A DNA stretch of 64,000 nt, from contig NZ_JALIQS010000008.1 of NCBI RefSeq assembly GCF_024704725.1, positions 124,001 to 188,000 on the forward strand, given 5' to 3'. This DNA is from Shinella sp. CPCC 101442 (GTDB taxonomy: Bacteria > Pseudomonadota > Alphaproteobacteria > Rhizobiales > Rhizobiaceae). Shown here piece by piece: positions 1 to 64,000 of this stretch. Both the position numbers and the translations under genes were made by a program. The notes beneath the pieces are model-generated. The model did no database searches. It worked only from the letters and a program-made list of their open reading frames with translations, and was not told where the DNA came from. The number at the start of each line of letters is the position of its first letter. Position 1 is the first letter of the stretch.

Positions 1-2
1 CT

Positions 3-1010
3 TCGGAAATGCCAGAATTACATGTCAGCATGAGCCCCGGCGGTCGACGCACGTTCACGATAGAAGATATACATTCAATCCGTAAGCATCTGGACCAGAT
101 CGGCCGCGGGAACCGACGCTACCTACCCCATCGTCGCGTGGGTGAGCAGCTTCAAGTTATTTCGGTAATGAATTTCAAAGGCGGCTCGGGCAAAACGACG
201 ACAGCTGCGCATCTCGCGCAATACCTGGCGATGCGTGGCTACCGTGTTCTGGCGATCGACCTCGATCCCCAGGCCAGCCTATCTGCCCTATTCGGTAGTC
301 AGCCGGAAACCGACGTTGGTCCGAATGAAACACTCTACGGTGCCATCAGGTATGATGAAGAACAGGTTCCGATCGAGCAGGTTGTCCGAGGCACGTACAT
401 TCCGGATCTCCATCTGATTCCTGGCAATCTTGAACTGATGGAGTTCGAGCACGACACGCCACGCGCGCTGATGAAGCGCAAGGAGGGCGACACGCTTTTT
501 TACGGTCGGATCAGTCAGGTCATTGAAGACATCGCTGAAAATTACGATGTTGTCGTTATCGATTGCCCTCCTCAGCTTGGCTATCTCACGCTTTCCGCGC
601 TGACGGCCGCGACGTCGATCCTCGTGACCGTCCATCCGCAGATGTTGGATGTCATGTCGATGAACCAGTTCCTGGCGATGACATCGAATTTGCTGCGAGA
701 AATCGAGAATGCAGGCGCCCAATTCAAGTTTAACTGGATGCGCTACCTCATCACGCGGTTTGAACCGAGCGATGGCCCACAGAACCAGATGGTCGGTTAC
801 CTGCGTTCGATCTTCGGCGAAAACGTCCTTAATTTCCCAATGCTCAAAACGACGGCGGTTTCGGACGCCGGTCTGACGAATCAAACCCTCTTCGAGGTTG
901 AACGGGGTCAGTTCACGCGCTCGACCTATGATAGGGCCCTGGAAGCCATGAACGCAGTCAATGACGAGATCGAAACTCTGATTAAAAGAGCATGGGGTAG
1001 AACCACATGA
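3..1010 (+). CDS. repA: RepA, ParA-type partition ATPase of repABC (5' partial)
   Basis: Deviant Walker-A ParA ATPase that segregates the replicon and, with RepB, represses the repABC operon. The frame is open to the window edge; the first in-window ATG is at 9. Family members are about 400 residues and this one shows about 333, so the N-terminal helix-turn-helix region probably begins outside the window. Visible motifs are the P-loop NFKGGSGKTTT (about residue 55), the switch motif DLDPQASLS, and VVVIDCPPQLG (Walker B). The stop overlaps the repB start by 4 bp (ATGA), as in classic repABC operons. Identification is by family motifs and gene order. Confidence 0.95.
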   Translation, partial: SEMPELHVSMSPGGRRTFTIEDIHSIRKHLDQIGRGNRRYLPHRRVGEQLQVISVMNFKGGSGKTTTAAHLAQYLAMRGYRVLAIDLDPQASLSALFGSQPETDVGPNETLYGAIRYDEEQVPIEQVVRGTYIPDLHLIPGNLELMEFEHDTPRALMKRKEGDTLFYGRISQVIEDIAENYDVVVIDCPPQLGYLTLSALTAATSILVTVHPQMLDVMSMNQFLAMTSNLLREIENAGAQFKFNWMRYLITRFEPSDGPQNQMVGYLRSIFGENVLNFPMLKTTAVSDAGLTNQTLFEVERGQFTRSTYDRALEAMNAVNDEIETLIKRAWGRTT

Positions 1011-2032
1011 GTCGAAAGCACCTCCTTGACATCTCCATGGACGCGCCCGACGCAACAACAACGGCTGAACAGAGGGCGGCCAAGACTCGTGCCATGCCGC
1101 TTCTGGGCGTGGCGAGAAAAGAGCGCGATCCGGCCACGAAGCTGACCGCGAACATCGGCAACGCATTGCGCGAGCAGAATGACCGTCTTGGGCGTGCCGA
1201 GGAAATTGAACGGCGCCTAGCTGAAGGTCGGGTCGTAATCGAGCTGGATGCATCATCGATCGAGCCGTCATTCGTCCAGGACCGCATGCAAGGTGACATC
1301 GATGGACTTCGTGCTTCAATTCGCGAGCAAGGACAGCAGGTTCCGATTCTGGTGAGGCCGCATCCGGCCCAGCCGGCCAGATATCAGGTTGCCTTCGGGC
1401 ACCGCAGGCTAAGGGCCGTCTCAGAATTGGGATTGCCGGTCAGGGCGGTCGTTCGCGATTTAACCGACGAGCAACTGGTCGTCGCACAAGGTCAGGAGAA
1501 CAACGAGCGCGAAGACCTCACTTTCATCGAGAAAGCGCGCTTCGCCCACAAGCTCAACAAGCAGTTCTCACGTGATATCGTCATCGCGGCCATGTCAGTG
1601 GACAAAAGCAACTTGTCGAAGATGATTCAACTCGTCGATGCCCTTCCCCCGGAACTGATTGATGCTATCGGCCCTGCTACGGGCATTGGACGACCGAGTT
1701 GGCAGCAACTGGCAGAACTGCTGGAAAAGGCCCCATCTTCCTCCGACCCAGTCAAGTTCGCCGCCTCGAACGAGATTCAGACGCTTCCCTCGGCGGATCG
1801 GTTCAAGGCGGTGGTTGATCACCTGAAGCCGCGTCGCATCGCGCGCGGACTGCCCGATGTTATGTCAACCCCTAATGGCGACAGACTCGCGCAGGTGACG
1901 CAGAGCAAGAGCAAGGTGGAAATTACGATCGACAGGAAAGCGACGCCCGATTTCGTGGCTTTCGTGCTCGAGCGTTTGCCCGCGCTTTACCAAGAGCATC
2001 GCGCAAAGCATCAACGGAAACAGGGAGAGTAA
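1007..2032 (+). CDS. repB: RepB, ParB-type centromere-binding protein
   Basis: ParB-like protein that binds parS and works with RepA in partitioning and incompatibility. Length 341 residues, as usual for RepB. The ParB nuclease-like N-terminal domain holds FGHRRLRAVSELG and the conserved GQENNERED segment (about residues 160-170), followed by a helix-turn-helix (SVDKSNLSKMIQLV). The start overlaps repA by 4 bp, indicating translational coupling. The gene is followed by the non-coding repB-repC spacer that holds the antisense RNA. Confidence 0.95.
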   Translation: MSRKHLLDISMDAPDATTTAEQRAAKTRAMPLLGVARKERDPATKLTANIGNALREQNDRLGRAEEIERRLAEGRVVIELDASSIEPSFVQDRMQGDIDGLRASIREQGQQVPILVRPHPAQPARYQVAFGHRRLRAVSELGLPVRAVVRDLTDEQLVVAQGQENNEREDLTFIEKARFAHKLNKQFSRDIVIAAMSVDKSNLSKMIQLVDALPPELIDAIGPATGIGRPSWQQLAELLEKAPSSSDPVKFAASNEIQTLPSADRFKAVVDHLKPRRIARGLPDVMSTPNGDRLAQVTQSKSKVEITIDRKATPDFVAFVLERLPALYQEHRAKHQRKQGE

Positions 2033-2037
2033 TCCGC

Positions 2038-2093
2038 AAAAGAAAAGAGCTCCCTCAACGTCGCCGTCGCGGAAGCCCTTCTGTCTCTCTAGC
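2038..2093 (-). ncRNA. repABC antisense counter-transcribed RNA (RepE/IncA type)
   Basis: The repB-repC spacer of repABC replicons encodes a small antisense RNA that represses repC and sets incompatibility. On the minus strand I see a promoter: -35 TTGACG (2128-2123), 17-nt spacer, -10 GATTCT (2105-2100). Transcription should start near 2093. It ends at an imperfect stem (AGGGCTTCC at 2079-2071 with GGGAGCTCT at 2054-2046) followed by TTTTCTTTT (2045-2038). Promoter and terminator are read from the sequence; the function is inferred from position and family knowledge. Exact ends are estimates. Confidence 0.75.
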
Positions 2094-2186
2094 AAGAACA
2101 GAATCGCATTTCCTCGAATCCTCGTCAAGAGTTTTGGCGCCGTTTTGGTGAGCAAATTTCCTTTGCCTGCTGAAGGGTGAGAGACA

Positions 2187-3398
2187 ATGCAATCGGGAAA
2201 TGTGGCGACGCCGTTCGGGCGTCGGCCGATGTCGCTTGCGCTCGCGCGGCGCCAAGCGGCGATGGCCGAGATCAAGCAAGGAAAGACCGTCGATAAGTGG
2301 AAAGTCTTCAGAGACGCTTCCGCCGCTATGGGACTTTTAGGAATTCAGTCGAATAGCCTTGCTGTTCTCGACGCGCTTTTGAGCTTCTTTCCTGACACCG
2401 AGTTGCGTCAGGACGCACAATTGATCGTTTTCCCATCGAACGCACAACTAGCGCTTCGGGCGCATGCGATGGCGGGCGCGACGTTGCGCAGGCACATTGC
2501 TATACTCGTGGAGGCTGGACTGATCGTCCGTAAGGATAGCGCCAACGGTAAGCGTTACGCCCGCAAGGGCCAGGATGGTCAGATCGAGAACGCTTTCGGC
2601 TTCGACTTGTCACCGCTCTTGGCACGCTCGGAAGAGTTGGCGCTATTGGCGCAGCGGGTCATGGCAGATAGAGCTGCATTGCGACAGGCAAAAGAAAACC
2701 TGACCATTTGCCGACGCGACGTCCGCAAACTCATCACGGCTGCGATGGAAGAAGGTGTCGATGGCGATTGGCAGACTATTGAGGATATCTATGTGGGGAC
2801 CGTGAGCAGGATTCCGCGGGTTTCGACCCTCACCTCCCTCACGGCAATTCTCGAGGAAATGCAGATGCTTCGCGACGAAGTCCTTAATCGGTTGGAAATT
2901 CTGCAAAATTCACAGAATCACAGCACCAATGCCGCTCATAACGAGCAGCACATACATAATTCAAAACCCGAATCCTTAAATGAACTTGAACCTCGCTCAC
3001 GAAAAGAGCAGGGGGCAAACCCGAGCTCTAGTCAGCAGCCTACGTATGAGCAGCAGAGGCCGTTTCCGTTAGGATTAGTGCTCAAGGCATGCCCGACAAT
3101 CATCGATTACGCGCTGGGCGGCGTACGGAGCTGGCGCGATCTGATGTCGGCTGCTGTGGTTGTTCGATCTACGCTCGGCGTGAGCCCTTCCGCCTATCAG
3201 GAAGCGTGTGAGGCCCTTGGACCAGAGAATGCGGCCGTAGCGATCGCATGCATCCTGGAGAGGGCGAATTTCATCAACTCTGCAGGAGGTTACTTACGTG
3301 ATCTGACGCGCCGAAGCGAGCGCGGGGAATTCTCGCTTGGTCCGATGGTGATGGCATTATTTAAGGCTAATGGGCAGCGCCACCTTAAGGTCGGGTAG
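2187..3398 (+). CDS. repC: RepC, replication initiator
   Basis: RepC initiator of repABC replicons, 403 residues, the usual length. The start is an ATG with GAAGGGTGAG upstream. The N-terminal winged-helix region includes FPSNAQLALRAHAMAGATLRRHIAILVEAGLIVRKDSANGKRYA-like sequence (about residues 88-135), typical for the family; the C-terminal domain follows an Asn/Gln-rich linker (about residues 245-290). The DNA encoding that linker (about 2905-3050) is more AT-rich than its surroundings and is the likely site of oriV, which in studied repABC plasmids lies inside repC. Confidence 0.95.
   Translation: MQSGNVATPFGRRPMSLALARRQAAMAEIKQGKTVDKWKVFRDASAAMGLLGIQSNSLAVLDALLSFFPDTELRQDAQLIVFPSNAQLALRAHAMAGATLRRHIAILVEAGLIVRKDSANGKRYARKGQDGQIENAFGFDLSPLLARSEELALLAQRVMADRAALRQAKENLTICRRDVRKLITAAMEEGVDGDWQTIEDIYVGTVSRIPRVSTLTSLTAILEEMQMLRDEVLNRLEILQNSQNHSTNAAHNEQHIHNSKPESLNELEPRSRKEQGANPSSSQQPTYEQQRPFPLGLVLKACPTIIDYALGGVRSWRDLMSAAVVVRSTLGVSPSAYQEACEALGPENAAVAIACILERANFINSAGGYLRDLTRRSERGEFSLGPMVMALFKANGQRHLKVG
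2905..3050. other. Probable replication origin region inside repC
   Basis: This stretch of repC is visibly AT-richer than the flanks and encodes the low-complexity linker between the two RepC domains. In characterised repABC replicons oriV lies within the repC coding sequence in such an AT-rich segment. No iteron array is visible. The placement is inference from family knowledge plus base composition. Confidence 0.4.
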
Positions 3399-3449
3399 AT
3401 AAATCGACAGATATTTACTGGCTTGCGGGCTGGAACAGGAAATTTTCGT

Positions 3450-3465
3450 GTAGTCAGCTGACCAC
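3450..3465. promoter_or_regulatory. Degenerate parS-like palindrome
   Basis: The 16-mer GTAGTCAGCTGACCAC matches 8 of the 10 fixed positions of the rhizobial parS consensus GTTNNCNGCNGNNAAC; the two mismatches are symmetric (positions 3 and 14). It lies 52 bp after repC, a place where parS has been found in repABC replicons. No perfect parS was noticed in the window, so the main sites may lie upstream of repA, outside it. Confidence 0.4.
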
Positions 3466-3488
3466 CCACATAACGCTTTGAAAAATCA

Positions 3489-3671
3489 TCATATTTTGAA
3501 ATGGTGATTTTGGCGGTTCGCGTTGGGGCAATTGAGGCACGGATTCATTTGGTTATGCGTTTCATCACAAGGTCTACTTTTCGACCCGCCATCGCCGCCG
3601 GTCGTGCCGCCCGAACAGGCTGCACTGCCAAAAATGCACAGGACGAACAGCGCCAGCAGATCCTCCGGCAA
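3489..3671 (-). CDS. Possible small Cys-containing membrane or lipoprotein-like peptide
   Basis: Reading frame of 60 codons from the ATG. The frame stays open upstream to at least 3725, adding hydrophobic residues (AIPVIAALAFLLGL) that look like a signal or membrane segment, followed by LFVLCIFGSAACSGG, which resembles a lipobox, and then a Cys-rich tail. No good start codon is visible for the longer form. It follows the 68-residue gene at 3731 on the same strand. I do not recognise the family, and it may not be expressed. Confidence 0.25.
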   Translation of the reverse strand: MPEDLLALFVLCIFGSAACSGGTTGGDGGSKSRPCDETHNQMNPCLNCPNANRQNHHFKI

Positions 3672-3730
3672 GCCGAGCAGGAACGCCAGCGCGGCAATGA
3701 CCGGGATGGCTCTGAGCGATAGACCCCGCT

Positions 3731-3937
3731 TTACTCTTGCGTCAGGCCGTCGAAAACTTCCAGCAGGGCGTCGACGATGGCCTGGCCAAGGGCGTTGGCT
3801 GCGGCAGCGATCTGCTCGTCACCCTGGTCGCGCGCCGCAAGGCAAAGATTGCCGCCTTCCTCTGAAACGATCGCCTTTGCCCGCTCGATTGCCCATTGTA
3901 CAAGATCGCTGCGATTTTCGATCGTGACCGTTTCCAT
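3731..3937 (-). CDS. Hypothetical protein, 68 residues
   Basis: Start chosen at the ATG at 3937, which has a CGAGGTCACC stretch just upstream; the longer frame to 4021 looks non-coding. The product begins METVTIENRSDLVQWAIER, is acidic, and looks helical with an Ala-rich middle (AIVSEEGGNLCLAARDQ, then AAAANALGQAIVDALLEVF). No family was recognised. Small proteins of this kind are common next to repABC in rhizobial replicons. Confidence 0.5.
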   Translation of the reverse strand: METVTIENRSDLVQWAIERAKAIVSEEGGNLCLAARDQGDEQIAAAANALGQAIVDALLEVFDGLTQE

Positions 3938-4402
3938 TGTGGTGACCTCGTTTAGGTTTCTTGGATGCGCTGCGATAGGGTTTGGTGAGTGCATTGAGTT
4001 TTGCGTATGCGCTTGTCTCAAGCGTCTCTTTACGTTCCCTAACGGTCTGAGACGATGGGTACCATGGCGATGGGCAGAAGACTGTCGTAACCAATGATCT
4101 TAAGCCGCTATCGCGGCTGATTTCCATTCCAACAGCTGCTGCCAACGCGTCGCCATGGGGCCGGAATGCCCGCCCTCGTTGTTAAATGTGTAATCCTGAT
4201 CCGTTGGACGCCGATCAATCTCGCCTCGGCGCTGCAATGCGAGCTTTCCTGGATTGAGGCCATGGAGGCCGGAAACGGGCCGATTCCAGATGAACTCGCA
4301 GCGTGGCTCGAGGCCCTTGCTGACGTTCACTCGCAATTGCCGCCGCTTCGAAGCTTTCGCGGACGGCGGTCAGAAGTGTAGCACCGCGCATGGGAGGTGT
4401 TG
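3938..4402. other. Region without a firm gene; one weak plus-strand frame
   Basis: The only candidate is a plus-strand frame at 4166-4381 (71 codons) whose second half (MEAGNGPIPDELAAWLEALAD) reads like real protein. It has no convincing ribosome binding site, and an opposing minus frame overlaps it. Nothing else is recognised. Confidence 0.3.
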
Positions 4403-4618
4403 CTACCAGTCCATATCCGGATCGATGAGGTAGCCGGGGATATTGGCGTCGGCTTTGCCAGCAGCCTGGAACAAGGCCACGCAGCGGCCACGTTCGTGCT
4501 CGATCGCTTCAACGATCATCTTGACCGGATCCTTCTGGCCGCAGGCCAGATGCCGGGCCGCAATTGACCAGGCGGTCCGCTCGGTACTTGAACGAAATAG
4601 GCGAGTTTCGGGAACCAA
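4403..4618 (-). CDS. Hypothetical protein, 71 residues, TTG start
   Basis: The first codon is TTG at 4618, preceded at good distance by GAGGAGAAG, a strong ribosome binding site, which supports the reading. The product contains ERTAWSIAARHLACGQKDPVKMIVEAIEHERGR and ends in IPGYLIDPDMDW, with balanced composition. No domain recognised. It is near, and on the same strand as, other small rep-adjacent genes. Confidence 0.5.
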   Translation of the reverse strand: MVPETRLFRSSTERTAWSIAARHLACGQKDPVKMIVEAIEHERGRCVALFQAAGKADANIPGYLIDPDMDW

Positions 4619-4690
4619 ACGCTTCTCCTCGGCAACATGGGCCGGGACAATGGCAAGCTTACCTTGCGTCAGCGTTTCCCGAAGGTATCG

Positions 4691-5434
4691 TCATGCAGTC
4701 GCTGAAGCGGAAAGGGGAAGGAGGGACGAGGGTTGTGGTGTGATGTTGCCGTGGCCATGTGGCGTGTATGTTCCGTCATCCTGGAACGGCGGATGAAACC
4801 GAGCGCTTCCAAATTTCTGCTCTGCGATTAGAGCTGAATTTCCAAACAGATCGCGCAAAACACGCCCATCTGCCGACACTTGGTTGAACAGGCAGTCGAC
4901 GTGCGTAGGGGACGGATGTTCATGTTCCCTTACCTGGCTCGCTATTCGGGCCGGGGTAACCGTTATCCGCACGCCCACGCCAGATAGGAACTGCGGAAGA
5001 AAACATCCTGCTGCAATGAGATCCTGTCGAACCTCCGTCCTCGGCTCAGTGGCGATTGCCAGCCGAAACGCGTTCACGATGGTGGACCTAGAAAGCGATA
5101 GCTCTGTATCGTCGAAGATGTCGTCGCCAAGCCTCTCACGCTTATGAAATCACGCATGACCGCTACAATCTCATAAACGGCAGCCGACACGTCTGTATCG
5201 GACAATTCGGCCGTTTGGGTCCTGTCCCGGAGAATTTCGTTGCAGGTCGTCGCTAGAAATTTGCGATAACGGGGTCGGAATGGCCAAGCGAACGGCAGAC
5301 GCGAGCATCCACGGATTGAGGAGATGATGCTCTCCGTCCAGCAGTCATGCCTCGGGCGCTAGCTGATAACGCGCGATGTCTATCTGACCGGGTTCTGTTC
5401 CAGAGTTCGGCCTATGATTGACCACCAAACTCAT
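4691..5434 (-). pseudogene. Decayed hypothetical gene (one stop, two frameshifts)
   Basis: Reading the minus strand from an ATG at 5434 gives MSLVVNHRPNSGTEPGQIDI and then RYQLAPEA before a TGA (5347-5345). The same frame goes on with LLDGEHHLLNPWMLASAVRLA. The reading then continues in a second frame with RPRYRKFLATTCNEILRDR and EIVAVMRDFISV, and after another shift near 5125 in a third frame (RERLGDDIFDDTELSLSRS) to a stop at 4691. Three frames with protein-like sequence in the same order point to one ancestral gene of about 248 codons. I do not recognise the family. Confidence 0.55.
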
Positions 5435-5823
5435 ACGGTCCGGGATATTCTTATTCTGCGGTAAACTCTTCGGTGACGCCCCGCTGCCGAAAGTAAGCCT
5501 GTATCAGTTTTCTTTATTTGCTGTGCGCGACAAGAGGGCTGAAACGGGACGTCGGTGGCTATCGACGGGCAGCATGGATGCTTGTTTGGCCGAGAGCTGC
5601 CATGCGATCGCATGACCTCCAGCCAGAAAGCTCAAGTTGAACCGTGCATACGTCCAATCCGGAGGGCTCAAACGCTGCAGACGCAATCCAGAAACCGCGT
5701 CAGCAGAGGGCCGAAGTAAGTCTCGGAACGGAAGGAACCGATGGCGGACTTTGGTATTTTGGAAAGCAAGACGAATGACCTAGAAACCAGTCCGTCGCCC
5801 GCTATCTATTTGCCTATCAATTT
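5435..5823. other. Intergenic region upstream of the HWE kinase gene
   Basis: No credible gene seen. Two GGAAC words lie close together (near 5728 and 5737), but neither has a CGTT at the spacing of an EcfG-type promoter. The region probably holds the promoter for the kinase-receiver pair. Confidence 0.3.
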
Positions 5824-7296
5824 ATGGGTATCCTCATGACCGTCACCAATCCCGATTGCGGGAAACTCTTCCGCGATCGGGATTGGTCAATGACCCCGCT
5901 TGGTCCGCGTGAAGACTGGAGCGTCGAACTCAAGACGCTGACCAACGTGATGCTGGGGTCGCTCCAGCCCATGCTCATCGTCTGGGGACCTTCTCAAACT
6001 ACCTTTTACAATGACGGCTATGCGCAAATGTGCGGGAACCGGCATCCTGCCGCCTTCGGCAGACCTTTCCGCGATCTGTGGCATGACATTTGGGACCAGG
6101 TCGACTCTATAATAAGTGCTGCCTATGCGGGTCACGGTACGGCTATGGATGACATCGAATTCACGATGCATCGAAAAGGCTACGCTGAGGAAACCCACTT
6201 CGCGTTTTCCTATACCCCTGTTCGCGATCCCTGGGGGACGGTGCTCGGGATGTTTTGCGCCTGTACCGAGATTACGGCTCAGGTTGCGATGGCGAGAAAG
6301 GAGCGGACGCAACGCGAGCGCTTTATGCAGGTGTTCGAGTTGAGCCCCGGCGGCATTGCCATGCTCGTCGGCCCGGACCATGTTTTCGACTACGCCAACG
6401 AGGAATACTACACCCTCATCGGGGTTGGCCGCGATATCATCGGCAAGTCCGTGGCCGAGGCTGTAGTCGAAGTTGTTCGGCAAGGCTTCATCGGCATCCT
6501 CGATACCGTTTATAGAACAGGCGAGCCCTTCATTGCGAGAAGTCTCCCGGTCGAGCTCAACCGTGGTCCCGAGGGCGAAAAACAACGCCGCCTTCTCGAT
6601 CTCGTCTATCAACCGATGCGTGACGATATCGGGCAGGTAACAGGTATTCTGGTGCAGGCAAGGGACGTTACCCAGCTCCGGGCCGACGAGGAAAGGCAGG
6701 CCGTCTTGTCGCATGAGCTCGGTCATCGGCTAAAGAACCAACTCGCCATGGTGCAGGCGATTGCTTCGCAGACGTTGCGAAGCTCCCAGGACATATCAAC
6801 GGCGAGGCGGCGCCTTTCCGAACGCATTACCGTTCTGAGCGAGGCGCATGACCTCATTCTCGAGGGCGGCAGAGGCGTATCGTCTGTCCGGCAACTCGTC
6901 GCGCAGATGACGGCACTCCACGACGATCTGCACAATCCCCGCTTCCGTGTCTCAGGCCCCGACCTGAAAATAGGTTCGAGACCATCGCTTTCACTTTCGT
7001 TGATCCTGCATGAATTGGCCACAAACGCGCTGAAGCACGGCTCTCTGTCGGCGTCGTCCGGCAGGGTTGACCTTTCCTGGCGTGTCGCGGGCGAAAAGCG
7101 CGACCGTTTCGAGATGGTGTGGGTGGAGAAAGGGGGGCCGTCGGTATCAGCGCCAGAAACAAGAGGGTCGGGAACGCGGTTGATCTCCGCCGGTTTAAAT
7201 GGCGCTGCCGATAGCTTGGTTGAGATTGAATTTGATTGCTCGGGAGTTCGGTGTCGTATCGTCGGCGATCTCGAAAGCTTCCAGAAGGAGCATTGA
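5824..7296 (+). CDS. PAS-PAS HWE-type sensor histidine kinase
   Basis: Sensor kinase of 490 residues without membrane segments, so probably cytoplasmic. Two PAS domains (about 35-150 and 165-285) precede an HWE kinase core: H-box HELGHRLKNQLAM with His301, then LHELATNALKHG (His396, Glu397, Asn401) and the WVEKGGP element that gives the family its WxE. The N-terminal PAS is of the same kind as in the hybrid kinase at 44430-47603. The start could also be the ATG at 5836. The stop is directly followed by the ATG of a single-domain receiver, a likely phosphotransfer partner. The signal is unknown. Confidence 0.9.
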   Translation: MGILMTVTNPDCGKLFRDRDWSMTPLGPREDWSVELKTLTNVMLGSLQPMLIVWGPSQTTFYNDGYAQMCGNRHPAAFGRPFRDLWHDIWDQVDSIISAAYAGHGTAMDDIEFTMHRKGYAEETHFAFSYTPVRDPWGTVLGMFCACTEITAQVAMARKERTQRERFMQVFELSPGGIAMLVGPDHVFDYANEEYYTLIGVGRDIIGKSVAEAVVEVVRQGFIGILDTVYRTGEPFIARSLPVELNRGPEGEKQRRLLDLVYQPMRDDIGQVTGILVQARDVTQLRADEERQAVLSHELGHRLKNQLAMVQAIASQTLRSSQDISTARRRLSERITVLSEAHDLILEGGRGVSSVRQLVAQMTALHDDLHNPRFRVSGPDLKIGSRPSLSLSLILHELATNALKHGSLSASSGRVDLSWRVAGEKRDRFEMVWVEKGGPSVSAPETRGSGTRLISAGLNGAADSLVEIEFDCSGVRCRIVGDLESFQKEH

Positions 7297-7665
7297 ATGG
7301 CAGCGCGCTCCATACTTGTCGTGGAAGACGACGGCCTCATCAGAATGGACCTCGTCGACACGCTCTTGGACGGTGGATTCGAAGTGATCGACGCTGCAAA
7401 CGCTGATCAGGCCCTCGCCCTCCTCGAAAAGCACCCTATGGTCGGAGCCATCCTCACCGATATCGACATGCCCGGCTCAATGAACGGACTTGGCTTGGCT
7501 AAAATCGCGTCGGAACGTTGGCCCGATTGCCGGATTATCGTGATCTCCGGTCGCTATAACCCCAACCAGGGGGCAATGCCCGAAGGATCCCTCTTCCTGT
7601 CCAAACCGATATCGGTAGAGGGTTTGGCAGCGGCTCTTCAAGAGATGCGCATCACTCCGCGATGA
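7297..7665 (+). CDS. Single-domain response regulator (CheY-like)
   Basis: Stand-alone receiver of 122 residues. The acidic pocket is VVEDD (about residue 8), the phosphoacceptor is Asp55 in LTDIDMPG, and the conserved Lys is in LSKPIS. There is no output domain, so it probably acts by protein contact or as a phosphate relay. The ATG follows the kinase stop without a gap, so the two are one operon, and the HWE kinase is the obvious partner. Confidence 0.9.
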   Translation: MAARSILVVEDDGLIRMDLVDTLLDGGFEVIDAANADQALALLEKHPMVGAILTDIDMPGSMNGLGLAKIASERWPDCRIIVISGRYNPNQGAMPEGSLFLSKPISVEGLAAALQEMRITPR

Positions 7666-7783
7666 TTGACCAACACATGTTTCTCGCCGCGTTTAAATAG
7701 CGCGAGTTCGCCTTGCCGCCGGTTGTCGGTTCTAGCGGCAAGAAAGGATGCCTAAGGTCCCAATTCCTTGGAGGAAGATCCTC

Positions 7784-8929
7784 TTAACCTAGCATGCTGG
7801 CAGCTCGCCCGGTCCGACGTGTAGCGCTGTTATAGTAGCTGGACGCCTGCTGAACCGAGCGATGACGGGACTGCTCCATCGCTTCAGGCAGGGGAACACC
7901 GCGGTTCGCCGCCTCGGTCAGATACCCTGATCGTAGCCCATGCGCCGAGTAGTCTCCTGGCTCTAGTCCTGCCATCGCGACGCGCTGCTTGATGATCGCG
8001 TTGATCGACTGCGGATCGAGCGTCCGGCGTGAGACCGTTCCCCATCGACCGATCGCCCGAAACACGCTGCCACTCTCGATCTTCGCCGCCGCGATCCACG
8101 CATTGAGCGCCTCCACGGGGCGACCGGTGAGATAGACGATCTCGTCCTCCTCGCCACTCGTCGTCTTCGTCCGGCCGAGATGGATGGCGAGTGAGGGGAG
8201 GGGAGGGCCATCGGGCACCACAATCGGCGGTTCGACGGAAAGTTGCTCTCGGCGAAGGCCGGCGATTTCGCTGCGCCGGCGACCACCCGAGGCGAAGGCG
8301 ACCATCAGCAGCGCCCTGTCGCGCAGATCGCGCAGGCTGCCGGAGGCGCAAGTCACCAGCAGGCTGGCCAGCACATCGCTCGTGACCGCCTTGGCACTTT
8401 TGCGACGCCGCGGCCGCGGCACGGCGCGAACGGCAAGACGAATGGCGGATTTCAGGGCAGGGGAGGCGAAGGCGCCGTCCAGGCCGCGCCAATGTGTCAG
8501 GGTCGACCAGTTGGCCAGCCGGCGGCGTACGGTCGCTGGGGCGTGCGGACCGACGGCTCTGAGAAACCCTTGTTGGCGCAGGTTCTCGTCGACCTCGGAA
8601 GGCATGCCGTGATCGGGATCGCTTTTGCGCCGTTGCGGATCCCACAGATGATGGGCAACGAATTTTAGGAGCAGCGCTTCGGGCACCGGCCAGGGTAGGG
8701 ATTTTCCCGTTGCCGCCAGCGCCCAGGCCTGCAGATAGGCGAGATCAGACGTCAGTGCCCGAAGGGTATTGTCGCCCATGCCCTGGTTGACGAGATGGCG
8801 CAGCGTCTCGACATCCTGATCGCTCAACAGCTCGGCCAGTTCGTCGCGGCGCTCGATCGGGAGGACGGCGGCGATCGTGTCGAGTTCCTCGGCGCGCCGT
8901 TCGATGGCGGATTTTTGCACGGGCGGCAT
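7784..8929 (-). CDS. Tyrosine recombinase (phage-integrase family)
   Basis: Site-specific recombinase of 381 residues. Catalytic residues visible: Arg219 in GGRRRSEIAGLR, Lys255 region (GRTKTTSGEED), His330 and Arg333 in HGLRSGYLTEAA, His356 in SRHRSVQQ and Tyr365/366 in SSYYNSA. The N-terminal half is a core-binding SAM-like domain. It is divergent from the DUF1612 gene at 9120; the two families are often neighbours on rhizobial plasmids. A lox-like inverted repeat lies in the shared upstream region (9014-9044) and may be its target or an operator. Confidence 0.9.
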   Translation of the reverse strand: MPPVQKSAIERRAEELDTIAAVLPIERRDELAELLSDQDVETLRHLVNQGMGDNTLRALTSDLAYLQAWALAATGKSLPWPVPEALLLKFVAHHLWDPQRRKSDPDHGMPSEVDENLRQQGFLRAVGPHAPATVRRRLANWSTLTHWRGLDGAFASPALKSAIRLAVRAVPRPRRRKSAKAVTSDVLASLLVTCASGSLRDLRDRALLMVAFASGGRRRSEIAGLRREQLSVEPPIVVPDGPPLPSLAIHLGRTKTTSGEEDEIVYLTGRPVEALNAWIAAAKIESGSVFRAIGRWGTVSRRTLDPQSINAIIKQRVAMAGLEPGDYSAHGLRSGYLTEAANRGVPLPEAMEQSRHRSVQQASSYYNSATRRTGRAASMLG

Positions 8930-9013
8930 TTTGGCTCCAAAAACGGGCGGTTCTGGCGTGTTTCAGGCCGGTAGCGAAGGCCACTTTCGGCGATTTGCGG
9001 CGCGAAATCAATC

Positions 9014-9044
9014 TACCATCGATAACCTATACTTATCGATGGTA
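9014..9044. repeat. Perfect 12-bp inverted repeat with 7-nt centre (lox-like)
   Basis: TACCATCGATAA (9014-9025) and TTATCGATGGTA (9033-9044) are perfect reverse complements around a 7-nt asymmetric spacer CCTATAC. This is the geometry of a tyrosine recombinase core site: two inverted binding arms around a 6-8 bp overlap region. It lies 85 bp upstream of the recombinase start. It could instead be an operator shared by the two divergent genes. Confidence 0.7.
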
Positions 9045-9073
9045 TATAATCGAACCTGCAATCATACCCAGTG

Positions 9074-9103
9074 AGGAACTATAACTTATAGATAGAGTTC
9101 CTT
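9074..9103. repeat. Imperfect 13-bp inverted repeat upstream of the DUF1612 gene
   Basis: AGGAACTATAACT and AGATAGAGTTCCT pair at 11 of 13 positions around a 3-nt centre. It lies between the lox-like repeat and the DUF1612 start. It is a possible operator or second recombinase-binding site; the function is unknown. Confidence 0.45.
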
Positions 9104-9119
9104 TAGTAAATCATTTACA

Positions 9120-10274
9120 TTGATTTCAATGTCTTATGATCTCGCGAAATTACCCATCCAGAGCCTGCTCAAGCCCGTTTTCGAGGCGGGAATCGCGCTC
9201 GCCCGGCTCGACGAGCGCATCGCCCGTTCCGAGGTCGGAAACGGCTTTCTCGAACGCCAAAATTTCGCCGATGCCTGTGCCTCGCTGTGGATCGACGGCG
9301 AGCTCGTCCATCTCGAGGACCTCGTCCTGCACGACGCCAGCCATGACATCCGCACCCCGACCCACGAACTGACCATCGCCCGCGATGTCCTGCGCACCCG
9401 CCGGCGGATCGCCGCGCAGCCGCCAGGCTGGGCGCTCAGCCCCGACGGCCTCCGCAGCCTGCGCCGGCACAATGTCGTTGCCGGGCAGGCGTGGCCTGCA
9501 GCATCTCTGGGCGACGGCGCCGTCGAGAGCGAAGCCCCCGCGTTGGATGCCGATCTGGCTGGAGAAGGGGAGGGGGAGCACATCGATGACGGTGCCAGCG
9601 CGCTCGACGCCGAGCTGGCCGCCATCGATGCGGTGTTGGCGCGCTCGGAAGCGGTGTTGAAGGAGGTGGCCGCGCCGACAGGTCGGTCTCGGGATCGTGA
9701 CCCACTCGTCTACGATTCTGACTGGGACGAGGATGTGCGGCTCGACGAATGGCGCGGCGTGTTGCGACAGGCTGAAAATCTGCCGCCGGTGCTGCAGGCG
9801 ATCGTCGCCCTCGATGCCTGGAACAAGCTCGAGGTGTTGCAGCACGCCCCGTGGCTCGGGCGGCATCTCGCGGCCTCGATCCTGGGCCAGGCCGGCGTCA
9901 CCACAGGCGTGCATCTCGCCGCCATCAATCTCGGCCTGAGAACCATTCCCGTCGACCGGCGTCGGCATCGGAGCCGCGAGATCCGATTGCTGGCTATTGC
10001 CGACGGACTGATCGCGGCGGGCGAGATCGGGCTGAAAGAGCATGACCGGCTGGCACTCGCGCGAAAAATGATGGAGCGGAAGCTGCAGGGGAGGCGGGTC
10101 TCGTCAAAACTCCCCGAGCTCGTCAATCTCGTGATTTCGACGCCGCTCGTTCATGCCGGGACGGTCGCTAAAACGCTTGGGGTCACGCCGCAGGCGGCGC
10201 GACGGATTGTTGGCGAGCTCGGGCTGCGGGAGATGACGGGGAGGGGGAGGTTTCGGGCGTGGGGTATCGTCTAA
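9120..10274 (+). CDS. DUF1612 / helix-turn-helix protein (RHE_PE00001 family)
   Basis: Protein of 384 residues of the rhizobial RHE_PE00001 family: an N-terminal region with the Fic-like segment [32 protein letters not shown], a central DUF1612 part ([22 protein letters not shown]) and a C-terminal helix-turn-helix ([25 protein letters not shown]). The start may be a later ATG (9129). Members are frequent on rhizobial plasmids beside tyrosine recombinases and DUF1403/ScpB genes. The role is unestablished; DNA binding is inferred from the helix-turn-helix. Confidence 0.85.
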
Positions 10275-10379
10275 CAAGCCCTTGCTACTGTGGATTTCTT
10301 CTTGAGCTTGGGCACGCTGGGAGGAGACTACGGTGGGCGGAGGGGTGCCAACATCATCGCCTAACGATTGATGTTGAAG

Positions 10380-12302
10380 CTAACGCCTAAACAGCCATGC
10401 GAGCAACCCTTTTCGGACAGGCACAGCGGTTGGGCGTGGTGGATCGGCGCTGCGAACCTCTGGGTTTACGCGCCGTGGTTGTTCAGGCTTGGCTGAGTCT
10501 GTATGCGCCGACACCTGCTTCTCCATTGAAGAAGGTTGATGTCTCTGCTGAGGTACTTCGACCCTCTCGCGCTGCGGCGTGATTCCGCGTTCGATGAACT
10601 CGGTGATCGGGTCGGGAATCTCTAGCTGCTCCTTTGCCCTCGTTAGGGCAACATACAGCAGACGAAGCTCGGACGGATCGGGTCCTGCCTTGTTTTCCCC
10701 GGACGGGCTGCTCCTCAGGAAGTCATCCATGAGCCGGACACTTTTCCATTCCCGCCCCTTCGACTTGTGAGCTGTGGAAATAACGAGATCCGCACCGTCA
10801 GCTTCCACCGTGCGGCTCAACGCCCACATGAGCTGCTTCTCCCCCCTGGTTTCCACTAGGTTCACGAACGTGACTAGATGCGCGCCTTCATCCGTCCGGG
10901 CAAGCTCCACCACTTCCGCCCAGTTCTTGAAACCAAAGAATGCCGGGCAGCTTGTCGGCTCGCCTTCTTTCAGGAGCTGGACCCCTCGGAGCATCTCCAT
11001 CAGCTCACTCTTGTCGCCGACAAGATGGGGCCGCTTGCCCGCATCCAATGCTTCGATCACAGCGGTGATCGTCGTGGCATTTGTCCTTGCGAGGATAGCG
11101 TCAGGAGTTCCACCTCCGATCCGGCTCCCGATGGCCGGGTTGCCGCGCACTGGGCGCGTCTCCCCCAGTCTGACCCGCATCTTGGTCGCCAGCTCAGCGA
11201 TGGCATCCCCAAACCGGAAAGATGTCGTGAGGTAGGTACTGGCATCAGTTTCGATCGCTTCCATCGCGTTCACTGCGCCGCGCCACTCGTAGATCTGCTG
11301 GTACTTGTCTCCGACATAGACAAGTTGCGCCCGTTGCCTTTGCAAGACGTCGAGCACGACTGGATTGGTATCCTGCGCCTCATCCAACATGATGTAATCG
11401 GCCGCGATGATCGGGCGCGAAAGACCCCAAAGCTTCAAATATCCGTCATGGCCCAAGGGAAGGGGATCGCGTTCGGACAGCATTCTCCCCCAGACCTTGC
11501 GCGCCCCGTCGAGTGCGAATTGCGTGACCTCCGCCAGAACTTCATCGGGAGCGACCCGAAGCGCTCCGATCGTGGGAACGTGCTGAGGACCTATTTCGTC
11601 GTCGGCACTCTGGGCGTAGCGCCGGATAGTCTCGATGTACAGGTAGCCCTGGGAGTCCGCGTTAACAGTGTACTTGTCGGCGAAACGGCGGCGCTTCAAA
11701 TCGAATACCTCTACGAGAAGCTTCGCAGTGCACCTGTTCGTCATCTTGCCGATGTCGGACTTGTATCCGGCCGGGGCAGCACGGAACGCCAGACTGTGCG
11801 ATGTGGAGCAATCAACCGTGTCCGCGAACTTTTCCTTCGCATCACCGACAATGTTCCGATTGAACGCGATGTATTGTCCCTTCGCACCTGTGGCGTTCGA
11901 AAGAAGTTGGAGTGTGGACGTCTTTCCCGTCCCGGCGAATGCGTTGATCTTCAGAGAACTTCCCGCAAGGAACGCGTGGAGTACCACCTTCTGCTCGTCG
12001 GTCGGCTTGAACTTCGACTTCGCGCGGGCGCTTGGCTTGGAGTGAGCCGCTCCATTTTTCCTTCCGGCACTTTTAGTAGCCTTCGAGTGACTCGCGGCCT
12101 GGAAAAAATCCTCTTGTCGGGCAGGAATCTTCGTTATCGCCCTTTCGACCTTTGCTTTGAGCCCCGGGGTTTTGGAGTTCTTGTTTCTAAAGCCAAGCTC
12201 ATGGTCGAGAAGCTTGAGATATTCCGCGTCCTTTTCGCGTTCGGCTTTTCGGAAGATACCTTCCAGCTCAACAAATGACATCGAAATGAACGGACGCTGC
12301 AC
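10380..12302 (-). CDS. UvrD/PcrA-like superfamily 1 DNA helicase
   Basis: 640 residues with SF1A helicase motifs: Q-motif area FKPTDEQKVVLHAF, Walker A AFAGTGKTST (about 121-130), Walker B YIMLDEAQDTN (about 303-313), motif III VYVGDKYQQIYEWRGA, ISTAHKSKGREWKSV and motif VI RLLYVALTRAKEQLE. The first 95 residues are a basic, Lys/Ser-rich extension not seen in housekeeping UvrD. It may start at Met8 (12281). Such short UvrD-like helicases occur in conflict islands; here it opens a minus-strand run with the DUF4236 and TIR proteins downstream of other such genes. The biological role is inferred only. Confidence 0.85.
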   Translation of the reverse strand: MQRPFISMSFVELEGIFRKAEREKDAEYLKLLDHELGFRNKNSKTPGLKAKVERAITKIPARQEDFFQAASHSKATKSAGRKNGAAHSKPSARAKSKFKPTDEQKVVLHAFLAGSSLKINAFAGTGKTSTLQLLSNATGAKGQYIAFNRNIVGDAKEKFADTVDCSTSHSLAFRAAPAGYKSDIGKMTNRCTAKLLVEVFDLKRRRFADKYTVNADSQGYLYIETIRRYAQSADDEIGPQHVPTIGALRVAPDEVLAEVTQFALDGARKVWGRMLSERDPLPLGHDGYLKLWGLSRPIIAADYIMLDEAQDTNPVVLDVLQRQRAQLVYVGDKYQQIYEWRGAVNAMEAIETDASTYLTTSFRFGDAIAELATKMRVRLGETRPVRGNPAIGSRIGGGTPDAILARTNATTITAVIEALDAGKRPHLVGDKSELMEMLRGVQLLKEGEPTSCPAFFGFKNWAEVVELARTDEGAHLVTFVNLVETRGEKQLMWALSRTVEADGADLVISTAHKSKGREWKSVRLMDDFLRSSPSGENKAGPDPSELRLLYVALTRAKEQLEIPDPITEFIERGITPQRERVEVPQQRHQPSSMEKQVSAHTDSAKPEQPRRVNPEVRSADPPRPTAVPVRKGLLAWLFRR

Positions 12303-12395
12303 GATTGCGGTACTCTACCTAATAAGGTGATGGAATATCAGCCAACAGATCTGGCTGCACAAGAAGCATGGTCTGGTTTATGCGTGGGTATACGG

Positions 12396-14063
12396 TCATG
12401 GCTCGACCATGGTGGAATTTGCCATCCACCCCAAGGTGTTTCCTCCGACGCGAACACGGCTCCATCCGGCATCAACCTCCAGAACGGTAACCTCAATCCC
12501 TTTCGGAACGACCGTAAGCACCGGAAATGACGTGCCGGCACCTTCTCGCAGGTTCACCGCCGTCTTCGTGATGCGTATAGTGGCGTTGCCTGACTTCTGG
12601 GAGGCAGTGGTCTCCGTCGGATCGAGGGTGGTGGTTTCCGAGGCTGGGACCGCCACTGGTGTTTCCACGGCAATCGTGGTCTCCGGGCTGGGGTCGACCT
12701 TGGAGTCAGTGGTGAGAGTGTCCTTCTTCTCCCCGGCGGACAACCTATTGGAATTTTCTGCGACCAATACAGGCGGAAGCCCAGTATCTGCCTTCTTGTT
12801 GTCGGGCCGGAATATAACCGCCAGAACCGGAAGCCAGATTACCATGGCGAGGAGCGCCAATGAAGCGACTTTCCAGGATTCGCGCTTCCGCTCCGTGGCG
12901 GGCATTGGGACTACGGCGGCGATATCGTTTGCAGAGGGCGGGGGCAATGCGGGTGAGGTTCGCCCGCGTGGAAGTTTGCCGAGCATCCGGCAACCTTCGA
13001 CAAAGGCAGCGGCAACTCCGGTACGGGAGAATTCTAGAAGCTCGTTTACACCGCTATTGCTCGTGAAGTGCATCGCCTCGTAGAGGCAGATCGGGATTTG
13101 GCGGTTATTTTTAAAGCGGCGATCAGGACCACCAGACTTGTTTGGATGCGCCCAGGTGTGATCGACGACCCTCGCGTCGCTCGGCACGCGCTCGGTCTCG
13201 ATAAATCGTGAATCCTGCCAGCGGACATTCAGGTCGGTGTAATTGACGGCGCCAACCCGGCTGCCATCCTGCACGAGGACGATGTCAGGCATGAAGAACA
13301 AGATCTGCTTGCCCACATGCAACGCGGGCGGGGTTAGGTTGCTCTTGATCACGGCCGGAAGCTTATATGCGAGCGTGGTCGCCTTCCGGTTGACCAGATG
13401 GGAGGCACCGGCGTTGCGTTTCCAGGCCGTCAGGCTCTGAACTGCGCCACCCGCTTCGATGTGCCATTTGGCGGCGCATCCGCTCAGGCCGTCAAAACCT
13501 GCGGCAAGCCTGTTGTATGCGGTCTCCGCATCTCCTTCGAGATCATAATAGAGCACCGTTGTCCGGCGATAGGAATCGAACCAGTTGCCAATCGCATATC
13601 CCGGTAGGGCGAAGATGCAGAGAAACAGGCCAGGCCCGCCCGTCGCCATCCCGGCCAGTACCCCGATCACAATAGCGGTCCAGGCAAGTGCTGCAGACAT
13701 GCGGGTCTGTGCGGCCTTCGAGTTTATCTCGCTAAGCAGCTCCGAGAAGGCCTCGTCCTGCATATGCATAACATCGCCGGAATCGATCTCGATCATCGCG
13801 ACGTCGTTGTTGTCGAAAGTGGCCTGAGGTGACGGTGATCGCTGCTGAGGGACTGCCGATGGTCGGCCCCGCCCGGCATTGCCGAGCGTTGCCCGGTAAT
13901 AAAGCCCGCCGCGGCCTGCATAGATATAGTGGCCACGCGGGCCGCTCCCAACTCGCAATCCTTTCACGCCGACCGAAACGCCCACTCCACCCTTGGAAAA
14001 ATTGAAGCGAAACGGGCCTGCCGATACCGATTTACGAATGTAGAATGGCAAATGTGCCCCCAC
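12396..14063 (-). CDS. DUF4236 - membrane - SH3b domain protein
   Basis: 555 residues. The N-terminus (MGAHLPFYIRKSVSAGPFRF, then NFSKGGVGVSVGVKGLRVG) is a DUF4236 domain. A hydrophobic segment follows (about 120-165), then a globular middle, a second hydrophobic helix (about 400-415, SLALLAMVIWLPVLAVIF), a Ser/Thr/Glu-rich linker and a C-terminal bacterial SH3 domain (VNLREGAGTSFPVLTVVPKGIEVTVLEV). The layout suggests a membrane protein with an SH3 domain outside or in the periplasm. The function is unknown. It sits between the helicase and TIR genes. Confidence 0.75.
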   Translation of the reverse strand: MGAHLPFYIRKSVSAGPFRFNFSKGGVGVSVGVKGLRVGSGPRGHYIYAGRGGLYYRATLGNAGRGRPSAVPQQRSPSPQATFDNNDVAMIEIDSGDVMHMQDEAFSELLSEINSKAAQTRMSAALAWTAIVIGVLAGMATGGPGLFLCIFALPGYAIGNWFDSYRRTTVLYYDLEGDAETAYNRLAAGFDGLSGCAAKWHIEAGGAVQSLTAWKRNAGASHLVNRKATTLAYKLPAVIKSNLTPPALHVGKQILFFMPDIVLVQDGSRVGAVNYTDLNVRWQDSRFIETERVPSDARVVDHTWAHPNKSGGPDRRFKNNRQIPICLYEAMHFTSNSGVNELLEFSRTGVAAAFVEGCRMLGKLPRGRTSPALPPPSANDIAAVVPMPATERKRESWKVASLALLAMVIWLPVLAVIFRPDNKKADTGLPPVLVAENSNRLSAGEKKDTLTTDSKVDPSPETTIAVETPVAVPASETTTLDPTETTASQKSGNATIRITKTAVNLREGAGTSFPVLTVVPKGIEVTVLEVDAGWSRVRVGGNTLGWMANSTMVEP

Positions 14064-14342
14064 CCCAAGTCGCTCTCGTCTCCCAAACTGCCATAAGAGA
14101 GAGTGTGTGGCCGACTATCGTGCAAGATGTTGTATCAGGCAAGCGTGCAATCGATAGGGGTGGTAATATGTGCCTTGGAAATCGGCAGAATTGCCTTGTG
14201 ACAGACTTGAAGATGGTGGAGGGGACCTACTGCGCTAGCTCATTGAGAGGTGTCTTATCACCCCTTTGGAATCGTGCGTGCGGTCTACCGTCTCAGCTCA
14301 TCGCTCACTAAGTTCGCGTGATAGTGCGAGGGCGGCTCAGAT

Positions 14343-15365
14343 CTATCCTTGAGGCTTTTGCCGATCTCGCGAGGCCCGCTCGGACAGGGTTCTGTCGTAG
14401 CTCTGCTTGACAATAGTGGCCAGGGTCTGGAGATCGTACGGCTTGACCACTAGGTGCGTCGGCTCTGGCTTCGGTCCGGAAAGAAGCTTCTCCGGGTAAG
14501 CCGTGATGAAGATCACTGATGCATCCGAGAAGGACACGATCCGGTTCGCGGCGCCGAGGCCGGAACTTCCATCGGCAAGTACGATCTCCGCGGTTATCAG
14601 GTCGGGTTTCAAGCGTGCAGCGAGATCGACTGCGTCCTGTTCTGTTCGAGCAACGCCACCGACAAGAAATCCCTGCTGGTCAAGGAAGTGGGAAAGGTCT
14701 TCCGCAGTCCTCGGCTCGCTCTCGACCACCAGTGCTACAGGCCGAAGCTTCTGCAGGGCTGAGAGCTGCCTGCCCAGTTCCCTGTTTACGGAGGTCAGCT
14801 TTGCGATGTCAGATGCGCGCGCGCGGTTCTCATTCTCGATCCTGTCGAACTCTCCACGTTCCACTTTTGGTGAGGAAGGCATTCTGCCCAGCGCTTCAGG
14901 CAACTCCTTCTCCCAGCGCCTCCGCTTGCGGTCGAAGTGGTCGTTGTCATGCCCTTCAATGCTCACGACCTCCAGGACTGTTTTGCGCACGGCTTGCAGC
15001 ATTTCGGCATTCGTAATTTCCCAACCCTGCCGAAGGCCGAGGGTTCTGGTCACTTCGCTGAAGGCTACAGGAGGGACAACGATGGGCAACGGTGTCAAGG
15101 ACTTCACCCAGGTCGCTCCGACTTCCATCAGACAGAAGGCGCTGTCCATGTAGGACGGTGTCATGAGCAGGATGACCAATTTGGGTTCCTGGATCTGATC
15201 CCGCATGTCGACGTTGAAGTCGTGGGTCAGCGGAACTCCGTAACCCGGCAGGCTGGAGCAGAAGATCGATCTCGGCGGTACGCCGATGGCATCGACGAGC
15301 AGATCAACCACCATTTCCGCAAGATGTCGGTCGGCTACAGCGTGGCTGACGAATATGTCCCGCAT
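14343..15365 (-). CDS. TIR domain fused to a degenerate PhyR-like receiver domain
   Basis: Start set at the ATG at 15365: homology begins with MRDIFVSHAVADRHLAEMVV, while the longer frame to 15677 is antisense to a DUF1403 remnant. Residues 1-140 form a TIR-like domain (VSHA at the start, LVILLMTPSYMDSAFCLMEVGATW) with Glu81 in the place of the catalytic NADase Glu. A helical linker follows (150-205), then a receiver domain (210-325) whose LADGSSGLGAANRIV and VIFITAYPEKLLSGPKPEPT segments match the receiver of the general stress regulator PhyR. The phosphoacceptor Asp is Glu260 (ITAEIVLADG) and the acidic pair is changed (VVESEP); Lys308 is kept. It could be an NAD-consuming or signalling effector controlled by a receiver that cannot be phosphorylated normally. 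Confidence 0.8.
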   Translation of the reverse strand: MRDIFVSHAVADRHLAEMVVDLLVDAIGVPPRSIFCSSLPGYGVPLTHDFNVDMRDQIQEPKLVILLMTPSYMDSAFCLMEVGATWVKSLTPLPIVVPPVAFSEVTRTLGLRQGWEITNAEMLQAVRKTVLEVVSIEGHDNDHFDRKRRRWEKELPEALGRMPSSPKVERGEFDRIENENRARASDIAKLTSVNRELGRQLSALQKLRPVALVVESEPRTAEDLSHFLDQQGFLVGGVARTEQDAVDLAARLKPDLITAEIVLADGSSGLGAANRIVSFSDASVIFITAYPEKLLSGPKPEPTHLVVKPYDLQTLATIVKQSYDRTLSERASRDRQKPQG

Positions 15366-15445
15366 CAATTGGTTCCCAAGGACTCCGAGTGCGCTATCAG
15401 AGGCAAGAAGCGCGGAGGTTTCAAGTCTAATCGATAATCCTAGCA

Positions 15446-15845
15446 AACTGACGGGCAGATCACCGCGGCCGTAGACCACGCCGGCGATGCGCTGCAATCC
15501 GGCCGGCCGGCGCCGGTCGCTGCCGTGGAACTTGTCACAGCCATGCATTCCGTGCGGCCGGATGCCTAGCCGCTCGCCTATATGCTGGCCGATCTGCTGA
15601 TCGCCGCGCTGCTGAAATGGAGTTTTGCCGTGCCGGTGCTGATGGCCGAGCGCTACGGGTCGGCCTTCAATACGCACCGGGGCAGGGGCCGCGTGCGCCC
15701 GGGGGATCCGGCCTTTGCCCGAGCCCTCTGCCTTGCCTTGGTCGAGGAAGCAAGCGCGGCCTAGCGCACCGCCTTTGACATCGCCCGCCGCGCCGAGACG
15801 CTAGGCGCCGCGGCGTCAAAGGTTCGCACGAAGGGCGCCGGCGCT
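15446..15845 (+). pseudogene. DUF1403-family gene remnant
   Basis: Plus-strand reading gives ITAAVDHAGDALQSGRPAPV and so on, a TAG (15567-15569), then [40 protein letters not shown], a second TAG (15762-15764), and TAFDIARRAETLGAAASKVR. This order matches the C-terminal half of DUF1403 proteins. The N-terminal half is missing and there are two in-frame stops. It runs without a gap into the ScpB remnant. DUF1403, ScpB and DUF1612 genes are commonly clustered on rhizobial plasmids, so this is probably debris of the same cluster as 7784-10274. Confidence 0.7.
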
Positions 15846-15849
15846 ATCC

Positions 15850-16175
15850 GACTTCGAGGCCATGGTGCTGATGGCCATGCGTATTTCCAGCCGATCACCC
15901 GCGGCGACCTGTCGAAAATCTTCGGCAAGGAGGTCAGCCGCGATACGATACCCAGCCTGCGCCATGCCAACTTCTTCGCCTCCGGTCCACGCAGCCCGAC
16001 GTCGGGCACTCTATGCACCTATGTCACGACGAAGCACTTCCTGTCGGCCTTCGGCATGCAGACGTTGCGCCATCTGCCAGATGTCGAGGCATTGAAGGAT
16101 GCGGGGTTGCTCAGCCGGCAGGGCCTTCATACCGAGCAACTCCCTAGCGAGGTCGGCGACGAGGAAGCGCAGTAA
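15850..16175 (+). pseudogene. Plasmid ScpB-like gene remnant (frameshifted)
   Basis: SDFEAMVLMAM is read in one frame; after a 1-nt loss near 15878 the reading continues as AYFQPITRGDLSKIFGKEVS and then DTIPSLRHANFFASGPRSPT, YTYVTT-like LCTYVTTKHFLSAFGMQTLR, to LHTEQLPSEVGDEEAQ and a TAA (16173-16175). This matches the winged-helix C-terminal part of ScpB, a condensin subunit. The N-terminal part is absent. Because of the deletion, the DUF1403 frame reads straight into the ScpB frame, creating a chance chimeric frame. Confidence 0.7.
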
Positions 16176-16203
16176 AAGCTGCCTCCGCGAAAACGACTTG
16201 CGG

Positions 16204-19200
16204 TTATCCTTCGGAGGAGTGGTCCTTCCTAAATGTGTTGATCCGAATGCCGCCGAAGATCGCTGGCGCGAATGAAGATATAAGGCGTCGTTCAACTAGC
16301 CAGGTGGCGAGGGCCTCATTCACTGGATTGCTGTCGATCTTCGGATATCTTCCATACTCGGCGATGTCGCGATAGGGAGAAGGAAAATTCTGTAGAATTT
16401 CGCGCACCTCTGTCGTTGAAAGCACGCTGTGCAACTTGTTGAGAAGCGAGATTTGCAGTTCTTCCGGGCGAGAGTTCAGAATGATCGCTCGAACATATTC
16501 CGGTTTATTGTCCTTCGCTTCAATTACTGAACGATCAAGAATCGGCCCGATGGCCGACGCAAGAGACGGGCTGCTGACGATGAGGTCGGGTTCAATGTCT
16601 GCAACCACGATCATCTTTTGCGGGTCGCTAATCCCGGAGTTCAGCAACCTCTCGCGGATCGCGATGTCGATGGGGATCTCGGTGCGTTTTGCGAGGTAGT
16701 CCCCGAAGTTGTGCTCTATGAAAAGCGCCTTCAGACCCTCGTCCTCAATCTCGCCGACGTTTTCAGCGGAGAATTCGACTTTGCGCTCTCTGATCAGAAT
16801 CTCGATTTTTGTCGCTCCAACTTTTTGAAGAGCTTTGAACGGTCTCGGTAGCTTCCTGACGTATGAGCGATAGGCGTCGTCTGGCAATACGTCGTTCGCG
16901 ATGAGGTACTTCCGTAGAGGGTAGGCGGCGTCGCCATCAGGAACAGTGTTTTGAGACAGCTCGGCTCTCACGTCGTGATCTTGGAGGTAGGCCATCAGCA
17001 CCTCGGGTTTGTAGCCCTTGCCGGAAAGGTAAGCCAAGCAGTTTTCCCAGGAGTTGACGATCTTCTTCTCGAGAAATAGCGCCGAATGAAACTCAGTTGG
17101 TACGCCGTCGAGAGAAGACAAAACGGCTGTCTGCATGGTGAGAAATGCCGCGCGTTGCTCCACTGCCACGTCATCTCGATTCAGCACCTCAAATATAGCT
17201 GAGGCATCTTCTCCCGTGTTTCTTTCGAGCTTGAGCAGGACGTTGCGGATATAAATCTCGAAGGCGGAATCAAGCCGCTTCAAAAGCGGAGCGTAAGCGG
17301 CTTCACGCAGACAGGAAAAGTTTCGGCTTCTTAGATCGTCGAGCTTCGGGTACCTGACCACTTGCTCCATGATCTGTGCGACGTTGCCGACAGTGATCCG
17401 ATAAAGTCCCCCCGATGCCACGTGCTCAAGTACGCTTTTAAATCCAACGAGGGTTGAGATGTCCTCGATTTGAACCCCAAGAGCGCTTAGAATGTCTAGG
17501 TCGAACGAGATGCCTTCGTCGAGAATCCTACTCAGCTGCTGCGCAACGAACCGTGCCATAGCGACGCTACCAGGGGATCCCTTCGTCAGCGCGCCGTTTG
17601 GTGCGTATGCAAGAATTCGGGCCGCGTGCGAAACCGCCGAGGCTCCCTTCAAGGCGAGAACAGGGAAAGCGGGTGATTTGCGGATCAGCCTCGCGGTCAG
17701 CTCATCTACATGCGCCCCGCGCTCGTAGTAGCTTGAAAAGAAGTCTTCGCACCCCGGAACGTCAGTCAGAATAAACTCTATGGCGCTATTGGCTTGGGAC
17801 GAATATTCTTCGGCGTTTTCCATGAGGAAATCGATCAAGAAGCGGTTGAGTACGTAGGTCCGTCCGAAGTCCTCCTCGCGCATCGAGGCAATAACTTCAG
17901 GGATATTGTCTAGCTGGAAATCAGGATCGGGTGTTGTGAAACTGCGGATCTGTATTAGGAACTTATTATCGTTGAGCGACAGTCGACCACCATGAAACAG
18001 GGAAGTGTACTGATAATAAGTGTCATCGAGATAACCTTCCAAGATTAGGAATTTCAGGAGGTCACGGCTTTCACCGACGTCGGCGAAGACCTGATCGATT
18101 AGAGCAGCATTGTCTCTTACAACTTCGTTGAACTTCCGGGTTCGCAATGAGGCGAGACGGGCCTTTAGTTCCTGAGACCTCTTTGCCGCCGCCTCCCTGT
18201 AATCCGAAGACTTCTGCTCGATTAGCGATTTACGGTGCGCGAAGGTCCGGGTCGAGTCGACTTTGGCCTCAACCCCACGAAGCTCGATATCCGTTCTATA
18301 ACCATTCACGTTCCGCGCTTTAATTGAACCGGACGAGAGAATCGCCTCAAAGTCGGGATCACGCGAGAGCTGAAGCAATGCGATTTGGCCGCTTGGGGTC
18401 TCAAAATGCGTATATTGAATCGGAACGAGTTCGATTATTGCCAGAGCGTAGATCCCATGCAGCTCATTGATGTCCCTGATGGAATGGTCATCGCTACGAG
18501 CGAGCTCAGCTTGTATTGCGCCAAGCTCAGAACGGATTTTCTCCGCCGCACTCTCCACGAATTCGTCATATCGCTTTAGGACGTTCGAGAGCGCACCTTC
18601 CTGTCGATGCAGCGCGGCAAAGTCCTTGGGTATCACGTTTTTGTAGATGAGAATTGCAAGGAGCTTGTTCGGGTCTAGCGCTCCATCTCCCTCAGCCCGT
18701 AAGTTTGACGCGTAGATCGTGTACTCATTGAAAATATTTCCGATAAGTCTCAGATCAGCGAGGTATCGTGATACTTCGCGAATGAAGCGTCTGTCGAGCC
18801 GCGCATCGAGATCGATTCGCTGGGAATGTTCCAGCACCTTGTCGATTGAGTTGGAGTGGTTGATTATCGGTATAACGGGAACGATGAACTCGAAAAACTT
18901 GGTCCTGTCTGTGTTGAGGAATATGTCGTCACGTAAAGCATAGAGAAACCGAATCCGACGGTGTACGTCTGCGTTCTCGTTCACAAGCGCGTTGATTTCT
19001 CTCAAGGTGACGAAAATGTCTGGTGTATCAAACCGGTCGAGATCTTCTATCACCACGAGATCGTAGTCCGTAGACTGAAAGAAATAGATGATTTCATCAA
19101 GATGCTTATTGAGGATCGAGCCTTCGTCGGCGGCATTTGGCGCTATCTCAATGTCCTTGAGCGAGATGCTTTTCAGCGAGAGACCAAGACTTTTGAGATA

Positions 19201-19803
19201 AATGCTGTGAACTGCGCGCCAGAAAAATGCCGATGCGAGTATAAACGCGGAAATATTGAACCAGTTCGACCAATCAAACGGCTTGAAGAATTTTGCTGAT
19301 AGAATATCAGCTTGGCTGGTGACAACATGTAAGGCGGCGGCAATCCCGAGGCAGGCAGCCAGGGAGCTTATCGGTGACCATTTGCTTGGGGCTTGAATGC
19401 GCTTAAAGCGGGACAGCGGCAACTTGTCGGAGTCTGCCCCATAAAGGATCTGTTGGAGAATACTCCTTTCAATCTCTTGTTTGCTAACCTTCACTCCAGG
19501 TACTTCGCCTTCCGGGATGAATGAGGCTAGCGAAAGCTTGAGATGTCTCCTCGGGTATGTGAGCAGAAACGATTTTATGACGCTGCTTTTGCCCGAGCCG
19601 TAAGGCCCGGTAAGCGCGATGTTGAACACCTCCTCGTTGTTCGTTGCGAACGTCAATGCCCGACGATAGATTCCGCTTTCGTCCGCGTTGCTGGTTGGCG
19701 CAAGATCAACGAATCCGGTCTCGTGTGATTGCGGATCGGACTTCCGGGAAAAGAAATTCCAGATCAAAGAAAATGGGTTCAAAGCGTTACGTCCGTTGCT
19801 CAT
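16204..19803 (-). CDS. YobI-like membrane-anchored P-loop NTPase
   Basis: Very long protein, 1199 residues. Walker A is LTGPYGSGKSSVIKSF (about 64-79) and Walker B VVIEDLDRFDTPDIF (about 250-264), a KAP/STAND-like arrangement. Two hydrophobic helices (about 145-163 and 183-198) are inserted between Walker A and Walker B, as in KAP and YobI families, so the NTPase is likely tethered to the inner membrane. Residues 400-1199 are a long mostly helical region with no recognised catalytic motif. YobI-type NTPases have been proposed to act in conflict systems. The gene is divergent from the TrlF-like gene; the 274-bp gap should hold both promoters. Confidence 0.75.
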   Translation of the reverse strand: MSNGRNALNPFSLIWNFFSRKSDPQSHETGFVDLAPTSNADESGIYRRALTFATNNEEVFNIALTGPYGSGKSSVIKSFLLTYPRRHLKLSLASFIPEGEVPGVKVSKQEIERSILQQILYGADSDKLPLSRFKRIQAPSKWSPISSLAACLGIAAALHVVTSQADILSAKFFKPFDWSNWFNISAFILASAFFWRAVHSIYLKSLGLSLKSISLKDIEIAPNAADEGSILNKHLDEIIYFFQSTDYDLVVIEDLDRFDTPDIFVTLREINALVNENADVHRRIRFLYALRDDIFLNTDRTKFFEFIVPVIPIINHSNSIDKVLEHSQRIDLDARLDRRFIREVSRYLADLRLIGNIFNEYTIYASNLRAEGDGALDPNKLLAILIYKNVIPKDFAALHRQEGALSNVLKRYDEFVESAAEKIRSELGAIQAELARSDDHSIRDINELHGIYALAIIELVPIQYTHFETPSGQIALLQLSRDPDFEAILSSGSIKARNVNGYRTDIELRGVEAKVDSTRTFAHRKSLIEQKSSDYREAAAKRSQELKARLASLRTRKFNEVVRDNAALIDQVFADVGESRDLLKFLILEGYLDDTYYQYTSLFHGGRLSLNDNKFLIQIRSFTTPDPDFQLDNIPEVIASMREEDFGRTYVLNRFLIDFLMENAEEYSSQANSAIEFILTDVPGCEDFFSSYYERGAHVDELTARLIRKSPAFPVLALKGASAVSHAARILAYAPNGALTKGSPGSVAMARFVAQQLSRILDEGISFDLDILSALGVQIEDISTLVGFKSVLEHVASGGLYRITVGNVAQIMEQVVRYPKLDDLRSRNFSCLREAAYAPLLKRLDSAFEIYIRNVLLKLERNTGEDASAIFEVLNRDDVAVEQRAAFLTMQTAVLSSLDGVPTEFHSALFLEKKIVNSWENCLAYLSGKGYKPEVLMAYLQDHDVRAELSQNTVPDGDAAYPLRKYLIANDVLPDDAYRSYVRKLPRPFKALQKVGATKIEILIRERKVEFSAENVGEIEDEGLKALFIEHNFGDYLAKRTEIPIDIAIRERLLNSGISDPQKMIVVADIEPDLIVSSPSLASAIGPILDRSVIEAKDNKPEYVRAIILNSRPEELQISLLNKLHSVLSTTEVREILQNFPSPYRDIAEYGRYPKIDSNPVNEALATWLVERRLISSFAPAIFGGIRINTFRKDHSSEG

Positions 19804-20077
19804 TCCGGAATGTCAAAGCTCGCGAGTGCAGCAGCTATTTTGGGACGTTATATATTTTTCACATGGTTGCAACTTATCGGTAAGTCGTGCCCTTCCGATA
19901 TCCCGCATAGTTTGAGCACTGGGATATGTCCAGCGACGCGGCACGTCGTCATATCAGCGGAGATCCACCTCACCGACAGATCTCGCTCATGCGCGGCGAG
20001 ACCAAATATTTGGTCCGAATTTTTTCCTTGGCAGGTTGGAATGCGGCGCTACTGTTCAGGCCAATGGGAGGACCAAA

Positions 20078-22921
20078 ATGCATCAACTCGGACATCACCC
20101 CGGTACCGTCTGGCAACGTAGCGATCTCCAAATGCACACGCCCCGAGATGGGAAATGGATCGGGAATGAGATTGAATCCGACGATACAGCAGAGCTTCTA
20201 TCAATGCGCTCAGCGTGGGCGAGAAAGCTGATCGAACACTGCCTTAGTGCAGAGCCCCCGGTCACCGCGATTGCCATCACGGATCATCACGACTACTGCA
20301 TTGCCGAGGTGGTCCGTCTTGAGGCCCAGGGTTCTGGACTGACTGTTTATGTGGGCGTCGAGGTAACGTGCAGCGATAACGCACAATGCCTAATCGTGTT
20401 TGACCCTGCCACGAGTACAGACATAATCGGAAAGGTTCTGGCTGCTCTGCCCGGTGTCCCTCCCCATGCGGACCATCATTCTCGCGGCCCATCAATAGCT
20501 CACGCAAATCTCAGCGTCGCTCAACTGGCCGAAATGCTCGAGAAGAATCCGCTGTTTCAAGGTCAGTATCTGTTGCTCCCTCATTTTGGCGATGGGAATG
20601 CGCACAAGACGCTTAACGTCCCCAGCACTGGACCCCGATTTGCGGCTCTGACATGCGAGGGTGTATATGTCGAAAAGCCCTACTCCGATCTGGAATCCGG
20701 AACCCTAGAAAAGCTCAAGGGAGCTGTCGCTGAGTGGGGAAGACGTCGGCGCGGCGTGGTCGTCACAGGCGACAACAGGAATGACAACTTTGAGCGCGTG
20801 GCTGCTCATCCTTGCTGGCTCAAGTTAGGGGAACCAACGATCGAAGCCCTTCGGCAGGCCCTGTTGGCCGACGAAGCGCGGATTGCTTACGCACTGCCTC
20901 GGGAGCCGTCCGAGCGCATCATCGCATTGCGTGTTCAATCCGCACTCACCGGAGAAGCTCCGCTTGATATCACTTTCAATGCAGGCTTCAACGCGCTTGT
21001 TGGCGGACGTGGCACGGGAAAAAGCGCTATTCTTGAATATCTCAGGTTTGGACTTGCGCGGACAGATGCTGACATTCCTCGTGCTGACGGGGGCACTGAG
21101 AACAGCCGAGGCGATGCGCTGATCTCGCAGACTTTAATTGGCGGGTTTGTCGAAATCGAGCTGGAACGCGAGGGTGTTGCGGAGACATGGCGACGGGAGC
21201 TAACCACCCGAGACTTTATCCAATGCACTGACAAACAGGGCGTGATTACACGGCTGACTCTTGACGCGGCAAGGGAGCGATTCCGAGCCCGAGCATTTCG
21301 CCAGAAGGGATTGTCGTCGCTCACCACTGATCAGGCGAATGCATCAGATCAGGTTACCGGAATAGCAGCGGCAGAAGCGCTAGCACGCAGGCGCGAGGTT
21401 GATCGATCAATAGGAAATGCGAAAAGGACGGTTGCCACCGCTCTTCAGCAGCTTGTCTCCCATTGGCAAGCGACTCTCGAAATAAATCAGGCCGCAGCAA
21501 GAGTTGCCGACCTAGCCCAGCGAGTTCAATCGCTGAACACGCTGCTCGCTCAAGGCGGAGTGTCGGACGAGCACCTGCATGTCATTGAGACGGCAGGTAT
21601 CCATGCGAGGGTAAATGGGTTTTTGGAGACAGTGTCTGATGCGCTTTTGTCAGAACAACAGGACATTCCAAGCAGCTCGCGCCTGGAAGTGACAATTCCT
21701 GAAACAATCTCTGAAGTGGAGTTCCCTCACATCCATAGTCTCGCGAAGGCTGTAGACAAAACCAAGGCTGAAATTGCAGCCGCTTACGACACTGCGCGGA
21801 AATCACTGGAGGAGCTGCGGACGGCCCTACACGTCGTGAGGGATCAGCAAGATGGACTGGACGTCCAGCTGGCAACACGGCTCTTGGACGCGAACGAAGC
21901 GCAGACTTCCCACCGGACGCTCATTGATGACAGCAAGCGTTTGGGCATTGAACTAGGGGAGGCTGAACAGGGACTGAGACGGGCTACCGCTAGGACACAG
22001 GATACGAAGGCCTATGAAGTTGCGTTTAGGAAGGCGCAGTTGGATATCATTGAGTTGCTGAACAACCGCCGCCAAGTGCTGGCCGATGCTGCGGGGCAGG
22101 TGGCAGGAAAGTCGAGCGGCCTATTAAAGGCAAGGCTTGGGAAGGATAAAGCCCCGACAGAGTATGTGAGCGCCCTGCGTCGCCTCACGGAAGGCGCATA
22201 CATTTCGGACGCTGAGCAGAAATGCAGCGACTGGGTTAAAGCTGCACTTGCGGCTGACGAGCTCGCTTGGACAAAGATCAGCGCCGAGCTTCTGGCTATT
22301 TACAGTCTAAAGATTGCTGCAGGTTCACCGACGGAGCCCGGGAACGACATTGTAACCCGCCTGCGCAATGTGTTTTTCAGCGGCGCGGGGGTGACGGACA
22401 GACAGGCAGGCCGTATCTATCTCAATCTCTCGGACAGTACATTGGCGGATGTCATTTCAGCGGTTCCGCAGGACCGCATTGTTATGACCTATGTTGACGA
22501 GAGTGGACGGGAGATGCCCTTTGGGCAGGCTTCGCCGGGACAGCAAGCGTCAGCGCTTCTGGAACTTCTGCTTCGACAATCGGCTGGAACGCTCGTTATT
22601 GATCAGCCGGAAGACGATTTGGACAACAGGGTGATCATGAAGATCGTTTCGTTGGTCCGGTCATCAAAATCCAACCGGCAGCTGGTCTTCACGACCCATA
22701 ACCCGAATATCGTTGTGAACGGGGACGCAGATAAAGTCATAGCGTTGAAAACGCGGGAGGCACAGGCCGGAGGCAAGTATGATGGCCCTGTGGTTAGCCT
22801 GCAGGTGGACGGCGCTATCGAAACCGCAGAGATCAGGAAATACATTACCCATCTGATCGAAGGTGGCCGCGAAGCGTTCGATCTTCGCAGCCGTAAATAT
22901 GGATATGAGGCTGAAAGGTAG
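20078..22921 (+). CDS. TrlF-like protein: PHP phosphoesterase plus SMC-like ATPase
   Basis: 947 residues from the ATG at 20078, chosen because GGGAGG lies 8 nt upstream; the longer frame from 20036 lacks this. The N-terminal PHP domain has metal-binding motifs DLQMHTPRD (His20), ITDHHD (68-72), GVEVTC (Glu95) and LLPHFGDGNAHK. An ABC/SMC-type ATPase follows: Walker A LVGGRGTGKS (about 307-316), a long coiled coil (about 430-700) and Walker B TLVIDQPEDDLDNR, with TTHNPNIVVNGDAD after it. Proteins of this architecture (TrlF family) are found in defence-type islands; nucleolytic or phosphoesterase activity gated by the ATPase is inferred. It is divergent from the YobI-like NTPase. Confidence 0.85.
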   Translation: MHQLGHHPGTVWQRSDLQMHTPRDGKWIGNEIESDDTAELLSMRSAWARKLIEHCLSAEPPVTAIAITDHHDYCIAEVVRLEAQGSGLTVYVGVEVTCSDNAQCLIVFDPATSTDIIGKVLAALPGVPPHADHHSRGPSIAHANLSVAQLAEMLEKNPLFQGQYLLLPHFGDGNAHKTLNVPSTGPRFAALTCEGVYVEKPYSDLESGTLEKLKGAVAEWGRRRRGVVVTGDNRNDNFERVAAHPCWLKLGEPTIEALRQALLADEARIAYALPREPSERIIALRVQSALTGEAPLDITFNAGFNALVGGRGTGKSAILEYLRFGLARTDADIPRADGGTENSRGDALISQTLIGGFVEIELEREGVAETWRRELTTRDFIQCTDKQGVITRLTLDAARERFRARAFRQKGLSSLTTDQANASDQVTGIAAAEALARRREVDRSIGNAKRTVATALQQLVSHWQATLEINQAAARVADLAQRVQSLNTLLAQGGVSDEHLHVIETAGIHARVNGFLETVSDALLSEQQDIPSSSRLEVTIPETISEVEFPHIHSLAKAVDKTKAEIAAAYDTARKSLEELRTALHVVRDQQDGLDVQLATRLLDANEAQTSHRTLIDDSKRLGIELGEAEQGLRRATARTQDTKAYEVAFRKAQLDIIELLNNRRQVLADAAGQVAGKSSGLLKARLGKDKAPTEYVSALRRLTEGAYISDAEQKCSDWVKAALAADELAWTKISAELLAIYSLKIAAGSPTEPGNDIVTRLRNVFFSGAGVTDRQAGRIYLNLSDSTLADVISAVPQDRIVMTYVDESGREMPFGQASPGQQASALLELLLRQSAGTLVIDQPEDDLDNRVIMKIVSLVRSSKSNRQLVFTTHNPNIVVNGDADKVIALKTREAQAGGKYDGPVVSLQVDGAIETAEIRKYITHLIEGGREAFDLRSRKYGYEAER

Positions 22922-22927
22922 GGTGAG

Positions 22928-23077
22928 TGTTGAATATCGCCGGGATTTGACCCGGTTTGTTGGGTTATCGTAACCCACGCGTAGCTATAAAATTGCTTTT
23001 AATTCCAAACTTTTGAGTCGCTTCAGCAGGGGCAAGGCCAGTTGAAAAACCGGGTCAAATCCGACCGATCTTCAACA
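22928..23077. repeat. 150-bp element with about 30-bp terminal inverted repeats (copy 1, MITE-like)
   Basis: It begins TGTTGAATATCG and ends CGATCTTCAACA. The ends are inverted repeats matching at about 27 of 31 positions, including the core GGATTTGACCCGGTT. A related copy lies at 61558-61698, with shared internal sequence (ACCCACG, TGTCGCTTCAGC-like). It has no coding capacity. It is a small non-autonomous element or the remnant of an insertion sequence; the parent is not identified. Confidence 0.65.
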
Positions 23078-23573
23078 ATGGGTGCTCCCGGCGCCCCTCT
23101 TTTCTATTGATTGGACTAGTGCTGACTCGACCTCTTGAAAGGAAGACTATGCCTGCCTTCAGGCTCAAACCTACCGTGCTCTCTGAGCGACATCGAGGGC
23201 TCAAAAAAAATGCATCACCGCGCGAAGTGACGACGATTCAATAAGATCGCAGAACCAGTGTAGGGATCGACGGTTCGAGTCCTTTCAAGAGCACATTGTG
23301 ATCTTTGCACGAGCTATGACGGGATATCAGCATCGAGAGTGTCAGAATCTTGCTGCCGCTATCGGTCTTGAAGTCAGCCGGATTGCATCCGCCATGTAGT
23401 TGCAAAGCCGATTATTTGAGTTGGTACTCCGGGTTAGAGCGATATCCAGAGCTCGATCAAGGGAAGTTCTTCGGTTTGTGCAAGCACCTCAACTTTGCGA
23501 TCGAAGGGACGCGCCGGGTTTCTATTCGCGGGGCCGTCGAAGTCAGTAGGCTTGGATTTCCGAAGCCATCTCC
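23078..23573. other. Non-coding or decayed stretch
   Basis: It holds one copy of the recurrent TTCGANTCC motif (23272-23292). A tiny frame at 23149-23244 (31 codons, GGAAG 4 nt before the ATG) is too short to support. No recognised homology was seen in the rest. Confidence 0.3.
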
Positions 23574-24647
23574 CTAGACCCTGCCGACTTCGTCGGATTT
23601 CACCCCGAGGGCGTTCGCCAAAGCCTCCTTTCCCGTGTCAGGCATCATCTTGAGCCCGAACTGGATGCCATCCTGCCACGCCGGGCCGCGATCCCATGCT
23701 TCATTATAGGCATCGGCAAGCAGATAGCCTTGCTTCGTCGTTTGTAGCGCCTCACAGAGCAGCGAGGCTTGCAGGAGGTCCTTGTCCCGCTTCGCACGTC
23801 CGAGGCCATCGCTGCGCCGTCTTGAGGCCACGATGAGCTTATGTACAGCGTACCTTTCGGGAGCAGGAACGTGCACGCTCACGCCCTCCCTATGCAGCAG
23901 CACGGTCCTGACAGGCTCGTAGATGAGGTAATCCAAGAACCGGAGGTTCTCCGCCGACGCGCCACCGAGGGCAGGCATGGGGGAGGGCTTGCCCGTGTGT
24001 TCGTCCGATCCCCGGTTACCTGTCAGGAACTCGACGCGGTAGGCGACTGAGTTTATAAAGGCGGCCACCTTTGCCTTGTCGGCTTGGTGCGGGACCGCCC
24101 GGAATGTCGAATCGACCGATTGCAGGACTTCGAGGATCGGCGGAAGGCTGTCCTCGACACCCGCTGAGATCGCGAAGTCCTGCGCAAAGTCCGCATCGCC
24201 CGTCTGGATGGCGGTATTAGGGAGTCGGACGCCGAGCAGGCCCGAATAGCAGCTAAAGGCCACAGAGCCGATCAGGACCGCACGGAGACGGAAGAGGCCA
24301 GCGTCCGCGAGGGCTTTCGTAACCTCGCCCGCAAAACGATCAGGGGAGGCCATGCCGCCGCTACGGAGGAGCATACCGACGAGCCGCCGACGCTCGCGGA
24401 TGTCATCCTTGACTTCCTTGTGGGCTTTCACTCGAGCGGAGATGTCGGCATCATCCTCGGGGCCGACATAACTGCGCTTGTCCTTGCCTCCGGGAGTGGG
24501 GAGATCGAAATACCAATAATTGCGGCCCTTGACCGGGACTGTCACGAAACGTCCCATAAGGGGAAAGTCGGCTTGGAACTGAGCGTCGAATGTTCGCTGC
24601 GCGAGTTCCGCGAACGCCGTGCGATAAATCAGGTCGACTTGTTTCAT
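23574..24647 (-). CDS. GSU2403-type nucleotidyltransferase-fold protein
   Basis: 357 residues. The middle carries a nucleotidyltransferase fold: LIGSVAFSCYSGLLGVRLPN (about 124-143) followed by TGDADFAQDF (about 148-157), with a later conserved half (EFLTGNRGSDEHTG, YAVHKLIVASRR). This matches the GSU2403 family of predicted nucleotidyltransferases; some relatives act in toxin-antitoxin or abortive infection. The first 95 residues are basic and contain FDLPTPGGKDKRSYVGP. Two identical GTTATAAT dyads lie just upstream, so the gene is probably under tight control. The substrate is unknown. Confidence 0.75.
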   Translation of the reverse strand: MKQVDLIYRTAFAELAQRTFDAQFQADFPLMGRFVTVPVKGRNYWYFDLPTPGGKDKRSYVGPEDDADISARVKAHKEVKDDIRERRRLVGMLLRSGGMASPDRFAGEVTKALADAGLFRLRAVLIGSVAFSCYSGLLGVRLPNTAIQTGDADFAQDFAISAGVEDSLPPILEVLQSVDSTFRAVPHQADKAKVAAFINSVAYRVEFLTGNRGSDEHTGKPSPMPALGGASAENLRFLDYLIYEPVRTVLLHREGVSVHVPAPERYAVHKLIVASRRRSDGLGRAKRDKDLLQASLLCEALQTTKQGYLLADAYNEAWDRGPAWQDGIQFGLKMMPDTGKEALANALGVKSDEVGRV

Positions 24648-24661
24648 CGCCCACGCCTTCC

Positions 24662-24691
24662 GTTATAATGAATGGGAGAAAACATTATAAC
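24662..24691. promoter_or_regulatory. Operator-like dyad GTTATAAT-N14-ATTATAAC (site 1)
   Basis: GTTATAAT at 24662-24669 and ATTATAAC at 24684-24691. It lies 15-44 nt before the start codon of the nucleotidyltransferase gene, and the half-sites resemble a -10 box on the minus strand. The second, identical arrangement lies exactly 80 bp away. Confidence 0.6.
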
Positions 24692-24738
24692 TCGCTCGCT
24701 CTTTGTCAATCGATTACTCAAAATTCCCGGCAAAAGTT

Positions 24739-24774
24739 GCCGTTATAATGTTTCGGCGACAAAATTATAACGGC
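24739..24774. promoter_or_regulatory. Operator-like dyad GCCGTTATAAT-N14-ATTATAACGGC (site 2)
   Basis: A perfect 11-bp inverted repeat around 14 nt. It has the same core and spacing as site 1, centred 80 bp from it. Two matched dyads suggest cooperative binding of a repressor, perhaps with looping. No regulator gene is adjacent. Confidence 0.6.
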
Positions 24775-24860
24775 ATGAGAACGTGGCCTTCCCAGTGGCC
24801 GGTTAAATGGAAGGCGTTCAACGGGTCGACAGTTCGATTCCTTTCAAGGCGAGCTGACCT

Positions 24861-25901
24861 TCAATATTTCTGCTTTCGAACAATTTTGTTGCCGCGAGGG
24901 CCGCTGATGGTCGGTGTTCTATCCCGGTTCTCAAAAACAAGGCTTCGCCACCGTTCAACGCGGTCGGCGGCCAAAGTGCCGCTTTTGACAGAAGCCTGAA
25001 CTGCGCAGCCCGGTTCATGCACATGGGTACAATCTCGAAATCGGCAAAGCGGCGCCAGTTCCACGATGTCGGCATAAAGCGTGTCGATGCCATCGGTGAC
25101 ATCGCTGACGTAGAGCGTCCTAATTCCTGGCGTATCGATAACCCAACCGCCACCGGGAATGGCATGCAGGGATCGCGCGGTCGTGGTGTGACGGCCTTGC
25201 GCATCATGTTCGCGAATACTGCCGGTTTTCTGCTCCGAGCCATAGGCAGGACCGGTCAGCGTGTTCACCAGCGTCGACTTTCCGACCCCGGATGATCCAA
25301 CAAGGGCGATCGTTTGGCCAGCACCGCACCAGCGACGCAGAAGAAGGCTTACATCGGTGGAGCGTCCATTCAGTGCAATGACAGGCAGGTCACGCTGTAG
25401 AGCCTCGGCCTGCGTCTGGAAAAGGCCAACGTCGTCAGCGGTGTCAGCCTTTGTCAGCACGACGACCGGGTTGCTTCCTGCCTGGTTGGCCATGACGAGA
25501 TAACGTTCCAGCCGGTCAGTGTTGAAATCGGCATTGCACGATGTCACGATCAACAGTGTATCGACGTTGGCAGCAACGAGTTGCTGGCCACGTCCGACCT
25601 CCGGACGTCTCTGAAAAACGGTTTTTCGATCGAACCGGCGAACAAACATGTCAGACGACGGATCGGCTAGTACCCAGTCGCCTACCGCAAAATCCGCCGT
25701 GTTGGCATTGGCTGAAAGTTCCAGCTCGACTGGCCCTGCAACACCGATTGCCTCGATGCGTGCCCGGTGGACTGATGCGACACGCCGTGGCACGAGGCCT
25801 TCCTCGGCAGGCTTGATCTGATCTGCGAAGAAATCAGACCAACCAAGCAACTCCAGGGATGTGGGAAGAGGTGCGTTTGTCAAATTCCGCTTCGCATTCA
25901 C
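24861..25901 (-). CDS. rsgA: RsgA, ribosome small-subunit maturation GTPase
   Basis: 346 residues. RsgA checks late 30S assembly. An N-terminal OB-fold (about 40-105) precedes a circularly permuted GTPase: G4 VVLTKAD (about 146-152), G1 GSSGVGKSTL (about 201-210) and G3 DTPG (about 255-258). The C-terminal zinc motif is CRFRDCTHVHEPGC. All key residues are present. On an accessory replicon this is probably a second copy, as is common in rhizobia; that cannot be tested here. Confidence 0.92.
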   Translation of the reverse strand: MNAKRNLTNAPLPTSLELLGWSDFFADQIKPAEEGLVPRRVASVHRARIEAIGVAGPVELELSANANTADFAVGDWVLADPSSDMFVRRFDRKTVFQRRPEVGRGQQLVAANVDTLLIVTSCNADFNTDRLERYLVMANQAGSNPVVVLTKADTADDVGLFQTQAEALQRDLPVIALNGRSTDVSLLLRRWCGAGQTIALVGSSGVGKSTLVNTLTGPAYGSEQKTGSIREHDAQGRHTTTARSLHAIPGGGWVIDTPGIRTLYVSDVTDGIDTLYADIVELAPLCRFRDCTHVHEPGCAVQASVKSGTLAADRVERWRSLVFENRDRTPTISGPRGNKIVRKQKY

Positions 25902-25938
25902 TGAGGGAGCTTACTGATGGTTTTCACAGGCCTTCTAC

Positions 25939-26115
25939 CTAGCCGCAGTGCCGTTCTCGCTTTGGCAAAGAGTTCGCGTAAGCAGCAGCCTCGCCGGAAT
26001 AGGGGAAAGGCTCCCCCAAGTGACTGTCGCCGTCGGAAACCTGGAAGGCAGGCCCATCGATCTCGATGATCTTATACCCATTCACGTATTCAAACTTTTG
26101 CGTTTTCCAACCCAT
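25939..26115 (-). CDS. Hypothetical protein, 58 residues
   Basis: Start at the ATG at 26115, preceded by GGAGAGC; the longer frame to 26148 is not needed. The product begins MGWKTQKFEYVNGYKIIEID and contains DSHLGEPFPYSGEAAAYANS, a compact beta-rich pattern. Unknown family. It follows the rsgA promoter side on the same strand. Confidence 0.55.
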   Translation of the reverse strand: MGWKTQKFEYVNGYKIIEIDGPAFQVSDGDSHLGEPFPYSGEAAAYANSLPKRERHCG

Positions 26116-26148
26116 AAATGCTCTCCAGCTTCGGTCCAATGTTTCCAA

Positions 26149-26510
26149 ACCTGAAGATGATGTCCGACTGTCATTCTCAGCATGCTATTGCTCTAACATG
26201 TATTCGCACAAAAGACGAATTCGTCGCCGCCGGTTCGGTCCCGCTCAAGGCGGAGGCGACTAACGCATTTCGGCGTGTCGCCAATGAACTAGAATAGGTC
26301 ACCCGCTTCGTACACGGCGGCGTGGTACGCTTGGTCCCGGCGATGAATTTGCCCACGGCGGCGGCGGGCCGGATTCACGCGACAGGCCAAAGCCGATCGT
26401 TCCGCGGGACATGTTCACGCCCGATCTTCATATCGATACGTTGAAGGTGAAGAGCCGGAATCTTCACTGAAAAATGCTCAAACCGGGCGTGTCGAGGGAG
26501 TGCATGCAGC
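26149..26510. other. Region without an intact gene
   Basis: A plus-strand stretch near 26377-26470 reads PKPIVPRDMFTPDLHIDTLK and ends in a stop, which looks like the tail of a lost gene. No start or family is recognisable. The rest is unassigned. Confidence 0.3.
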
Positions 26511-27345
26511 TCAAAAACCGCTTTGATCCTCAGGCGTAGAGACTTGGGATGCGGCGGCAATAGTTTTCGGCGTTGGCTTCGGAAAAGGGTGAGCTGGAAC
26601 TGGAAGCGAAGCGAGGCGCGCCTCTGTCTCCGGCGAAACGTGACAGCGCAGACCTGAGACTGGCCCGATGCCATACCGGGCAAAGTAAGGCCTTATGAGG
26701 TCGTAGCCACATGAGGTCGTAGCCACGCTGGTCGCCTGACTGAAAGTGACGGAAAATCCAGTAGGCGATCAAATCCGCCATCTGAATCAGGCGCGATGCC
26801 TTCGAACCCAGAAAAAGCGGGACTTCAGCAAAGTTGCGAAGTTGGCCGTTGGCATGCCCCACGTGCTTAAACACATGAGAGAGGGTTTGGATTTTCTCCT
26901 CATAGTTGCTCTTGTCAAGGATGACCAAGCCGCGCTGGGGGTTCTTTTTCTTATAAAGCGTCTTCAGATAGTCATCAAAACACGAAGCCACCTCTTCGAA
27001 GCTCCGAGCCAGAATATCGTTCGGAGAGAAGAGCTTCTTTTCTATGACGCAGGCATAGACCTTCAACTGCAATTGCTTGTCTGCCAGTAGCGACAAGATA
27101 TCGACGACGGCTTGAACTCTGTCGCTGGGAGGCACACCTTTCCAGGTACCGTTGCCCGAACGCATTGGGTTTCCATGGAACTCGATTTCTCGAGGATTGG
27201 TTGAGCTGAAGCGCGCCGCTACAGGATCTATCTGGGCTTCCAGCCAATGCGTTTGGCGCTCGAATATGCTAAAGCCTGCAAGGACAAAGAAGTCGGAGCT
27301 TGGATCATGCGAGTGACCAGACTCGTCGAGATATAGTAGATGCAA
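26511..27345 (-). pseudogene. DUF3800 protein gene with frameshifting 16-bp duplication
   Basis: Predicted RNase H-like DUF3800 protein. The best start is TTG at 27345, after AGGGGG, giving LHLLYLDESGHSHDP; the ATG-started longer frame crosses a terminator-like hairpin. YLDESG and later SRLIQMADLIAYWIF are the family acidic motifs. A 16-bp tandem duplication (ATGAGGTCGTAGCCAC at 26695-26710 and 26711-26726) shifts the frame after GDQRGYDL. The original C-terminus, IRPYFARYGIGPVSGLRCHV and on to TPEDQSGF, is read in the other frame to 26511. The shifted frame ends at 26530, so the protein may still be made with an altered tail. Confidence 0.7.
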
Positions 27346-27360
27346 CGAATCCCCCTGAAA

Positions 27361-27388
27361 CGAAAAAGCGGACCGCATGCGGTCCGCT
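27361..27388 (-). terminator. Terminator-like 22-bp perfect palindrome with T tract
   Basis: A perfect palindrome at 27367-27388 (arm AGCGGACCGCA) is followed on the minus strand by TTTTTCG (27367-27361). It sits just upstream of the TTG start of the DUF3800 gene, downstream of the fabF-like gene on the same strand. It should stop read-through and supports the shorter DUF3800 start. Confidence 0.55.
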
Positions 27389-27636
27389 CCAATTCGGTAA
27401 GCCGAGTGAAACAATCGTTCAACGCACCGACGGATCAGCGCTCTCGACTATGCTCAATATATATCGGTTACGCGTCGGCTTTTCAAGAGGCGGCTCCGCA
27501 TGGCTCACAATCGCGAACGTCCAGCATTCGCGGCCTCAGGTCGTCTGTGTACCGCCTCCTGCAGTTATGGGCATCGACTCTGACCTGATGACCGGAGCGA
27601 AAAGAAGGCAGCATCAGGTATCGTTTACGCTTGAGG

Positions 27637-28914
27637 TCATGCCGCTTTTGCCGGCCAGCGCCTGAACAGTGCGCTTGCGTTGACGCCGCCAAATCCAAAG
27701 CCATTGGTGATCGCGTAATCCAGGGCGACGGGCAGCGCTTGGTTTGCGACGAAGGCTATGCCGTCACCTGCGGGATCGGGGGCATTGAGATTCAACGTTG
27801 GTGGCGCGATCTGGTCCTGGAGTGCCATGATCGTGAAGATGGCCTCGAGCCCACCGGCGGCGCCCAAAAGATGGCCGGTCGCTGATTTCGTACCGCTGAC
27901 AGCGAGATCAGATCGCGTCCCGAATACAGTCTTGATTGCTTCTATCTCGCCGCGGTCCCCGACAGAGGTGGAGGTCGCATGCGCATTAAGATGCCGGATC
28001 ACATCGGGTGAGATGCCGGCCTGCTGGATGGCGATCTGCATCGCTCTCGCAGCGCCCGACCCGTCCTCAGGCCCGGACGTGATGTGATGGGCATCGGCCG
28101 TCGTGCCGTACCCAACAAGCTCCGCCAGAGGTTCGGCGCCGCGTGCAATCGCGTGGCTTAAGGCCTCTATCACCAAGACACCGGCACCTTCGCCCATCAC
28201 GAAGCCGTCGCGCAGCATATCGAAAGGCCGTGAGGCAAGCTGTGGGGTGTCGTTAAATCCTGAAGAGAGAGACCTGGCCGCTGCGAACCCACCCAGGCTG
28301 ACGGTGTTGATGCAGGCTTCGGTTCCGCCACAGACGGCGATGTCGGCCTCCCCAGCCCGGATCATGCGCGCTGCGTCGCCGATAGCTTGGACGCCAGCCG
28401 CGCATGCCGTAACCGGTGCGCCAAGCGGGCCCTTGAAGCCATGGCGGATCGATACCTCACCCGCCGCAAGATTGACAAGGAACGACGGGATGGTAAAGGG
28501 CGAAAGCCGGCGCGGCCCCTTATTGTCAACGGTCCTGACCGCTTCGGTTATCGCAGGAAATCCGCCAATCCCTGAAGCAATGATCGTCGCCGTCCGCAGG
28601 CGCTGTTCTTCGGAGCCGGGCTTCCAGCGCGCCTGCGCGATCGCCTGATCGGCCGCGGCGAGCGCGAACAGAATGAAGCGATCGACCCTTCGTTGATCCT
28701 TGGGCGCAAAGACGGTGTCGGGGTCGAACCCGGCTTCGGAGTCTTCCTCAATCGAGGGCACAGCACCACCCACCTTGGCGGGAAGGTCACCGACGACGTC
28801 ATCCGACAGACGCTGGATACCTGATTTTCCCGAGACGAGCCTTGTCCAGGAGCTGGAAACAGTGGCACCGAGCGGACTAACCGCTCCCATGCCGGTAACG
28901 ACGATGCGACGCAT
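27637..28914 (-). CDS. fabF: Beta-ketoacyl-ACP synthase II-like protein
   Basis: 425 residues, full-length thiolase-fold condensing enzyme of fatty acid or polyketide synthesis. Catalytic triad: Cys171 in VTACAAGVQAIGDA, His312 in NAHATSTSVGD and His348 in SGTKSATGHLLGAAG (Lys343 also present). GFGFGGVNASALF at the end is typical. Next to a TetR gene and an RND pump it is probably an accessory copy, perhaps for modified acyl chains, rather than the housekeeping fabF; that role is inferred. Confidence 0.9.
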   Translation of the reverse strand: MRRIVVTGMGAVSPLGATVSSSWTRLVSGKSGIQRLSDDVVGDLPAKVGGAVPSIEEDSEAGFDPDTVFAPKDQRRVDRFILFALAAADQAIAQARWKPGSEEQRLRTATIIASGIGGFPAITEAVRTVDNKGPRRLSPFTIPSFLVNLAAGEVSIRHGFKGPLGAPVTACAAGVQAIGDAARMIRAGEADIAVCGGTEACINTVSLGGFAAARSLSSGFNDTPQLASRPFDMLRDGFVMGEGAGVLVIEALSHAIARGAEPLAELVGYGTTADAHHITSGPEDGSGAARAMQIAIQQAGISPDVIRHLNAHATSTSVGDRGEIEAIKTVFGTRSDLAVSGTKSATGHLLGAAGGLEAIFTIMALQDQIAPPTLNLNAPDPAGDGIAFVANQALPVALDYAITNGFGFGGVNASALFRRWPAKAA

Positions 28915-28959
28915 GATAACTCCAAACTGATGGATTGGTGGAGGAGGGAATGGCGCGCC

Positions 28960-29544
28960 CTAATCGTCGGTGATGGGGGCCACCCGACGGACTTCGTTTG
29001 TTGCCGCTTCGAGTACACGGTTGGACATGTCTTCATCAATCATGATCCGTGACAGCGTGACCGCGCCGACCAGAAGTGACAGAACAACCATCGCTTTCTC
29101 GTCGGCAGGAATTTCACCATCACCCGGCATCAATTCCTCCAGCACCTGCAGATGCGCTTTGATTCCGTCTTCGAACGGCGCACGGATCTCGGGGCTCTGG
29201 CGAGCGGCATCCGCGCCGAGCGCAACAAGAGGGCAGCCATCGCCCTTTTCTCCCCGATGGCCGGCGGACAGGTAAAACTCGACGACAGCCCGAAGAGGAT
29301 CTGCGCTGGATGCAGCGACGGACGACCATCTGCGGGTGGCACTCTCCATGGCGCGCCTTGAAGCCAGCGCAGCAAGATCGTCTTTCGATTCGAACTGCTT
29401 GTAGAAGCCGCCCTGCGTGAGGCCGGCACCTTTCATCAAATCCTTCAGGCCAATGCCGTCAAAGCCACGTTCGCGAAAGAGCCGGCTAGCGGCATTGATA
29501 ACGGCTTCCCGATTGGCTTCCGCCTGGACTCGGCTGACTCTCAT
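28960..29544 (-). CDS. TetR-family regulator
   Basis: 194 residues. The N-terminal helix-turn-helix is NREAVINAASRLFRERGFDG followed by GLKDLMKGAGLTQGGFYKQF; the C-terminal ligand domain resembles the AcrR/NemR type (CPLVALGADAARQSPEIR). It is divergent from the RND efflux operon and upstream of fabF on the same strand, so it probably represses the pump and possibly itself with fabF. The 97-bp gap holds the likely operator. Confidence 0.88.
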   Translation of the reverse strand: MRVSRVQAEANREAVINAASRLFRERGFDGIGLKDLMKGAGLTQGGFYKQFESKDDLAALASRRAMESATRRWSSVAASSADPLRAVVEFYLSAGHRGEKGDGCPLVALGADAARQSPEIRAPFEDGIKAHLQVLEELMPGDGEIPADEKAMVVLSLLVGAVTLSRIMIDEDMSNRVLEAATNEVRRVAPITDD

Positions 29545-29641
29545 CTCCGTCTCCCTTTAGATTTCGTTTGACATCTATATCTGTTTTAGAGTTAGAGTGC
29601 AATCTAATTCGAAATCATTGATCGTCAACAAGGGTCAGCGC

Positions 29642-30748
29642 ATGAAAACGAAACTTCTCCTCTCGGCTGCGGTGCTGGCCAGCGTTGGCATTGCGGCGGC
29701 CGCCTTCGTCCTGTGGCCTGCCGAAAAAGTCGCAGCAGCCTCTGATCCCCGCAACGCCGCTCCTCTTGTCAGCATCGCCACGGCAAAAGACCCCGACACG
29801 CTCTCACGAAGCTTCACCGGCACCATCGCGGCACGGGTTCAAAGCGACCTTGGCTTCCGCGTCCCTGGCAAAATCGTCGCGCGGCTGGTTAAGACGGGCG
29901 ACGAGGTACGCGTCGGGCAGCCCTTGATGCGGATTGACCAGACGGATCTGCGTCTCGCGTTGATCGCCAAGCGCAACGCGGTCGTGGCCGCACAGGCAAC
30001 ATTCTTGCAAGCCCAGAATGACGAGAAGCGTTTTTCCGCTCTCGTCAAAGCGTTGGCTGCGTCCACCCAGCAATATGAGCGCTCAAAGGCAGCGCTCGAT
30101 ACTGCCAAGGCACAGCTTGCGGCGCTTCAGGCCGAAGCGGAAGTGGCCGAAAACGAGGCGCAGTATGCGCTCCTGCTGGCCGATGCCGATGGGACGATCG
30201 TCGAGACGCTCGGCGAACCCGGGCAGGTCGTGGCGGCAGGGCAGACGGTTGTAAGGCTTGCCAAGGCAGGCGCGCGCGAAGCCTTGGTGTCGATGCCGGA
30301 AAATCAAAGGCCCGCCGCGGGCGCGTCCGCCGTGGCTACGCTCTATGGGCAAGCCACGGAAGAAAGAGCGCTCCTTCGGCAGATGTCAGCTGCCGCCGAT
30401 CCGCAGACACGCACTTATGAAACGCGTTGGGTGCTGGAGGGCGCGGCTGGAGGCGCCGCGTTGGGCGCGACGGTGACGATCCGCATCTCAAACAACGATG
30501 CGCAATCGCATGCCCAAGTGCCTGTCGGCGCACTTCTGGACGACGGGACCCGCACCGGCGTCTGGGTGATCGACACAAAAGCGTCGAGTGTCCACTTCCG
30601 TGACGTAAAAATCGAGCGGCTGGGTGAAGAAAACGCGATCGTCTCCGGCGTGAAGAGCGGTGAAGCGGTCGTCGCACTCGGGGCGCATCTTCTGACCAAC
30701 GGCGCAACCGTCCGAATTTTGAACGGTAAAGCAGAGGGGGCGAACTAA
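29642..30748 (+). CDS. RND efflux periplasmic adaptor (membrane fusion protein)
   Basis: The start at 29642 (AAGG upstream) gives a proper signal sequence MKTKLLLSAAVLASVGIAAA; the longer frame adds 15 non-signal residues. 368 residues. The barrel-sandwich half-motifs are LGFRVPGKIVARLVKTGDEV and ADADGTIVETLGEPGQVVAA, with a coiled hairpin between (ATFLQAQNDEKRFSALVKAL). It connects the inner membrane pump with an outer membrane channel, which is not encoded here. Its stop overlaps the pump start region. Confidence 0.9.
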   Translation: MKTKLLLSAAVLASVGIAAAAFVLWPAEKVAAASDPRNAAPLVSIATAKDPDTLSRSFTGTIAARVQSDLGFRVPGKIVARLVKTGDEVRVGQPLMRIDQTDLRLALIAKRNAVVAAQATFLQAQNDEKRFSALVKALAASTQQYERSKAALDTAKAQLAALQAEAEVAENEAQYALLLADADGTIVETLGEPGQVVAAGQTVVRLAKAGAREALVSMPENQRPAAGASAVATLYGQATEERALLRQMSAAADPQTRTYETRWVLEGAAGGAALGATVTIRISNNDAQSHAQVPVGALLDDGTRTGVWVIDTKASSVHFRDVKIERLGEENAIVSGVKSGEAVVALGAHLLTNGATVRILNGKAEGAN

Positions 30749-33700
30749 TGATGCTGAATCTCTCGGCCCTTGCCGTCCGCGAGCGAGCTGTCACCCTGTT
30801 CTTCATCGTGCTTCTGGCTGCGGCCGGTATCTACGCCTTCGTTAAGCTGGGGCGCGCCGAGGATCCATCGTTCACCATCAAGACCTTGACCGTCACAGCC
30901 GTCTGGCCGGGCGCCACCGCTCGCGAGATGCAGGATCTCGTCGCCGAACCGCTCGAGAAACGCATTCAGGAACTCACCTGGTATGACCGCGTCGAAACGA
31001 TGACGCGTCCGGGTTACGCCTACCTGACCGTGACCCTCAAAGACAGCACGCCGCCAAGCGCCGTTGAAGAGGAATTCTATCAGGCACGAAAGAAGCTGGG
31101 GGACGAGACGCGGAACCTTCCGCCCGGTGTGTTCGGGCCATTCGTCAACGACGAATACTCTGATGTCAGTTTCGGTCTTTACGCCCTGAAAGCCAAGGGT
31201 ATGCCGATGCGCGACCTCGTGCGCCAGGCGGAAACGATCCGCCAGGACCTGCTGCACGTTCCCGGTATCAAGAAGATCAACATTCTCGGCGAACGGCCGG
31301 AGCAGATTTTTGTCGAGTTCTCCTTTTCTAAACTCGCGACGCTCGGCATTTCCGCGCAAGACATTGCATCCGCGCTTCAGAAGCAGAACACCGTCACCCC
31401 GGCAGGCTCGATCGACACACGCGGACCTCAGGTCTTCATTCGTTTCGACGGCGCCTACGACAATATCCAATCGATCGCCGATACCCCGATTGTCGCCGGC
31501 GGCCGTACCCTCAGGCTGTCGGATTTCGCCGAAATTCGCCGCGGCTACCAGGATCCGGCAACGTACATCATTCGCCATGAGGGCGAGCCGGCAATCATGC
31601 TGGGTGCCGTCATGCAGCAGGGTTGGAATGGTCTCGAACTGGGCAAAGCTCTTGAGGCGCGTTCCGCCGAAATCGCACAGAAACTGCCGCTCGGCATGAC
31701 ACTTGCGAAAGTCAGCGATCAGGCCGTCAACATCGATGCAGCGGTCGGCGAGTTCATGCTCAAGTTTGCCATGGCGCTTGGCGTCGTGCTCTTCGTGAGC
31801 CTTGTCGCTCTGGGCTGGCGCGTCGGCATCGTCGTGGCGCTCGCCGTCCCGCTGACGCTCGCCGTCGTCTTTCTCATCATGCTCGAGACGGGACGGTTCT
31901 TCGATCGCATCACGCTCGGAGCGCTGATCCTGGCACTCGGCCTGCTGGTCGACGATGCCATTATCGCGATCGAAGTGATGGTGGTGAAGATGGAAGAAGG
32001 CATGGACCGCATAAAGGCTGCAGCCTATGCTTGGAGCCATACCGCAGCACCTATGCTTTCAGGCACTCTTGTGACGATCGTCGGCCTGATGCCGGTAGGC
32101 TTTGCCAAATCCGCTGCGGGCGAATACGCTGGAAACATCTTCTGGGTGGTCGGCTTTGCCTTGATCGTATCCTGGATCGTCGCGGTGATCTTCACGCCCT
32201 ATCTCGGTGTGAAAATGCTCCCCGACATCAAACCGGTCAGCGGTGGTCATGCGGCCATCTACGGGACGCCCAACTACGAGCGGCTGCGTTCGGCTATCAA
32301 GTTCGCCGTGCGCCACAAATTCGTGACCTGCTCCGTTGTCGTCATCGTCATGGCCATCTCCGTCGTTGGAATGGGCGGTGTAAAACAGCAGTTCTTTCCG
32401 ACATCGGACCGTCCCGAGGTTTTGGTCGAAGTGCGTCTGCCGGAAGGCACGAGCATCGAAACCACGACGGCCACCGTAGCCAAGGTCGAACGCTGGCTCC
32501 AGGAGCAGCCCGAAACTAAGATCGTCACTAGCTATATCGGACAAGGTGCGCCGCGCTTCTTCTTTGCCATGTCACCCGAACTGCCGGATCCGGCCTTCGC
32601 CAAGATCGTCGCACTCACGCCGGATGCCGAAGGGCGTGAAGCGCTCAAGCATCGCCTGCGCGCCGCCATATCCGATGGTCTTGCGCCTGAAGCCTTCGTC
32701 CGTGTCACACAACTCGTCTTCGGACCGTTTACACCGTTTCCCGTCGAGTTCCGTGTGATGGGACCTGATCCGGACAAGCTTTATCAGATCTCTGAAGAAG
32801 CCATGTCTATCATGAAGACGGTTCCGGATGTCCGCCAGGTCAATCGTGACTGGGGCAATCGTACTCCCGTGCTGCGTTTCGTCCCGGATCAAGAACGCCT
32901 CAACCTTATCGGGCTTTCTCCGGCCGAGGCCGCACAGCAGCTGCAGCTTCTGTTGACAGGGGTTCCGATTACGCAGGTTCGCGAGAACATTCGCAACGTG
33001 CCTGTGGTTGCTCGCAGCGCCGGAGAAAACCGCCTCGATCCTTCGAGGCTTGCTGATTTCTCTCTCATGAGCAGGGACGGAAGGGCAATTCCGCTCGACC
33101 AGATCGGCCACTCCGAAATTCGCTTTGAGGAGCCGATCATGAAGCGTCGTGATCGCACACCGGTCATCACCGTCCGGTCGGATATAAACGAAGCGACGCA
33201 GCCGCCTGAGGTCTCTCAAGCGGTGATGGAGGCCCTGCAGCCGCTGATCGCATCGCTGCCTTTCGGCTATCGCATCGAAATGGGCGGCAACATCGAAGAA
33301 TCACTCAAGGCGAACGTTGCACTTGTCCAGGTGTTTCCGCTGATGATCGCCGCGATGCTGATTGTTATCATCCTTCAGGTGCGCAGCCTCTCTACAATGA
33401 CCATGGTGATGCTCACGGCACCGCTCGGCCTCGCCGGTGTTGTGCCGGCTTTGCTCCTCTTCAATCAGCCATTCGGCTTCAATGCCATTCTCGGATTGAT
33501 CGGACTTGCCGGTATCCTCATGCGCAACACCCTAATTCTGACCGAGCAGATCAAAGAAAACCAGGCGGCCGGTCTCGACGACTATCACGCAGTAATCGAA
33601 GCGACAGTTCAAAGGACAAGGCCCGTTATCCTGACCGCACTTGCAGCTGTCCTCGCCTTCATCCCGCTGACGCACTCGGTCTTCTGGGGGTCCATGGCCT

Positions 33701-33861
33701 ACACGCTGATCGGCGGTACTGCCGTCGGCACGCTGATGATCCTGCTGTTCCTCCCTGCGCTCTATGCGGCCTGGTTCAGGATCAAGCCGACGGAAGACAT
33801 AGCGCATCCGGTCCATGCGAACGACGAGCCGGAACTGCCACTGAAAATGGCGGCGGAGTGA
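30748..33861 (+). CDS. RND efflux inner-membrane transporter
   Basis: 1037 residues, the full length of an AcrB/MdtB-like proton-driven pump: first membrane helix at 13-33, a large periplasmic loop, helices about 335-480, a second loop and helices about 860-1015. The proton-relay pair lies in LALGLLVDDAIIAIEVMVVK (helix 4). It belongs to the subgroup with KLGRAEDPSFTIKTLTVTAVWPGAT-like N-termini. It forms an operon with the adaptor (overlapping start) and is followed, by a 1-bp overlap, by a tetR gene, so two regulators flank the pump. Confidence 0.92.
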   Translation: MMLNLSALAVRERAVTLFFIVLLAAAGIYAFVKLGRAEDPSFTIKTLTVTAVWPGATAREMQDLVAEPLEKRIQELTWYDRVETMTRPGYAYLTVTLKDSTPPSAVEEEFYQARKKLGDETRNLPPGVFGPFVNDEYSDVSFGLYALKAKGMPMRDLVRQAETIRQDLLHVPGIKKINILGERPEQIFVEFSFSKLATLGISAQDIASALQKQNTVTPAGSIDTRGPQVFIRFDGAYDNIQSIADTPIVAGGRTLRLSDFAEIRRGYQDPATYIIRHEGEPAIMLGAVMQQGWNGLELGKALEARSAEIAQKLPLGMTLAKVSDQAVNIDAAVGEFMLKFAMALGVVLFVSLVALGWRVGIVVALAVPLTLAVVFLIMLETGRFFDRITLGALILALGLLVDDAIIAIEVMVVKMEEGMDRIKAAAYAWSHTAAPMLSGTLVTIVGLMPVGFAKSAAGEYAGNIFWVVGFALIVSWIVAVIFTPYLGVKMLPDIKPVSGGHAAIYGTPNYERLRSAIKFAVRHKFVTCSVVVIVMAISVVGMGGVKQQFFPTSDRPEVLVEVRLPEGTSIETTTATVAKVERWLQEQPETKIVTSYIGQGAPRFFFAMSPELPDPAFAKIVALTPDAEGREALKHRLRAAISDGLAPEAFVRVTQLVFGPFTPFPVEFRVMGPDPDKLYQISEEAMSIMKTVPDVRQVNRDWGNRTPVLRFVPDQERLNLIGLSPAEAAQQLQLLLTGVPITQVRENIRNVPVVARSAGENRLDPSRLADFSLMSRDGRAIPLDQIGHSEIRFEEPIMKRRDRTPVITVRSDINEATQPPEVSQAVMEALQPLIASLPFGYRIEMGGNIEESLKANVALVQVFPLMIAAMLIVIILQVRSLSTMTMVMLTAPLGLAGVVPALLLFNQPFGFNAILGLIGLAGILMRNTLILTEQIKENQAAGLDDYHAVIEATVQRTRPVILTALAAVLAFIPLTHSVFWGSMAYTLIGGTAVGTLMILLFLPALYAAWFRIKPTEDIAHPVHANDEPELPLKMAAE

Positions 33862-34229
33862 TGCCGATGATTTTGGATACAAGTTCCGCTGCAAGGTCTC
33901 TCCGAAGGGCGACTGATGAGCGGTTGCTGGAGACGGAAACGTCCGTCTCCGACCGGGAACGTATCGTGGATGTTGGCGAAAGGCTCATTCGCCATTTCGG
34001 TCATCGCAAGACGACGGTGGCCGACATCGCCTCGGATCTGCGAACAAGCCGAGCCAACCTCTACCGCTTCTTCCCGACGAAGGACGCAATCGATCAGGAT
34101 GTGTGCGCTCGGGTGGTCGACAGGGCACTCGAAGCCGTGCGTGTGGTCGCGACCGGTGAGGAAACAGCAGTTGCCCGTCTCGCCACGTTGGTCGAACAAC
34201 TGCACCGGCAAACAGTGGTACGGGCGAAG
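33861..34229 (+). pseudogene. TetR-family regulator gene truncated by an IS element
   Basis: The ATG at 33861 overlaps the pump stop (TGATG). The helix-turn-helix is intact: ERLIRHFGHRKTTVADIASD, then LRTSRANLYRFFPTKDAI. The ligand domain is cut at about residue 123, where the left end of the IS481-type element begins (34230); the frame then runs into IS sequence to 34364. No matching 3' part is seen beyond the right IS end, so a deletion accompanied or followed the insertion. Confidence 0.8.
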
Positions 34230-35245
34230 TGTTTGATCCCGGATTTTGATGGTGCAATGCTTTCGCCTGAATGGAGGGATGCGCTATGGGCCAGATTCAC
34301 CACGGGAGCGCCACGACGACAGCGGCGGTCCGTCGAGCGATACAACATAGTCAAGAGAGTCTGAGGGCTCTGGCGCAGCGCTACGGGATCAACCAGAAGA
34401 CTGTCGCGAAGTGGAAGAAGCGCACTTCGGTCGCCGATCTGCCGACCGGGCTAACTGAACCGAAGTCGACGGTTCTGTCGGCCGAAGATGAAGCAATCAC
34501 CGTCGCCTTCCGACGCCATACGCTGCTACCGCTCGATGACTGCCTCTACGCTTTACAGGCGAGGATGGCGCATTTGACGCGCTCGTCTCTGCATCGATGC
34601 CTTCAGCGTCACGGCATCAGTCGATTGACGGAGATCGAGGGCGACAAAGAGCCGAAGAAAAGGTTCAAGTCCTACCCTATCGGCTTCTTCCATATCGACA
34701 TTGCCGAGGTTCAGACCGCAGAGGGCAAGCTCTACCTGTTCGTGGCCATTGATCGGACAAGCAAATTCGCGTCGTGCAACTGGTGGAGAGCGCTAACAGG
34801 GTGACAGCTTCGGCTTTCCTCGTTGCCCTGATCGCCACCGTTCCCCACAAAATTCACACGATCCTGACCGACAACGGCATCCAGTTCCGCTTTCCACCGC
34901 GCTACGCCAATGGCCCGACAGCCCGCTACATCACGCATATGTTCGCCATGCGCTGCCGGGAGAACGGCATCGAGCACCGCTTCACCAAGATCAATCATCC
35001 CTGGACCAATGGGCAGGTGGAACGGATGAACCGGACCATGAAGGACGCCACCGTCAAACGCTATTACTACGACAGCCGCGAACAGCTCGAACGCCACCTC
35101 CAGGACTTTATCTCAGCCTACAATTTCGGCAGGCGTCTGAAGACCCTGAAGGGGCTCACCCTATACGAGTTCATCTGCAGACGCTGGACTTCAGAGCAGG
35201 AGCGATTCATCCTCGATCCAATCCACCAAATGCCGGGACTGAACA
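34230..35245 (+). mobile_element. IS481-family insertion sequence, 1016 bp, transposase frameshifted
   Basis: The ends are imperfect inverted repeats: left TGTTTGATCCCGGATTTTGA, right (reverse complement) TGTTCAGTCCCGGCATTTGG. The element holds one transposase gene in two frames. No clear target duplication is visible (left flank GCGAAG, right flank CCTAGT), which fits a rearranged insertion. Confidence 0.8.
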
Positions 35246-35250
35246 CCTAG
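34286..35250 (+). pseudogene. IS481-family transposase with a frameshift
   Basis: The true start is probably the ATG giving MGQIHHGSATTTAAVRRAIQ. The N-terminal helix-turn-helix is LRALAQRYGINQKTVAKWKK. The DDE integrase core begins IGFFHIDIAEVQTAEGKLYL, then FVAIDRTSKFA. At about 34770 one base is missing: VVQLVESANRVTASAFL continues in the next frame, with LTDNGIQF (second Asp) and NGQVERMNRTMKDATVKRYY (Glu). It ends PIHQMPGLNT with the stop at 35248-35250, just outside the right inverted repeat. The element is likely immobile unless frameshifting rescues it. Confidence 0.85.
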
Positions 35251-35401
35251 TGGAGACTTCGTTGCAATACGGGCTCGGTGATGGACGAGCCTGGCCCGCA
35301 TATCGGTGTTCAGCGGCGCTGAACGTTCCTGCCCTCCAGCAAGACGAGCCTCCGGAATAAAGCCGCGCGGTTCGGTCTCGATCCGATAGAGTTCAACGCA
35401 G
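35246..35401. other. Unassigned segment between the IS end and the pdxY fragment
   Basis: Foreign to both neighbours: it is neither tetR tail nor pdxY. The minus strand has a readable frame (CVELYRIETEPRGFIPEARL) with no recognised family. It probably arrived or was left over in the rearrangement linked to the IS. Confidence 0.3.
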
Positions 35402-35467
35402 GACGGCGGCGCTGTTGCCGACCTGCCCATGCACGACCTGGCTCTGGATCGAGGTCGTCGTGGGCAT
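35402..35467 (-). pseudogene. pdxY: Pyridoxal kinase gene, N-terminal fragment only
   Basis: The ATG at 35467, with AGGCGGG upstream, gives MPTTTSIQSQVVHGQVGNSA followed by AVL; SIQSQVVHGxVGNSAAV is the signature N-terminus of PdxY-type pyridoxal kinase. The match ends after about 22 residues and the frame stops. It starts 11 nt after the benE stop, so the two formed an operon before truncation. Confidence 0.75.
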
Positions 35468-35478
35468 TGTCCCGCCTG

Positions 35479-36711
35479 TCACTTCGCGGCTCCCTCGCTG
35501 ACGGTCAGGTCGGTGCGCGCGCGGCGCGGCAGACGACCGTTGAGGACGAGATAGGCAACGAGGCCGATCAGCAGTCCCCAGAACGCCCCGCCGATGCCGA
35601 GCAGTTTGATGTTGGCGGCCGACGCGAGGAAGGTGATGAGCGCTGCCTCGCGGGAGGTTGAGTCGGCCATGGCTCCGGCAAGGCTGCCGCCGATGGTGCC
35701 AAGGAGCGCGAGACCGGCGAGCGTGGTGATGAAGGTCGCCGGAAACGCCATGAAGACGGCGGCCAGTGTCACGCCGAACACACCGACCAGGACATAGAAG
35801 CAACCTGCCGCGATGCCGGCGATCCAACGCTTCGACGGGTCCTCATGCGCTTCCTTGCCCGTGGCGATCGCGGCCGTGATCGCCGCGATGTTGAAGGCAT
35901 GGGAGCCGAATGGGGCCATGATGAGCGAGCCGAGCCCCGTCACGGTCACGATGGGATTGGCGCTGGTCTTGAACCCATCGTTCCGCAGGACCAGCATTCC
36001 CGGCATATATTGGCCGGTCAGCGTTATCAGAAACAGCGGCAGAGCGACCGAGAGGAGCGCGTTCAGCGAGAATGCCGGCATTGTGAAGACCGGCGCTGCA
36101 AATTCCAGCTTCAGGCCGGACAGACCAACGCGACCTTCCGTCAGCAGGAAGGCCAGCCCGAGAACCAGAATGCCGACCACGGCGTACCGGGCGGAGAACC
36201 GTTTCAACGCGACGTAGGCGACGATCAGCGAGCCGACCAGGAACGGATCGACGCTCGCACCGCCGAAGGCCCCGATGCCGAATTGCAGCAGAATGCCAGC
36301 CAGCAAGCCCGAGGCAATACCTGGCGGGATAAGGCGGATGACCCTCTCGAAATAGCCGGAAAGCCCAAGCGCGACGAAAGCCGCCGCCGAGATCATGTAG
36401 GCGCCGACCGCCTCTGCATAGGGCGTCGTCGCAAACGCGGTGACCAGAAACGCCGCCGCCGGCGTTGACCATGCCGTAATGATTGGTTCGCGATAGCGCA
36501 TGCTCAGGAATAGTCCCGTCAATCCTACGCCGATAGAAACTGACCAGACCCAGGATGCCGTGAGTTCCGGGCTTAGCCCTGCGATCTTCGCCGCCTGAAA
36601 GACCAGAATGAAAGTGCCGCCATAGTTGACGATGACGGAGATCAGGCCCGCGATAACTGGGTGTGGCAGATCGTTGAGGCGGATGGGTGAACGCGAGGAA
36701 CGGGACGACAT
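35479..36711 (-). CDS. benE: BenE-family transporter
   Basis: 410 residues from the ATG at 36711 (a longer frame starts at 36753). About 11-12 hydrophobic helices, with family features NYGGTFILVFQAAKIAGLSP, WSTPAAAFLVTAFATTPYAE and LRNDGFKTSANPIVTVTGLG. BenE proteins are named for benzoate:H+ symport, but the name covers many uncharacterised paralogues. Here the operon partner was pdxY and the divergent gene is a MocR regulator, so a vitamin B6-type substrate is at least as likely as benzoate; that is inference. Confidence 0.85.
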   Translation of the reverse strand: MSSRSSRSPIRLNDLPHPVIAGLISVIVNYGGTFILVFQAAKIAGLSPELTASWVWSVSIGVGLTGLFLSMRYREPIITAWSTPAAAFLVTAFATTPYAEAVGAYMISAAAFVALGLSGYFERVIRLIPPGIASGLLAGILLQFGIGAFGGASVDPFLVGSLIVAYVALKRFSARYAVVGILVLGLAFLLTEGRVGLSGLKLEFAAPVFTMPAFSLNALLSVALPLFLITLTGQYMPGMLVLRNDGFKTSANPIVTVTGLGSLIMAPFGSHAFNIAAITAAIATGKEAHEDPSKRWIAGIAAGCFYVLVGVFGVTLAAVFMAFPATFITTLAGLALLGTIGGSLAGAMADSTSREAALITFLASAANIKLLGIGGAFWGLLIGLVAYLVLNGRLPRRARTDLTVSEGAAK

Positions 36712-36822
36712 AATCCTGAGAAGTCTCCAGTAGATAGGGTGCGCGGCAAACAAGGCGCATTGACATTTAGCCAGTTAATGGCCTGATGAGCCCATCCACT
36801 TTCCTCATTAGGTCCAGACCAT

Positions 36823-38313
36823 TTGTTCAAGCATTCCCAACTCGAATCCGTGAAAGCATGGGTTGTCCATCCGGCCCATGCGGCGATGCCGCTTCACGCA
36901 CGGATTCAGCGCGCGATCCGCCAACTGATCGTCGACGGCGCACTCGGGCCGGGCAAGCCGCTGCCGGCCTCACGCGCGCTCGCCAAATCGCTGGGGGTGT
37001 CGCGCGATACGATCGAAGCTTCCTATGCCCAGCTTCACGCCGAAGGCTTCATCGACCGCCGGGTCGGCAGCGGCAGCTTCGTTTCGGAGATCACAGAGTT
37101 CACGCCCGGTCGCCGTCTGACCCCGCGGGACACGCTCTTGCGCAACCATCCCCCCAACCTCAGCAAGCGGGGAGCCGCCATTTCCCGCAGCGGCGGCGTT
37201 CGCGAGGTGCTTTCACCGCGGCCGTTCGCCCATGGCGTGCCGGAAACGCGCACGTTTCCGCTTCAGCTCTGGGAACGTCTGGAACGGCAGGTTCGCAAAG
37301 AGGTAGGCGCGCAGACTCTGCTTCATGGCGATCCGCAGGGAACCGAGCCGCTTCGCCGCGCCATTGCCGACTATGTGAACCTCGAACGCGGCGCACGCGC
37401 CACGGCTGACCGGGTATTGGTGCTGACCAGTTCGCAGCAGGCCATGTCGCTGTGCGCGAACATGCTGCTCGATCCCGGGGATCGGATATTCATAGAAGAT
37501 CCGGCCTATTATGGTGCGCGCAAGGCTTTCGATGCGGCGGGTCTGGACTGCGTTCCGATTCGTGTCGACCGACAGGGGCTCATCATCGAGCAGATCATGG
37601 CTGAGCCGCACATGGCTAAGGCGGTCTTCCTGACACCCTCCCATCAGTTCCCGACCGGCTCGACGCTGGCGCTGGATCGCCGCCTGGCGCTGATCGAATG
37701 GGCCGCACGGAATCGGGCGTGGATCATCGAAGACGACTATGACAGTGAATTCCATTACACAGGCAAGCCAATGGCCTGCGTGCAAGGTCTCGATCCGCAC
37801 GACCGAACAATCTACATCGGCACCTTCAGCAAATCGCTCTTTCCGGGTTTGCGGATTGGCTACGTCGTGCTGCCGCCCCAACTCGTGAAGCCGATGACCG
37901 TTGCGCGCACGTTGCTGGATGGCCATACGGCCCCCATGGCGCAGCTGACGCTGGCCCGCTTCATGGAAGGCGGACATTTCGGCGCGTATGTTCGTGCCAT
38001 GCGCGGCATCTATGCGCAGCGGCTTGACGTGCTGGTTTGTCTCGTCCGCAAGCATCTATCGAATTTTGTCGAGCCGCATGTTCCTGTTGGCGGGCTGCAA
38101 ATGGCCTGTGTGTTGACCTGTGATCTCTCAGAGCGCATTACCATCGAAGCGGCACGACGGGTTGGGGTCGAGCTTCTCGGCTTGTCGGCGCTGCACGCTG
38201 CCGGCGATGCGAAGGCCGGCTTCCTGATGGGCTTTGCCCCCTACACACCTCTCGAAATCGAGGCGGCGGTCAAGAAGCTGGCGAATGCGCTTCGGGCAGT
38301 GATCAAACCATAA
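36823..38313 (+). CDS. MocR/PdxR-type regulator (GntR helix-turn-helix plus aminotransferase fold)
   Basis: 496 residues if started at the TTG at 36823; a GTG at 36850 is an alternative and the start is uncertain. N-terminal GntR winged helix (PLHARIQRAIRQLIVDGALG through VSRDTIEASYAQLHAEGFID), then a fold-type I aminotransferase domain with the PLP Lys337 in TFSKSLFPGLRIGY and EDDYDSEFHY. MocR proteins use PLP as ligand; PdxR members control vitamin B6 genes. It is divergent from benE-pdxY, which fits a PdxR-like role. Confidence 0.9.
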   Translation: MFKHSQLESVKAWVVHPAHAAMPLHARIQRAIRQLIVDGALGPGKPLPASRALAKSLGVSRDTIEASYAQLHAEGFIDRRVGSGSFVSEITEFTPGRRLTPRDTLLRNHPPNLSKRGAAISRSGGVREVLSPRPFAHGVPETRTFPLQLWERLERQVRKEVGAQTLLHGDPQGTEPLRRAIADYVNLERGARATADRVLVLTSSQQAMSLCANMLLDPGDRIFIEDPAYYGARKAFDAAGLDCVPIRVDRQGLIIEQIMAEPHMAKAVFLTPSHQFPTGSTLALDRRLALIEWAARNRAWIIEDDYDSEFHYTGKPMACVQGLDPHDRTIYIGTFSKSLFPGLRIGYVVLPPQLVKPMTVARTLLDGHTAPMAQLTLARFMEGGHFGAYVRAMRGIYAQRLDVLVCLVRKHLSNFVEPHVPVGGLQMACVLTCDLSERITIEAARRVGVELLGLSALHAAGDAKAGFLMGFAPYTPLEIEAAVKKLANALRAVIKP

Positions 38314-38468
38314 ACTGGCCCGGTTCTGCTGCCGGCCCAATGGTCTGGCTGGCTTGTTAAAAGTGGAAGGGAACAGCAGATCAAGCGCATGATAGGGGCT
38401 GACGGACAATGCCGCGCGAAACCTGCGTGGAGAAGAACCAAGCGTTCAGCATTTGAGGGAGATCAGCA

Positions 38469-38642
38469 ATGGGCATATCGAGAGCACCGCACGTGGTTCA
38501 AACGATCGAAAACTTAGGCGTAAGCGCAGTCGGTTTGTTGGTCGCCGATGATGCCGTTGCCGTTGCGATCGCCAATGAGAAGGCCCGCCAGTGCGATTCC
38601 ATCGAAATGATCGTCTCGGAGAACTTCGTGAGCCAGGCGGTT
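38469..38642 (+). pseudogene. glyA: Serine hydroxymethyltransferase gene, N-terminal fragment
   Basis: The ATG has GAGGGAG upstream. After a 25-residue leader the product reads DDAVAVAIANEKARQCDSIE and then MIVSENFVSQAV, matching the start of GlyA (IELIASENxVSxAVLEAQG). The match stops at the Val/Arg at 38642, where a piece of a glutathione S-transferase gene begins in another frame. Confidence 0.7.
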
Positions 38643-38723
38643 CGATCTCATCGAAATCGGCCTCGCGGCGCGAGACTATCTGATGGGCAATCGGTTCACG
38701 GTGGCGGACGGGTCAGTTCTCAG
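38641..38723 (+). pseudogene. Glutathione S-transferase gene, internal fragment
   Basis: Plus-strand reading FDLIEIGLAARDYLMGNRFT followed by VADG matches the conserved C-terminal-domain motif of GSTs (DYLMGDRFTVAD). Only about 28 codons remain. It is joined directly to the glyA fragment. Confidence 0.6.
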
Positions 38724-39070
38724 TGGCAATCAACAATCAAGCTGACCAGGTAAGGTCGTATATTCTCTAGTACCCGCCTGGATGCGATGGGAGCGATGCG
38801 TAGCTCGCAGAATTCAGATATCTTTCGCTGGAAATGACGTGATGAAATGTCGTTTTTGGTCATGCTCATTCCGTTTCTCTCGGCGCCAATGCCGAGGGCG
38901 AGCGGGAATATGAGGCGAGCTTTAACAAAATATGTTCAAGGTAGGTTGGCGGTCTTTTGATCGCTGCTGCTTAGACCAAAAGATACAGATGGGGTGCTGA
39001 GCGATAGATGGACTTGCAATAGCTCATTTATGGCAATATCCATGAGCTATAGAAAGGCTGGCTATAGCTC
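38724..39070. other. Intergenic region with a dispersed repeat and the Fic promoter
   Basis: It contains the 80-bp dispersed repeat (38861-38940) and the ATAGCTCAT operator-like repeats (39019-39072). No gene seen. Confidence 0.4.
38861..38940. repeat. 80-bp dispersed repeat (copy 1)
   Basis: It begins CATGCTCATTCCGTTTCTCT and contains the small hairpin CTCGGCGCCAATGCCGAG followed by GGCGAGCGGGAATA. A second copy, diverged, is at 61700-61776. Copy 1 lies upstream of fic and copy 2 upstream of hipBA. Origin unknown. Confidence 0.55.
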
Positions 39071-39072
39071 AT
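39019..39072. promoter_or_regulatory. Operator-like triple repeat ATAGCTCAT before fic
   Basis: ATAGCTCAT at 39019-39027, its inverse ATGAGCTAT at 39042-39050 and a third direct copy at 39064-39072 that overlaps the start codon. Copies 1 and 3 are 45 bp apart. This fits autoregulation of fic by its C-terminal winged helix. Confidence 0.55.
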
Positions 39073-40177
39073 GAAATGGAACTGGCAGAATGCCGACTGG
39101 CCAAATTTCAGGTACGACGCTGTAAGTCTGGTACCGTTGGAGCAAAAATTCCTGCAGTCCGCCGGCGAGGTCATTGGTGCCGTTCGGCATTTCAACGAGG
39201 ATGACAGCAACCAACTTCGCATTGAGTTGCTAAGCGACGAAGCGGTTAAGACCTCAGAGATCGAGGGTGAGTTTCTGGACCGCGTAAGTGTCCAGTCATC
39301 ACTCCGCCGGCAGTTCGGGCTCGACGCCGATGATAGACAGGTTCGTCCCCAAGAGCGGGGGATCGCCGAGATGATGGCGGATGTCTATCGAAACTGGCAG
39401 GTGTCGCTGCAGCATGAGGGATTGTTCCACTGGCACTCAATGTTGATGGCCGGAAATCGATACATTGAAACGATTGGTGCTTACCGCAAGCATGAAGACG
39501 CCATGCAGATCGTGTCAGGTCGATTGGATAAGCCCACAATCCATTTCGAGGCTCCTCCGTCTCGTCAGGCTGCCATTGAGATGGAGACCTTCATCACATG
39601 GTTCAATCAATCCAGGCCAAGTGGACAGACGCCACTTCAAGCTTTGACGCGTGCAGCGGTAGGCCATCTTTACTTTGAAAGCATCCATCCGTTCGAGGAT
39701 GGCAACGGTCGAATTGGGCGCGCGCTCGCCGAAAAATCCCTGGCACAAAACATTGGGCAACCAAGCCTCATTTCCCTCGCCTTTACGATCGAGAAGAGCC
39801 GGAAGTCCTACTATTCCGAGCTTGAGCGGCACCAACGCACGCTTGATATCACCGATTGGGTTATTTTCTTTTCAGAGACGATCCTGGATGCTCAACGCGC
39901 AACGCTTGAGCGCATAGATTTCTTCGTTCAGAAAGCAAAATTCTACGACCGTTTTAGAGATCGCCTGAACGAGCGGCAGGAAAAGGTGGTCGCGCGCATC
40001 TTCAAGGAAGGTACAGCAGGCTTCAAGGGCGGCCTAAGTGCAGAAAACTACATCTCGATCACAAACACATCACGCGCAACAGCGACACGCGATCTGCAGC
40101 AGCTCGTGGAGATTGGTGTCCTCATGCGTACGGGTGAACGTCGGCATACCCGTTACTCGCTGTCGTTGCAGAAATAA
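39071..40177 (+). CDS. Fic-family AMP-transferase with N-terminal inhibitory motif
   Basis: 368 residues. N-terminal DUF4172-like domain with the inhibitory helix TSEIEGE (61-67, the S/TxxxEG type, class II Fic). The Fic core is HPFEDGNGRIGRALAEKSLA with catalytic His206. The C-terminal winged helix (YISITNTSRATATRDLQQLVEIGVL) suggests DNA binding and self-regulation at the ATAGCTCAT repeats around its start. Such stand-alone class II Fic proteins AMPylate cell targets unless held by their own helix. No separate antitoxin is needed or seen. Confidence 0.9.
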   Translation: MKWNWQNADWPNFRYDAVSLVPLEQKFLQSAGEVIGAVRHFNEDDSNQLRIELLSDEAVKTSEIEGEFLDRVSVQSSLRRQFGLDADDRQVRPQERGIAEMMADVYRNWQVSLQHEGLFHWHSMLMAGNRYIETIGAYRKHEDAMQIVSGRLDKPTIHFEAPPSRQAAIEMETFITWFNQSRPSGQTPLQALTRAAVGHLYFESIHPFEDGNGRIGRALAEKSLAQNIGQPSLISLAFTIEKSRKSYYSELERHQRTLDITDWVIFFSETILDAQRATLERIDFFVQKAKFYDRFRDRLNERQEKVVARIFKEGTAGFKGGLSAENYISITNTSRATATRDLQQLVEIGVLMRTGERRHTRYSLSLQK

Positions 40178-40344
40178 ATCTGCTGCCAAAGCCATGAATT
40201 TCACTAACGTCATTATTTAGGTGAACGGCTGTTCGATTCCTCTCAAGAGCTTAATAATCACATGGCGGCGCGAAAATGGTTTGAGTTTCACTCTGGAGTT
40301 CGTCATGCAATTGCATTACTATATCCTTAGATGTGGAGATAGCT

Positions 40345-40653
40345 ATGGCTGCAAACGCTCTTGTCCAAACACGCATTGATTCCGACGTTCGGGATCGTGC
40401 CTCCGCCGTGCTTGAGAGCATGGGACTTACGGTATCTGATGCGGTCCGTATTCTGCTTACCCGTACAGCCAACGAGGGTGCGCTGCCACTTGAACTCCTT
40501 TCGGGAAGCGAAGCGCACGATGCTTGGTTTCGCGCGAGAGTGCTCGAAGCGCTGAACGATACTCTACCAGATGTGTCCGATGAAGAAGTCGATTCGCATT
40601 TTGCGCAACGTCGAGCAGCGGCGCGCCGCAAATCTGGTGCATCCAAATCGTGA
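40345..40653 (+). CDS. RelB/DinJ-type antitoxin
   Basis: Start at the ATG at 40345 (GGAGATAGCT upstream). 102 residues. The ribbon-helix-helix core is VQTRIDSDVRDRASAVLESM, then GLTVSDAVRILLTRTANEGA, as in DinJ/RelB. The C-terminal tail should bind a RelE/ParE toxin. The toxin start overlaps by 4 bp (GTGA), but the toxin gene is truncated, leaving the antitoxin without a working partner here. Confidence 0.85.
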   Translation: MAANALVQTRIDSDVRDRASAVLESMGLTVSDAVRILLTRTANEGALPLELLSGSEAHDAWFRARVLEALNDTLPDVSDEEVDSHFAQRRAAARRKSGASKS

Positions 40654-40802
40654 AGCTCACTTGGTCTGCGTTTGCATTATCGGATCGCGACGGCATTTTC
40701 ACATATATCGAGGCGGTTAACCCTTCAGCCGCCATCTTGATTGACGAACGGATCGTGGGCGCCACTCGTCGCCTGATCGATTTTCCCGCGAGCGGGCGCG
40801 TT
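40650..40802 (+). pseudogene. RelE/ParE-type toxin gene, 3' truncated
   Basis: The GTG start at 40650 gives VKLTWSAFALSDRDGIFTYI, then PSAAILIDERIVGATRRLID and FPASGRVG, a typical ParE N-terminus. After about 50 residues the homology ends; the expected last strands (RELVI and following residues) are replaced by the upstream region of the DnaQ-like gene, and the frame runs on to 40895. The toxin is probably inactive, since the C-terminal strand and its basic residues are needed in the family. Confidence 0.75.
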
Positions 40803-40821
40803 GGGAACCGGCGGCAGGATG

Positions 40822-41817
40822 ATGACAGCAAGAATGGCAGAACAATTCGATATGTTTTCGGAAGAGGTTTCGCGCGACCGGGTGGTCAAGCGTGACATTT
40901 CCAAACACGCCAAGCCGGAACAACCTACCGTCTCCATGAGTGAAGAGGAGATGGTCCAGCATCTTTCACTGACGGGCCGCTACCGCATCCTCACGAAACT
41001 TGCGCCGCGGACGATTGCGCCATTCCCGCGTCCGGAATACCCGCTCAAGGGCGTCATTCTCGATACCGAGACCACCGGCCTTAATGCTCGCGAGGATGAG
41101 ATCATCGAGATTGGCGTGATCGCTTTCACCTTCGATGGGACAGGAAGCATCGGTGACGTGACCGGCATCTATGGTGGACTGCAACAGCCGAGCGTTTCCA
41201 TTCCCTCCGAAATCACCAGGCTCACCGGGATCACTGACGACATGGTCGCCGGGCAAACGATCGACATGGCGGCGCTAGAAGCGCTGATTGAACCGGCTGA
41301 TCTGCTGATTGCCCACAATGCCGGTTTCGACCGGCCATTCTGCGAGGCGTTTTCTAATCTGTTCTCGGGTAAGGCCTGGGCTTGCTCCAACTCCGAGATC
41401 GCCTGGGCTTCCCGCGGATATGAAGGCACCAAGCTTGGATATTTGATCGGGCAAGCGGGATATTTTCATGAGGGTCATCGTGCGGTCGATGATTGTTTCG
41501 CTCTCTTGGAAGTTCTCGCCCGGCAAGATGATGGATCTTCGTTCTCCGCTTTTGCCGAACTCTATGAAGCAAGCCAGAGGTCGCGTGTCCGGATTTTTGC
41601 CGAGAACAGCCCCTTCGATATGAAGGACCACCTGAAGACGCGAGGCTATCGCTGGTCCAACGGCAGCGACGGCCGTCCCAAATCCTGGTGGATCGAGGTT
41701 GGGGAAGAAGCGCTCGATGATGAACTCCGCTATCTCAGGGTCGAAATCTACCGCTATCCAGACGCTGATCCACCCATCAAACGCCTCACCGCTTTCGACC
41801 GGTTCAGAGCCTTATAG
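40822..41817 (+). CDS. DnaQ-like 3'-5' exonuclease (DEDDh)
   Basis: 331 residues from the ATG at 40822; ATGs at 40819 and 40834 are alternatives. Exonuclease motifs: ILDTETTGLNA (Exo I), LLIAHNAGFDRPF (Exo II) and HRAVDDCFALLEVL (Exo III, DEDDh). A C-terminal extension (about 230-331) contains HLKTRGYRWSNGSDGRPKSW, also found in plasmid- and phage-borne exonucleases. It is not the polymerase subunit itself; a repair or phage-derived role is likely. Confidence 0.85.
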   Translation: MTARMAEQFDMFSEEVSRDRVVKRDISKHAKPEQPTVSMSEEEMVQHLSLTGRYRILTKLAPRTIAPFPRPEYPLKGVILDTETTGLNAREDEIIEIGVIAFTFDGTGSIGDVTGIYGGLQQPSVSIPSEITRLTGITDDMVAGQTIDMAALEALIEPADLLIAHNAGFDRPFCEAFSNLFSGKAWACSNSEIAWASRGYEGTKLGYLIGQAGYFHEGHRAVDDCFALLEVLARQDDGSSFSAFAELYEASQRSRVRIFAENSPFDMKDHLKTRGYRWSNGSDGRPKSWWIEVGEEALDDELRYLRVEIYRYPDADPPIKRLTAFDRFRAL

Positions 41818-41931
41818 CCCCCTTATCTCATCTCTGATTGGACCTATGCTTTGAGCGCATGGCCGACCTGAGGCCTTTTATCTTATCGATGAGCGTCCAA
41901 GAGCCTATATTCCAATCATCGAAACGACGTT

Positions 41932-41957
41932 GGAACCGAAGCAAGGTTGCTGGCGTC
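41932..41957 (+). promoter_or_regulatory. EcfG-like promoter before the DUF1127 gene
   Basis: GGAAC (41932-41936), 17-nt spacer, CGTC (41954-41957). This is one base off the alphaproteobacterial general-stress consensus GGAAC-N16/17-CGTT. It lies 27 bp before the ATG. Confidence 0.4.
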
Positions 41958-41983
41958 AAGAGACCTCACGAAAGGGGATCATC

Positions 41984-42130
41984 ATGAACGTAGCACGCTC
42001 CTTCAATAACTGGCGCAAGTACCGTCAGACCGTTACCGAACTTGGCCGCATGAGCTCCCGCGAACTGCAGGATCTCGGCATCAATCGCGCCGACATCCAC
42101 AGCGTTGCTCGCCAGTCGGTCGCTCGCTAA
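41984..42130 (+). CDS. DUF1127 small protein (YjiS-like)
   Basis: 48 residues, MNVARSFNNWRKYRQTVTEL, then GRMSSRELQDLGINRADIHS, the full DUF1127 core with the Arg-rich tail. Start at the ATG at 41984 (AAAGGGGATC upstream). DUF1127 proteins in Agrobacterium and relatives affect phosphate and carbon stress physiology; the RNA-binding role is known only for some members. It ends before a strong terminator. Confidence 0.85.
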   Translation: MNVARSFNNWRKYRQTVTELGRMSSRELQDLGINRADIHSVARQSVAR

Positions 42131-42154
42131 GCGACTTGTTCCTGCCCGTCCTGA

Positions 42155-43180
42155 ATGACGCTACGCCCGCTGATGACGCGGGCGTTTTTGTGTCTGGCCA
42201 CCTTAAAGAGGGGCCCGCGGCGTCTGGCCGACATGCCCGATCCTCAGATCGGTGCCAATGATGTTCTGGTTCGCATCGAGGCCACGGCGATCAACCTTCT
42301 CGATTCCAAGGTCCGCGACGGCGAATTTAAGCTGTTCCTACCCTATCGCCCGCCCTTCATTCTCGGTCACGATCTGGCCGGAACGGTCCTGCGCGTCGGC
42401 GCCAATGTCCGACAGTTCAAGGCAGGCGACAAGGTCTATGGCCGCCCGCGCGATCACAGGGCCGGCACCTTTGCAGAGATGATTGCGGTTAATGCCGCAG
42501 ACCTCGCGCTGAAACCGGCCAACCTTTCCATGGAGCAGGCTGCATCGATCCCGCTGGTCGGACTGACCGCCTGGCAGGCGCTGGTCGAGGTGGGCAAGGT
42601 CAAGCCCGGCCAGAAAGTGTTCATTCAGGCCGGCTCCGGCGGTGTAGGCACCTTCGCCATCCAGCTTGCCAAACATCTCGGTGCGACCGTGGCCACCACC
42701 ACCAGTGCGGAGAATGTCGAGCTGGTCAAGAGCCTCGGCGCCGATGTGGTCATCGACTACAAGGCACAGGACTTCGAGCAGGTTCTCTCCAGATACGATC
42801 TGGTGCTGAACAGCCAGGATGCCAAGACGCTGGCTAAGTCTGTGATCGTTCTGAAACCGGGCGGCAAGCTGATCTCGATCTCCGGCCCGCCGGACGGCCC
42901 GTTCGCCAAGTCGCTGAAGCTGAACCTCTTCTTTCGCTTCGTGATGCGCATGCTCAGCCAGAGCATTCTGAAAAAGGCAAAGAGCCGGGGTATCGACTAT
43001 TCCTTCTTGTTCATGCGCGCCGAAGGGCAGCAACTCGCCCAGATCGCCAAGCTGATCGACGCCGACGCCATCCGTCCGGTCGTGGACAAGGTGTTTCCGT
43101 TTGCACAGACGCCAGACGCCTTGGCCTATGTCGAAACCGGACGCGCCAAGGGTAAGGTCGTGGTCAAGGTTGCAGATTAA
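42155..43180 (+). CDS. NADP-dependent quinone oxidoreductase-like (MDR), altered N-terminus
   Basis: Medium-chain dehydrogenase/reductase: GAGxxG-type cofactor motif AGSGGVGTFAIQLAKHLGAT (about 167-186), and LGADVVIDYKAQDF, VLKPGGKLISISGPPD and VETGRAKGKVVVKV near the end. The family body begins at DMPDPQIGANDVLVRIEATA (about residue 27). The residues before it do not match the usual start, and the terminator at 42164-42189 lies inside them. Either translation starts at Met27 (42233) or the 5' end was lost when the gene was joined to the DUF1127 unit. Confidence 0.75.
   Translation: MTLRPLMTRAFLCLATLKRGPRRLADMPDPQIGANDVLVRIEATAINLLDSKVRDGEFKLFLPYRPPFILGHDLAGTVLRVGANVRQFKAGDKVYGRPRDHRAGTFAEMIAVNAADLALKPANLSMEQAASIPLVGLTAWQALVEVGKVKPGQKVFIQAGSGGVGTFAIQLAKHLGATVATTTSAENVELVKSLGADVVIDYKAQDFEQVLSRYDLVLNSQDAKTLAKSVIVLKPGGKLISISGPPDGPFAKSLKLNLFFRFVMRMLSQSILKKAKSRGIDYSFLFMRAEGQQLAQIAKLIDADAIRPVVDKVFPFAQTPDALAYVETGRAKGKVVVKVAD
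42164..42189 (+). terminator. Rho-independent terminator after the DUF1127 gene
   Basis: CGCCCGC (42164-42170), 7-nt loop, GCGGGCG (42178-42184), then TTTTT. It overlaps the first codons of the longest frame of the oxidoreductase downstream, so that gene must start later or lacks its own 5' end. Confidence 0.8.
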
Positions 43181-43213
43181 GGCTGCCGCCAAGATTGCGA
43201 ATTATGAGGCGCA

Positions 43214-43396
43214 GTGCTGATCGGCGTCGATCTTAGCCCTAGCCTCTCCGTCACCGGGTCGCTCGCGACAATTCTCTGGCTAAGTGCGCTACGCCGCGAG
43301 GGTTTGCATATCGGCGCCTGGGCCTTCCTGAAGATCGGCTTCATGGTGATGGGACCGGCGCTCGCTGCATCACTGGCTATTTTAGCGTTGCAATAG
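43214..43396 (+). pseudogene. ArsB/arsenite-pump gene, 3' fragment
   Basis: LIGVDLSPSLSVTGSLATIL through WLSALRREGLHIGAWAFLKI and to LAILALQ matches the last 60 residues of ArsB-type arsenite transporters (LIGVDLGPNLSVTGSLATILWL). A stop lies two codons before the first codon, so there is no upstream part. It is a remnant of a lost ars operon. Confidence 0.75.
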
Positions 43397-43598
43397 CGGA
43401 TGTAAAAGTCGGTGGCCGACTGAGCAAGTCTTGCTAGTCGGCGCGCAAGGCGGATCGCTGACATGCTCAGCGACTTGTAGATTCCGGCGTCCCGTCATTC
43501 GATTAAGTTAATGATTTCAAAGAACTTCGGAACAATGTTGGTTTTCGCCTATTGTAGACGGCTTGCGATGTCGCAAGCAGTTATACAGGAGTCAACGC

Positions 43599-44045
43599 AT
43601 GAAACTTTCCATCATTGCCGCCGCCTTCTCGATTGTCGCAGTCTCGGGCCTCGCCCATGCCCAGGAAACTGTTGCCACGGGAACGGACGCCATTCTGGCG
43701 GGGCCAGGGATCACGATGGGAAAAGCGGCAACCATGCCGCTGAAGTACGTTGAGATTAAAGACACCGATCTGGTCACCTCAAAGCTTGTTGGCGTCGATA
43801 TCTACAACAAGCAGGATGAGAACATCGGCGAAATTTCCGACATCGTAGTCGGCGACGGCAAATCCGTAATCGGTGTCGTCGCAAGCGTCGGTGGTTTTCT
43901 TGGCCTCGGCACCAGCTATGTGGTGATCGACCCCGCGTCCTTGGCTTTGGCAGACGACGACGGAACCTGGAAGGCCTACGTCGATACAAACAAGGATGAT
44001 CTCTCGAAGGCGCCGAAGTTCGATTACGACAAGATCAACAAGTAA
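43599..44045 (+). CDS. Secreted PRC-barrel domain protein
   Basis: Start at the ATG at 43599 (CAGGAG upstream) giving a clean signal peptide MKLSIIAAAFSIVAVSGLAH with cleavage after AHA. 148 residues. The mature part holds a PRC-barrel: LVGVDIYNKQDENIGEISDI and SVIGVVASVGGFLGLGTSYV. Exported single PRC-barrel proteins of this kind are common in rhizobia and often stress induced. Role unknown. Confidence 0.85.
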   Translation: MKLSIIAAAFSIVAVSGLAHAQETVATGTDAILAGPGITMGKAATMPLKYVEIKDTDLVTSKLVGVDIYNKQDENIGEISDIVVGDGKSVIGVVASVGGFLGLGTSYVVIDPASLALADDDGTWKAYVDTNKDDLSKAPKFDYDKINK

Positions 44046-44135
44046 AACCGGGCTGTCGCGCGGATGTTGAAGGCGAGGCCGGAACCATCTGCGAGGAAAC
44101 CCATTTACTCCACATAACAACCAAAGGAGACCCCA

Positions 44136-44339
44136 ATGGACTGGAACCGTGTTGAAGGTAACTGGAAGCAGGTCAAGGGCAAGATCAAGGAACAGTGGGG
44201 AAAGCTCACTGACGATGATCTAGATGTGATCGCCGGCAAGCGTGATCAGCTCGAAGGAAAGATCCAGGAGCGCTACGGTTACGCCAAGGATCAGACGAAC
44301 AAGGATATCGACGACTGGTATGGCCGTCAGACCTGGTAA
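44136..44339 (+). CDS. CsbD-family stress protein
   Basis: 67 residues: MDWNRVEGNWKQVKGKIKEQ, WGKLTDDDLDVIAGKRDQLE, then GKIQERYGYAKDQTNKDIDD. A full-length CsbD family member, hydrophilic and helical, with AAAGGAG upstream of the ATG. In alphaproteobacteria these genes usually belong to the general stress response. It ends with a strong terminator. Confidence 0.92.
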   Translation: MDWNRVEGNWKQVKGKIKEQWGKLTDDDLDVIAGKRDQLEGKIQERYGYAKDQTNKDIDDWYGRQTW

Positions 44340-44344
44340 TTTTA

Positions 44345-44366
44345 AACCCCGCTTCGGCGGGGTTTT
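44345..44366 (+). terminator. Rho-independent terminator after csbD-like gene
   Basis: AACCCCGC, TTCG tetraloop, GCGGGGTT followed by TTTT. Classic form. Confidence 0.9.
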
Positions 44367-44429
44367 CAATTCTAGCAGTATACGCGCAAAAATGCTGCCG
44401 GCTTGACGTCACTTAAAGTCGGCAGCTTT

Positions 44430-47400
44430 TCATTCTAAAGACGTCGCTTCTGCAAGCACGGCTGTCAACTGGTCCAATGTAAACGGTTTGGGCAATTGAA
44501 GCGCATCCGCTATGCCGGAGGCAGACTTTGCATTGTTGTCGCCACTGGCAAAGACGATGCGCGTTTCGGGCCAACTCTTTATTACTCTCTGCGCAAGGTC
44601 GATTCCTGAAATACCGGGCAGCCCTACATCGGTGAGCAGGACATCGACTTTCTCCATTCCCAGTATCGAAAGTGCGCTCTCGGCCGAGCCCGCCTCGTGG
44701 ACCAGATACCCAAGCTCACCCACCATATCGACTGTCGACATCAGTATCAGTGGCTCGTCTTCCACAACGAGCACGCTCATCGCTTTGCTCTTAATCGGTT
44801 GTTGGCTCTGGGCGGGCTCCTGCTCGTGGCGTTCTAGCCGCTCAACGGCGATCTGGTGTTGCTGGGCATTGCTCAGGACGTGACGAACCTTGCGCGCAAG
44901 CGCTTCGCGCGTGTACGGCTTGGACAGAAGCTCGACGCCGGCGTCTAGCCTGCCACCATGCACGATTGAGTTTTCCGTGTAACCTGACGTGTAGAGCACC
45001 GCCATCCCCGGGAACAGCGCCTTTGCCTTTCTGGCAAGCTCTGTGCTTCGCATGGGGCCGGGCATCACAACGTCGGTGAACAGCAGGTCGATTTGCATAC
45101 CGCTTTTGACGATTGCAAAGGCCGATTGCGCGTCGTGTGCTTTTAGAACTCTGTATCCAAGGTCGCTCAAGAGCGCCACGGATGTTTCGCGAACGCCGTC
45201 ATCGTCTTCGACAACGAGCACCGTCTCCGTACCCCCCTTCGCCGGCATGGCGTTGACGTCCATCAGACTGTCCTCGACCTGCATCGTACGTGGCATATAG
45301 AGCTTCATCGTCGTGCCGTGGCCGACTTCGCTGTAGATCTTCAGGTGGCCGCCGGACTGCTTGAGAAAGCCGTAGACCATAGAAAGGCCGAGGCCGGTGC
45401 CCTTGCCGTCTGTCTTGGTGCTAAAGAAAGGTTCGAGCACATGCTCGATGATTTCGGGTGATATACCCGACCCCGTATCGGTCACGGCGACGAGAACGTA
45501 CTGGCCGGGCCGTACGTCCTCATGCAAGCGGGCGTAATCGTCATCGAGAACCGAATTTGCAGTCTCGATCGTCAACCGGCCGCGGCCATTCATCGCGTCT
45601 CGAGCGTTGATCGCCAGGTTCAGGATGGCATTCTCCAACTGGCTGGGATCGATCACCGTGTTCCAGAGGCCGCCAGAGACAATGGTTTCAAGTTCGATCT
45701 CTTCGCCAAGCGCGCGGCGCAGCATATCGTCCATGTTCTGGACCAGCTTGCGGACGTTGATGACCTTGGGCTCAAGAGGCTGCCGGCGCCCGAACGCCAA
45801 GAGCTGCGACGCCAGTTTGGCACCACGCTCAACGCCCGCGAGAGCGTTTTCGAGGCGTTGTGCAGCGCGAGGGTTTCCGTCGATATCCTTCGACAGAAGC
45901 TGAAGATTTCCGCTGACGACCTGGAGAAGATTGTTGAAGTCATGCGCGACGCCGCCGGTCAGATTACCCAGCGCCTCCATCTTCTGCGCATGCCTCAACG
46001 CGATCTGGGCGTTTTCACGCTCCACCGTTTCCTTCTCGAGATCCAGAAGAGCGTTTCTCAGTTCTTGGGTGCGCTGCTCCACCCTCTGTTCAAGGGTATG
46101 ATTGAGGCTGTGGAGCTCAGCCTCTGCGCGTTTCTGGTGCGTAACGTCAAAGCCGTCGACGAAGATACCCGTGACGGTCCCTTCGTGATCGAAAATGGGT
46201 TGGTAGATCAGATTGATAAAGCGTTGATCCGGGTCCTTTTCGTCATCACGCTGCAGCGACACGGGGAGGTAACGGCCGATATAGGGCTTGCCCGACCGGT
46301 AGACGCCATCGAGCAATTCGAAGAAGCCTTGTCCGGCCACCTCTGGAAGCGCTTCGCGGACACTGAGGCCCACGAGCTGCCTATGCCCGACCAGTTGGAG
46401 GTAGGCGTCGTTGACGAGCTCGAATACGTGTTCGGGCCCGCTCATGATACACATGAAACTTGGCGCTTGCTGAAACAAGCCCCGCATGCGGTCCCGTTCT
46501 GCGGTGCGAAGCTCAACCTCCGAGGAAAGCTGGCGATTGAGCTGCTCAAGGGCAACGGCCGCCCGCTCTCGCAATTTGGCAGCCTCCGCCAGTGCCTCCG
46601 CTCGCCGCCGTTCCGTTTCGAACGACTCAGCGCTCGCCAGACGTGAGGTTATCTGGCCCGCGATCAGCTTTAGGAAGTCAAGGTACTCGTCATTGAGCGC
46701 TCGGTGAGGATTGAGCCCGCTGATCAATATTCCTTTCGGCTTGTCACTGCCCTGTCCGATCAAGGGAATTATCGCGGCCCGAGATGGAGCGTTCGGCCAT
46801 GGTCCGGATGGGACGTCCTGGGTCGCCGATAGGTCTACCAGCGCGACAGCCTGTTTCGACCAGGCGCTGTCGAGGCTCCAGATGCCCACGCCACGCTCGA
46901 TTTCGGCGGGCATAAGACCATGGTCGTTAGCAGTACCGCAGATCCACTCCCGCCTCGCGTCGCCTTTATCGTCGAAGATATAGAGAGCGCTAAAGGGTAA
47001 GTCCTGCAGGTTCGCATTCAGCGCTGCGTAAGAAGCGCTAAAGACCTCACGCTCAGTGCTTGCCGCCGCAAGTCCAGAGGCAAGAGCCCGCATCGTCGAC
47101 ATGCGGCGTTCACTGATGACCCTCTCGGTCTCCTCGGTGACGGCGCAAAAAACGCCTTCGACTTTGCCACCGTCTCCAATGAGCGGACTATACGAGAAGG
47201 TGTGGTAGGTCTCCTCGGCGTAGCCATCGCGCTCGAGCAACAAAAGAAGCGCTCTGTCCCAGGTTGCGTGGCCCGTTTCGTAAACCGTTGCCAGACGTCC
47301 TTTGATATCGTCCCATATTTCTGACCACAGTACTTTCGTCGGCACGGCAAGAGCGTTTGGGTGCTTGTTGCCAAGGGTTGGTCGATAGGCATCATTGTAG

Positions 47401-47603
47401 AAAAACGCGATGTCCGGCCCCCACCCGAGCCACATTTCAAACTTCGACGTCAATAAAAGCCGGACTGCCACCTTCAGTGCTTCGGGCCATTCGTCGGGTT
47501 GACCAAGGGAAGTGTTTCCCCAGTCATGGTGGCGCATCATACGCGCCATCTCACCGTCGCCGACGAAAATATCCTGAAATTGGTCCGAAACTTGTAGGTT
47601 CAT
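44430..47603 (-). CDS. Hybrid sensor kinase: PAS-GAF-PAS-HisKA-HATPase-REC-REC
   Basis: Start at the ATG at 47603 (GGAAG upstream): 1057 residues. Soluble. PAS (about 20-165), GAF (about 180-325), coiled coil, PAS (about 375-490), H-box [20 protein letters not shown] (His554), N-box [11 protein letters not shown], then two receivers with Asp844 (FTDVVMPG) and Asp992 (LTDVGLPG). The last receiver may pass phosphate onward or act as output. Its kinase-receiver half is closely similar to that of 49976-53110, so the two are paralogues by duplication. Confidence 0.92.
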
Positions 47604-47713
47604 GACACTTCCATTGGAATATCGCAGAGCCCACATAGGCCATTGATAACGCTTGTCCAGCCCGCTAGTTCTGGATCGAGGTGAGTTTTTGCTTGTGGTG
47701 GAAGAGATTTGGG

Positions 47714-48715
47714 ATGAGCCAAGCGAAATCGCAGCCGGAGTGGAGTGCCGAAGAGCTTAGGAGGGCTGTCAAGTCGGCAGGCGTCGCGCTGTGGACCTGG
47801 ATTGTCGACGACGATACGTTCGTTATGGACGCCAAGGCCTATGAGCTATGGGATATTCCCGTCGAGGAGGACCTGACTTTCGAGCACCTCTCTGCGAAGG
47901 TCCATCCCGCCGACCGCGATCGGGTCAGGGCGGCGTTCGTCGCGACCCGCGCAGTCGACGGGCCTTTCGAAATTGATTTTCGTATCTTGACCGATGCGTC
48001 GGATGTCAGGTGGGTGTCCGCGCGTGGCCAGGGCAACGATGGCGATGTCGAAACGAAGAAAATGACCGGCATTTTTCTTGACGTAACGGGTCGCAAGCAG
48101 GCGGAGGAGGGACATGAACTGCTCGCTGGCGAGATGAGCCATCGCGTGAAGAATCTACTGGCCCTTGCGGCAGGTCTGACGACGCTTACCTCCCGCTCGA
48201 CCGAGACGAAGGAGGACATGGCCAAGCAGCTGACGCAGCGGCTGACGGCTCTCGGCCGTGCCCATGAACTGGTCCGCCCGCTTCCCGACGGTCAGGGAAG
48301 CGCTGCTTTGCTGGGTGACCTTTTCACCGTGCTGCTCGCACCCTATGATGACGTTGGCGCTTTTGCCGGGCGCATCCGCGTGGCGGTTCCAAGACTGGGA
48401 CTAGGGGAGAAGGCGGCGACGAGCCTTGCGCTCGTCATTCATGAGCTGGCGACGAATTCGCTTAAATACGGCGCATTGTCAAATGACACAGGGTTGCTCG
48501 ACATTTCCGGGTCGATGGTCGAAGACAATGTCGAGATCGTCTGGAACGAGCACGGCGGCAAGGGCGTGCGTGCGCCGGATCTGACGGAAGGCTACGGAAG
48601 CAAGTTACTGCAGCGCACAGTTTGCGGCCAACTCGGCGGGTCGATCGATCACGACTGGGGCGAGGGTGGCCTCGTGGTAACGCTCAGGATGAAGGAAAGC
48701 CATCTTGCCGCATGA
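47714..48715 (+). CDS. PAS-HWE histidine kinase
   Basis: Start at the ATG at 47714 rather than 47681, since GGAAGAG lies upstream and the homology begins there. 333 residues. One PAS domain of the PAS_3 type (about 20-130), the HWE H-box ELLAGEMSHRVKNLLALAAG (His around 142), VIHELATNSLKYGAL and IVWNEHGG (the WxE element). No membrane segment. No receiver follows it directly. HWE kinases often feed the PhyR/EcfG stress system in this group. Confidence 0.9.
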   Translation: MSQAKSQPEWSAEELRRAVKSAGVALWTWIVDDDTFVMDAKAYELWDIPVEEDLTFEHLSAKVHPADRDRVRAAFVATRAVDGPFEIDFRILTDASDVRWVSARGQGNDGDVETKKMTGIFLDVTGRKQAEEGHELLAGEMSHRVKNLLALAAGLTTLTSRSTETKEDMAKQLTQRLTALGRAHELVRPLPDGQGSAALLGDLFTVLLAPYDDVGAFAGRIRVAVPRLGLGEKAATSLALVIHELATNSLKYGALSNDTGLLDISGSMVEDNVEIVWNEHGGKGVRAPDLTEGYGSKLLQRTVCGQLGGSIDHDWGEGGLVVTLRMKESHLAA

Positions 48716-48773
48716 GAAGCGAGGTCGTGGATTCCTGCCGGGACCAATATAAGTCGCTCCGTATATGTAGGCG

Positions 48774-49937
48774 CTACCGCTGAAGCATGGATGCAGGGAT
48801 GTCGAGGGTAACCACCAGGCCATCGACCATGAAGTTTCGCTCGATCTTTCCCATGAGCTGTGCTTCGACGGTCCTTGAGACCATTCTGGTTCCAAATCCC
48901 TTTCTGGACGGCGCGTTCGTTAGCGGTGTCCCGCCAACTTCTCGCCAGACGATGTGGAAGGTGTCGCCCTCGCATCGGCACTTCAGATCGATATAGCCAT
49001 CGACGGTCGCCAGCGCGCCATACTTCGCCGCGTTCGTCGCCAGCTCATGGATGACGAGGGCGAGGGCCGACGACGCCTTTTCGCCGACGGAGACCGTCGG
49101 GCAGTAGACGACAACCTGGCGGTCGTTGCGCTTGAACGGCGCGAGCAGCGCGTCGATCAAATCCCCAAGGCCGCTGGCAATTCGATCGCCGCCCGACTTG
49201 ACGTTAACAATAAAGTCGTTCGCCTTGCTGAGCGCCTGTATCCGTCCTGTGACGCTTCGTACGAAGCCGTCGAGATCGGTCTCAGTTCTCGATGACACGA
49301 TGAGCAGACTGGAGATTACCGAGAAAATGTTCTTGAGACGATAGGCAAGCTCGCCCTCGATAAGGGCTCGCTGCGCGTCGAACCGCGCCATTTCGGCAAC
49401 CCGTTAGCGAAGGGCTATCTGCTCTTCGACGAGTTTGGCAAAATCCTCAAGTATTTCCTGCTCGCGCGCCGTCCATTGGTGAGGCGCTGAACCGATGGCG
49501 CAAAGCGATCCCATGACATGACCATCCTCGCTGAGCAGGGGACATACCGAGATACGCGCGGACATTCAATTCCGGTTTCACTAGATTGTCACAGACGAGA
49601 GGGTCGAGGACGGCATCCTTTATAACCAACGGCGCGGCCCTAGAAACGACATTCTGGCAAAACGAATGCGTCAATGGCGCTCGCGCTCGCTTTTCCAAGG
49701 CTCGGGCAGGCCAAACGTGCTTTTGAAAAACTGTCGCTTGGTATCGACGAGAGAAAGAAGCGCCACCGGAACCGACAAGGTCGCGGCCACCAACCGCGTC
49801 AAACGGTCGAAGCGTTTCTCAGGACCGCTGTCCATCGGATCCGTCTGGTATAGCGCGCTTAGTCGCTCCTGGCCAATATACAACTCATGGTTCTCTCTGT
49901 TTCCGGCGATGCGTGGCGGCTGGGGTTTGTCGTTCAT
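48774..49937 (-). pseudogene. GAF-HWE histidine kinase gene, broken
   Basis: The ATG at 49937 (GAGGATG upstream) starts a GAF domain, ALYQTDPMDSGPEKRFDRLT through FGLPEPWKSERER. A shift near 49680 moves to APLTHSFCQNVVSRAAPLVI and VRAYLGM; a second shift near 49535 to PLLSEDGHVMGSLCAIGSAP, TAREQEILEDFAKLVEEQIA, LR and a TAA (49405-49403). Beyond it, in frame, RVAEMARFDAQRALIEGELA continues the kinase: YRLKNIFSVISSL H-box region, VIHELATNAAKYGAL and IVWREVGG. The 3' part (49391-48774, 205 codons) is an intact frame and could be made alone. Note YRLKN in place of the usual HRxKN. Confidence 0.8.
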
Positions 49938-49975
49938 TGGAGCATCCTCGGACGTTCCGCCGCCTGCCGTGAAAC

Positions 49976-52900
49976 CTATTTCGACGCATCCACCTCGTCT
50001 GCCCGGTCGCACGATAGGGTTTTTGCGTTTGTTCCCCGCAGCGCGCGGCTAAGTTGCTCGGCATCGTAAGGCTTGCAGAGGACGATCCCGTCGGAATCGC
50101 GCACAGCCGAGGCGTCCCCAGTCGCAAAGATGATCCTCGATAAAGGCCGCAAGGCGCGAGCTCGCTCCGCAAGAACCTTGCCCGAGACGCCCGGAAGGCT
50201 GATGTCGGTGACCAGAACGTCGAAGGGAACCGTCTCCAGAGCAGCCATCGCTTCTTCGGCGCTTCCTGCGTCGACAACGATGTGACCTGCTTCCTTCAGG
50301 ATGTCGGATGTGTTCATCCGGATCAGCGCATCGTCTTCGACTAGGATGATCGTGAGCCGGGCGGCGGGTTCGGGCGACGGTGTCTCAGACGGTTTTGGGG
50401 CCGGAGGCGTGGAGGGCAGGGGGCCGGACCTCTGCCGCTGATTGTTGATGACGTGCCGGAACTTTCGCGCCAAGGCGTCCCGCGTATATGGTTTCGAGAG
50501 GAGCTCCACGCCGGCATCGAGCTTGCCGCCGTGCACGATGGAATTCTCGGTATATCCCGATGTGAAGAGCACGGCGACATCGGGCAGGCGCTCTTTGGCC
50601 TTGCGCGCTAGCTCCGGGCTTTTCAACGTACCTGGCATGACCACATCCGTGAACAGGATGTCGATTGGTATGCCGCTGTCGATGACGTTCAGCGCGCTGG
50701 CGGCATCGACCGCCTTCAGGACACGGTAGCCGAGATCGGCGAGGAGGGCCACGACAGTTTCGCGAACCGCATCGTCATCCTCGACGACGAGAACCGTTTC
50801 CGTCCCGCCGGCGATCGGTCCGTTGTCGACGTTGATCTCCATATCTTCCGACTGGAGGGCCCTTGGAAGATAAAGCTTGATCGTCGTGCCGTGACCGATC
50901 TCCGAATAGATTTTTACGTGGCCGCCGGATTGCTTGACGAAGCCGTAAACCATCGAAAGGCCGAGGCCGGATCCCTTGCCCTCCGCTTTTGTCGAAAAGA
51001 ATGGTTCAAAGACCTTGTCGATAATCTCCGGCGACATGCCGGTGCCGGTATCGGTGACGGCGAGCAGGATATATTGACCAGCCGTGACCTCGTCATGCGT
51101 GCGAGCATAAAGCTCGTCGAGATGCGCGTTCGACAGTTCGATGGTCAGCTTGCCCTGGCCGTCCATCGCATCACGCGCATTGATGGCGAGGTTGAGCAGC
51201 GCATTTTCGATCTGCGCCGGATCGATGAACGTGTTCCAGAGTCCCCCTGCGACGACCGTCTCCACCTCGACAGCCTCGCCGAGCGCCCTGCGAAGCATGT
51301 CGTCCATGCCCTGTACGAATCGGCTGATGTTGACGACCTTCGGTTCGAGCGCCTGACGCCGGCCAAATGCAAGCAGCTGGCTTGCCAACTTCGCGCCCCG
51401 GCTGACACCAGCCATGGCGTTTGCGACACGTTTCTCGGCGCGTTCGTTCCCGGCTACATCCTTGGCAATCAGGGCTAGATTGCCGGATACGACCTGGAGG
51501 AGATTGTTGAAGTCGTGCGCCACGCCACCCGTCAGTTTGCCGACGGCCTCCATCTTCTGGGAATGCGCAAGCTTGATCTCCGCCTGCCGGCGCTCGGCGA
51601 TTTCCGCGATAACCCGCGCCTCGAGCGTTTCGTTCAGCTGTCGCAGCTGTTCTTCCGCCCGCTCGCGATGGCGAACCTGTTTCGCCAGCGTATCGGCCTG
51701 ATCACGCAGCGCGGCCTCGGCTGCGCGCTGATGCGTGATGTCTGCGTGCACACCGACCCACTCGAGTATGTCGCCATTCCTGCCAAGAATAGGTAATGCT
51801 CGGACCGCGAACTGACGCCAGGCGCCGTCATGTCGGCGCACCCGATGCTCGTAGACAAACATGGTCTTCGTCGCGACCGCCTGCTGCCAGGCCCCCACGC
51901 TTCCAGCGGAATCGTCCGGGTGGACGGCGTTCGACCAGCCATATCCCTGATATTCATCTGGTGTTTGTCCAGTCAGGGCAGCCCATCCGGGTTGCTCTCC
52001 GACCATGCGACCGTCGGCGCTGTTGGTCCATAGAATTCCGTGGACCGCGTCCATCGCGGTGCGGAAACGAGCGTTGCTGAATTCGATCGCGGCCTCGCGG
52101 GCTGCACGCTCTTGGATGTCGATCCCCAAAATATGCACGCCCGGAATAGAGCCGTCCGGCTCGACATGGGGCACATAGCGGACCTCCAGTCGCCGGACTG
52201 AGCCGTCGGCCCGGGGCATATTGGTTTCAGCCGTAAACGTTTCGCCCGACAGTCCGCGATCGATCGAGGCTTTACGGTCTGCGTAAGCCCGTTCCCCGAT
52301 CATGGCTTCGACATGCCGGCCGATCATCGTTTGCGGATCGATATCAAACCAGTCGCGGTAGGCTTCGTTGGCAAAGCGATAGATATGATCGCGATCCACG
52401 TAGGAGATCAGCATCGGCACAGCGTCGGTAACCCGGCGCAGCTCCGCCTCTCGCTCGGCAAGTTTCCTCTCCGCGGAAATCCTCGCGCTGTTATCGACGA
52501 TCGTGCACATCACGCCGCCGACCGTTCCATTCGCCTGGTACACCGGCGTATAGAAGAGATCCAGCATCATGGTCTGCGGACCGTCCGGCCGCTGGAACAC
52601 GATCGGCTGGTCACGATGAAACACGGTCTCGCCGTTCAGACCGGCTTCCAGGATCGGCCGATTCCAGTCCCAGATCTCCGGAAAGGCTTTCGCAACGGGT
52701 GTTCCCAGTGTTGAAGGATGGCGCTCCCCAGCAATTTCCCGATAGGCGTCATTGTACAGCATGACGTGGTCGGCACCCCACATGAGCACCTTGGCGACAG
52801 GGGAATTCACGATATTGGCGACGGTGGCCCGCAATTCCAGGGACCAGCCCTCAACCGCGCCAAGGACGTTACTGGCCCAGTCCTTGGTTCTGATGAAGTT

Positions 52901-53110
52901 GCCACACTCACCACCGCCAATGGGCCAGCCGGGAACAGGAGCCGACCTCGGCTTTGCATCTGCGTCTCTGAGGGCCCGCAGGCCGGCGCGTACGACCTCG
53001 CTGGCATTGGCAAAGTCGCCGGATGCCAGGCTCTCGTTGATGAAACTCTCAAGCTCGGGGGTGAGCGATACGTTGCGTGACTGACGATGAACCATGGGCG
53101 TTCGTGCCAC
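49976..53110 (-). CDS. Ribbon-helix-helix (ParD-like) domain fused to hybrid sensor kinase
   Basis: 1044 residues in one uninterrupted frame. Residues 10-50, RNVSLTPELESFINESLASG followed by DFANASEVVRAGLRALRDAD, are a ParD/CopG-type antitoxin DNA-binding domain. The kinase part starts at IGGGECGNFIRTKDW (about 63): three PAS domains (about 70-205, 220-335, 345-460), coiled coil, H-box [20 protein letters not shown] (His532), N-box [11 protein letters not shown], receivers with Asp822 and Asp969. It is a paralogue of 44430-47603, which lacks the N-terminal domain. The fusion suggests a kinase that binds DNA, or a recent join with a lost parDE locus. Confidence 0.88.
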   Translation of the reverse strand: MARTPMVHRQSRNVSLTPELESFINESLASGDFANASEVVRAGLRALRDADAKPRSAPVPGWPIGGGECGNFIRTKDWASNVLGAVEGWSLELRATVANIVNSPVAKVLMWGADHVMLYNDAYREIAGERHPSTLGTPVAKAFPEIWDWNRPILEAGLNGETVFHRDQPIVFQRPDGPQTMMLDLFYTPVYQANGTVGGVMCTIVDNSARISAERKLAEREAELRRVTDAVPMLISYVDRDHIYRFANEAYRDWFDIDPQTMIGRHVEAMIGERAYADRKASIDRGLSGETFTAETNMPRADGSVRRLEVRYVPHVEPDGSIPGVHILGIDIQERAAREAAIEFSNARFRTAMDAVHGILWTNSADGRMVGEQPGWAALTGQTPDEYQGYGWSNAVHPDDSAGSVGAWQQAVATKTMFVYEHRVRRHDGAWRQFAVRALPILGRNGDILEWVGVHADITHQRAAEAALRDQADTLAKQVRHRERAEEQLRQLNETLEARVIAEIAERRQAEIKLAHSQKMEAVGKLTGGVAHDFNNLLQVVSGNLALIAKDVAGNERAEKRVANAMAGVSRGAKLASQLLAFGRRQALEPKVVNISRFVQGMDDMLRRALGEAVEVETVVAGGLWNTFIDPAQIENALLNLAINARDAMDGQGKLTIELSNAHLDELYARTHDEVTAGQYILLAVTDTGTGMSPEIIDKVFEPFFSTKAEGKGSGLGLSMVYGFVKQSGGHVKIYSEIGHGTTIKLYLPRALQSEDMEINVDNGPIAGGTETVLVVEDDDAVRETVVALLADLGYRVLKAVDAASALNVIDSGIPIDILFTDVVMPGTLKSPELARKAKERLPDVAVLFTSGYTENSIVHGGKLDAGVELLSKPYTRDALARKFRHVINNQRQRSGPLPSTPPAPKPSETPSPEPAARLTIILVEDDALIRMNTSDILKEAGHIVVDAGSAEEAMAALETVPFDVLVTDISLPGVSGKVLAERARALRPLSRIIFATGDASAVRDSDGIVLCKPYDAEQLSRALRGTNAKTLSCDRADEVDASK

Positions 53111-53165
53111 CGGTACGGGGCTGTGTCAACAGATGGCACACGACAAGAAATTCAGGATCTTCACT

Positions 53166-53191
53166 GGAACCAGAATGCTCGACGTCGCGTT
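53166..53191 (+). promoter_or_regulatory. EcfG-type (general stress) promoter before the LOV kinase
   Basis: GGAAC (53166-53170), 17-nt spacer, CGTT (53188-53191), an exact match to the alphaproteobacterial EcfG consensus. Transcription would begin at about 53198, inside the longest frame, which implies a later translation start. Confidence 0.6.
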
Positions 53192-53232
53192 AAATGACGC
53201 TGAATTTTGTGGAACGGAGAGTGGGGGTACCA

Positions 53233-54327
53233 TTGGATCAACGCGATGATTGGCACCTAACTGACAGGCTTCACTACGACCATGGTCGTGGGGATCCTTT
53301 TGCTGCTGCCGTGCGCGCCACAAGAATGCCGATGGTGATCACCGATCCATCTCAGCCGGACAATCCGATTGTCTTTTGCAATGAGGCGTTCCAGAAATTG
53401 ACAGGATATGATCAGAACGAGGTTCTGGGGCGTAACTGTCGTTTTCTGCAGGGCCCTGGTACCGACCGATGTTCAATCGACAAAATAAGGGAGGCGATCT
53501 CGAGGGGCGAGAGCATTGCCATCGAGTTGTTGAACTATCGCAAGGATGGCTCCACCTTCTGGAATGCTCTTTATCTCAGCCCGGTTCGCAACGATGACAA
53601 CTCCATCCAGTTCTTCTTTGCTTCCCAGCTGGATGTAACCAACCACATCGTCGCCAAAGACAGGGCGATTGCACAAAGAGAGGAGATCGAAAACGAGGTC
53701 GCCAAGAGGACCGGCCAGCTCGAAGCGGCACTGGAAGCGAAGACATTGCTCCTTCATGAGGTCGATCATCGGGTCAAAAACAACCTCACCATGATAGGGT
53801 CTCTGCTTCGATTGCAATCGCGCACGATCGGGGATCCCGAGATAACAGCCAAGCTCGAGGCTATGATGGAGCGGATCGATGCCCTGGCAACCGTTCATCG
53901 GACCCTTTACCAATCGGACGATGTGACTAAGTTCGACGTCAGTGCATTTGCTGTGACGCTTGCGCAAGATGTTGTCGGTTCAAGCGGGCGATCGAACATC
54001 TTGCTGGCAACGGATCTGGAACCGATCTTGATTCCTGCCGGTCACGCCTCTTCGCTTGGGTTGGTTCTCAATGAGATCCTCACGAACGCTATCAAGCACG
54101 GCCTTCGCGAAGGGCGTGCGGGGATCTTGAAGCTCTCCGGAGGATCGACCGCGAACGGTGCGGAAATTCGTATAGATGATGATGGCATCGGTTTTTCTGA
54201 CGAGCCATCGAAGGGGCTCGGGCGCATGCTTGTAGAACGTCTAACGAAGCAGACTGGTGCAACGGTGGAATGGTCGAACCTCGACCCAGGTACGTGTGTG
54301 ACCATTCGCCTGAATGATTGGAATTGA
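53233..54327 (+). CDS. LOV-domain blue-light sensor histidine kinase (HisKA_2/HWE-like)
   Basis: The frame is open from the ATG at 53194, but the EcfG-type promoter would start RNA near 53198. The TTG at 53233, preceded by GTGGGGG, is therefore the favoured start (364 residues). The LOV core has the flavin-binding GRNCRFLQGPGTD with the adduct Cys (residue 82 counted from 53194) and NYRKDGSTFWNALYLSPVRN. The kinase has LLHEVDHRVKNNLTMIGSLL (His192 counted from 53194), LVLNEILTNAIKHGL and RIDDDGIGF. The downstream receiver gene is a likely partner. Blue-light and stress input is inferred from these motifs. Confidence 0.92.
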   Translation: MDQRDDWHLTDRLHYDHGRGDPFAAAVRATRMPMVITDPSQPDNPIVFCNEAFQKLTGYDQNEVLGRNCRFLQGPGTDRCSIDKIREAISRGESIAIELLNYRKDGSTFWNALYLSPVRNDDNSIQFFFASQLDVTNHIVAKDRAIAQREEIENEVAKRTGQLEAALEAKTLLLHEVDHRVKNNLTMIGSLLRLQSRTIGDPEITAKLEAMMERIDALATVHRTLYQSDDVTKFDVSAFAVTLAQDVVGSSGRSNILLATDLEPILIPAGHASSLGLVLNEILTNAIKHGLREGRAGILKLSGGSTANGAEIRIDDDGIGFSDEPSKGLGRMLVERLTKQTGATVEWSNLDPGTCVTIRLNDWN

Positions 54328-54329
54328 AA

Positions 54330-54776
54330 ATGGAAAGGCCGAAGCCACCACTGAGCGTCCTCATCGTCGAGGATGAGCCACTGCTGGCAATGGACGTTGA
54401 AATGATGGTTGAGGATGCTGGCCATCGCGTGATGGCAGAAGCGGCGTCGCTGTACGATGTGGAGGCGCTAGATCCGGCGCAATCGCCCGACATCGCATTC
54501 GTCGATATGCAGCTTGCGCGTAACACCACCGGCCTCCAGGTCTGTTCTCTGATCCAGGAGCGGTGGAGCAATACTATTATTATATTCGTGACCGCAAATC
54601 CCAAGAAAATCCCCGATGATTTCAGCGGTGCACATGGGGTCATTCCAAAACCCTTCTCTCGTCACGGATTTATGAATGCGCTGCGCTACCTCCAAGAAAG
54701 CGTCTGTACGCCACCACCAATCACGGCGCTCCCAGGAAGTTTTGTGCCGTCAGAGCATCTTGCCGCGACATGGTGA
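54330..54776 (+). CDS. Single-domain response regulator, partner of the LOV kinase
   Basis: The ATG at 54330 lies 2 nt after the kinase stop. 148 residues: LIVEDEPLLAMDVEMMVEDA and FVDMQLARNTTGLQV with Asp59, ending with KPFSRHGFMNALRYLQ. It belongs to the LovR-like single-receiver group (xxDxxLxxxxxGLxV), which in Caulobacter and Brucella damps the LOV kinase signal. No output domain. Confidence 0.88.
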   Translation: MERPKPPLSVLIVEDEPLLAMDVEMMVEDAGHRVMAEAASLYDVEALDPAQSPDIAFVDMQLARNTTGLQVCSLIQERWSNTIIIFVTANPKKIPDDFSGAHGVIPKPFSRHGFMNALRYLQESVCTPPPITALPGSFVPSEHLAATW

Positions 54777-54838
54777 AAGTCAGGTTGGGTAGAGATATGG
54801 CGCCGGAGGGGCGCACGCGAACGATGATGGCGAAGAAG

Positions 54839-55021
54839 TTAGCGGCACGCGGGCGAAACGCTCTCGTCTTCAACGTCGGGCGAGAACCCCGTTCCAGGTG
54901 TCTTGCTTTTGTCCATCAGATGCTGCTTTGCGTGAGGGCCCGCCGGGGGGCCTTCCGGTGCGATCGGTGCCTTTTTGCCCGTATCCTCCATAGCTTCTTG
55001 CGCACTTTTGTCCTTGTTCAT
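54839..55021 (-). CDS. Hypothetical protein, 60 residues
   Basis: Start at the second Met of the frame (55021): MNKDKSAQEAMEDTGKKAPI, APEGPPAGPHAKQHLMDKSK, then TPGTGFSPDVEDESVSPACR. Hydrophilic, Pro/Lys/Asp-rich and probably disordered. Small proteins of this type are common among rhizobial stress genes. No family was recognised. Confidence 0.5.
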   Translation of the reverse strand: MNKDKSAQEAMEDTGKKAPIAPEGPPAGPHAKQHLMDKSKTPGTGFSPDVEDESVSPACR

Positions 55022-55144
55022 CGAAAATCTCATGAAGTTGTTGTGTATTAACCTCGAGCATCAGACTGAGGAGTACCGGCGGTATCACCTCCAGCTGGTC
55101 ATGAGTTCATCTCACATCTTAGTCTAATATGGCATGTCTAACGA

Positions 55145-55399
55145 TCATTCTCTGTATGGAGCGCTCTCAACCGCGCTTCGTATCTCGGCACGGTTGATCG
55201 TGTTGACCCTGTTCATGAGATAGGCGGCGATATTGCCACCGCAGTGTTCCGCTAGATCTTTGGCACTGTACCCGTCTTTTTGGGCCCGACGCCTTAAGAT
55301 GTCAGCCTGCTGCTGGAAATCGACAGCTTTGTCCGAGAACCCCGGAGAGGTGGCCATTTCCTCGTACATGGCATCGAGCCAGTCATTGACCGTTTTCAT
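55145..55399 (-). CDS. DUF768 protein
   Basis: 84 residues. MKTVNDWLDAMYEEMATSPG and DLAEHCGGNIAAYLMNRVNT match the rhizobial DUF768 family of short helical proteins. Role unknown. It has its own promoter region of about 40 bp before the next genes. Confidence 0.7.
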   Translation of the reverse strand: MKTVNDWLDAMYEEMATSPGFSDKAVDFQQQADILRRRAQKDGYSAKDLAEHCGGNIAAYLMNRVNTINRAEIRSAVESAPYRE

Positions 55400-55650
55400 G
55401 CTGTCTAATCCTGTTCCTTGAGAACGAGCATCATCATGGCTCAGCCTATATGCCGTTCATCACTTAGGCTTCTTCTCGCTAATCGGGCGATCCGTTGCCT
55501 TTCGCAGTTGCTGTTCAGCCTGTGTTTCAAGATTATCGCGGTTTTCGTCCGCCACTTTTGGATCGCTTCGCGCTGCGTCGCTTGCCGGATCGAGTTTCTT
55601 GTCGGTCAGGCGGGGGTTTCCTGACGTCTGGAGGTCGCTTGGAGCTTGTG

Positions 55651-56091
55651 TTACGTTTCGCTGATGGATGGAAGGTGGACTTCGACTTGCTGGCGCCGCT
55701 TTTCATCCATCGGCTCGACGTTCTCTTTCCAAAACGCTTCTGCCTCAGGCGGCTCGCTTTCCCACTTGCGGGTACTGACGATATTGTCATCGACCTTCGC
55801 GAGGCGACTGCCGCCAAGGCGAAGATACTCCTCGGCCAGACTCAACGACGGGGTCTTCTCGTCGCTGCGCATTCCCGCGGAGTGGTCTGGGTTGAGAAGT
55901 GCAAGCAAAGCTTCGCGCTCGGGTGCAGAGGGGGTCTGCCCCAAAAATGCATCCACCGACATTCGCGTTTCGTGGCCTCCAGAGGGTTGGTTGGCTCTGT
56001 GAACCACAATAATCTCTTCTCTCGGCTCTTCCTTACTGAGCAGCCAGCGATCTCCATTCGAACTGACCGCGAATTCCTGTTCGTTCTCCAT
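55651..56091 (-). CDS. Hypothetical protein, 146 residues (rhizobial type)
   Basis: The ATG has AGAAGGAGATC upstream. The N-terminal half, EFAVSSNGDRWLLSKEEPRE followed by VVHRANQPSGGHETRMSVDA and FLGQTPSAPEREALLALLNP, is a pattern common in short rhizobial proteins of unknown function. The second half is acidic and variable. The opposing plus-strand frame (55495-56160) is rejected. Confidence 0.65.
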   Translation of the reverse strand: MENEQEFAVSSNGDRWLLSKEEPREEIIVVHRANQPSGGHETRMSVDAFLGQTPSAPEREALLALLNPDHSAGMRSDEKTPSLSLAEEYLRLGGSRLAKVDDNIVSTRKWESEPPEAEAFWKENVEPMDEKRRQQVEVHLPSISET

Positions 56092-56140
56092 GACGATCTC
56101 CTTCTGGGACGACTGTCGGGCGTGAACCTGAGGCCATCGG

Positions 56141-56650
56141 TTAATTTCGGCGAAGATTGATTTGGCTGGTTACGACAGCTTTCCCAGTTTTAGGGTCCTT
56201 GTCGACAGTGGTGAGACGCATTCCTAAATCACCAATCTTCTCGATAGTCATTTGCGCGCGTCGGTCCCCGTTCACAGGCTTTGCCCATGTGATGCCGAGA
56301 TTGATCGCATCGCCTTTGCGCCTCCCACCCAGATTAGCGGTGCCCGTGCCTGCGCCGACATAAGAGCCGCTGTAGGCGCTTCCATTTGACGTCAGGTCAG
56401 CGCTGATCGCACGAGAAAAGACCGCCAAGCTTTTGCAACGTCCATTGAGTGAAAGCGAATTAGCGGTGGTATTAGATTTGAAATTGCAGGCTACGTTCAT
56501 TGCACGCGAATTTGTGCGAACCTTCACGGTGCCCTTTCCGCTCCAGCTCCCTTGGAGGGATTTTAAGAATCCAATTTCGTCGGCATGTGCCGAGCCTCCG
56601 AAGAGCGCAAGCGAAACAACGGCGACCGACATTGCTAAAGCATTTTTCAT
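56141..56650 (-). CDS. Exported hypothetical protein
   Basis: Start at the ATG at 56650, since MKNALAMSVAVVSLALFGGS followed by AHADEIG is a clean signal peptide; the frame to 56716 adds unlikely residues. 169 residues; the mature part GFLKSLQGSWSGKGTVKVRT and SLSLNGRCKSLAVFSRAISA looks like a beta-barrel lipocalin-type fold. Unknown periplasmic role. Confidence 0.75.
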   Translation of the reverse strand: MKNALAMSVAVVSLALFGGSAHADEIGFLKSLQGSWSGKGTVKVRTNSRAMNVACNFKSNTTANSLSLNGRCKSLAVFSRAISADLTSNGSAYSGSYVGAGTGTANLGGRRKGDAINLGITWAKPVNGDRRAQMTIEKIGDLGMRLTTVDKDPKTGKAVVTSQINLRRN

Positions 56651-56977
56651 TGTCGTGCTTTCGGCTCGCGAAAGACAGAGGCTGTCCCGCGAACATGGAG
56701 GAAGGTCATATTTCAACCCGCTGCTCTTGGCATAGTTCCATCGTCGGTTCGTTCGTCGATCAAAAGGAACCCGACAGCGAAATGAGGAAAACTACCGGTT
56801 GACATCTGCGCCGATATCTCTATTTTGAGTTTATCGATCTTTTGCTTGCTGAACTTTGGTTACCGCGCGATTAGCACCGCGCCTGACGAACTTTCCCTCT
56901 CAAAATCAATCGCTACCACCATCCGCGAACCTTTGGTTCCGCGGTCGCTCAACATTGCTTTGAAAGGGTTCATCATC

Positions 56978-57187
56978 ATGACCACAGGCACAGTAAAATG
57001 GTTCAATTCCACAAAGGGTTTCGGCTTTATCGAGCCTGACAACGGCGGCGCTGACGCCTTCGTTCATATCTCGGCTGTTGAACGCGCTGGAATGCGCGAA
57101 CTCGTCGAAGGCCAGAAGATTGGCTTCGATCTCGAGCGCGATAACAAGTCGGGCAAAATGTCGGCCTGCAATCTGCATTCCGCTTAA
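56978..57187 (+). CDS. Cold-shock-domain protein (CspA family)
   Basis: 69 residues: [20 protein letters not shown], then [23 protein letters not shown]1 (KGFGFIEP) and RNP2 (FVHIS) are present. The ATG at 56978 has AAAGGG upstream. A leader of about 150 nt precedes it, as in many csp genes, and may fold to control translation. The gene is followed by a strong terminator. Confidence 0.95.
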
Positions 57188-57247
57188 TTGATATACGCTT
57201 CCCTTTGACCACGGATGTACTGGCACTGCCGGGAGCGTAATCAGTTT

Positions 57248-57274
57248 AAGCCAGGCATCTCGCCTGGCTTTTTT
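57248..57274 (+). terminator. Rho-independent terminator after the cold-shock gene
   Basis: AAGCCAGGC, 5-nt loop, GCCTGGCTT, then TTTT. Confidence 0.9.
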
Positions 57275-57311
57275 CGTTCCGGATCACCGGTCGAAGCCAT
57301 CAGGAGTTTCA

Positions 57312-57539
57312 ATGACCGAAACACACAGCAAATCCCGCCAGCGGGCTGAATTCGCGTTCAGCAACGTCCAGTCGCAGTTCTACGCGAAGAATAACGCAGT
57401 TGAAGAGCTTGAATCTGAGGCTGAGCGCCGGGACGCCAAGACGTTCAGGCTCAGAGCGGCGCGTTTGGCGCAGGAATTGGCCGACCGAACCTCGGCCAAT
57501 TCCTGCGCCCTGCTTGCCAAACGAGCAAAAACGCGCTGA
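57312..57539 (+). CDS. Small basic hypothetical protein, 75 residues
   Basis: The ATG follows AGGAG. MTETHSKSRQRAEFAFSNVQ, SQFYAKNNAVEELESEAERR, then DAKTFRLRAARLAQELADRT. Resembles short rhizobial proteins found beside cold-shock and DUF6481 genes. The last 25 codons include a perfect 18-bp inverted repeat (57467-57509), which may have rewritten the C-terminus. Confidence 0.6.
   Translation: MTETHSKSRQRAEFAFSNVQSQFYAKNNAVEELESEAERRDAKTFRLRAARLAQELADRTSANSCALLAKRAKTR
57467..57509. repeat. Perfect 18-bp inverted repeat with a 7-nt loop inside a gene
   Basis: GGCGCAGGAATTGGCCGA (57467-57484), loop CCGAACC, then its exact reverse complement (57492-57509). It is too long and perfect for chance in coding sequence; likely an inverted duplication by a fold-back replication error, or a strong RNA hairpin. 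Confidence 0.85.
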
Positions 57540-57571
57540 TCACTGCGCATTATCGATATCAGGATGTAGAT

Positions 57572-57952
57572 TTGAAGAACGCCAGAAACAACGAGCTTAC
57601 TGACCGACGAACCGCATCCAAAGACGCCAAGATTTCTCTTCTCAACGCCTACCGTATAGCACAGACAGTGGCAGAACCATCAAAAGTGGAAAGGCAGGCG
57701 GCACGCACGGCCATCGCCTTGGCTCGTGAGGAACGACGCGTTGAGCGCGGGCGGCTCAAGCGTGAGGAGCGCACGCGTGTTGAGACCCGCGCAGAAGAAG
57801 AGACAGCGGCTGCGCAGGCTGAGGCACTCGCCGAAACCAAAGCTCGCGAGGGCGCGGAAAAGGCTAGGATAGCGCGCGTGATCGAAGATGAGGCGGCGCG
57901 AAAGGCTGAGCGCGATCGGCGTTACGCGAACCGCAAGGCCAGACAAGCTTAA
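57572..57952 (+). CDS. DUF6481 protein
   Basis: 126 residues with a TTG start at 57572: NARNNELTDRRTASKDAKIS, LLNAYRIAQT, then a long Ala/Glu/Arg-rich helix and KAERDRRYANRKARQA at the end. This matches the DUF6481 family, often found after cold-shock genes in Rhizobiales. It is probably one long coiled coil; role unknown. Confidence 0.75.
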   Translation: MKNARNNELTDRRTASKDAKISLLNAYRIAQTVAEPSKVERQAARTAIALAREERRVERGRLKREERTRVETRAEEETAAAQAEALAETKAREGAEKARIARVIEDEAARKAERDRRYANRKARQA

Positions 57953-58048
57953 ACTTTGGTATTTTTGCCGCCGCCAGATGCTGACACTGCGCCAATCCCA
58001 CGACAGGACGATGTTATGCCGTGGCTAGCGAATCTTATAGGAGCCGCC

Positions 58049-58324
58049 ATGGCACCCGATCCGAACGAACTCCAGTCGATCAATACATCCTGGCAAATCG
58101 CGATCCAGGAGATCTTAAGGATGGTCATCCGTGACATGTACCATGACGGCGGCGAAGCTACCTTCAAGGCACATATCAAGCGCATCGAAGAAGCGGCCGT
58201 CGACAGTATCTATACGGACCTGAGACTCCGGGGCACGGATGAATGGACGGAAGTGCTCGTCAAAGAAAGGGCAAGCAATTTTGTCACTACGCTGCTGACG
58301 TCATTCACCTACGACCGAGCGTGA
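58049..58324 (+). CDS. Hypothetical protein, 91 residues
   Basis: Start at the ATG at 58049 because TAGGAG lies upstream; the frame is open from 57956. MAPDPNELQSINTSWQIAIQ, then EILRMVIRDMYHDGGEATFK and so on. Helical and acidic; unknown family. Confidence 0.55.
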   Translation: MAPDPNELQSINTSWQIAIQEILRMVIRDMYHDGGEATFKAHIKRIEEAAVDSIYTDLRLRGTDEWTEVLVKERASNFVTTLLTSFTYDRA

Positions 58325-58547
58325 GTCAATTTACCTGAGCAACTGAACAAACCCGCGATATCAAAAACCAGCGATGAGCCCATCTGGCGGGCCAATTACC
58401 TCAAGGGGCCGTTCCTTCGGACGGACGCCGGACCAGAACGCACTCGATTTAACAAGCCGCACCCTGCTGGTCGTTAAGGATCTCCTAACCAACCGCTGGA
58501 TTGTAGCCATTGGCTGTGCTTCATTGGGACTTCAGGAGGACGGAGCA

Positions 58548-58766
58548 ATGAATACCTGCGCAGTCGATCTCGCACGCTTGCTGGCAATGACGATTGAAAA
58601 AATGATCCATTCTGAAGGCCAAGGCCCAGTTTGCCTGTCTGACAATTGTGTCCGAGTGCTCGCAGAGACAATCGCCGCTGTGGACGCAGGTCGAGTCGCG
58701 ATGGGCGAAAGGGAAGTCGGGCGCGTCATTGAGCGCAAGCAGGACATCATTCTTATCCCGGCGTAA
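58548..58766 (+). CDS. Hypothetical protein, 72 residues
   Basis: Start at the ATG at 58548, which follows GGAGGACGGAGC; the frame from 58374 has no such site. MNTCAVDLARLLAMTIEKMI, then VCLSDNCVRVLAETIAAVDA. Unknown family. Confidence 0.5.
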   Translation: MNTCAVDLARLLAMTIEKMIHSEGQGPVCLSDNCVRVLAETIAAVDAGRVAMGEREVGRVIERKQDIILIPA

Positions 58767-58959
58767 GAAAAGATCGCCAGTCGGGCGCCGACTATTCGGT
58801 CCCTATCAACGCGGTTTATTCCCTATTTCGCATGGTCGAATTGATGGCGGAGAATAATTTGTTTGTTGAAGTCTGTGAGAGTACAGGCCTGAAGAACGCG
58901 GAGTGATAGCTAGGCGAGCGCGGTTTGATGTGCCGACCGAAATTTCGGTGTTCCTTGGA

Positions 58960-59922
58960 TCATTGACTCTGCGGTAGGAGCCGCCGGATCAAGGGTGATG
59001 AGGCATGCACGAGGAAAATGGTCACACCGCCGACCAATATGGCCAGAGCGGCCTGGAGCGCGGATGTTGTCGTCCAGTGCAGGACCTCCGGGAGGTAGGC
59101 GGACACGCTGCTGACGCCCCCAGCTATCCTTTCGATGACGTGTTCCGGGCCGTGGTAGCCCAGTTCGGCCATTCCGTGTACGAGAATGCTTCCTCCGACC
59201 CAGAGCATGGCGGCCGTACCGATCATGGCGAGTATACTGAGGAACACCGGGACGCTGACGACGAGGCCACGCCCGAATGCTCGCACGAGGCCGGCCGAGG
59301 AACCAGCAAGCGCCAGCCCCGCATCGTCCGCCTTCACGATGAGGGCGACGACGCCGTAGACGGCCAGGGTGATCAGGATGCCGACTGAAGCCAGGACCGC
59401 CGCCTGCGTGTAGATATTGGAGGCGACGACGTTTGCGAGCGTCAACGCCATGATTTCGGCGGAGAGTATGAAATCTGTCCTTATCGCGCCGGACACTTTC
59501 TGGTTCTCCAAAGCGACCGGATCGGAAGTTCCCGACACCCCTGCGTCATGTTCGTGGGCGTCGTGAGGCATGACGGCCTCGCACAGCTTTTCGGCCCCTT
59601 CGTAGCAGAGATAGAGGCCCCCGACCATCAGGAGGGGCGTGATCGCCCATGGCGCAAAATAGCCCAGGAAAATTCCGGCCGGAAGAAGGTAGAGTAGCTT
59701 GTTCTTCAAGGACCCGAGCGCGATCTTGGCGATGATCGGCAGTTCCCGCGCCGGTGAAAGGCCGACCACGTATCTAGGAGTCACCGCCGCGTCGTCAATC
59801 ACGACCCCAGCCGCTTTTGCTCCTGCCTTCGCAGTCTGGGCGGCGATGTCGTCCAGCGACGCGGCCGCGAGCTTCGCGATTGCGGCGACGTCATCGAGGA
59901 GTGCGATCAGTCCGGTTGCCAT
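58960..59922 (-). CDS. DUF808 (YedI-like) inner-membrane protein
   Basis: 320 residues from the ATG at 59922: MATGLIALLDDVAAIAKLAA, then SLDDIAAQTAKAGAKAAGVV and IDDAAVTPRYVVGLSPAREL, the DUF808 signature. At least six hydrophobic helices follow (about 75-105, 170-200, 210-235, 250-280, 295-315). Full length for the family. The function is unknown; it is predicted to be a multi-pass inner-membrane protein. Confidence 0.9.
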   Translation of the reverse strand: MATGLIALLDDVAAIAKLAAASLDDIAAQTAKAGAKAAGVVIDDAAVTPRYVVGLSPARELPIIAKIALGSLKNKLLYLLPAGIFLGYFAPWAITPLLMVGGLYLCYEGAEKLCEAVMPHDAHEHDAGVSGTSDPVALENQKVSGAIRTDFILSAEIMALTLANVVASNIYTQAAVLASVGILITLAVYGVVALIVKADDAGLALAGSSAGLVRAFGRGLVVSVPVFLSILAMIGTAAMLWVGGSILVHGMAELGYHGPEHVIERIAGGVSSVSAYLPEVLHWTTTSALQAALAILVGGVTIFLVHASSPLIRRLLPQSQ

Positions 59923-60139
59923 ATGATTTCCCATTCGTTCAGCCGCAAGGGGATATCGGTTGCCTTGCAGGGATTGTCCAGTCCGACATCTCCTCAACCG
60001 TGAGATCAAGGTCGCAAATGCGTTAAACTTGTATCGGGCCTCCGCTTTCCTCGTCGCTGGTTCGATTCCCTTCAAGACCCTCGGTGCAACCGGCTGTTTA
60101 CGAAATCCTGCGCATGATCTCACGAAACAAGGTGTTCCG

Positions 60140-61390
60140 ATGACGGTCGTTCGTGCGTTTGGTAAATCATCAGCGGAAGCAGCACAGCGCCAAATGGACC
60201 GGCTTGCAGCCCTGGACCAGTTGGACATGCTGGACACACCGCGCGATGCGGGTTTCGACCGATTGGTGCGGTTGATCAAGGAGATATTCAAGGTCGACAT
60301 CGGGATTGTCTCGTTTATCGACGCCCATCGTCAGTGGTACAAGGCATGTTCTGGTCTTCCGATGGACGAGATGCCGCGCGAGGATACCTTTTGCCGATAT
60401 GTCGTTGACTGCGAGGAGGCCATAGTTGTCCAAGATGCAACTCGCGATCCCCGTTTTGCTTCAAATCCCGCGGTGACGGGGGAAGCTCACATTCGCTTCT
60501 ATGCGGGCGTGCCGATGCAAACGGCAGACGGCCATACGGTCGGGACCGTCTGTGCCATCGACAGGAAGCCGCGCTCGTTCGGCACCAGAGATTTGAGCAT
60601 TCTTCGGGAACTGGCGGGTGTTGCCATGGATCGGGTTGAGGCGTTGAAGTCGGCCGCGACGGACAGCTTGACCGGAGCCCTCACACGCCGTGCCTTCAAA
60701 GAGGAAGCTACTCGAATCCTGTCGCAGGCAAGGCGTCACAACCATGATGTGTCCTGTATCGGACTGGACGTCGATCATTTCAAGAAAGTGAATGATACCT
60801 ATGGGCATGCGGCGGGTGACGATGTCCTAAAGCTGGTCGCAGCTACTTGCCGGGAGCAGCTGCGAGGGGGCGACCTCCTCGGCCGGTTAGGAGGCGAAGA
60901 ATTCGCTATTCTACTGCCGCATGTCGATCGGGAAGACGCACTCGCCGTTGCGGAAAAGCTACGCCAGGCATTATCCTCGAAGCAGGTGGAGATGGCGACG
61001 GATACAATCCGGGTAACCGCAAGTTTTGGTACGGCTTCCACGTCGATAGTCGCGAGAGACGTCGATACCCTGCTGGCTCAGGCCGATGCTGCCATGTATC
61101 GCGCAAAACAAGCAGGCCGCGACCGTTGCGTGTCCTGGGGTTCTGCGGAAGTGCGGGGAGCCGCTGAGCGGCGTCGCGTCTTGAAGGCTGGTACGATCAT
61201 CTTCAACGATAAGCGCTCCACTCTCGACTGCACGATTCGGTCGCTTGGAGCAGACGGTGCGAATATCTCTGTTTCCAACACATCTGCTATACCTTCGCAG
61301 TTCGTCCTTGCGATCCAAGCGGAGGGTTTCGAGACGAACTGCCGTGTAGTTGCTCAGGATCGTCAGCACCTTGAGGTCAGCTTTCGATAA
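60140..61390 (+). CDS. GAF-GGDEF-PilZ diguanylate cyclase
   Basis: Start at the ATG at 60140 (AAGGTG upstream); the longer frame from 59960 is not coding. 416 residues. GAF (about 25-165, FCRYVVDCEEAIVVQDATRD), then GGDEF (about 175-335) with the active-site RLGGEEFAIL and GLDVDHFKKVNDTYGHAAGD metal and substrate motifs, and a C-terminal PilZ-like domain (RRVLKAGTIIFNDKRSTLDC onward). It should make cyclic di-GMP; the PilZ part may sense the product, giving feedback. Confidence 0.9.
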   Translation: MTVVRAFGKSSAEAAQRQMDRLAALDQLDMLDTPRDAGFDRLVRLIKEIFKVDIGIVSFIDAHRQWYKACSGLPMDEMPREDTFCRYVVDCEEAIVVQDATRDPRFASNPAVTGEAHIRFYAGVPMQTADGHTVGTVCAIDRKPRSFGTRDLSILRELAGVAMDRVEALKSAATDSLTGALTRRAFKEEATRILSQARRHNHDVSCIGLDVDHFKKVNDTYGHAAGDDVLKLVAATCREQLRGGDLLGRLGGEEFAILLPHVDREDALAVAEKLRQALSSKQVEMATDTIRVTASFGTASTSIVARDVDTLLAQADAAMYRAKQAGRDRCVSWGSAEVRGAAERRRVLKAGTIIFNDKRSTLDCTIRSLGADGANISVSNTSAIPSQFVLAIQAEGFETNCRVVAQDRQHLEVSFR

Positions 61391-61557
61391 AGGGTACTCC
61401 TACCGAGCGAACCGTATAAAGCGCGATCAAATGTTAGCTTCGTTAGAGCCGCCAGCGTAACCTGGCCACAAAGCTCGTCGGTGATCGCATTCCGTACCGA
61501 TCAGCCTGCGCGCCGCTCTGCGCCCCATATCGCTCAGTTGAACTCCAGTCGCCAGCC

Positions 61558-61698
61558 TGTTGATTGTTGCCTGAATTTGACCCGGTTCACCGTGACCCAC
61601 GGGTAGCCAGAAGAATGCTTTTTCCCCAAGCCTTTGTGTCGCTTCAGCCGGCACAGCGCCAAATGAAAAACTGGGTCAAATCCCCGCGATATTCAACA
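61558..61698. repeat. 141-bp element with terminal inverted repeats (copy 2, MITE-like)
   Basis: Starts TGTTGATTG and ends ATTCAACA. The ends share the inverted core (AATTTGACCCGGTT on the left, AACTGGGTCAAATCC on the right) with copy 1 at 22928-23077. Confidence 0.6.
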
Positions 61699-61699
61699 G

Positions 61700-61776
61700 C
61701 ATGCTCATCCGTTTCTCTCGGGCATCAGTGCCGGGGGCGAGCGGAATAGGGACGTGCCTTTGCCAAAGCATGTATG
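61700..61776. repeat. Dispersed repeat (copy 2)
   Basis: CATGCTCATCCGTTTCTCTC and GGGGGCGAGCGGAATA align with copy 1 (38861-38940). It abuts the MITE-like element. Confidence 0.55.
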
Positions 61777-61837
61777 GTGGACAGAACTCGCTGGCCGTTA
61801 CGCGGCCATCAGAAAACAGCATGAATGATATATAAAG

Positions 61838-61861
61838 GGATCAATTAAGGCGCTATGATCC
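61838..61861. promoter_or_regulatory. Operator-like inverted repeat GGATCA-N12-TGATCC before hipBA
   Basis: GGATCA (61838-61843) and TGATCC (61856-61861) in an AT-rich segment 84 bp before hipB. HipB-type antitoxins repress their own operon at such inverted repeats. Confidence 0.5.
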
Positions 61862-61944
61862 TTATTCATATCTTTTTCGTTGACTGAGCTCAGAATGTTT
61901 GAGATAGCTTGCCCTGCTCCACGGAGAACTTTTGGGTAGGTAGG

Positions 61945-62259
61945 ATGGCACGGTCTGAGTCAGATGCCTTGCTGGAAATCGGGCAGTTGCTGAAGGCTAC
62001 GCGTAAAGACAGGCAACTGACGCAGGAGCAGGTTGCCGACATGGCGGGTATATCGCGCCCCCGCTATCGTGAGATAGAAGCCGGAAACAGTGCTGCGCGC
62101 ACGACGACCCTGATCAACATCGGCCGCGCTCTCGGGCTTGAACTGATGCTTATACCGCAGACCATGGTTCCGGCCGTCGGCGCGCTGCTGCGGCCACAGG
62201 ATGATCTCGACGATCTCCCGGCATTCATGGCTCATCCGGACGGGGATGAGAATGTCTGA
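61945..62259 (+). CDS. hipB: HipB-like XRE-family antitoxin/repressor
   Basis: Start at the ATG at 61945. 104 residues; the helix-turn-helix is LKATRKDRQLTQEQVADMAG then ISRPRYREIEAGNSAARTTT. It overlaps the hipA start by 8 bp, as in hipBA operons. It probably binds HipA and represses the operon at the upstream inverted repeat. Confidence 0.88.
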   Translation: MARSESDALLEIGQLLKATRKDRQLTQEQVADMAGISRPRYREIEAGNSAARTTTLINIGRALGLELMLIPQTMVPAVGALLRPQDDLDDLPAFMAHPDGDENV

Positions 62260-63505
62260 ATCATCTTCCAATCCGAGGTCCATCTCGTCGCTCAGCGTGC
62301 TGCTGAACGATGTGAAGGTCGGTACGATTGTCAGGACGCCCGGCGATTTCAACGCCTTCAGCTTCGAGGACAGCTATCGCGCAACGGGCGGCTTCCCGGT
62401 GCTCAGCCTGTCTTTTCGAGCAGTCACTGGCGGCTTGCGCAAGGACCCGACACCCGTCGCCAGAGCGTTGCCGGCGTTATTCGCCAATCTGCTCCCGGAA
62501 GACAAGCTGCGCGAGGCAATGGAAAAACACCACGCGGGTAGTGTTCGCGCGGGAAACGATTTCGATCTGCTCGTCGCACTGGGTTCAGATCTGCCAGGCG
62601 CCGTCCGCGTCGTGCCGAGCGACAGGACGATTGCCCGTCTCGACAACCTGCCCGCTAACAAGCCGAAAGCCCGGTTTTCGCTCGCCGGCGTTCAGATGAA
62701 GCTTTCGGTCATCAAGACCACGGGGAAGGGCGGTGGACTGACGTTGCCGATCGGCGACGAGCAGGGGGCCTACATTGCCAAATTTCCATCGACCTCGTTT
62801 CCCGGCGTGTCAGAAAATGAATATGCCAATCTTGCACTGGCTGAAGCGATCGGTATGGAGGTTCCGGAGCGTGAACTCGTCGAGCAATCAGAGTTCGAAG
62901 GTATCCCGAGGGAGTTCGAGACGCTGTCGGACGGTAGAGTCCTGCTCGTCAAACGTTTCGATCGTGGCGCAAACAGCGAGCGGATCCATATCGAGGATTT
63001 CGCGCAGGTATTCGGCGTCTATCCTTCGCGAAAATACGAAGGAGCTGCATATCATGATATTGCCGCAGCCTTGAACGTTGCCGTTTCGTCCGATGCTGCG
63101 CTCGAGTTCGTCCGCCGACTGGCTCTGGCTGCCATAACCGGCAATGGTGACATGCATCTGAAAAACTGGTCGCTGATCTATCGCGGAGCGGGCGACAAAC
63201 CCGAGTTTGCGCCTGTGTACGACGTGCTCTCGACAATCCCTTACATCCCAGCAGATGCCATGGCTCTGTCGCTCGCCGGCGAGCGCCCGTTCAAGGCGTT
63301 GAATGCGCAACGATGGAAAGCCTTCGCCAATCGCGCGCGCTTGCCGGAAGCGGCCGTGCTTGAAGCGGTGGTCGATACGGTCGAGCGCGTCAACGAAGTT
63401 TGGTGGTCGCTGCCGGAGCGTAATGTCGCTCCGGCGAAGGTTCTCGAGCGTATCGATACGCATGTAAGGCTGATGACGCCGATCCTTGGCACGTGCGCGG
63501 AGTGA
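62252..63505 (+). CDS. hipA: HipA-like serine/threonine kinase toxin
   Basis: 417 residues from the ATG at 62252 (ATG at 62246 possible). N-terminal beta domain (SSLSVLLNDVKVGTIVRTPG), then HipA kinase core: FSLAGVQMKLSV, ATP-binding GAYIAKFPSTSFPGVSENEY, catalytic ITGNGDMHLKNWSLIYRG with Asp300, and APVYDVLST (DFG-like). All key residues are kept, so it looks active. HipA kinases stop translation by phosphorylating glutamyl-tRNA synthetase or related targets. It pairs with HipB. Confidence 0.92.
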   Translation: MSESSSNPRSISSLSVLLNDVKVGTIVRTPGDFNAFSFEDSYRATGGFPVLSLSFRAVTGGLRKDPTPVARALPALFANLLPEDKLREAMEKHHAGSVRAGNDFDLLVALGSDLPGAVRVVPSDRTIARLDNLPANKPKARFSLAGVQMKLSVIKTTGKGGGLTLPIGDEQGAYIAKFPSTSFPGVSENEYANLALAEAIGMEVPERELVEQSEFEGIPREFETLSDGRVLLVKRFDRGANSERIHIEDFAQVFGVYPSRKYEGAAYHDIAAALNVAVSSDAALEFVRRLALAAITGNGDMHLKNWSLIYRGAGDKPEFAPVYDVLSTIPYIPADAMALSLAGERPFKALNAQRWKAFANRARLPEAAVLEAVVDTVERVNEVWWSLPERNVAPAKVLERIDTHVRLMTPILGTCAE

Positions 63506-63569
63506 AGCCATTCGGCCGAACCTTACCGAGGCTTGTCCTAGCCCGCGCGCCAGTTCTCCTGGCGGGTCT

Positions 63570-64000
63570 TCACCCGTTGCCAAGGGCACTTTCAACAATT
63601 CTGAGCGACGGCACCTCCTTCTCCCGAGAGACCCGACGTTCTGCCGCAGGATTTTTCCGATAGGCGAGGCGGTTGAAGACGATCAGTCCGATATAGGCCT
63701 GATTGTTCAGAATGCCGCTGCCACGATTACGATGACCGCGAATTGCGGTCCCTTGCCAGGGTCGACCGCGCGGGCCGGGTACACTGCGTGCATTGAGTTC
63801 GTCAGCGATCCTGACCGGGCTCATGCCGTCTGCTTATCGCTCAAAAATCCAGACGATGGTTGCCGCCTCAGCGATGTTGATCGAACGCAGGCCGCGCACC
63901 GGCTGCCCGTTATCGTCGAACTCACGTCGTATTCTGTAGCCGTAACAGACACCGCCTGGCACCCGGCCATGCCTGGCGACAGTCTTCATGCCTTCGCGCG
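63570..64000 (-). pseudogene. Serine recombinase gene, broken and cut by the window edge
   Basis: Minus-strand reading: VARHGRVPGGVCYGYRIRRE, then AATIVWIFER, a TAA (63837-63835), then in frame ADGMSPVRIADELNARSVPG through ILNNQAYIGLIVFNRLAYRK, the recombinase domain of large serine recombinases. The normal residue at the stop would be Tyr (FERYADG). The C-terminal zinc-ribbon and coiled coil are missing: the frame ends EVPSLRIVESALGNG at 63570. The catalytic N-terminus lies outside the window. Confidence 0.8.

What the first reader, a model, noticed from the sequence alone, without database searches (positions are those of the whole stretch)
14343..15365. TIR domain fused to a PhyR-like receiver that lacks the phosphoacceptor Asp
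TIR domains usually pair with STAND, Sir2 or cyclic-nucleotide sensor modules. Here the partner is a receiver whose LADGSSGLGAANRIV and VIFITAYPEKLLSGPKPEPT segments match the receiver of PhyR, the anti-anti-sigma factor of the alphaproteobacterial general stress response. The acceptor Asp is Glu260 (codon GAG), and one acidic-pocket residue is Ser (VVESEP). A Glu can mimic the phosphorylated state, so the receiver may be locked or may bind another protein, for example a NepR-like anti-sigma factor. Glu81 of the TIR domain fits a catalytic NADase residue. This could couple stress signalling to NAD depletion.
Basis: partly seen in the sequence, partly recalled or inferred. Interest (0 to 1): 0.72.

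Follow-up and report, generated by a model that had tools for sequence, protein, structure and literature searches.

The report
Suicide enzyme with disarmed stress receiver
A plasmid gene of soil bacteria joins an enzyme domain of the kind that destroys NAD to a copy of the general-stress-response switch PhyR whose phosphate-accepting residue has been replaced by glutamate, a pairing that recurs in related genes and was not described in the papers searched.

Summary
Confirmed and extended. The gene (minus strand, 14343-15365, 340 aa) encodes an N-terminal TIR domain closest to the anti-phage NADase SpbK, a long helical linker, and a C-terminal receiver nearest to PhyR receivers. Glu at the phospho-acceptor position is not a strain mutation: 30 of 32 aligned homologues (this one included) have Glu260, 2 have Asp. 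Ser, Pro or Gly replaces one acidic-pocket residue in 27 of 32; Thr288 and Lys308 are kept in 31 of 31; TIR Glu81 in 32 of 32.

The family is rare and patchy, named members being nearly all Rhizobiales. This window carries RepC, a plasmid gene, and Tmn- and Ppl-like defence genes stand beside the TIR gene. Relatives carry the same TIR with a different C-terminal half, so the receiver sits where a sensor would.

Best explanation: an NAD-consuming abortive-infection or stress effector triggered through a PhyR-derived pseudo-receiver that works by protein contact or oligomerisation, not by phosphorylation. NepR binding is unlikely: the sigma-like domain that binds NepR is absent. NADase activity, trigger and phenotype are inferred. 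A known kind of system with a new control module; a receiver as non-phosphorylated sensor of a defence effector has one proposed precedent, CRISPR Cam2.

The parts
14343..15365 (-). TIR-pseudo-receiver gene, 340 aa, ATG start
14961..15365 (-). TIR domain (residues 1-135), SpbK-like
15123..15125 (-). Glu81, putative catalytic Glu; aligns with SpbK E192; 32 of 32
14751..14858 (-). long linker helix (residues 170-205), perhaps coiled coil; low identity but constant linker length in 18 of 32 homologues
14400..14744 (-). PhyR-type pseudo-receiver (residues 208-322)
14718..14720 (-). Ser216 in place of the second acidic-pocket residue
14586..14588 (-). Glu260 in place of the phospho-acceptor Asp; Glu in 30 of 32
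14502..14504 (-). Thr288, conserved switch Thr (31 of 31; one row ends before it)
14442..14444 (-). Lys308, conserved Lys (31 of 31; one row ends before it)
16204..19803 (-). neighbour: Tmn-like YobI P-loop ATPase (defence gene family)
   Evidence: PADLOC 9.9e-75; Pfam YobI-ATPase
20036..22921 (+). neighbour: Ppl-like SMC/AAA ATPase (defence gene family)
   Evidence: PADLOC 2.9e-39, best stretch C-terminal (797-951)
2187..3398 (+). RepC-type plasmid replication gene: places the window on a plasmid-type replicon
   Evidence: Pfam RP-C at G000:C8:126223-126744 = window 2223-2744; ORF

Best explanation
A mobile, plasmid-borne effector. The TIR domain is an NAD-cleaving enzyme that, like SpbK, is active only when TIR domains stack. 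The receiver, derived from PhyR, has lost phosphorylation (Glu260, broken acidic pocket) and serves as a sensing and oligomerising module joined to the TIR by a helical, perhaps coiled-coil, linker. Contact of the receiver (most likely its conserved beta3-alpha3 loop and beta4-alpha4 edge) with a partner protein, of a phage or of the host's stress pathway, would bring TIR domains together, deplete NAD and stop or kill the cell. Shown: domain make-up, ancestry, conservation, rarity, context. Inferred: NADase activity, partner, trigger, outcome.
For: The TIR matches SpbK best in sequence and fold; Glu81, Gly83 and Trp86 align with SpbK E192, G194 and W197; E192 is modelled in the SpbK active site, and G194R and W197A lose NADase activity and defence (passages of PMC12847820). 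Glu260 in 30 of 32, pocket residue lost in 27 of 32, Thr288 and Lys308 in 31 of 31. The receivers form one group against 10 PhyRs, support 100/99. The stretch most alike between family and PhyR is beta4-alpha4, residues 289-302 (cross-identity 0.64), then the beta3-alpha3 loop (0.55). Relatives carry the same TIR with another C-terminal half, as expected if that half is an exchangeable sensor. Rare: 2 of 394 genomes of the family, own genome included; the TIR in 4 of 397 genomes of the order, own included. Defence neighbours here (Tmn, Ppl) and in L004 (SduA 1.2e-154).
Against: No activity or phage data. Of 10 loci only 2 (window, L004) have traced defence neighbours; others sit among DNA-repair or ordinary plasmid genes. 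Two homologues have a complete Asp site, so some members may still be phosphorylated. The AF2 pTM is 0.54: the arrangement of domains is not resolved. Outside the rim of the old site the receiver has diverged from PhyR: alpha5 0.27, alpha2 0.28, alpha1 0.34.
Confidence: 0.5

Rival explanations
1. Stress-response output. The Glu receiver is constitutively 'on' (phosphomimic) and the protein is controlled by its expression under general stress or DNA damage; NAD depletion is a stress-induced dormancy or death programme, not phage defence.
For: Passages of PMC12632262: Glu in place of Asp partly activates many response regulators, and Glu is the most frequent residue at that place in Asp-less receivers. 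A LigD-like ATP-dependent DNA ligase lies within the fetched flanks of 4 of 9 other TIR-receiver loci (L002, L004, L005, L033) and of 0 of 13 sister loci (L008-L019, L021). Among 96 neighbour ORFs, SRAP occurs in 2 and impB/ImuB-type polymerase in 2.
Against: The window itself has no such ligase, so the count is 4 of 10 with it. L004, L005 and L033 look like one subfamily by eye, so the hits are not independent, and the sister loci come from other genera. SRAP matches also lie in sister loci L012 and L014. No GGAAC-type EcfG promoter pattern upstream. A permanently active NADase would be lethal unless tightly repressed.
Confidence: 0.18
2. Integrated decoy. The receiver is a bait copy of host PhyR. 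An invader's protein that targets PhyR binds the bait and triggers the TIR, as integrated-decoy domains do in plant NLRs (recalled).
For: Motifs shared with PhyR, LADGSSG and TA(F/Y)PE.LL..RPEP, are kept while the phosphorylation site is lost; the host has two PhyR-NepR pairs to be guarded.
Against: I know of no phage inhibitor of PhyR (recalled, not searched); alpha1, alpha2 and alpha5 have diverged from PhyR.
Confidence: 0.12
3. Small-molecule sensor. The receiver binds a nucleotide second messenger or other ligand at the former phosphorylation pocket, and ligand binding clusters the TIR.
For: Cam2, a type III CRISPR effector, has a C-terminal REC domain proposed to bind a cyclic oligoadenylate instead of being phosphorylated (passages of PMC11229360; untested there). 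The rim of the pocket is the best-kept part here.
Against: No messenger-making partner was recognised among the PADLOC hits listed for the 96 neighbour ORFs at E 1e-15 or the 7 window genes; the listing of the latter is capped at 25 for two genes.
Confidence: 0.1
4. Partner of real PhyR or its kinases. The pseudo-receiver heterodimerises with PhyR or binds HWE/HisKA2 kinases and so reads the stress pathway directly.
For: PhyR ancestry of the receiver; proposed modes of pseudo-receivers acting through partner regulators in section 19 of PMC12632262 (read).
Against: alpha1 and alpha5, usual kinase and dimer faces (recalled), are not the best-kept parts.
Confidence: 0.07
5. The receiver is a vestigial dimerisation block without sensing role.
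For: Many residues outside the rim have drifted.
Against: Glu260, Thr288, Leu294, Leu295, Lys308 and Pro309 are nearly invariant over a diverged family.
Confidence: 0.03

Closest known systems
SpbK (Bacillus subtilis TIR NADase anti-phage protein)
   Same: Nearest TIR by sequence and fold; E192, G194 and W197 have counterparts; one-protein effector.
   Different: SpbK has an N-terminal portal-binding domain and a C-terminal TIR; here the TIR is N-terminal and a PhyR-type pseudo-receiver follows.
PhyR (anti-anti-sigma factor of the alphaproteobacterial general stress response)
   Same: Nearest receiver by sequence and fold; shares LADGSSG and TA(F/Y)PE.LL..RPEP.
   Different: No sigma-like domain, hence no known NepR site; acceptor Asp is Glu in 30 of 32; the output domain is a TIR.
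Bacterial pseudo-receivers (e.g. FrzS, ChxR)
   Same: Receiver fold used without phosphorylation; Glu is the most frequent replacement of the Asp (PMC12632262, passages; ChxR from a search listing).
   Different: Joined to a TIR; the words TIR and PhyR do not occur in the main text of that review.
Cam2 (type III CRISPR membrane effector with a C-terminal REC domain)
   Same: A REC domain proposed as non-phosphorylated sensor of a defence effector (PMC11229360, passages).
   Different: Membrane output, not TIR; belongs to CRISPR loci; no PhyR link given in the passages seen.
Relatives with the same TIR and another C-terminal half (P0027 and similar)
   Same: TIR 51-57% identical to this one in 17 members aligned.
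   Different: C-terminal half without a Pfam receiver; two members scanned gave no family over its cut-off there.
cRec domains near NAD/ADP-ribose systems (PMC7824862, PMC9503650; passages)
   Same: Receiver-derived domain tied to NAD metabolism in conflict systems.
   Different: cRec keeps the aspartates and is predicted to be an enzyme; here the acceptor Asp is lost.

Membership tests
TIR-domain NADases | TIR fold | tested here: met
TIR-domain NADases | catalytic Glu in the alpha-C helix | tested here: met
   Glu81 aligned with SpbK E192, 32 of 32
TIR-domain NADases | NAD cleavage | not testable with these tools
   needs an enzyme assay
SpbK family | N-terminal portal-binding domain before a C-terminal TIR | tested here: not met
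   PADLOC spbK matches only profile positions 150-251 of 308, at residues 3-105 of this protein
PhyR | PhyR-type receiver | tested here: met
PhyR | N-terminal sigma-like domain | tested here: not met
   residues 1-160 model as TIR plus a helix, 170-205 as one helix; over cut-off Pfam finds only TIR_2 and Response_reg
PhyR | phospho-acceptor Asp and two acidic-pocket residues | tested here: not met
   Glu260 and Ser216 here; 10 of 10 PhyRs have Asp and Glu-Asp
Pseudo-receiver (PsR) | receiver fold lacking residues needed for phosphotransfer | tested here: met
cRec | two conserved aspartates | tested here: not met
   acceptor is Glu, pocket residue Ser; definition from passages
Anti-phage defence system | reduces phage propagation | not testable with these tools
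   context only: Tmn and Ppl, SduA and PDC-S47 at L004

The most novel reading that the evidence does not exclude
A guard or decoy system of bacteria: a plasmid-borne TIR NADase carries an integrated, catalytically dead copy of the host's master stress switch (PhyR) as bait, so that an invader which tampers with the general stress response triggers NAD depletion. It would be a bacterial counterpart of integrated-decoy TIR-NLRs of plants.
Probability: 0.12. Interest if true: 0.85.

Novelty: new variant of a known kind. Interest (0 to 1): 0.53.

Why it matters
It adds a PhyR-type pseudo-receiver to the modules that may control bacterial TIR enzymes, in a family where Glu at the acceptor position is fixed in 30 of 32 members while two keep a complete Asp site. 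That natural contrast, with an output that could be read as NAD loss, would let one test how a bacterial pseudo-receiver signals, which a 2025 review calls a mystery (abstract of PMC12632262). It may also link the alphaproteobacterial general stress response to abortive infection.

Tried and rejected
NepR binding: rejected as leading idea because the sigma-like domain is absent. EcfG promoter: patterns GGAA[CT]-N15-20-(C/G)GTT and GGAAC-N14-21-GT(T/C) in up to 400 bases upstream of 10 genes gave two hits, both GGAAT (L032 and the window), none with GGAAC; not taken as evidence. Single-strain mutation or pseudogene: rejected (open frame). cRec-type enzyme: rejected for lack of the Asp. Phage origin: 1 of 50,697 phage records matched, over 32% of the query in the TIR part.

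Linker phase: linker length against P0001 differs by 0 in 18, +7 in 1, -7 in 1, +11 in 4, +22 in 3, +6 in 3, +31 in 1 and +23 in 1 of 32. Sevens and elevens suggest a coiled coil, but a rough count of 4 of 7 events, chosen by eye, gives P 0.11: only suggestive.

Single origin of the fusion: not rejected (AU p 0.164), not shown. Asp/Glu history: at least 3 changes on the receiver tree, direction unsettled because several deep branches are weak. The family-wide genome search scored at most 5 candidates per genome, so 2 of 394 is a lower bound, and its second hit, G113, is the genome of L007 (same contig). PhyR search of the class: 9 of 58 genomes at E 1e-40, used only as outgroup. The fold list of the whole model was filled by receivers, so the TIR was modelled alone.

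Defence neighbours: PADLOC at 1e-15 on 96 ORFs around 9 loci gave 20 families. Re-scanning 30 of the 96 one by one traced SduA and PDC-S47 to L004, TnsB to L003, a homing-endonuclease match to L020, and PDC-S68, PDC-S53 and the RecD types to one 1370-aa protein of L006, taken as a plasmid helicase/relaxase match; PDC-S65 and the Pfam Abi_alpha match were not traced.

The ligand-sensor rival was added for that, and odds of the best reading went from 0.55 to 0.50, with small cuts to two rivals.

Full report
Observation. The ORF lies on the minus strand, 15365 to 14343, ATG start, 340 aa. Pfam finds TIR_2 at residues 4-97 and Response_reg at 212-319, both over their cut-offs. Among solved structures the receiver half matches PhyR proteins at E about 5e-25 and the TIR half SpbK at 1.5e-10 (3.8e-11 for the TIR alone).

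Family. A search of about 5.8 billion proteins gave 464 relatives, 120 listed; a second, from 26 aligned proteins, gave 415, 120 listed. In the two listings I took 31 proteins as keeping the receiver (P0002-P0026, P0122-P0127; three are fragments); with P0001 they make the 32 rows of alignment A2. Relatives ranked below the listings were not seen. Source names are Agrobacterium, Rhizobium, Neorhizobium, Mesorhizobium and kin, with one MAG labelled Delftia; many rows have no name. Named ones are called 'response regulator', 'TIR domain-containing protein' or similar. The other listed relatives show a TIR without a Pfam receiver; thirteen read by eye carry a different C-terminal half, and two scanned (P0028, P0077) have no family over its cut-off there. 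Whole-genome contigs gave 28 loci of relatives, 7 matched into the receiver (L002-L007, L020). Of 63 plasmid records with a match, 2 cover at least 80% of the query, both Agrobacterium.

Glu260. In A2 the acceptor column is Glu in 30 and Asp in 2 (P0006, P0008) of 32. Position 216 is Pro 16, Ser 9, Asp 5, Gly 2. Glu81 is 32 of 32; Thr288 and Lys308 are 31 of 31, one row ending before them. The two Asp proteins also have Asp216, hence a complete site; P0021, P0022 and P0127 have Asp216 with Glu260. On a tree of 31 receivers and 10 PhyRs, the two variable columns left out, the two sets separate with support 100/99; the acceptor needs at least 3 changes and the pocket at least 4. Whether Glu arose several times or was reverted is open.

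What is kept. A weighted comparison of family and PhyR shows the greatest likeness at the beta4-alpha4 stretch 289-302 (0.64) and the beta3-alpha3 loop 262-268 (0.55), and the least at beta3 with the acceptor (0.24), alpha5 (0.27) and alpha2 (0.28) (the ten PhyRs weigh as only 2.4 effective sequences). The rim around the former phosphorylation site is kept, its chemistry is not. In FrzS the alpha3-beta4-alpha4 surface of a pseudo-receiver binds a partner (PMC12632262 section 19, read), a fair precedent for protein contact; Cam2 is one proposed for a ligand.

Linker. Helix 170-204 has mean pairwise identity 0.23 among the 18 rows with the same linker length, against 0.67 for the TIR part: length is constrained, letters are not. 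Length steps of 7, 11 and 22 suggest a coiled coil, but the statistics are weak.

Context. The window lies on a contig with RepC at window 2223-2744, inside the ORF 2187-3398, about 11 kb from the TIR gene; so the replicon is of plasmid type. On the 5' side of the gene stand a Tmn-like YobI ATPase and a Ppl-like ATPase; on its 3' side a DUF4236/SH3 protein, a UvrD-like helicase, DUF1612/HTH_13 and a phage-type integrase. Between the TIR gene and Tmn lie broken DUF1403 and ScpB remnants on the other strand. Around 9 other loci (96 ORFs of at least 150 aa within 9 kb), PADLOC at 1e-15 found a Shedu SduA (1.2e-154) and PDC-S47 at L004 and a TnsB-like transposase at L003; most further hits go to a helicase/relaxase-like protein of L006 and a homing-endonuclease match at L020, PDC-S65 being untraced. 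Pfam counted ATP-dependent DNA ligase in 3 of 96, SRAP in 2, impB/ImuB-type polymerase in 2 and Abi_alpha in 1. tblastn finds the ligase in 4 of 9 TIR-receiver loci (4 of 10 with the window, which has none) and in 0 of 13 sister loci, L008-L019 and L021; the ligase of L002 lies beyond the 9 kb cut used for the 96. Around the sister loci, type II methyltransferases match 2 of 116 ORFs (25 of 145 families listed).

Host. The same genome has two NepR matches and two PhyR matches, one NepR beside one PhyR on contig C3 and another such pair on C4. By eye, an ORF like an ECF sigma factor lies by the C3 pair.

Mechanism. SpbK is an inactive dimer until a phage portal protein clusters it; TIR domains then stack, and N191R, G194R and W197A lose NADase activity and defence (passages of PMC12847820). 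E192, G194 and W197 correspond to Glu81, Gly83 and Trp86 here (N191 to Met80, not conserved). By analogy the receiver plays the part of the SpbK N-terminal domain. Since the phosphate site is broken in most members, the input is most likely a protein contact. This is inference.

Literature. Searches for 'TIR domain' + 'PhyR' + 'receiver domain', 'TIR domain' + 'response regulator receiver' + 'anti-phage' and 'TIR domain' + 'response regulator' + 'Rhizobium' + 'general stress response' found no paper among 5.39 million open ones. Searches listed four papers in all: of three I saw passages, of PMC10586772 the listing only; none of what I saw describes a TIR joined to a receiver. Closed-access papers and bioRxiv preprints were not searched.

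Verdict. Real, conserved and not described in the papers searched; a known effector type with a new control module. NAD depletion and the stress link remain to be tested.

Noticed in passing
window 15570-16175, + strand: Two open pieces match DUF1403 (2.1e-15) and SMC_ScpB (1.4e-10, with a weak DUF1403 start): remnants of broken genes between the TIR gene and the Tmn-like gene, perhaps an insertion scar.
   Followed up: partly
window 16204-22921: Tmn-like and Ppl-like ATPases side by side on opposite strands: a small defence island on a plasmid-type replicon.
   Followed up: partly
window 26333-26467: A 47-residue stretch 70% identical to DnaE2 of L002, possibly a remnant of an error-prone polymerase gene.
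   Followed up: no
P0027 and similar proteins; L008-L019, L021: Many relatives, mostly alphaproteobacterial where named, with the same TIR and a C-terminal half that gave no Pfam family over its cut-off in the two members scanned.
   Followed up: partly
P0071: One relative has a resolvase domain (PF00239) in place of the usual C-terminal part; it may be a chimeric contig.
   Followed up: no
L004 14089-15264 and 17785-18573: Shedu SduA and a PDC-S47 protein within about 8 kb of the TIR-receiver gene in Neorhizobium galegae DS1978.
   Followed up: yes
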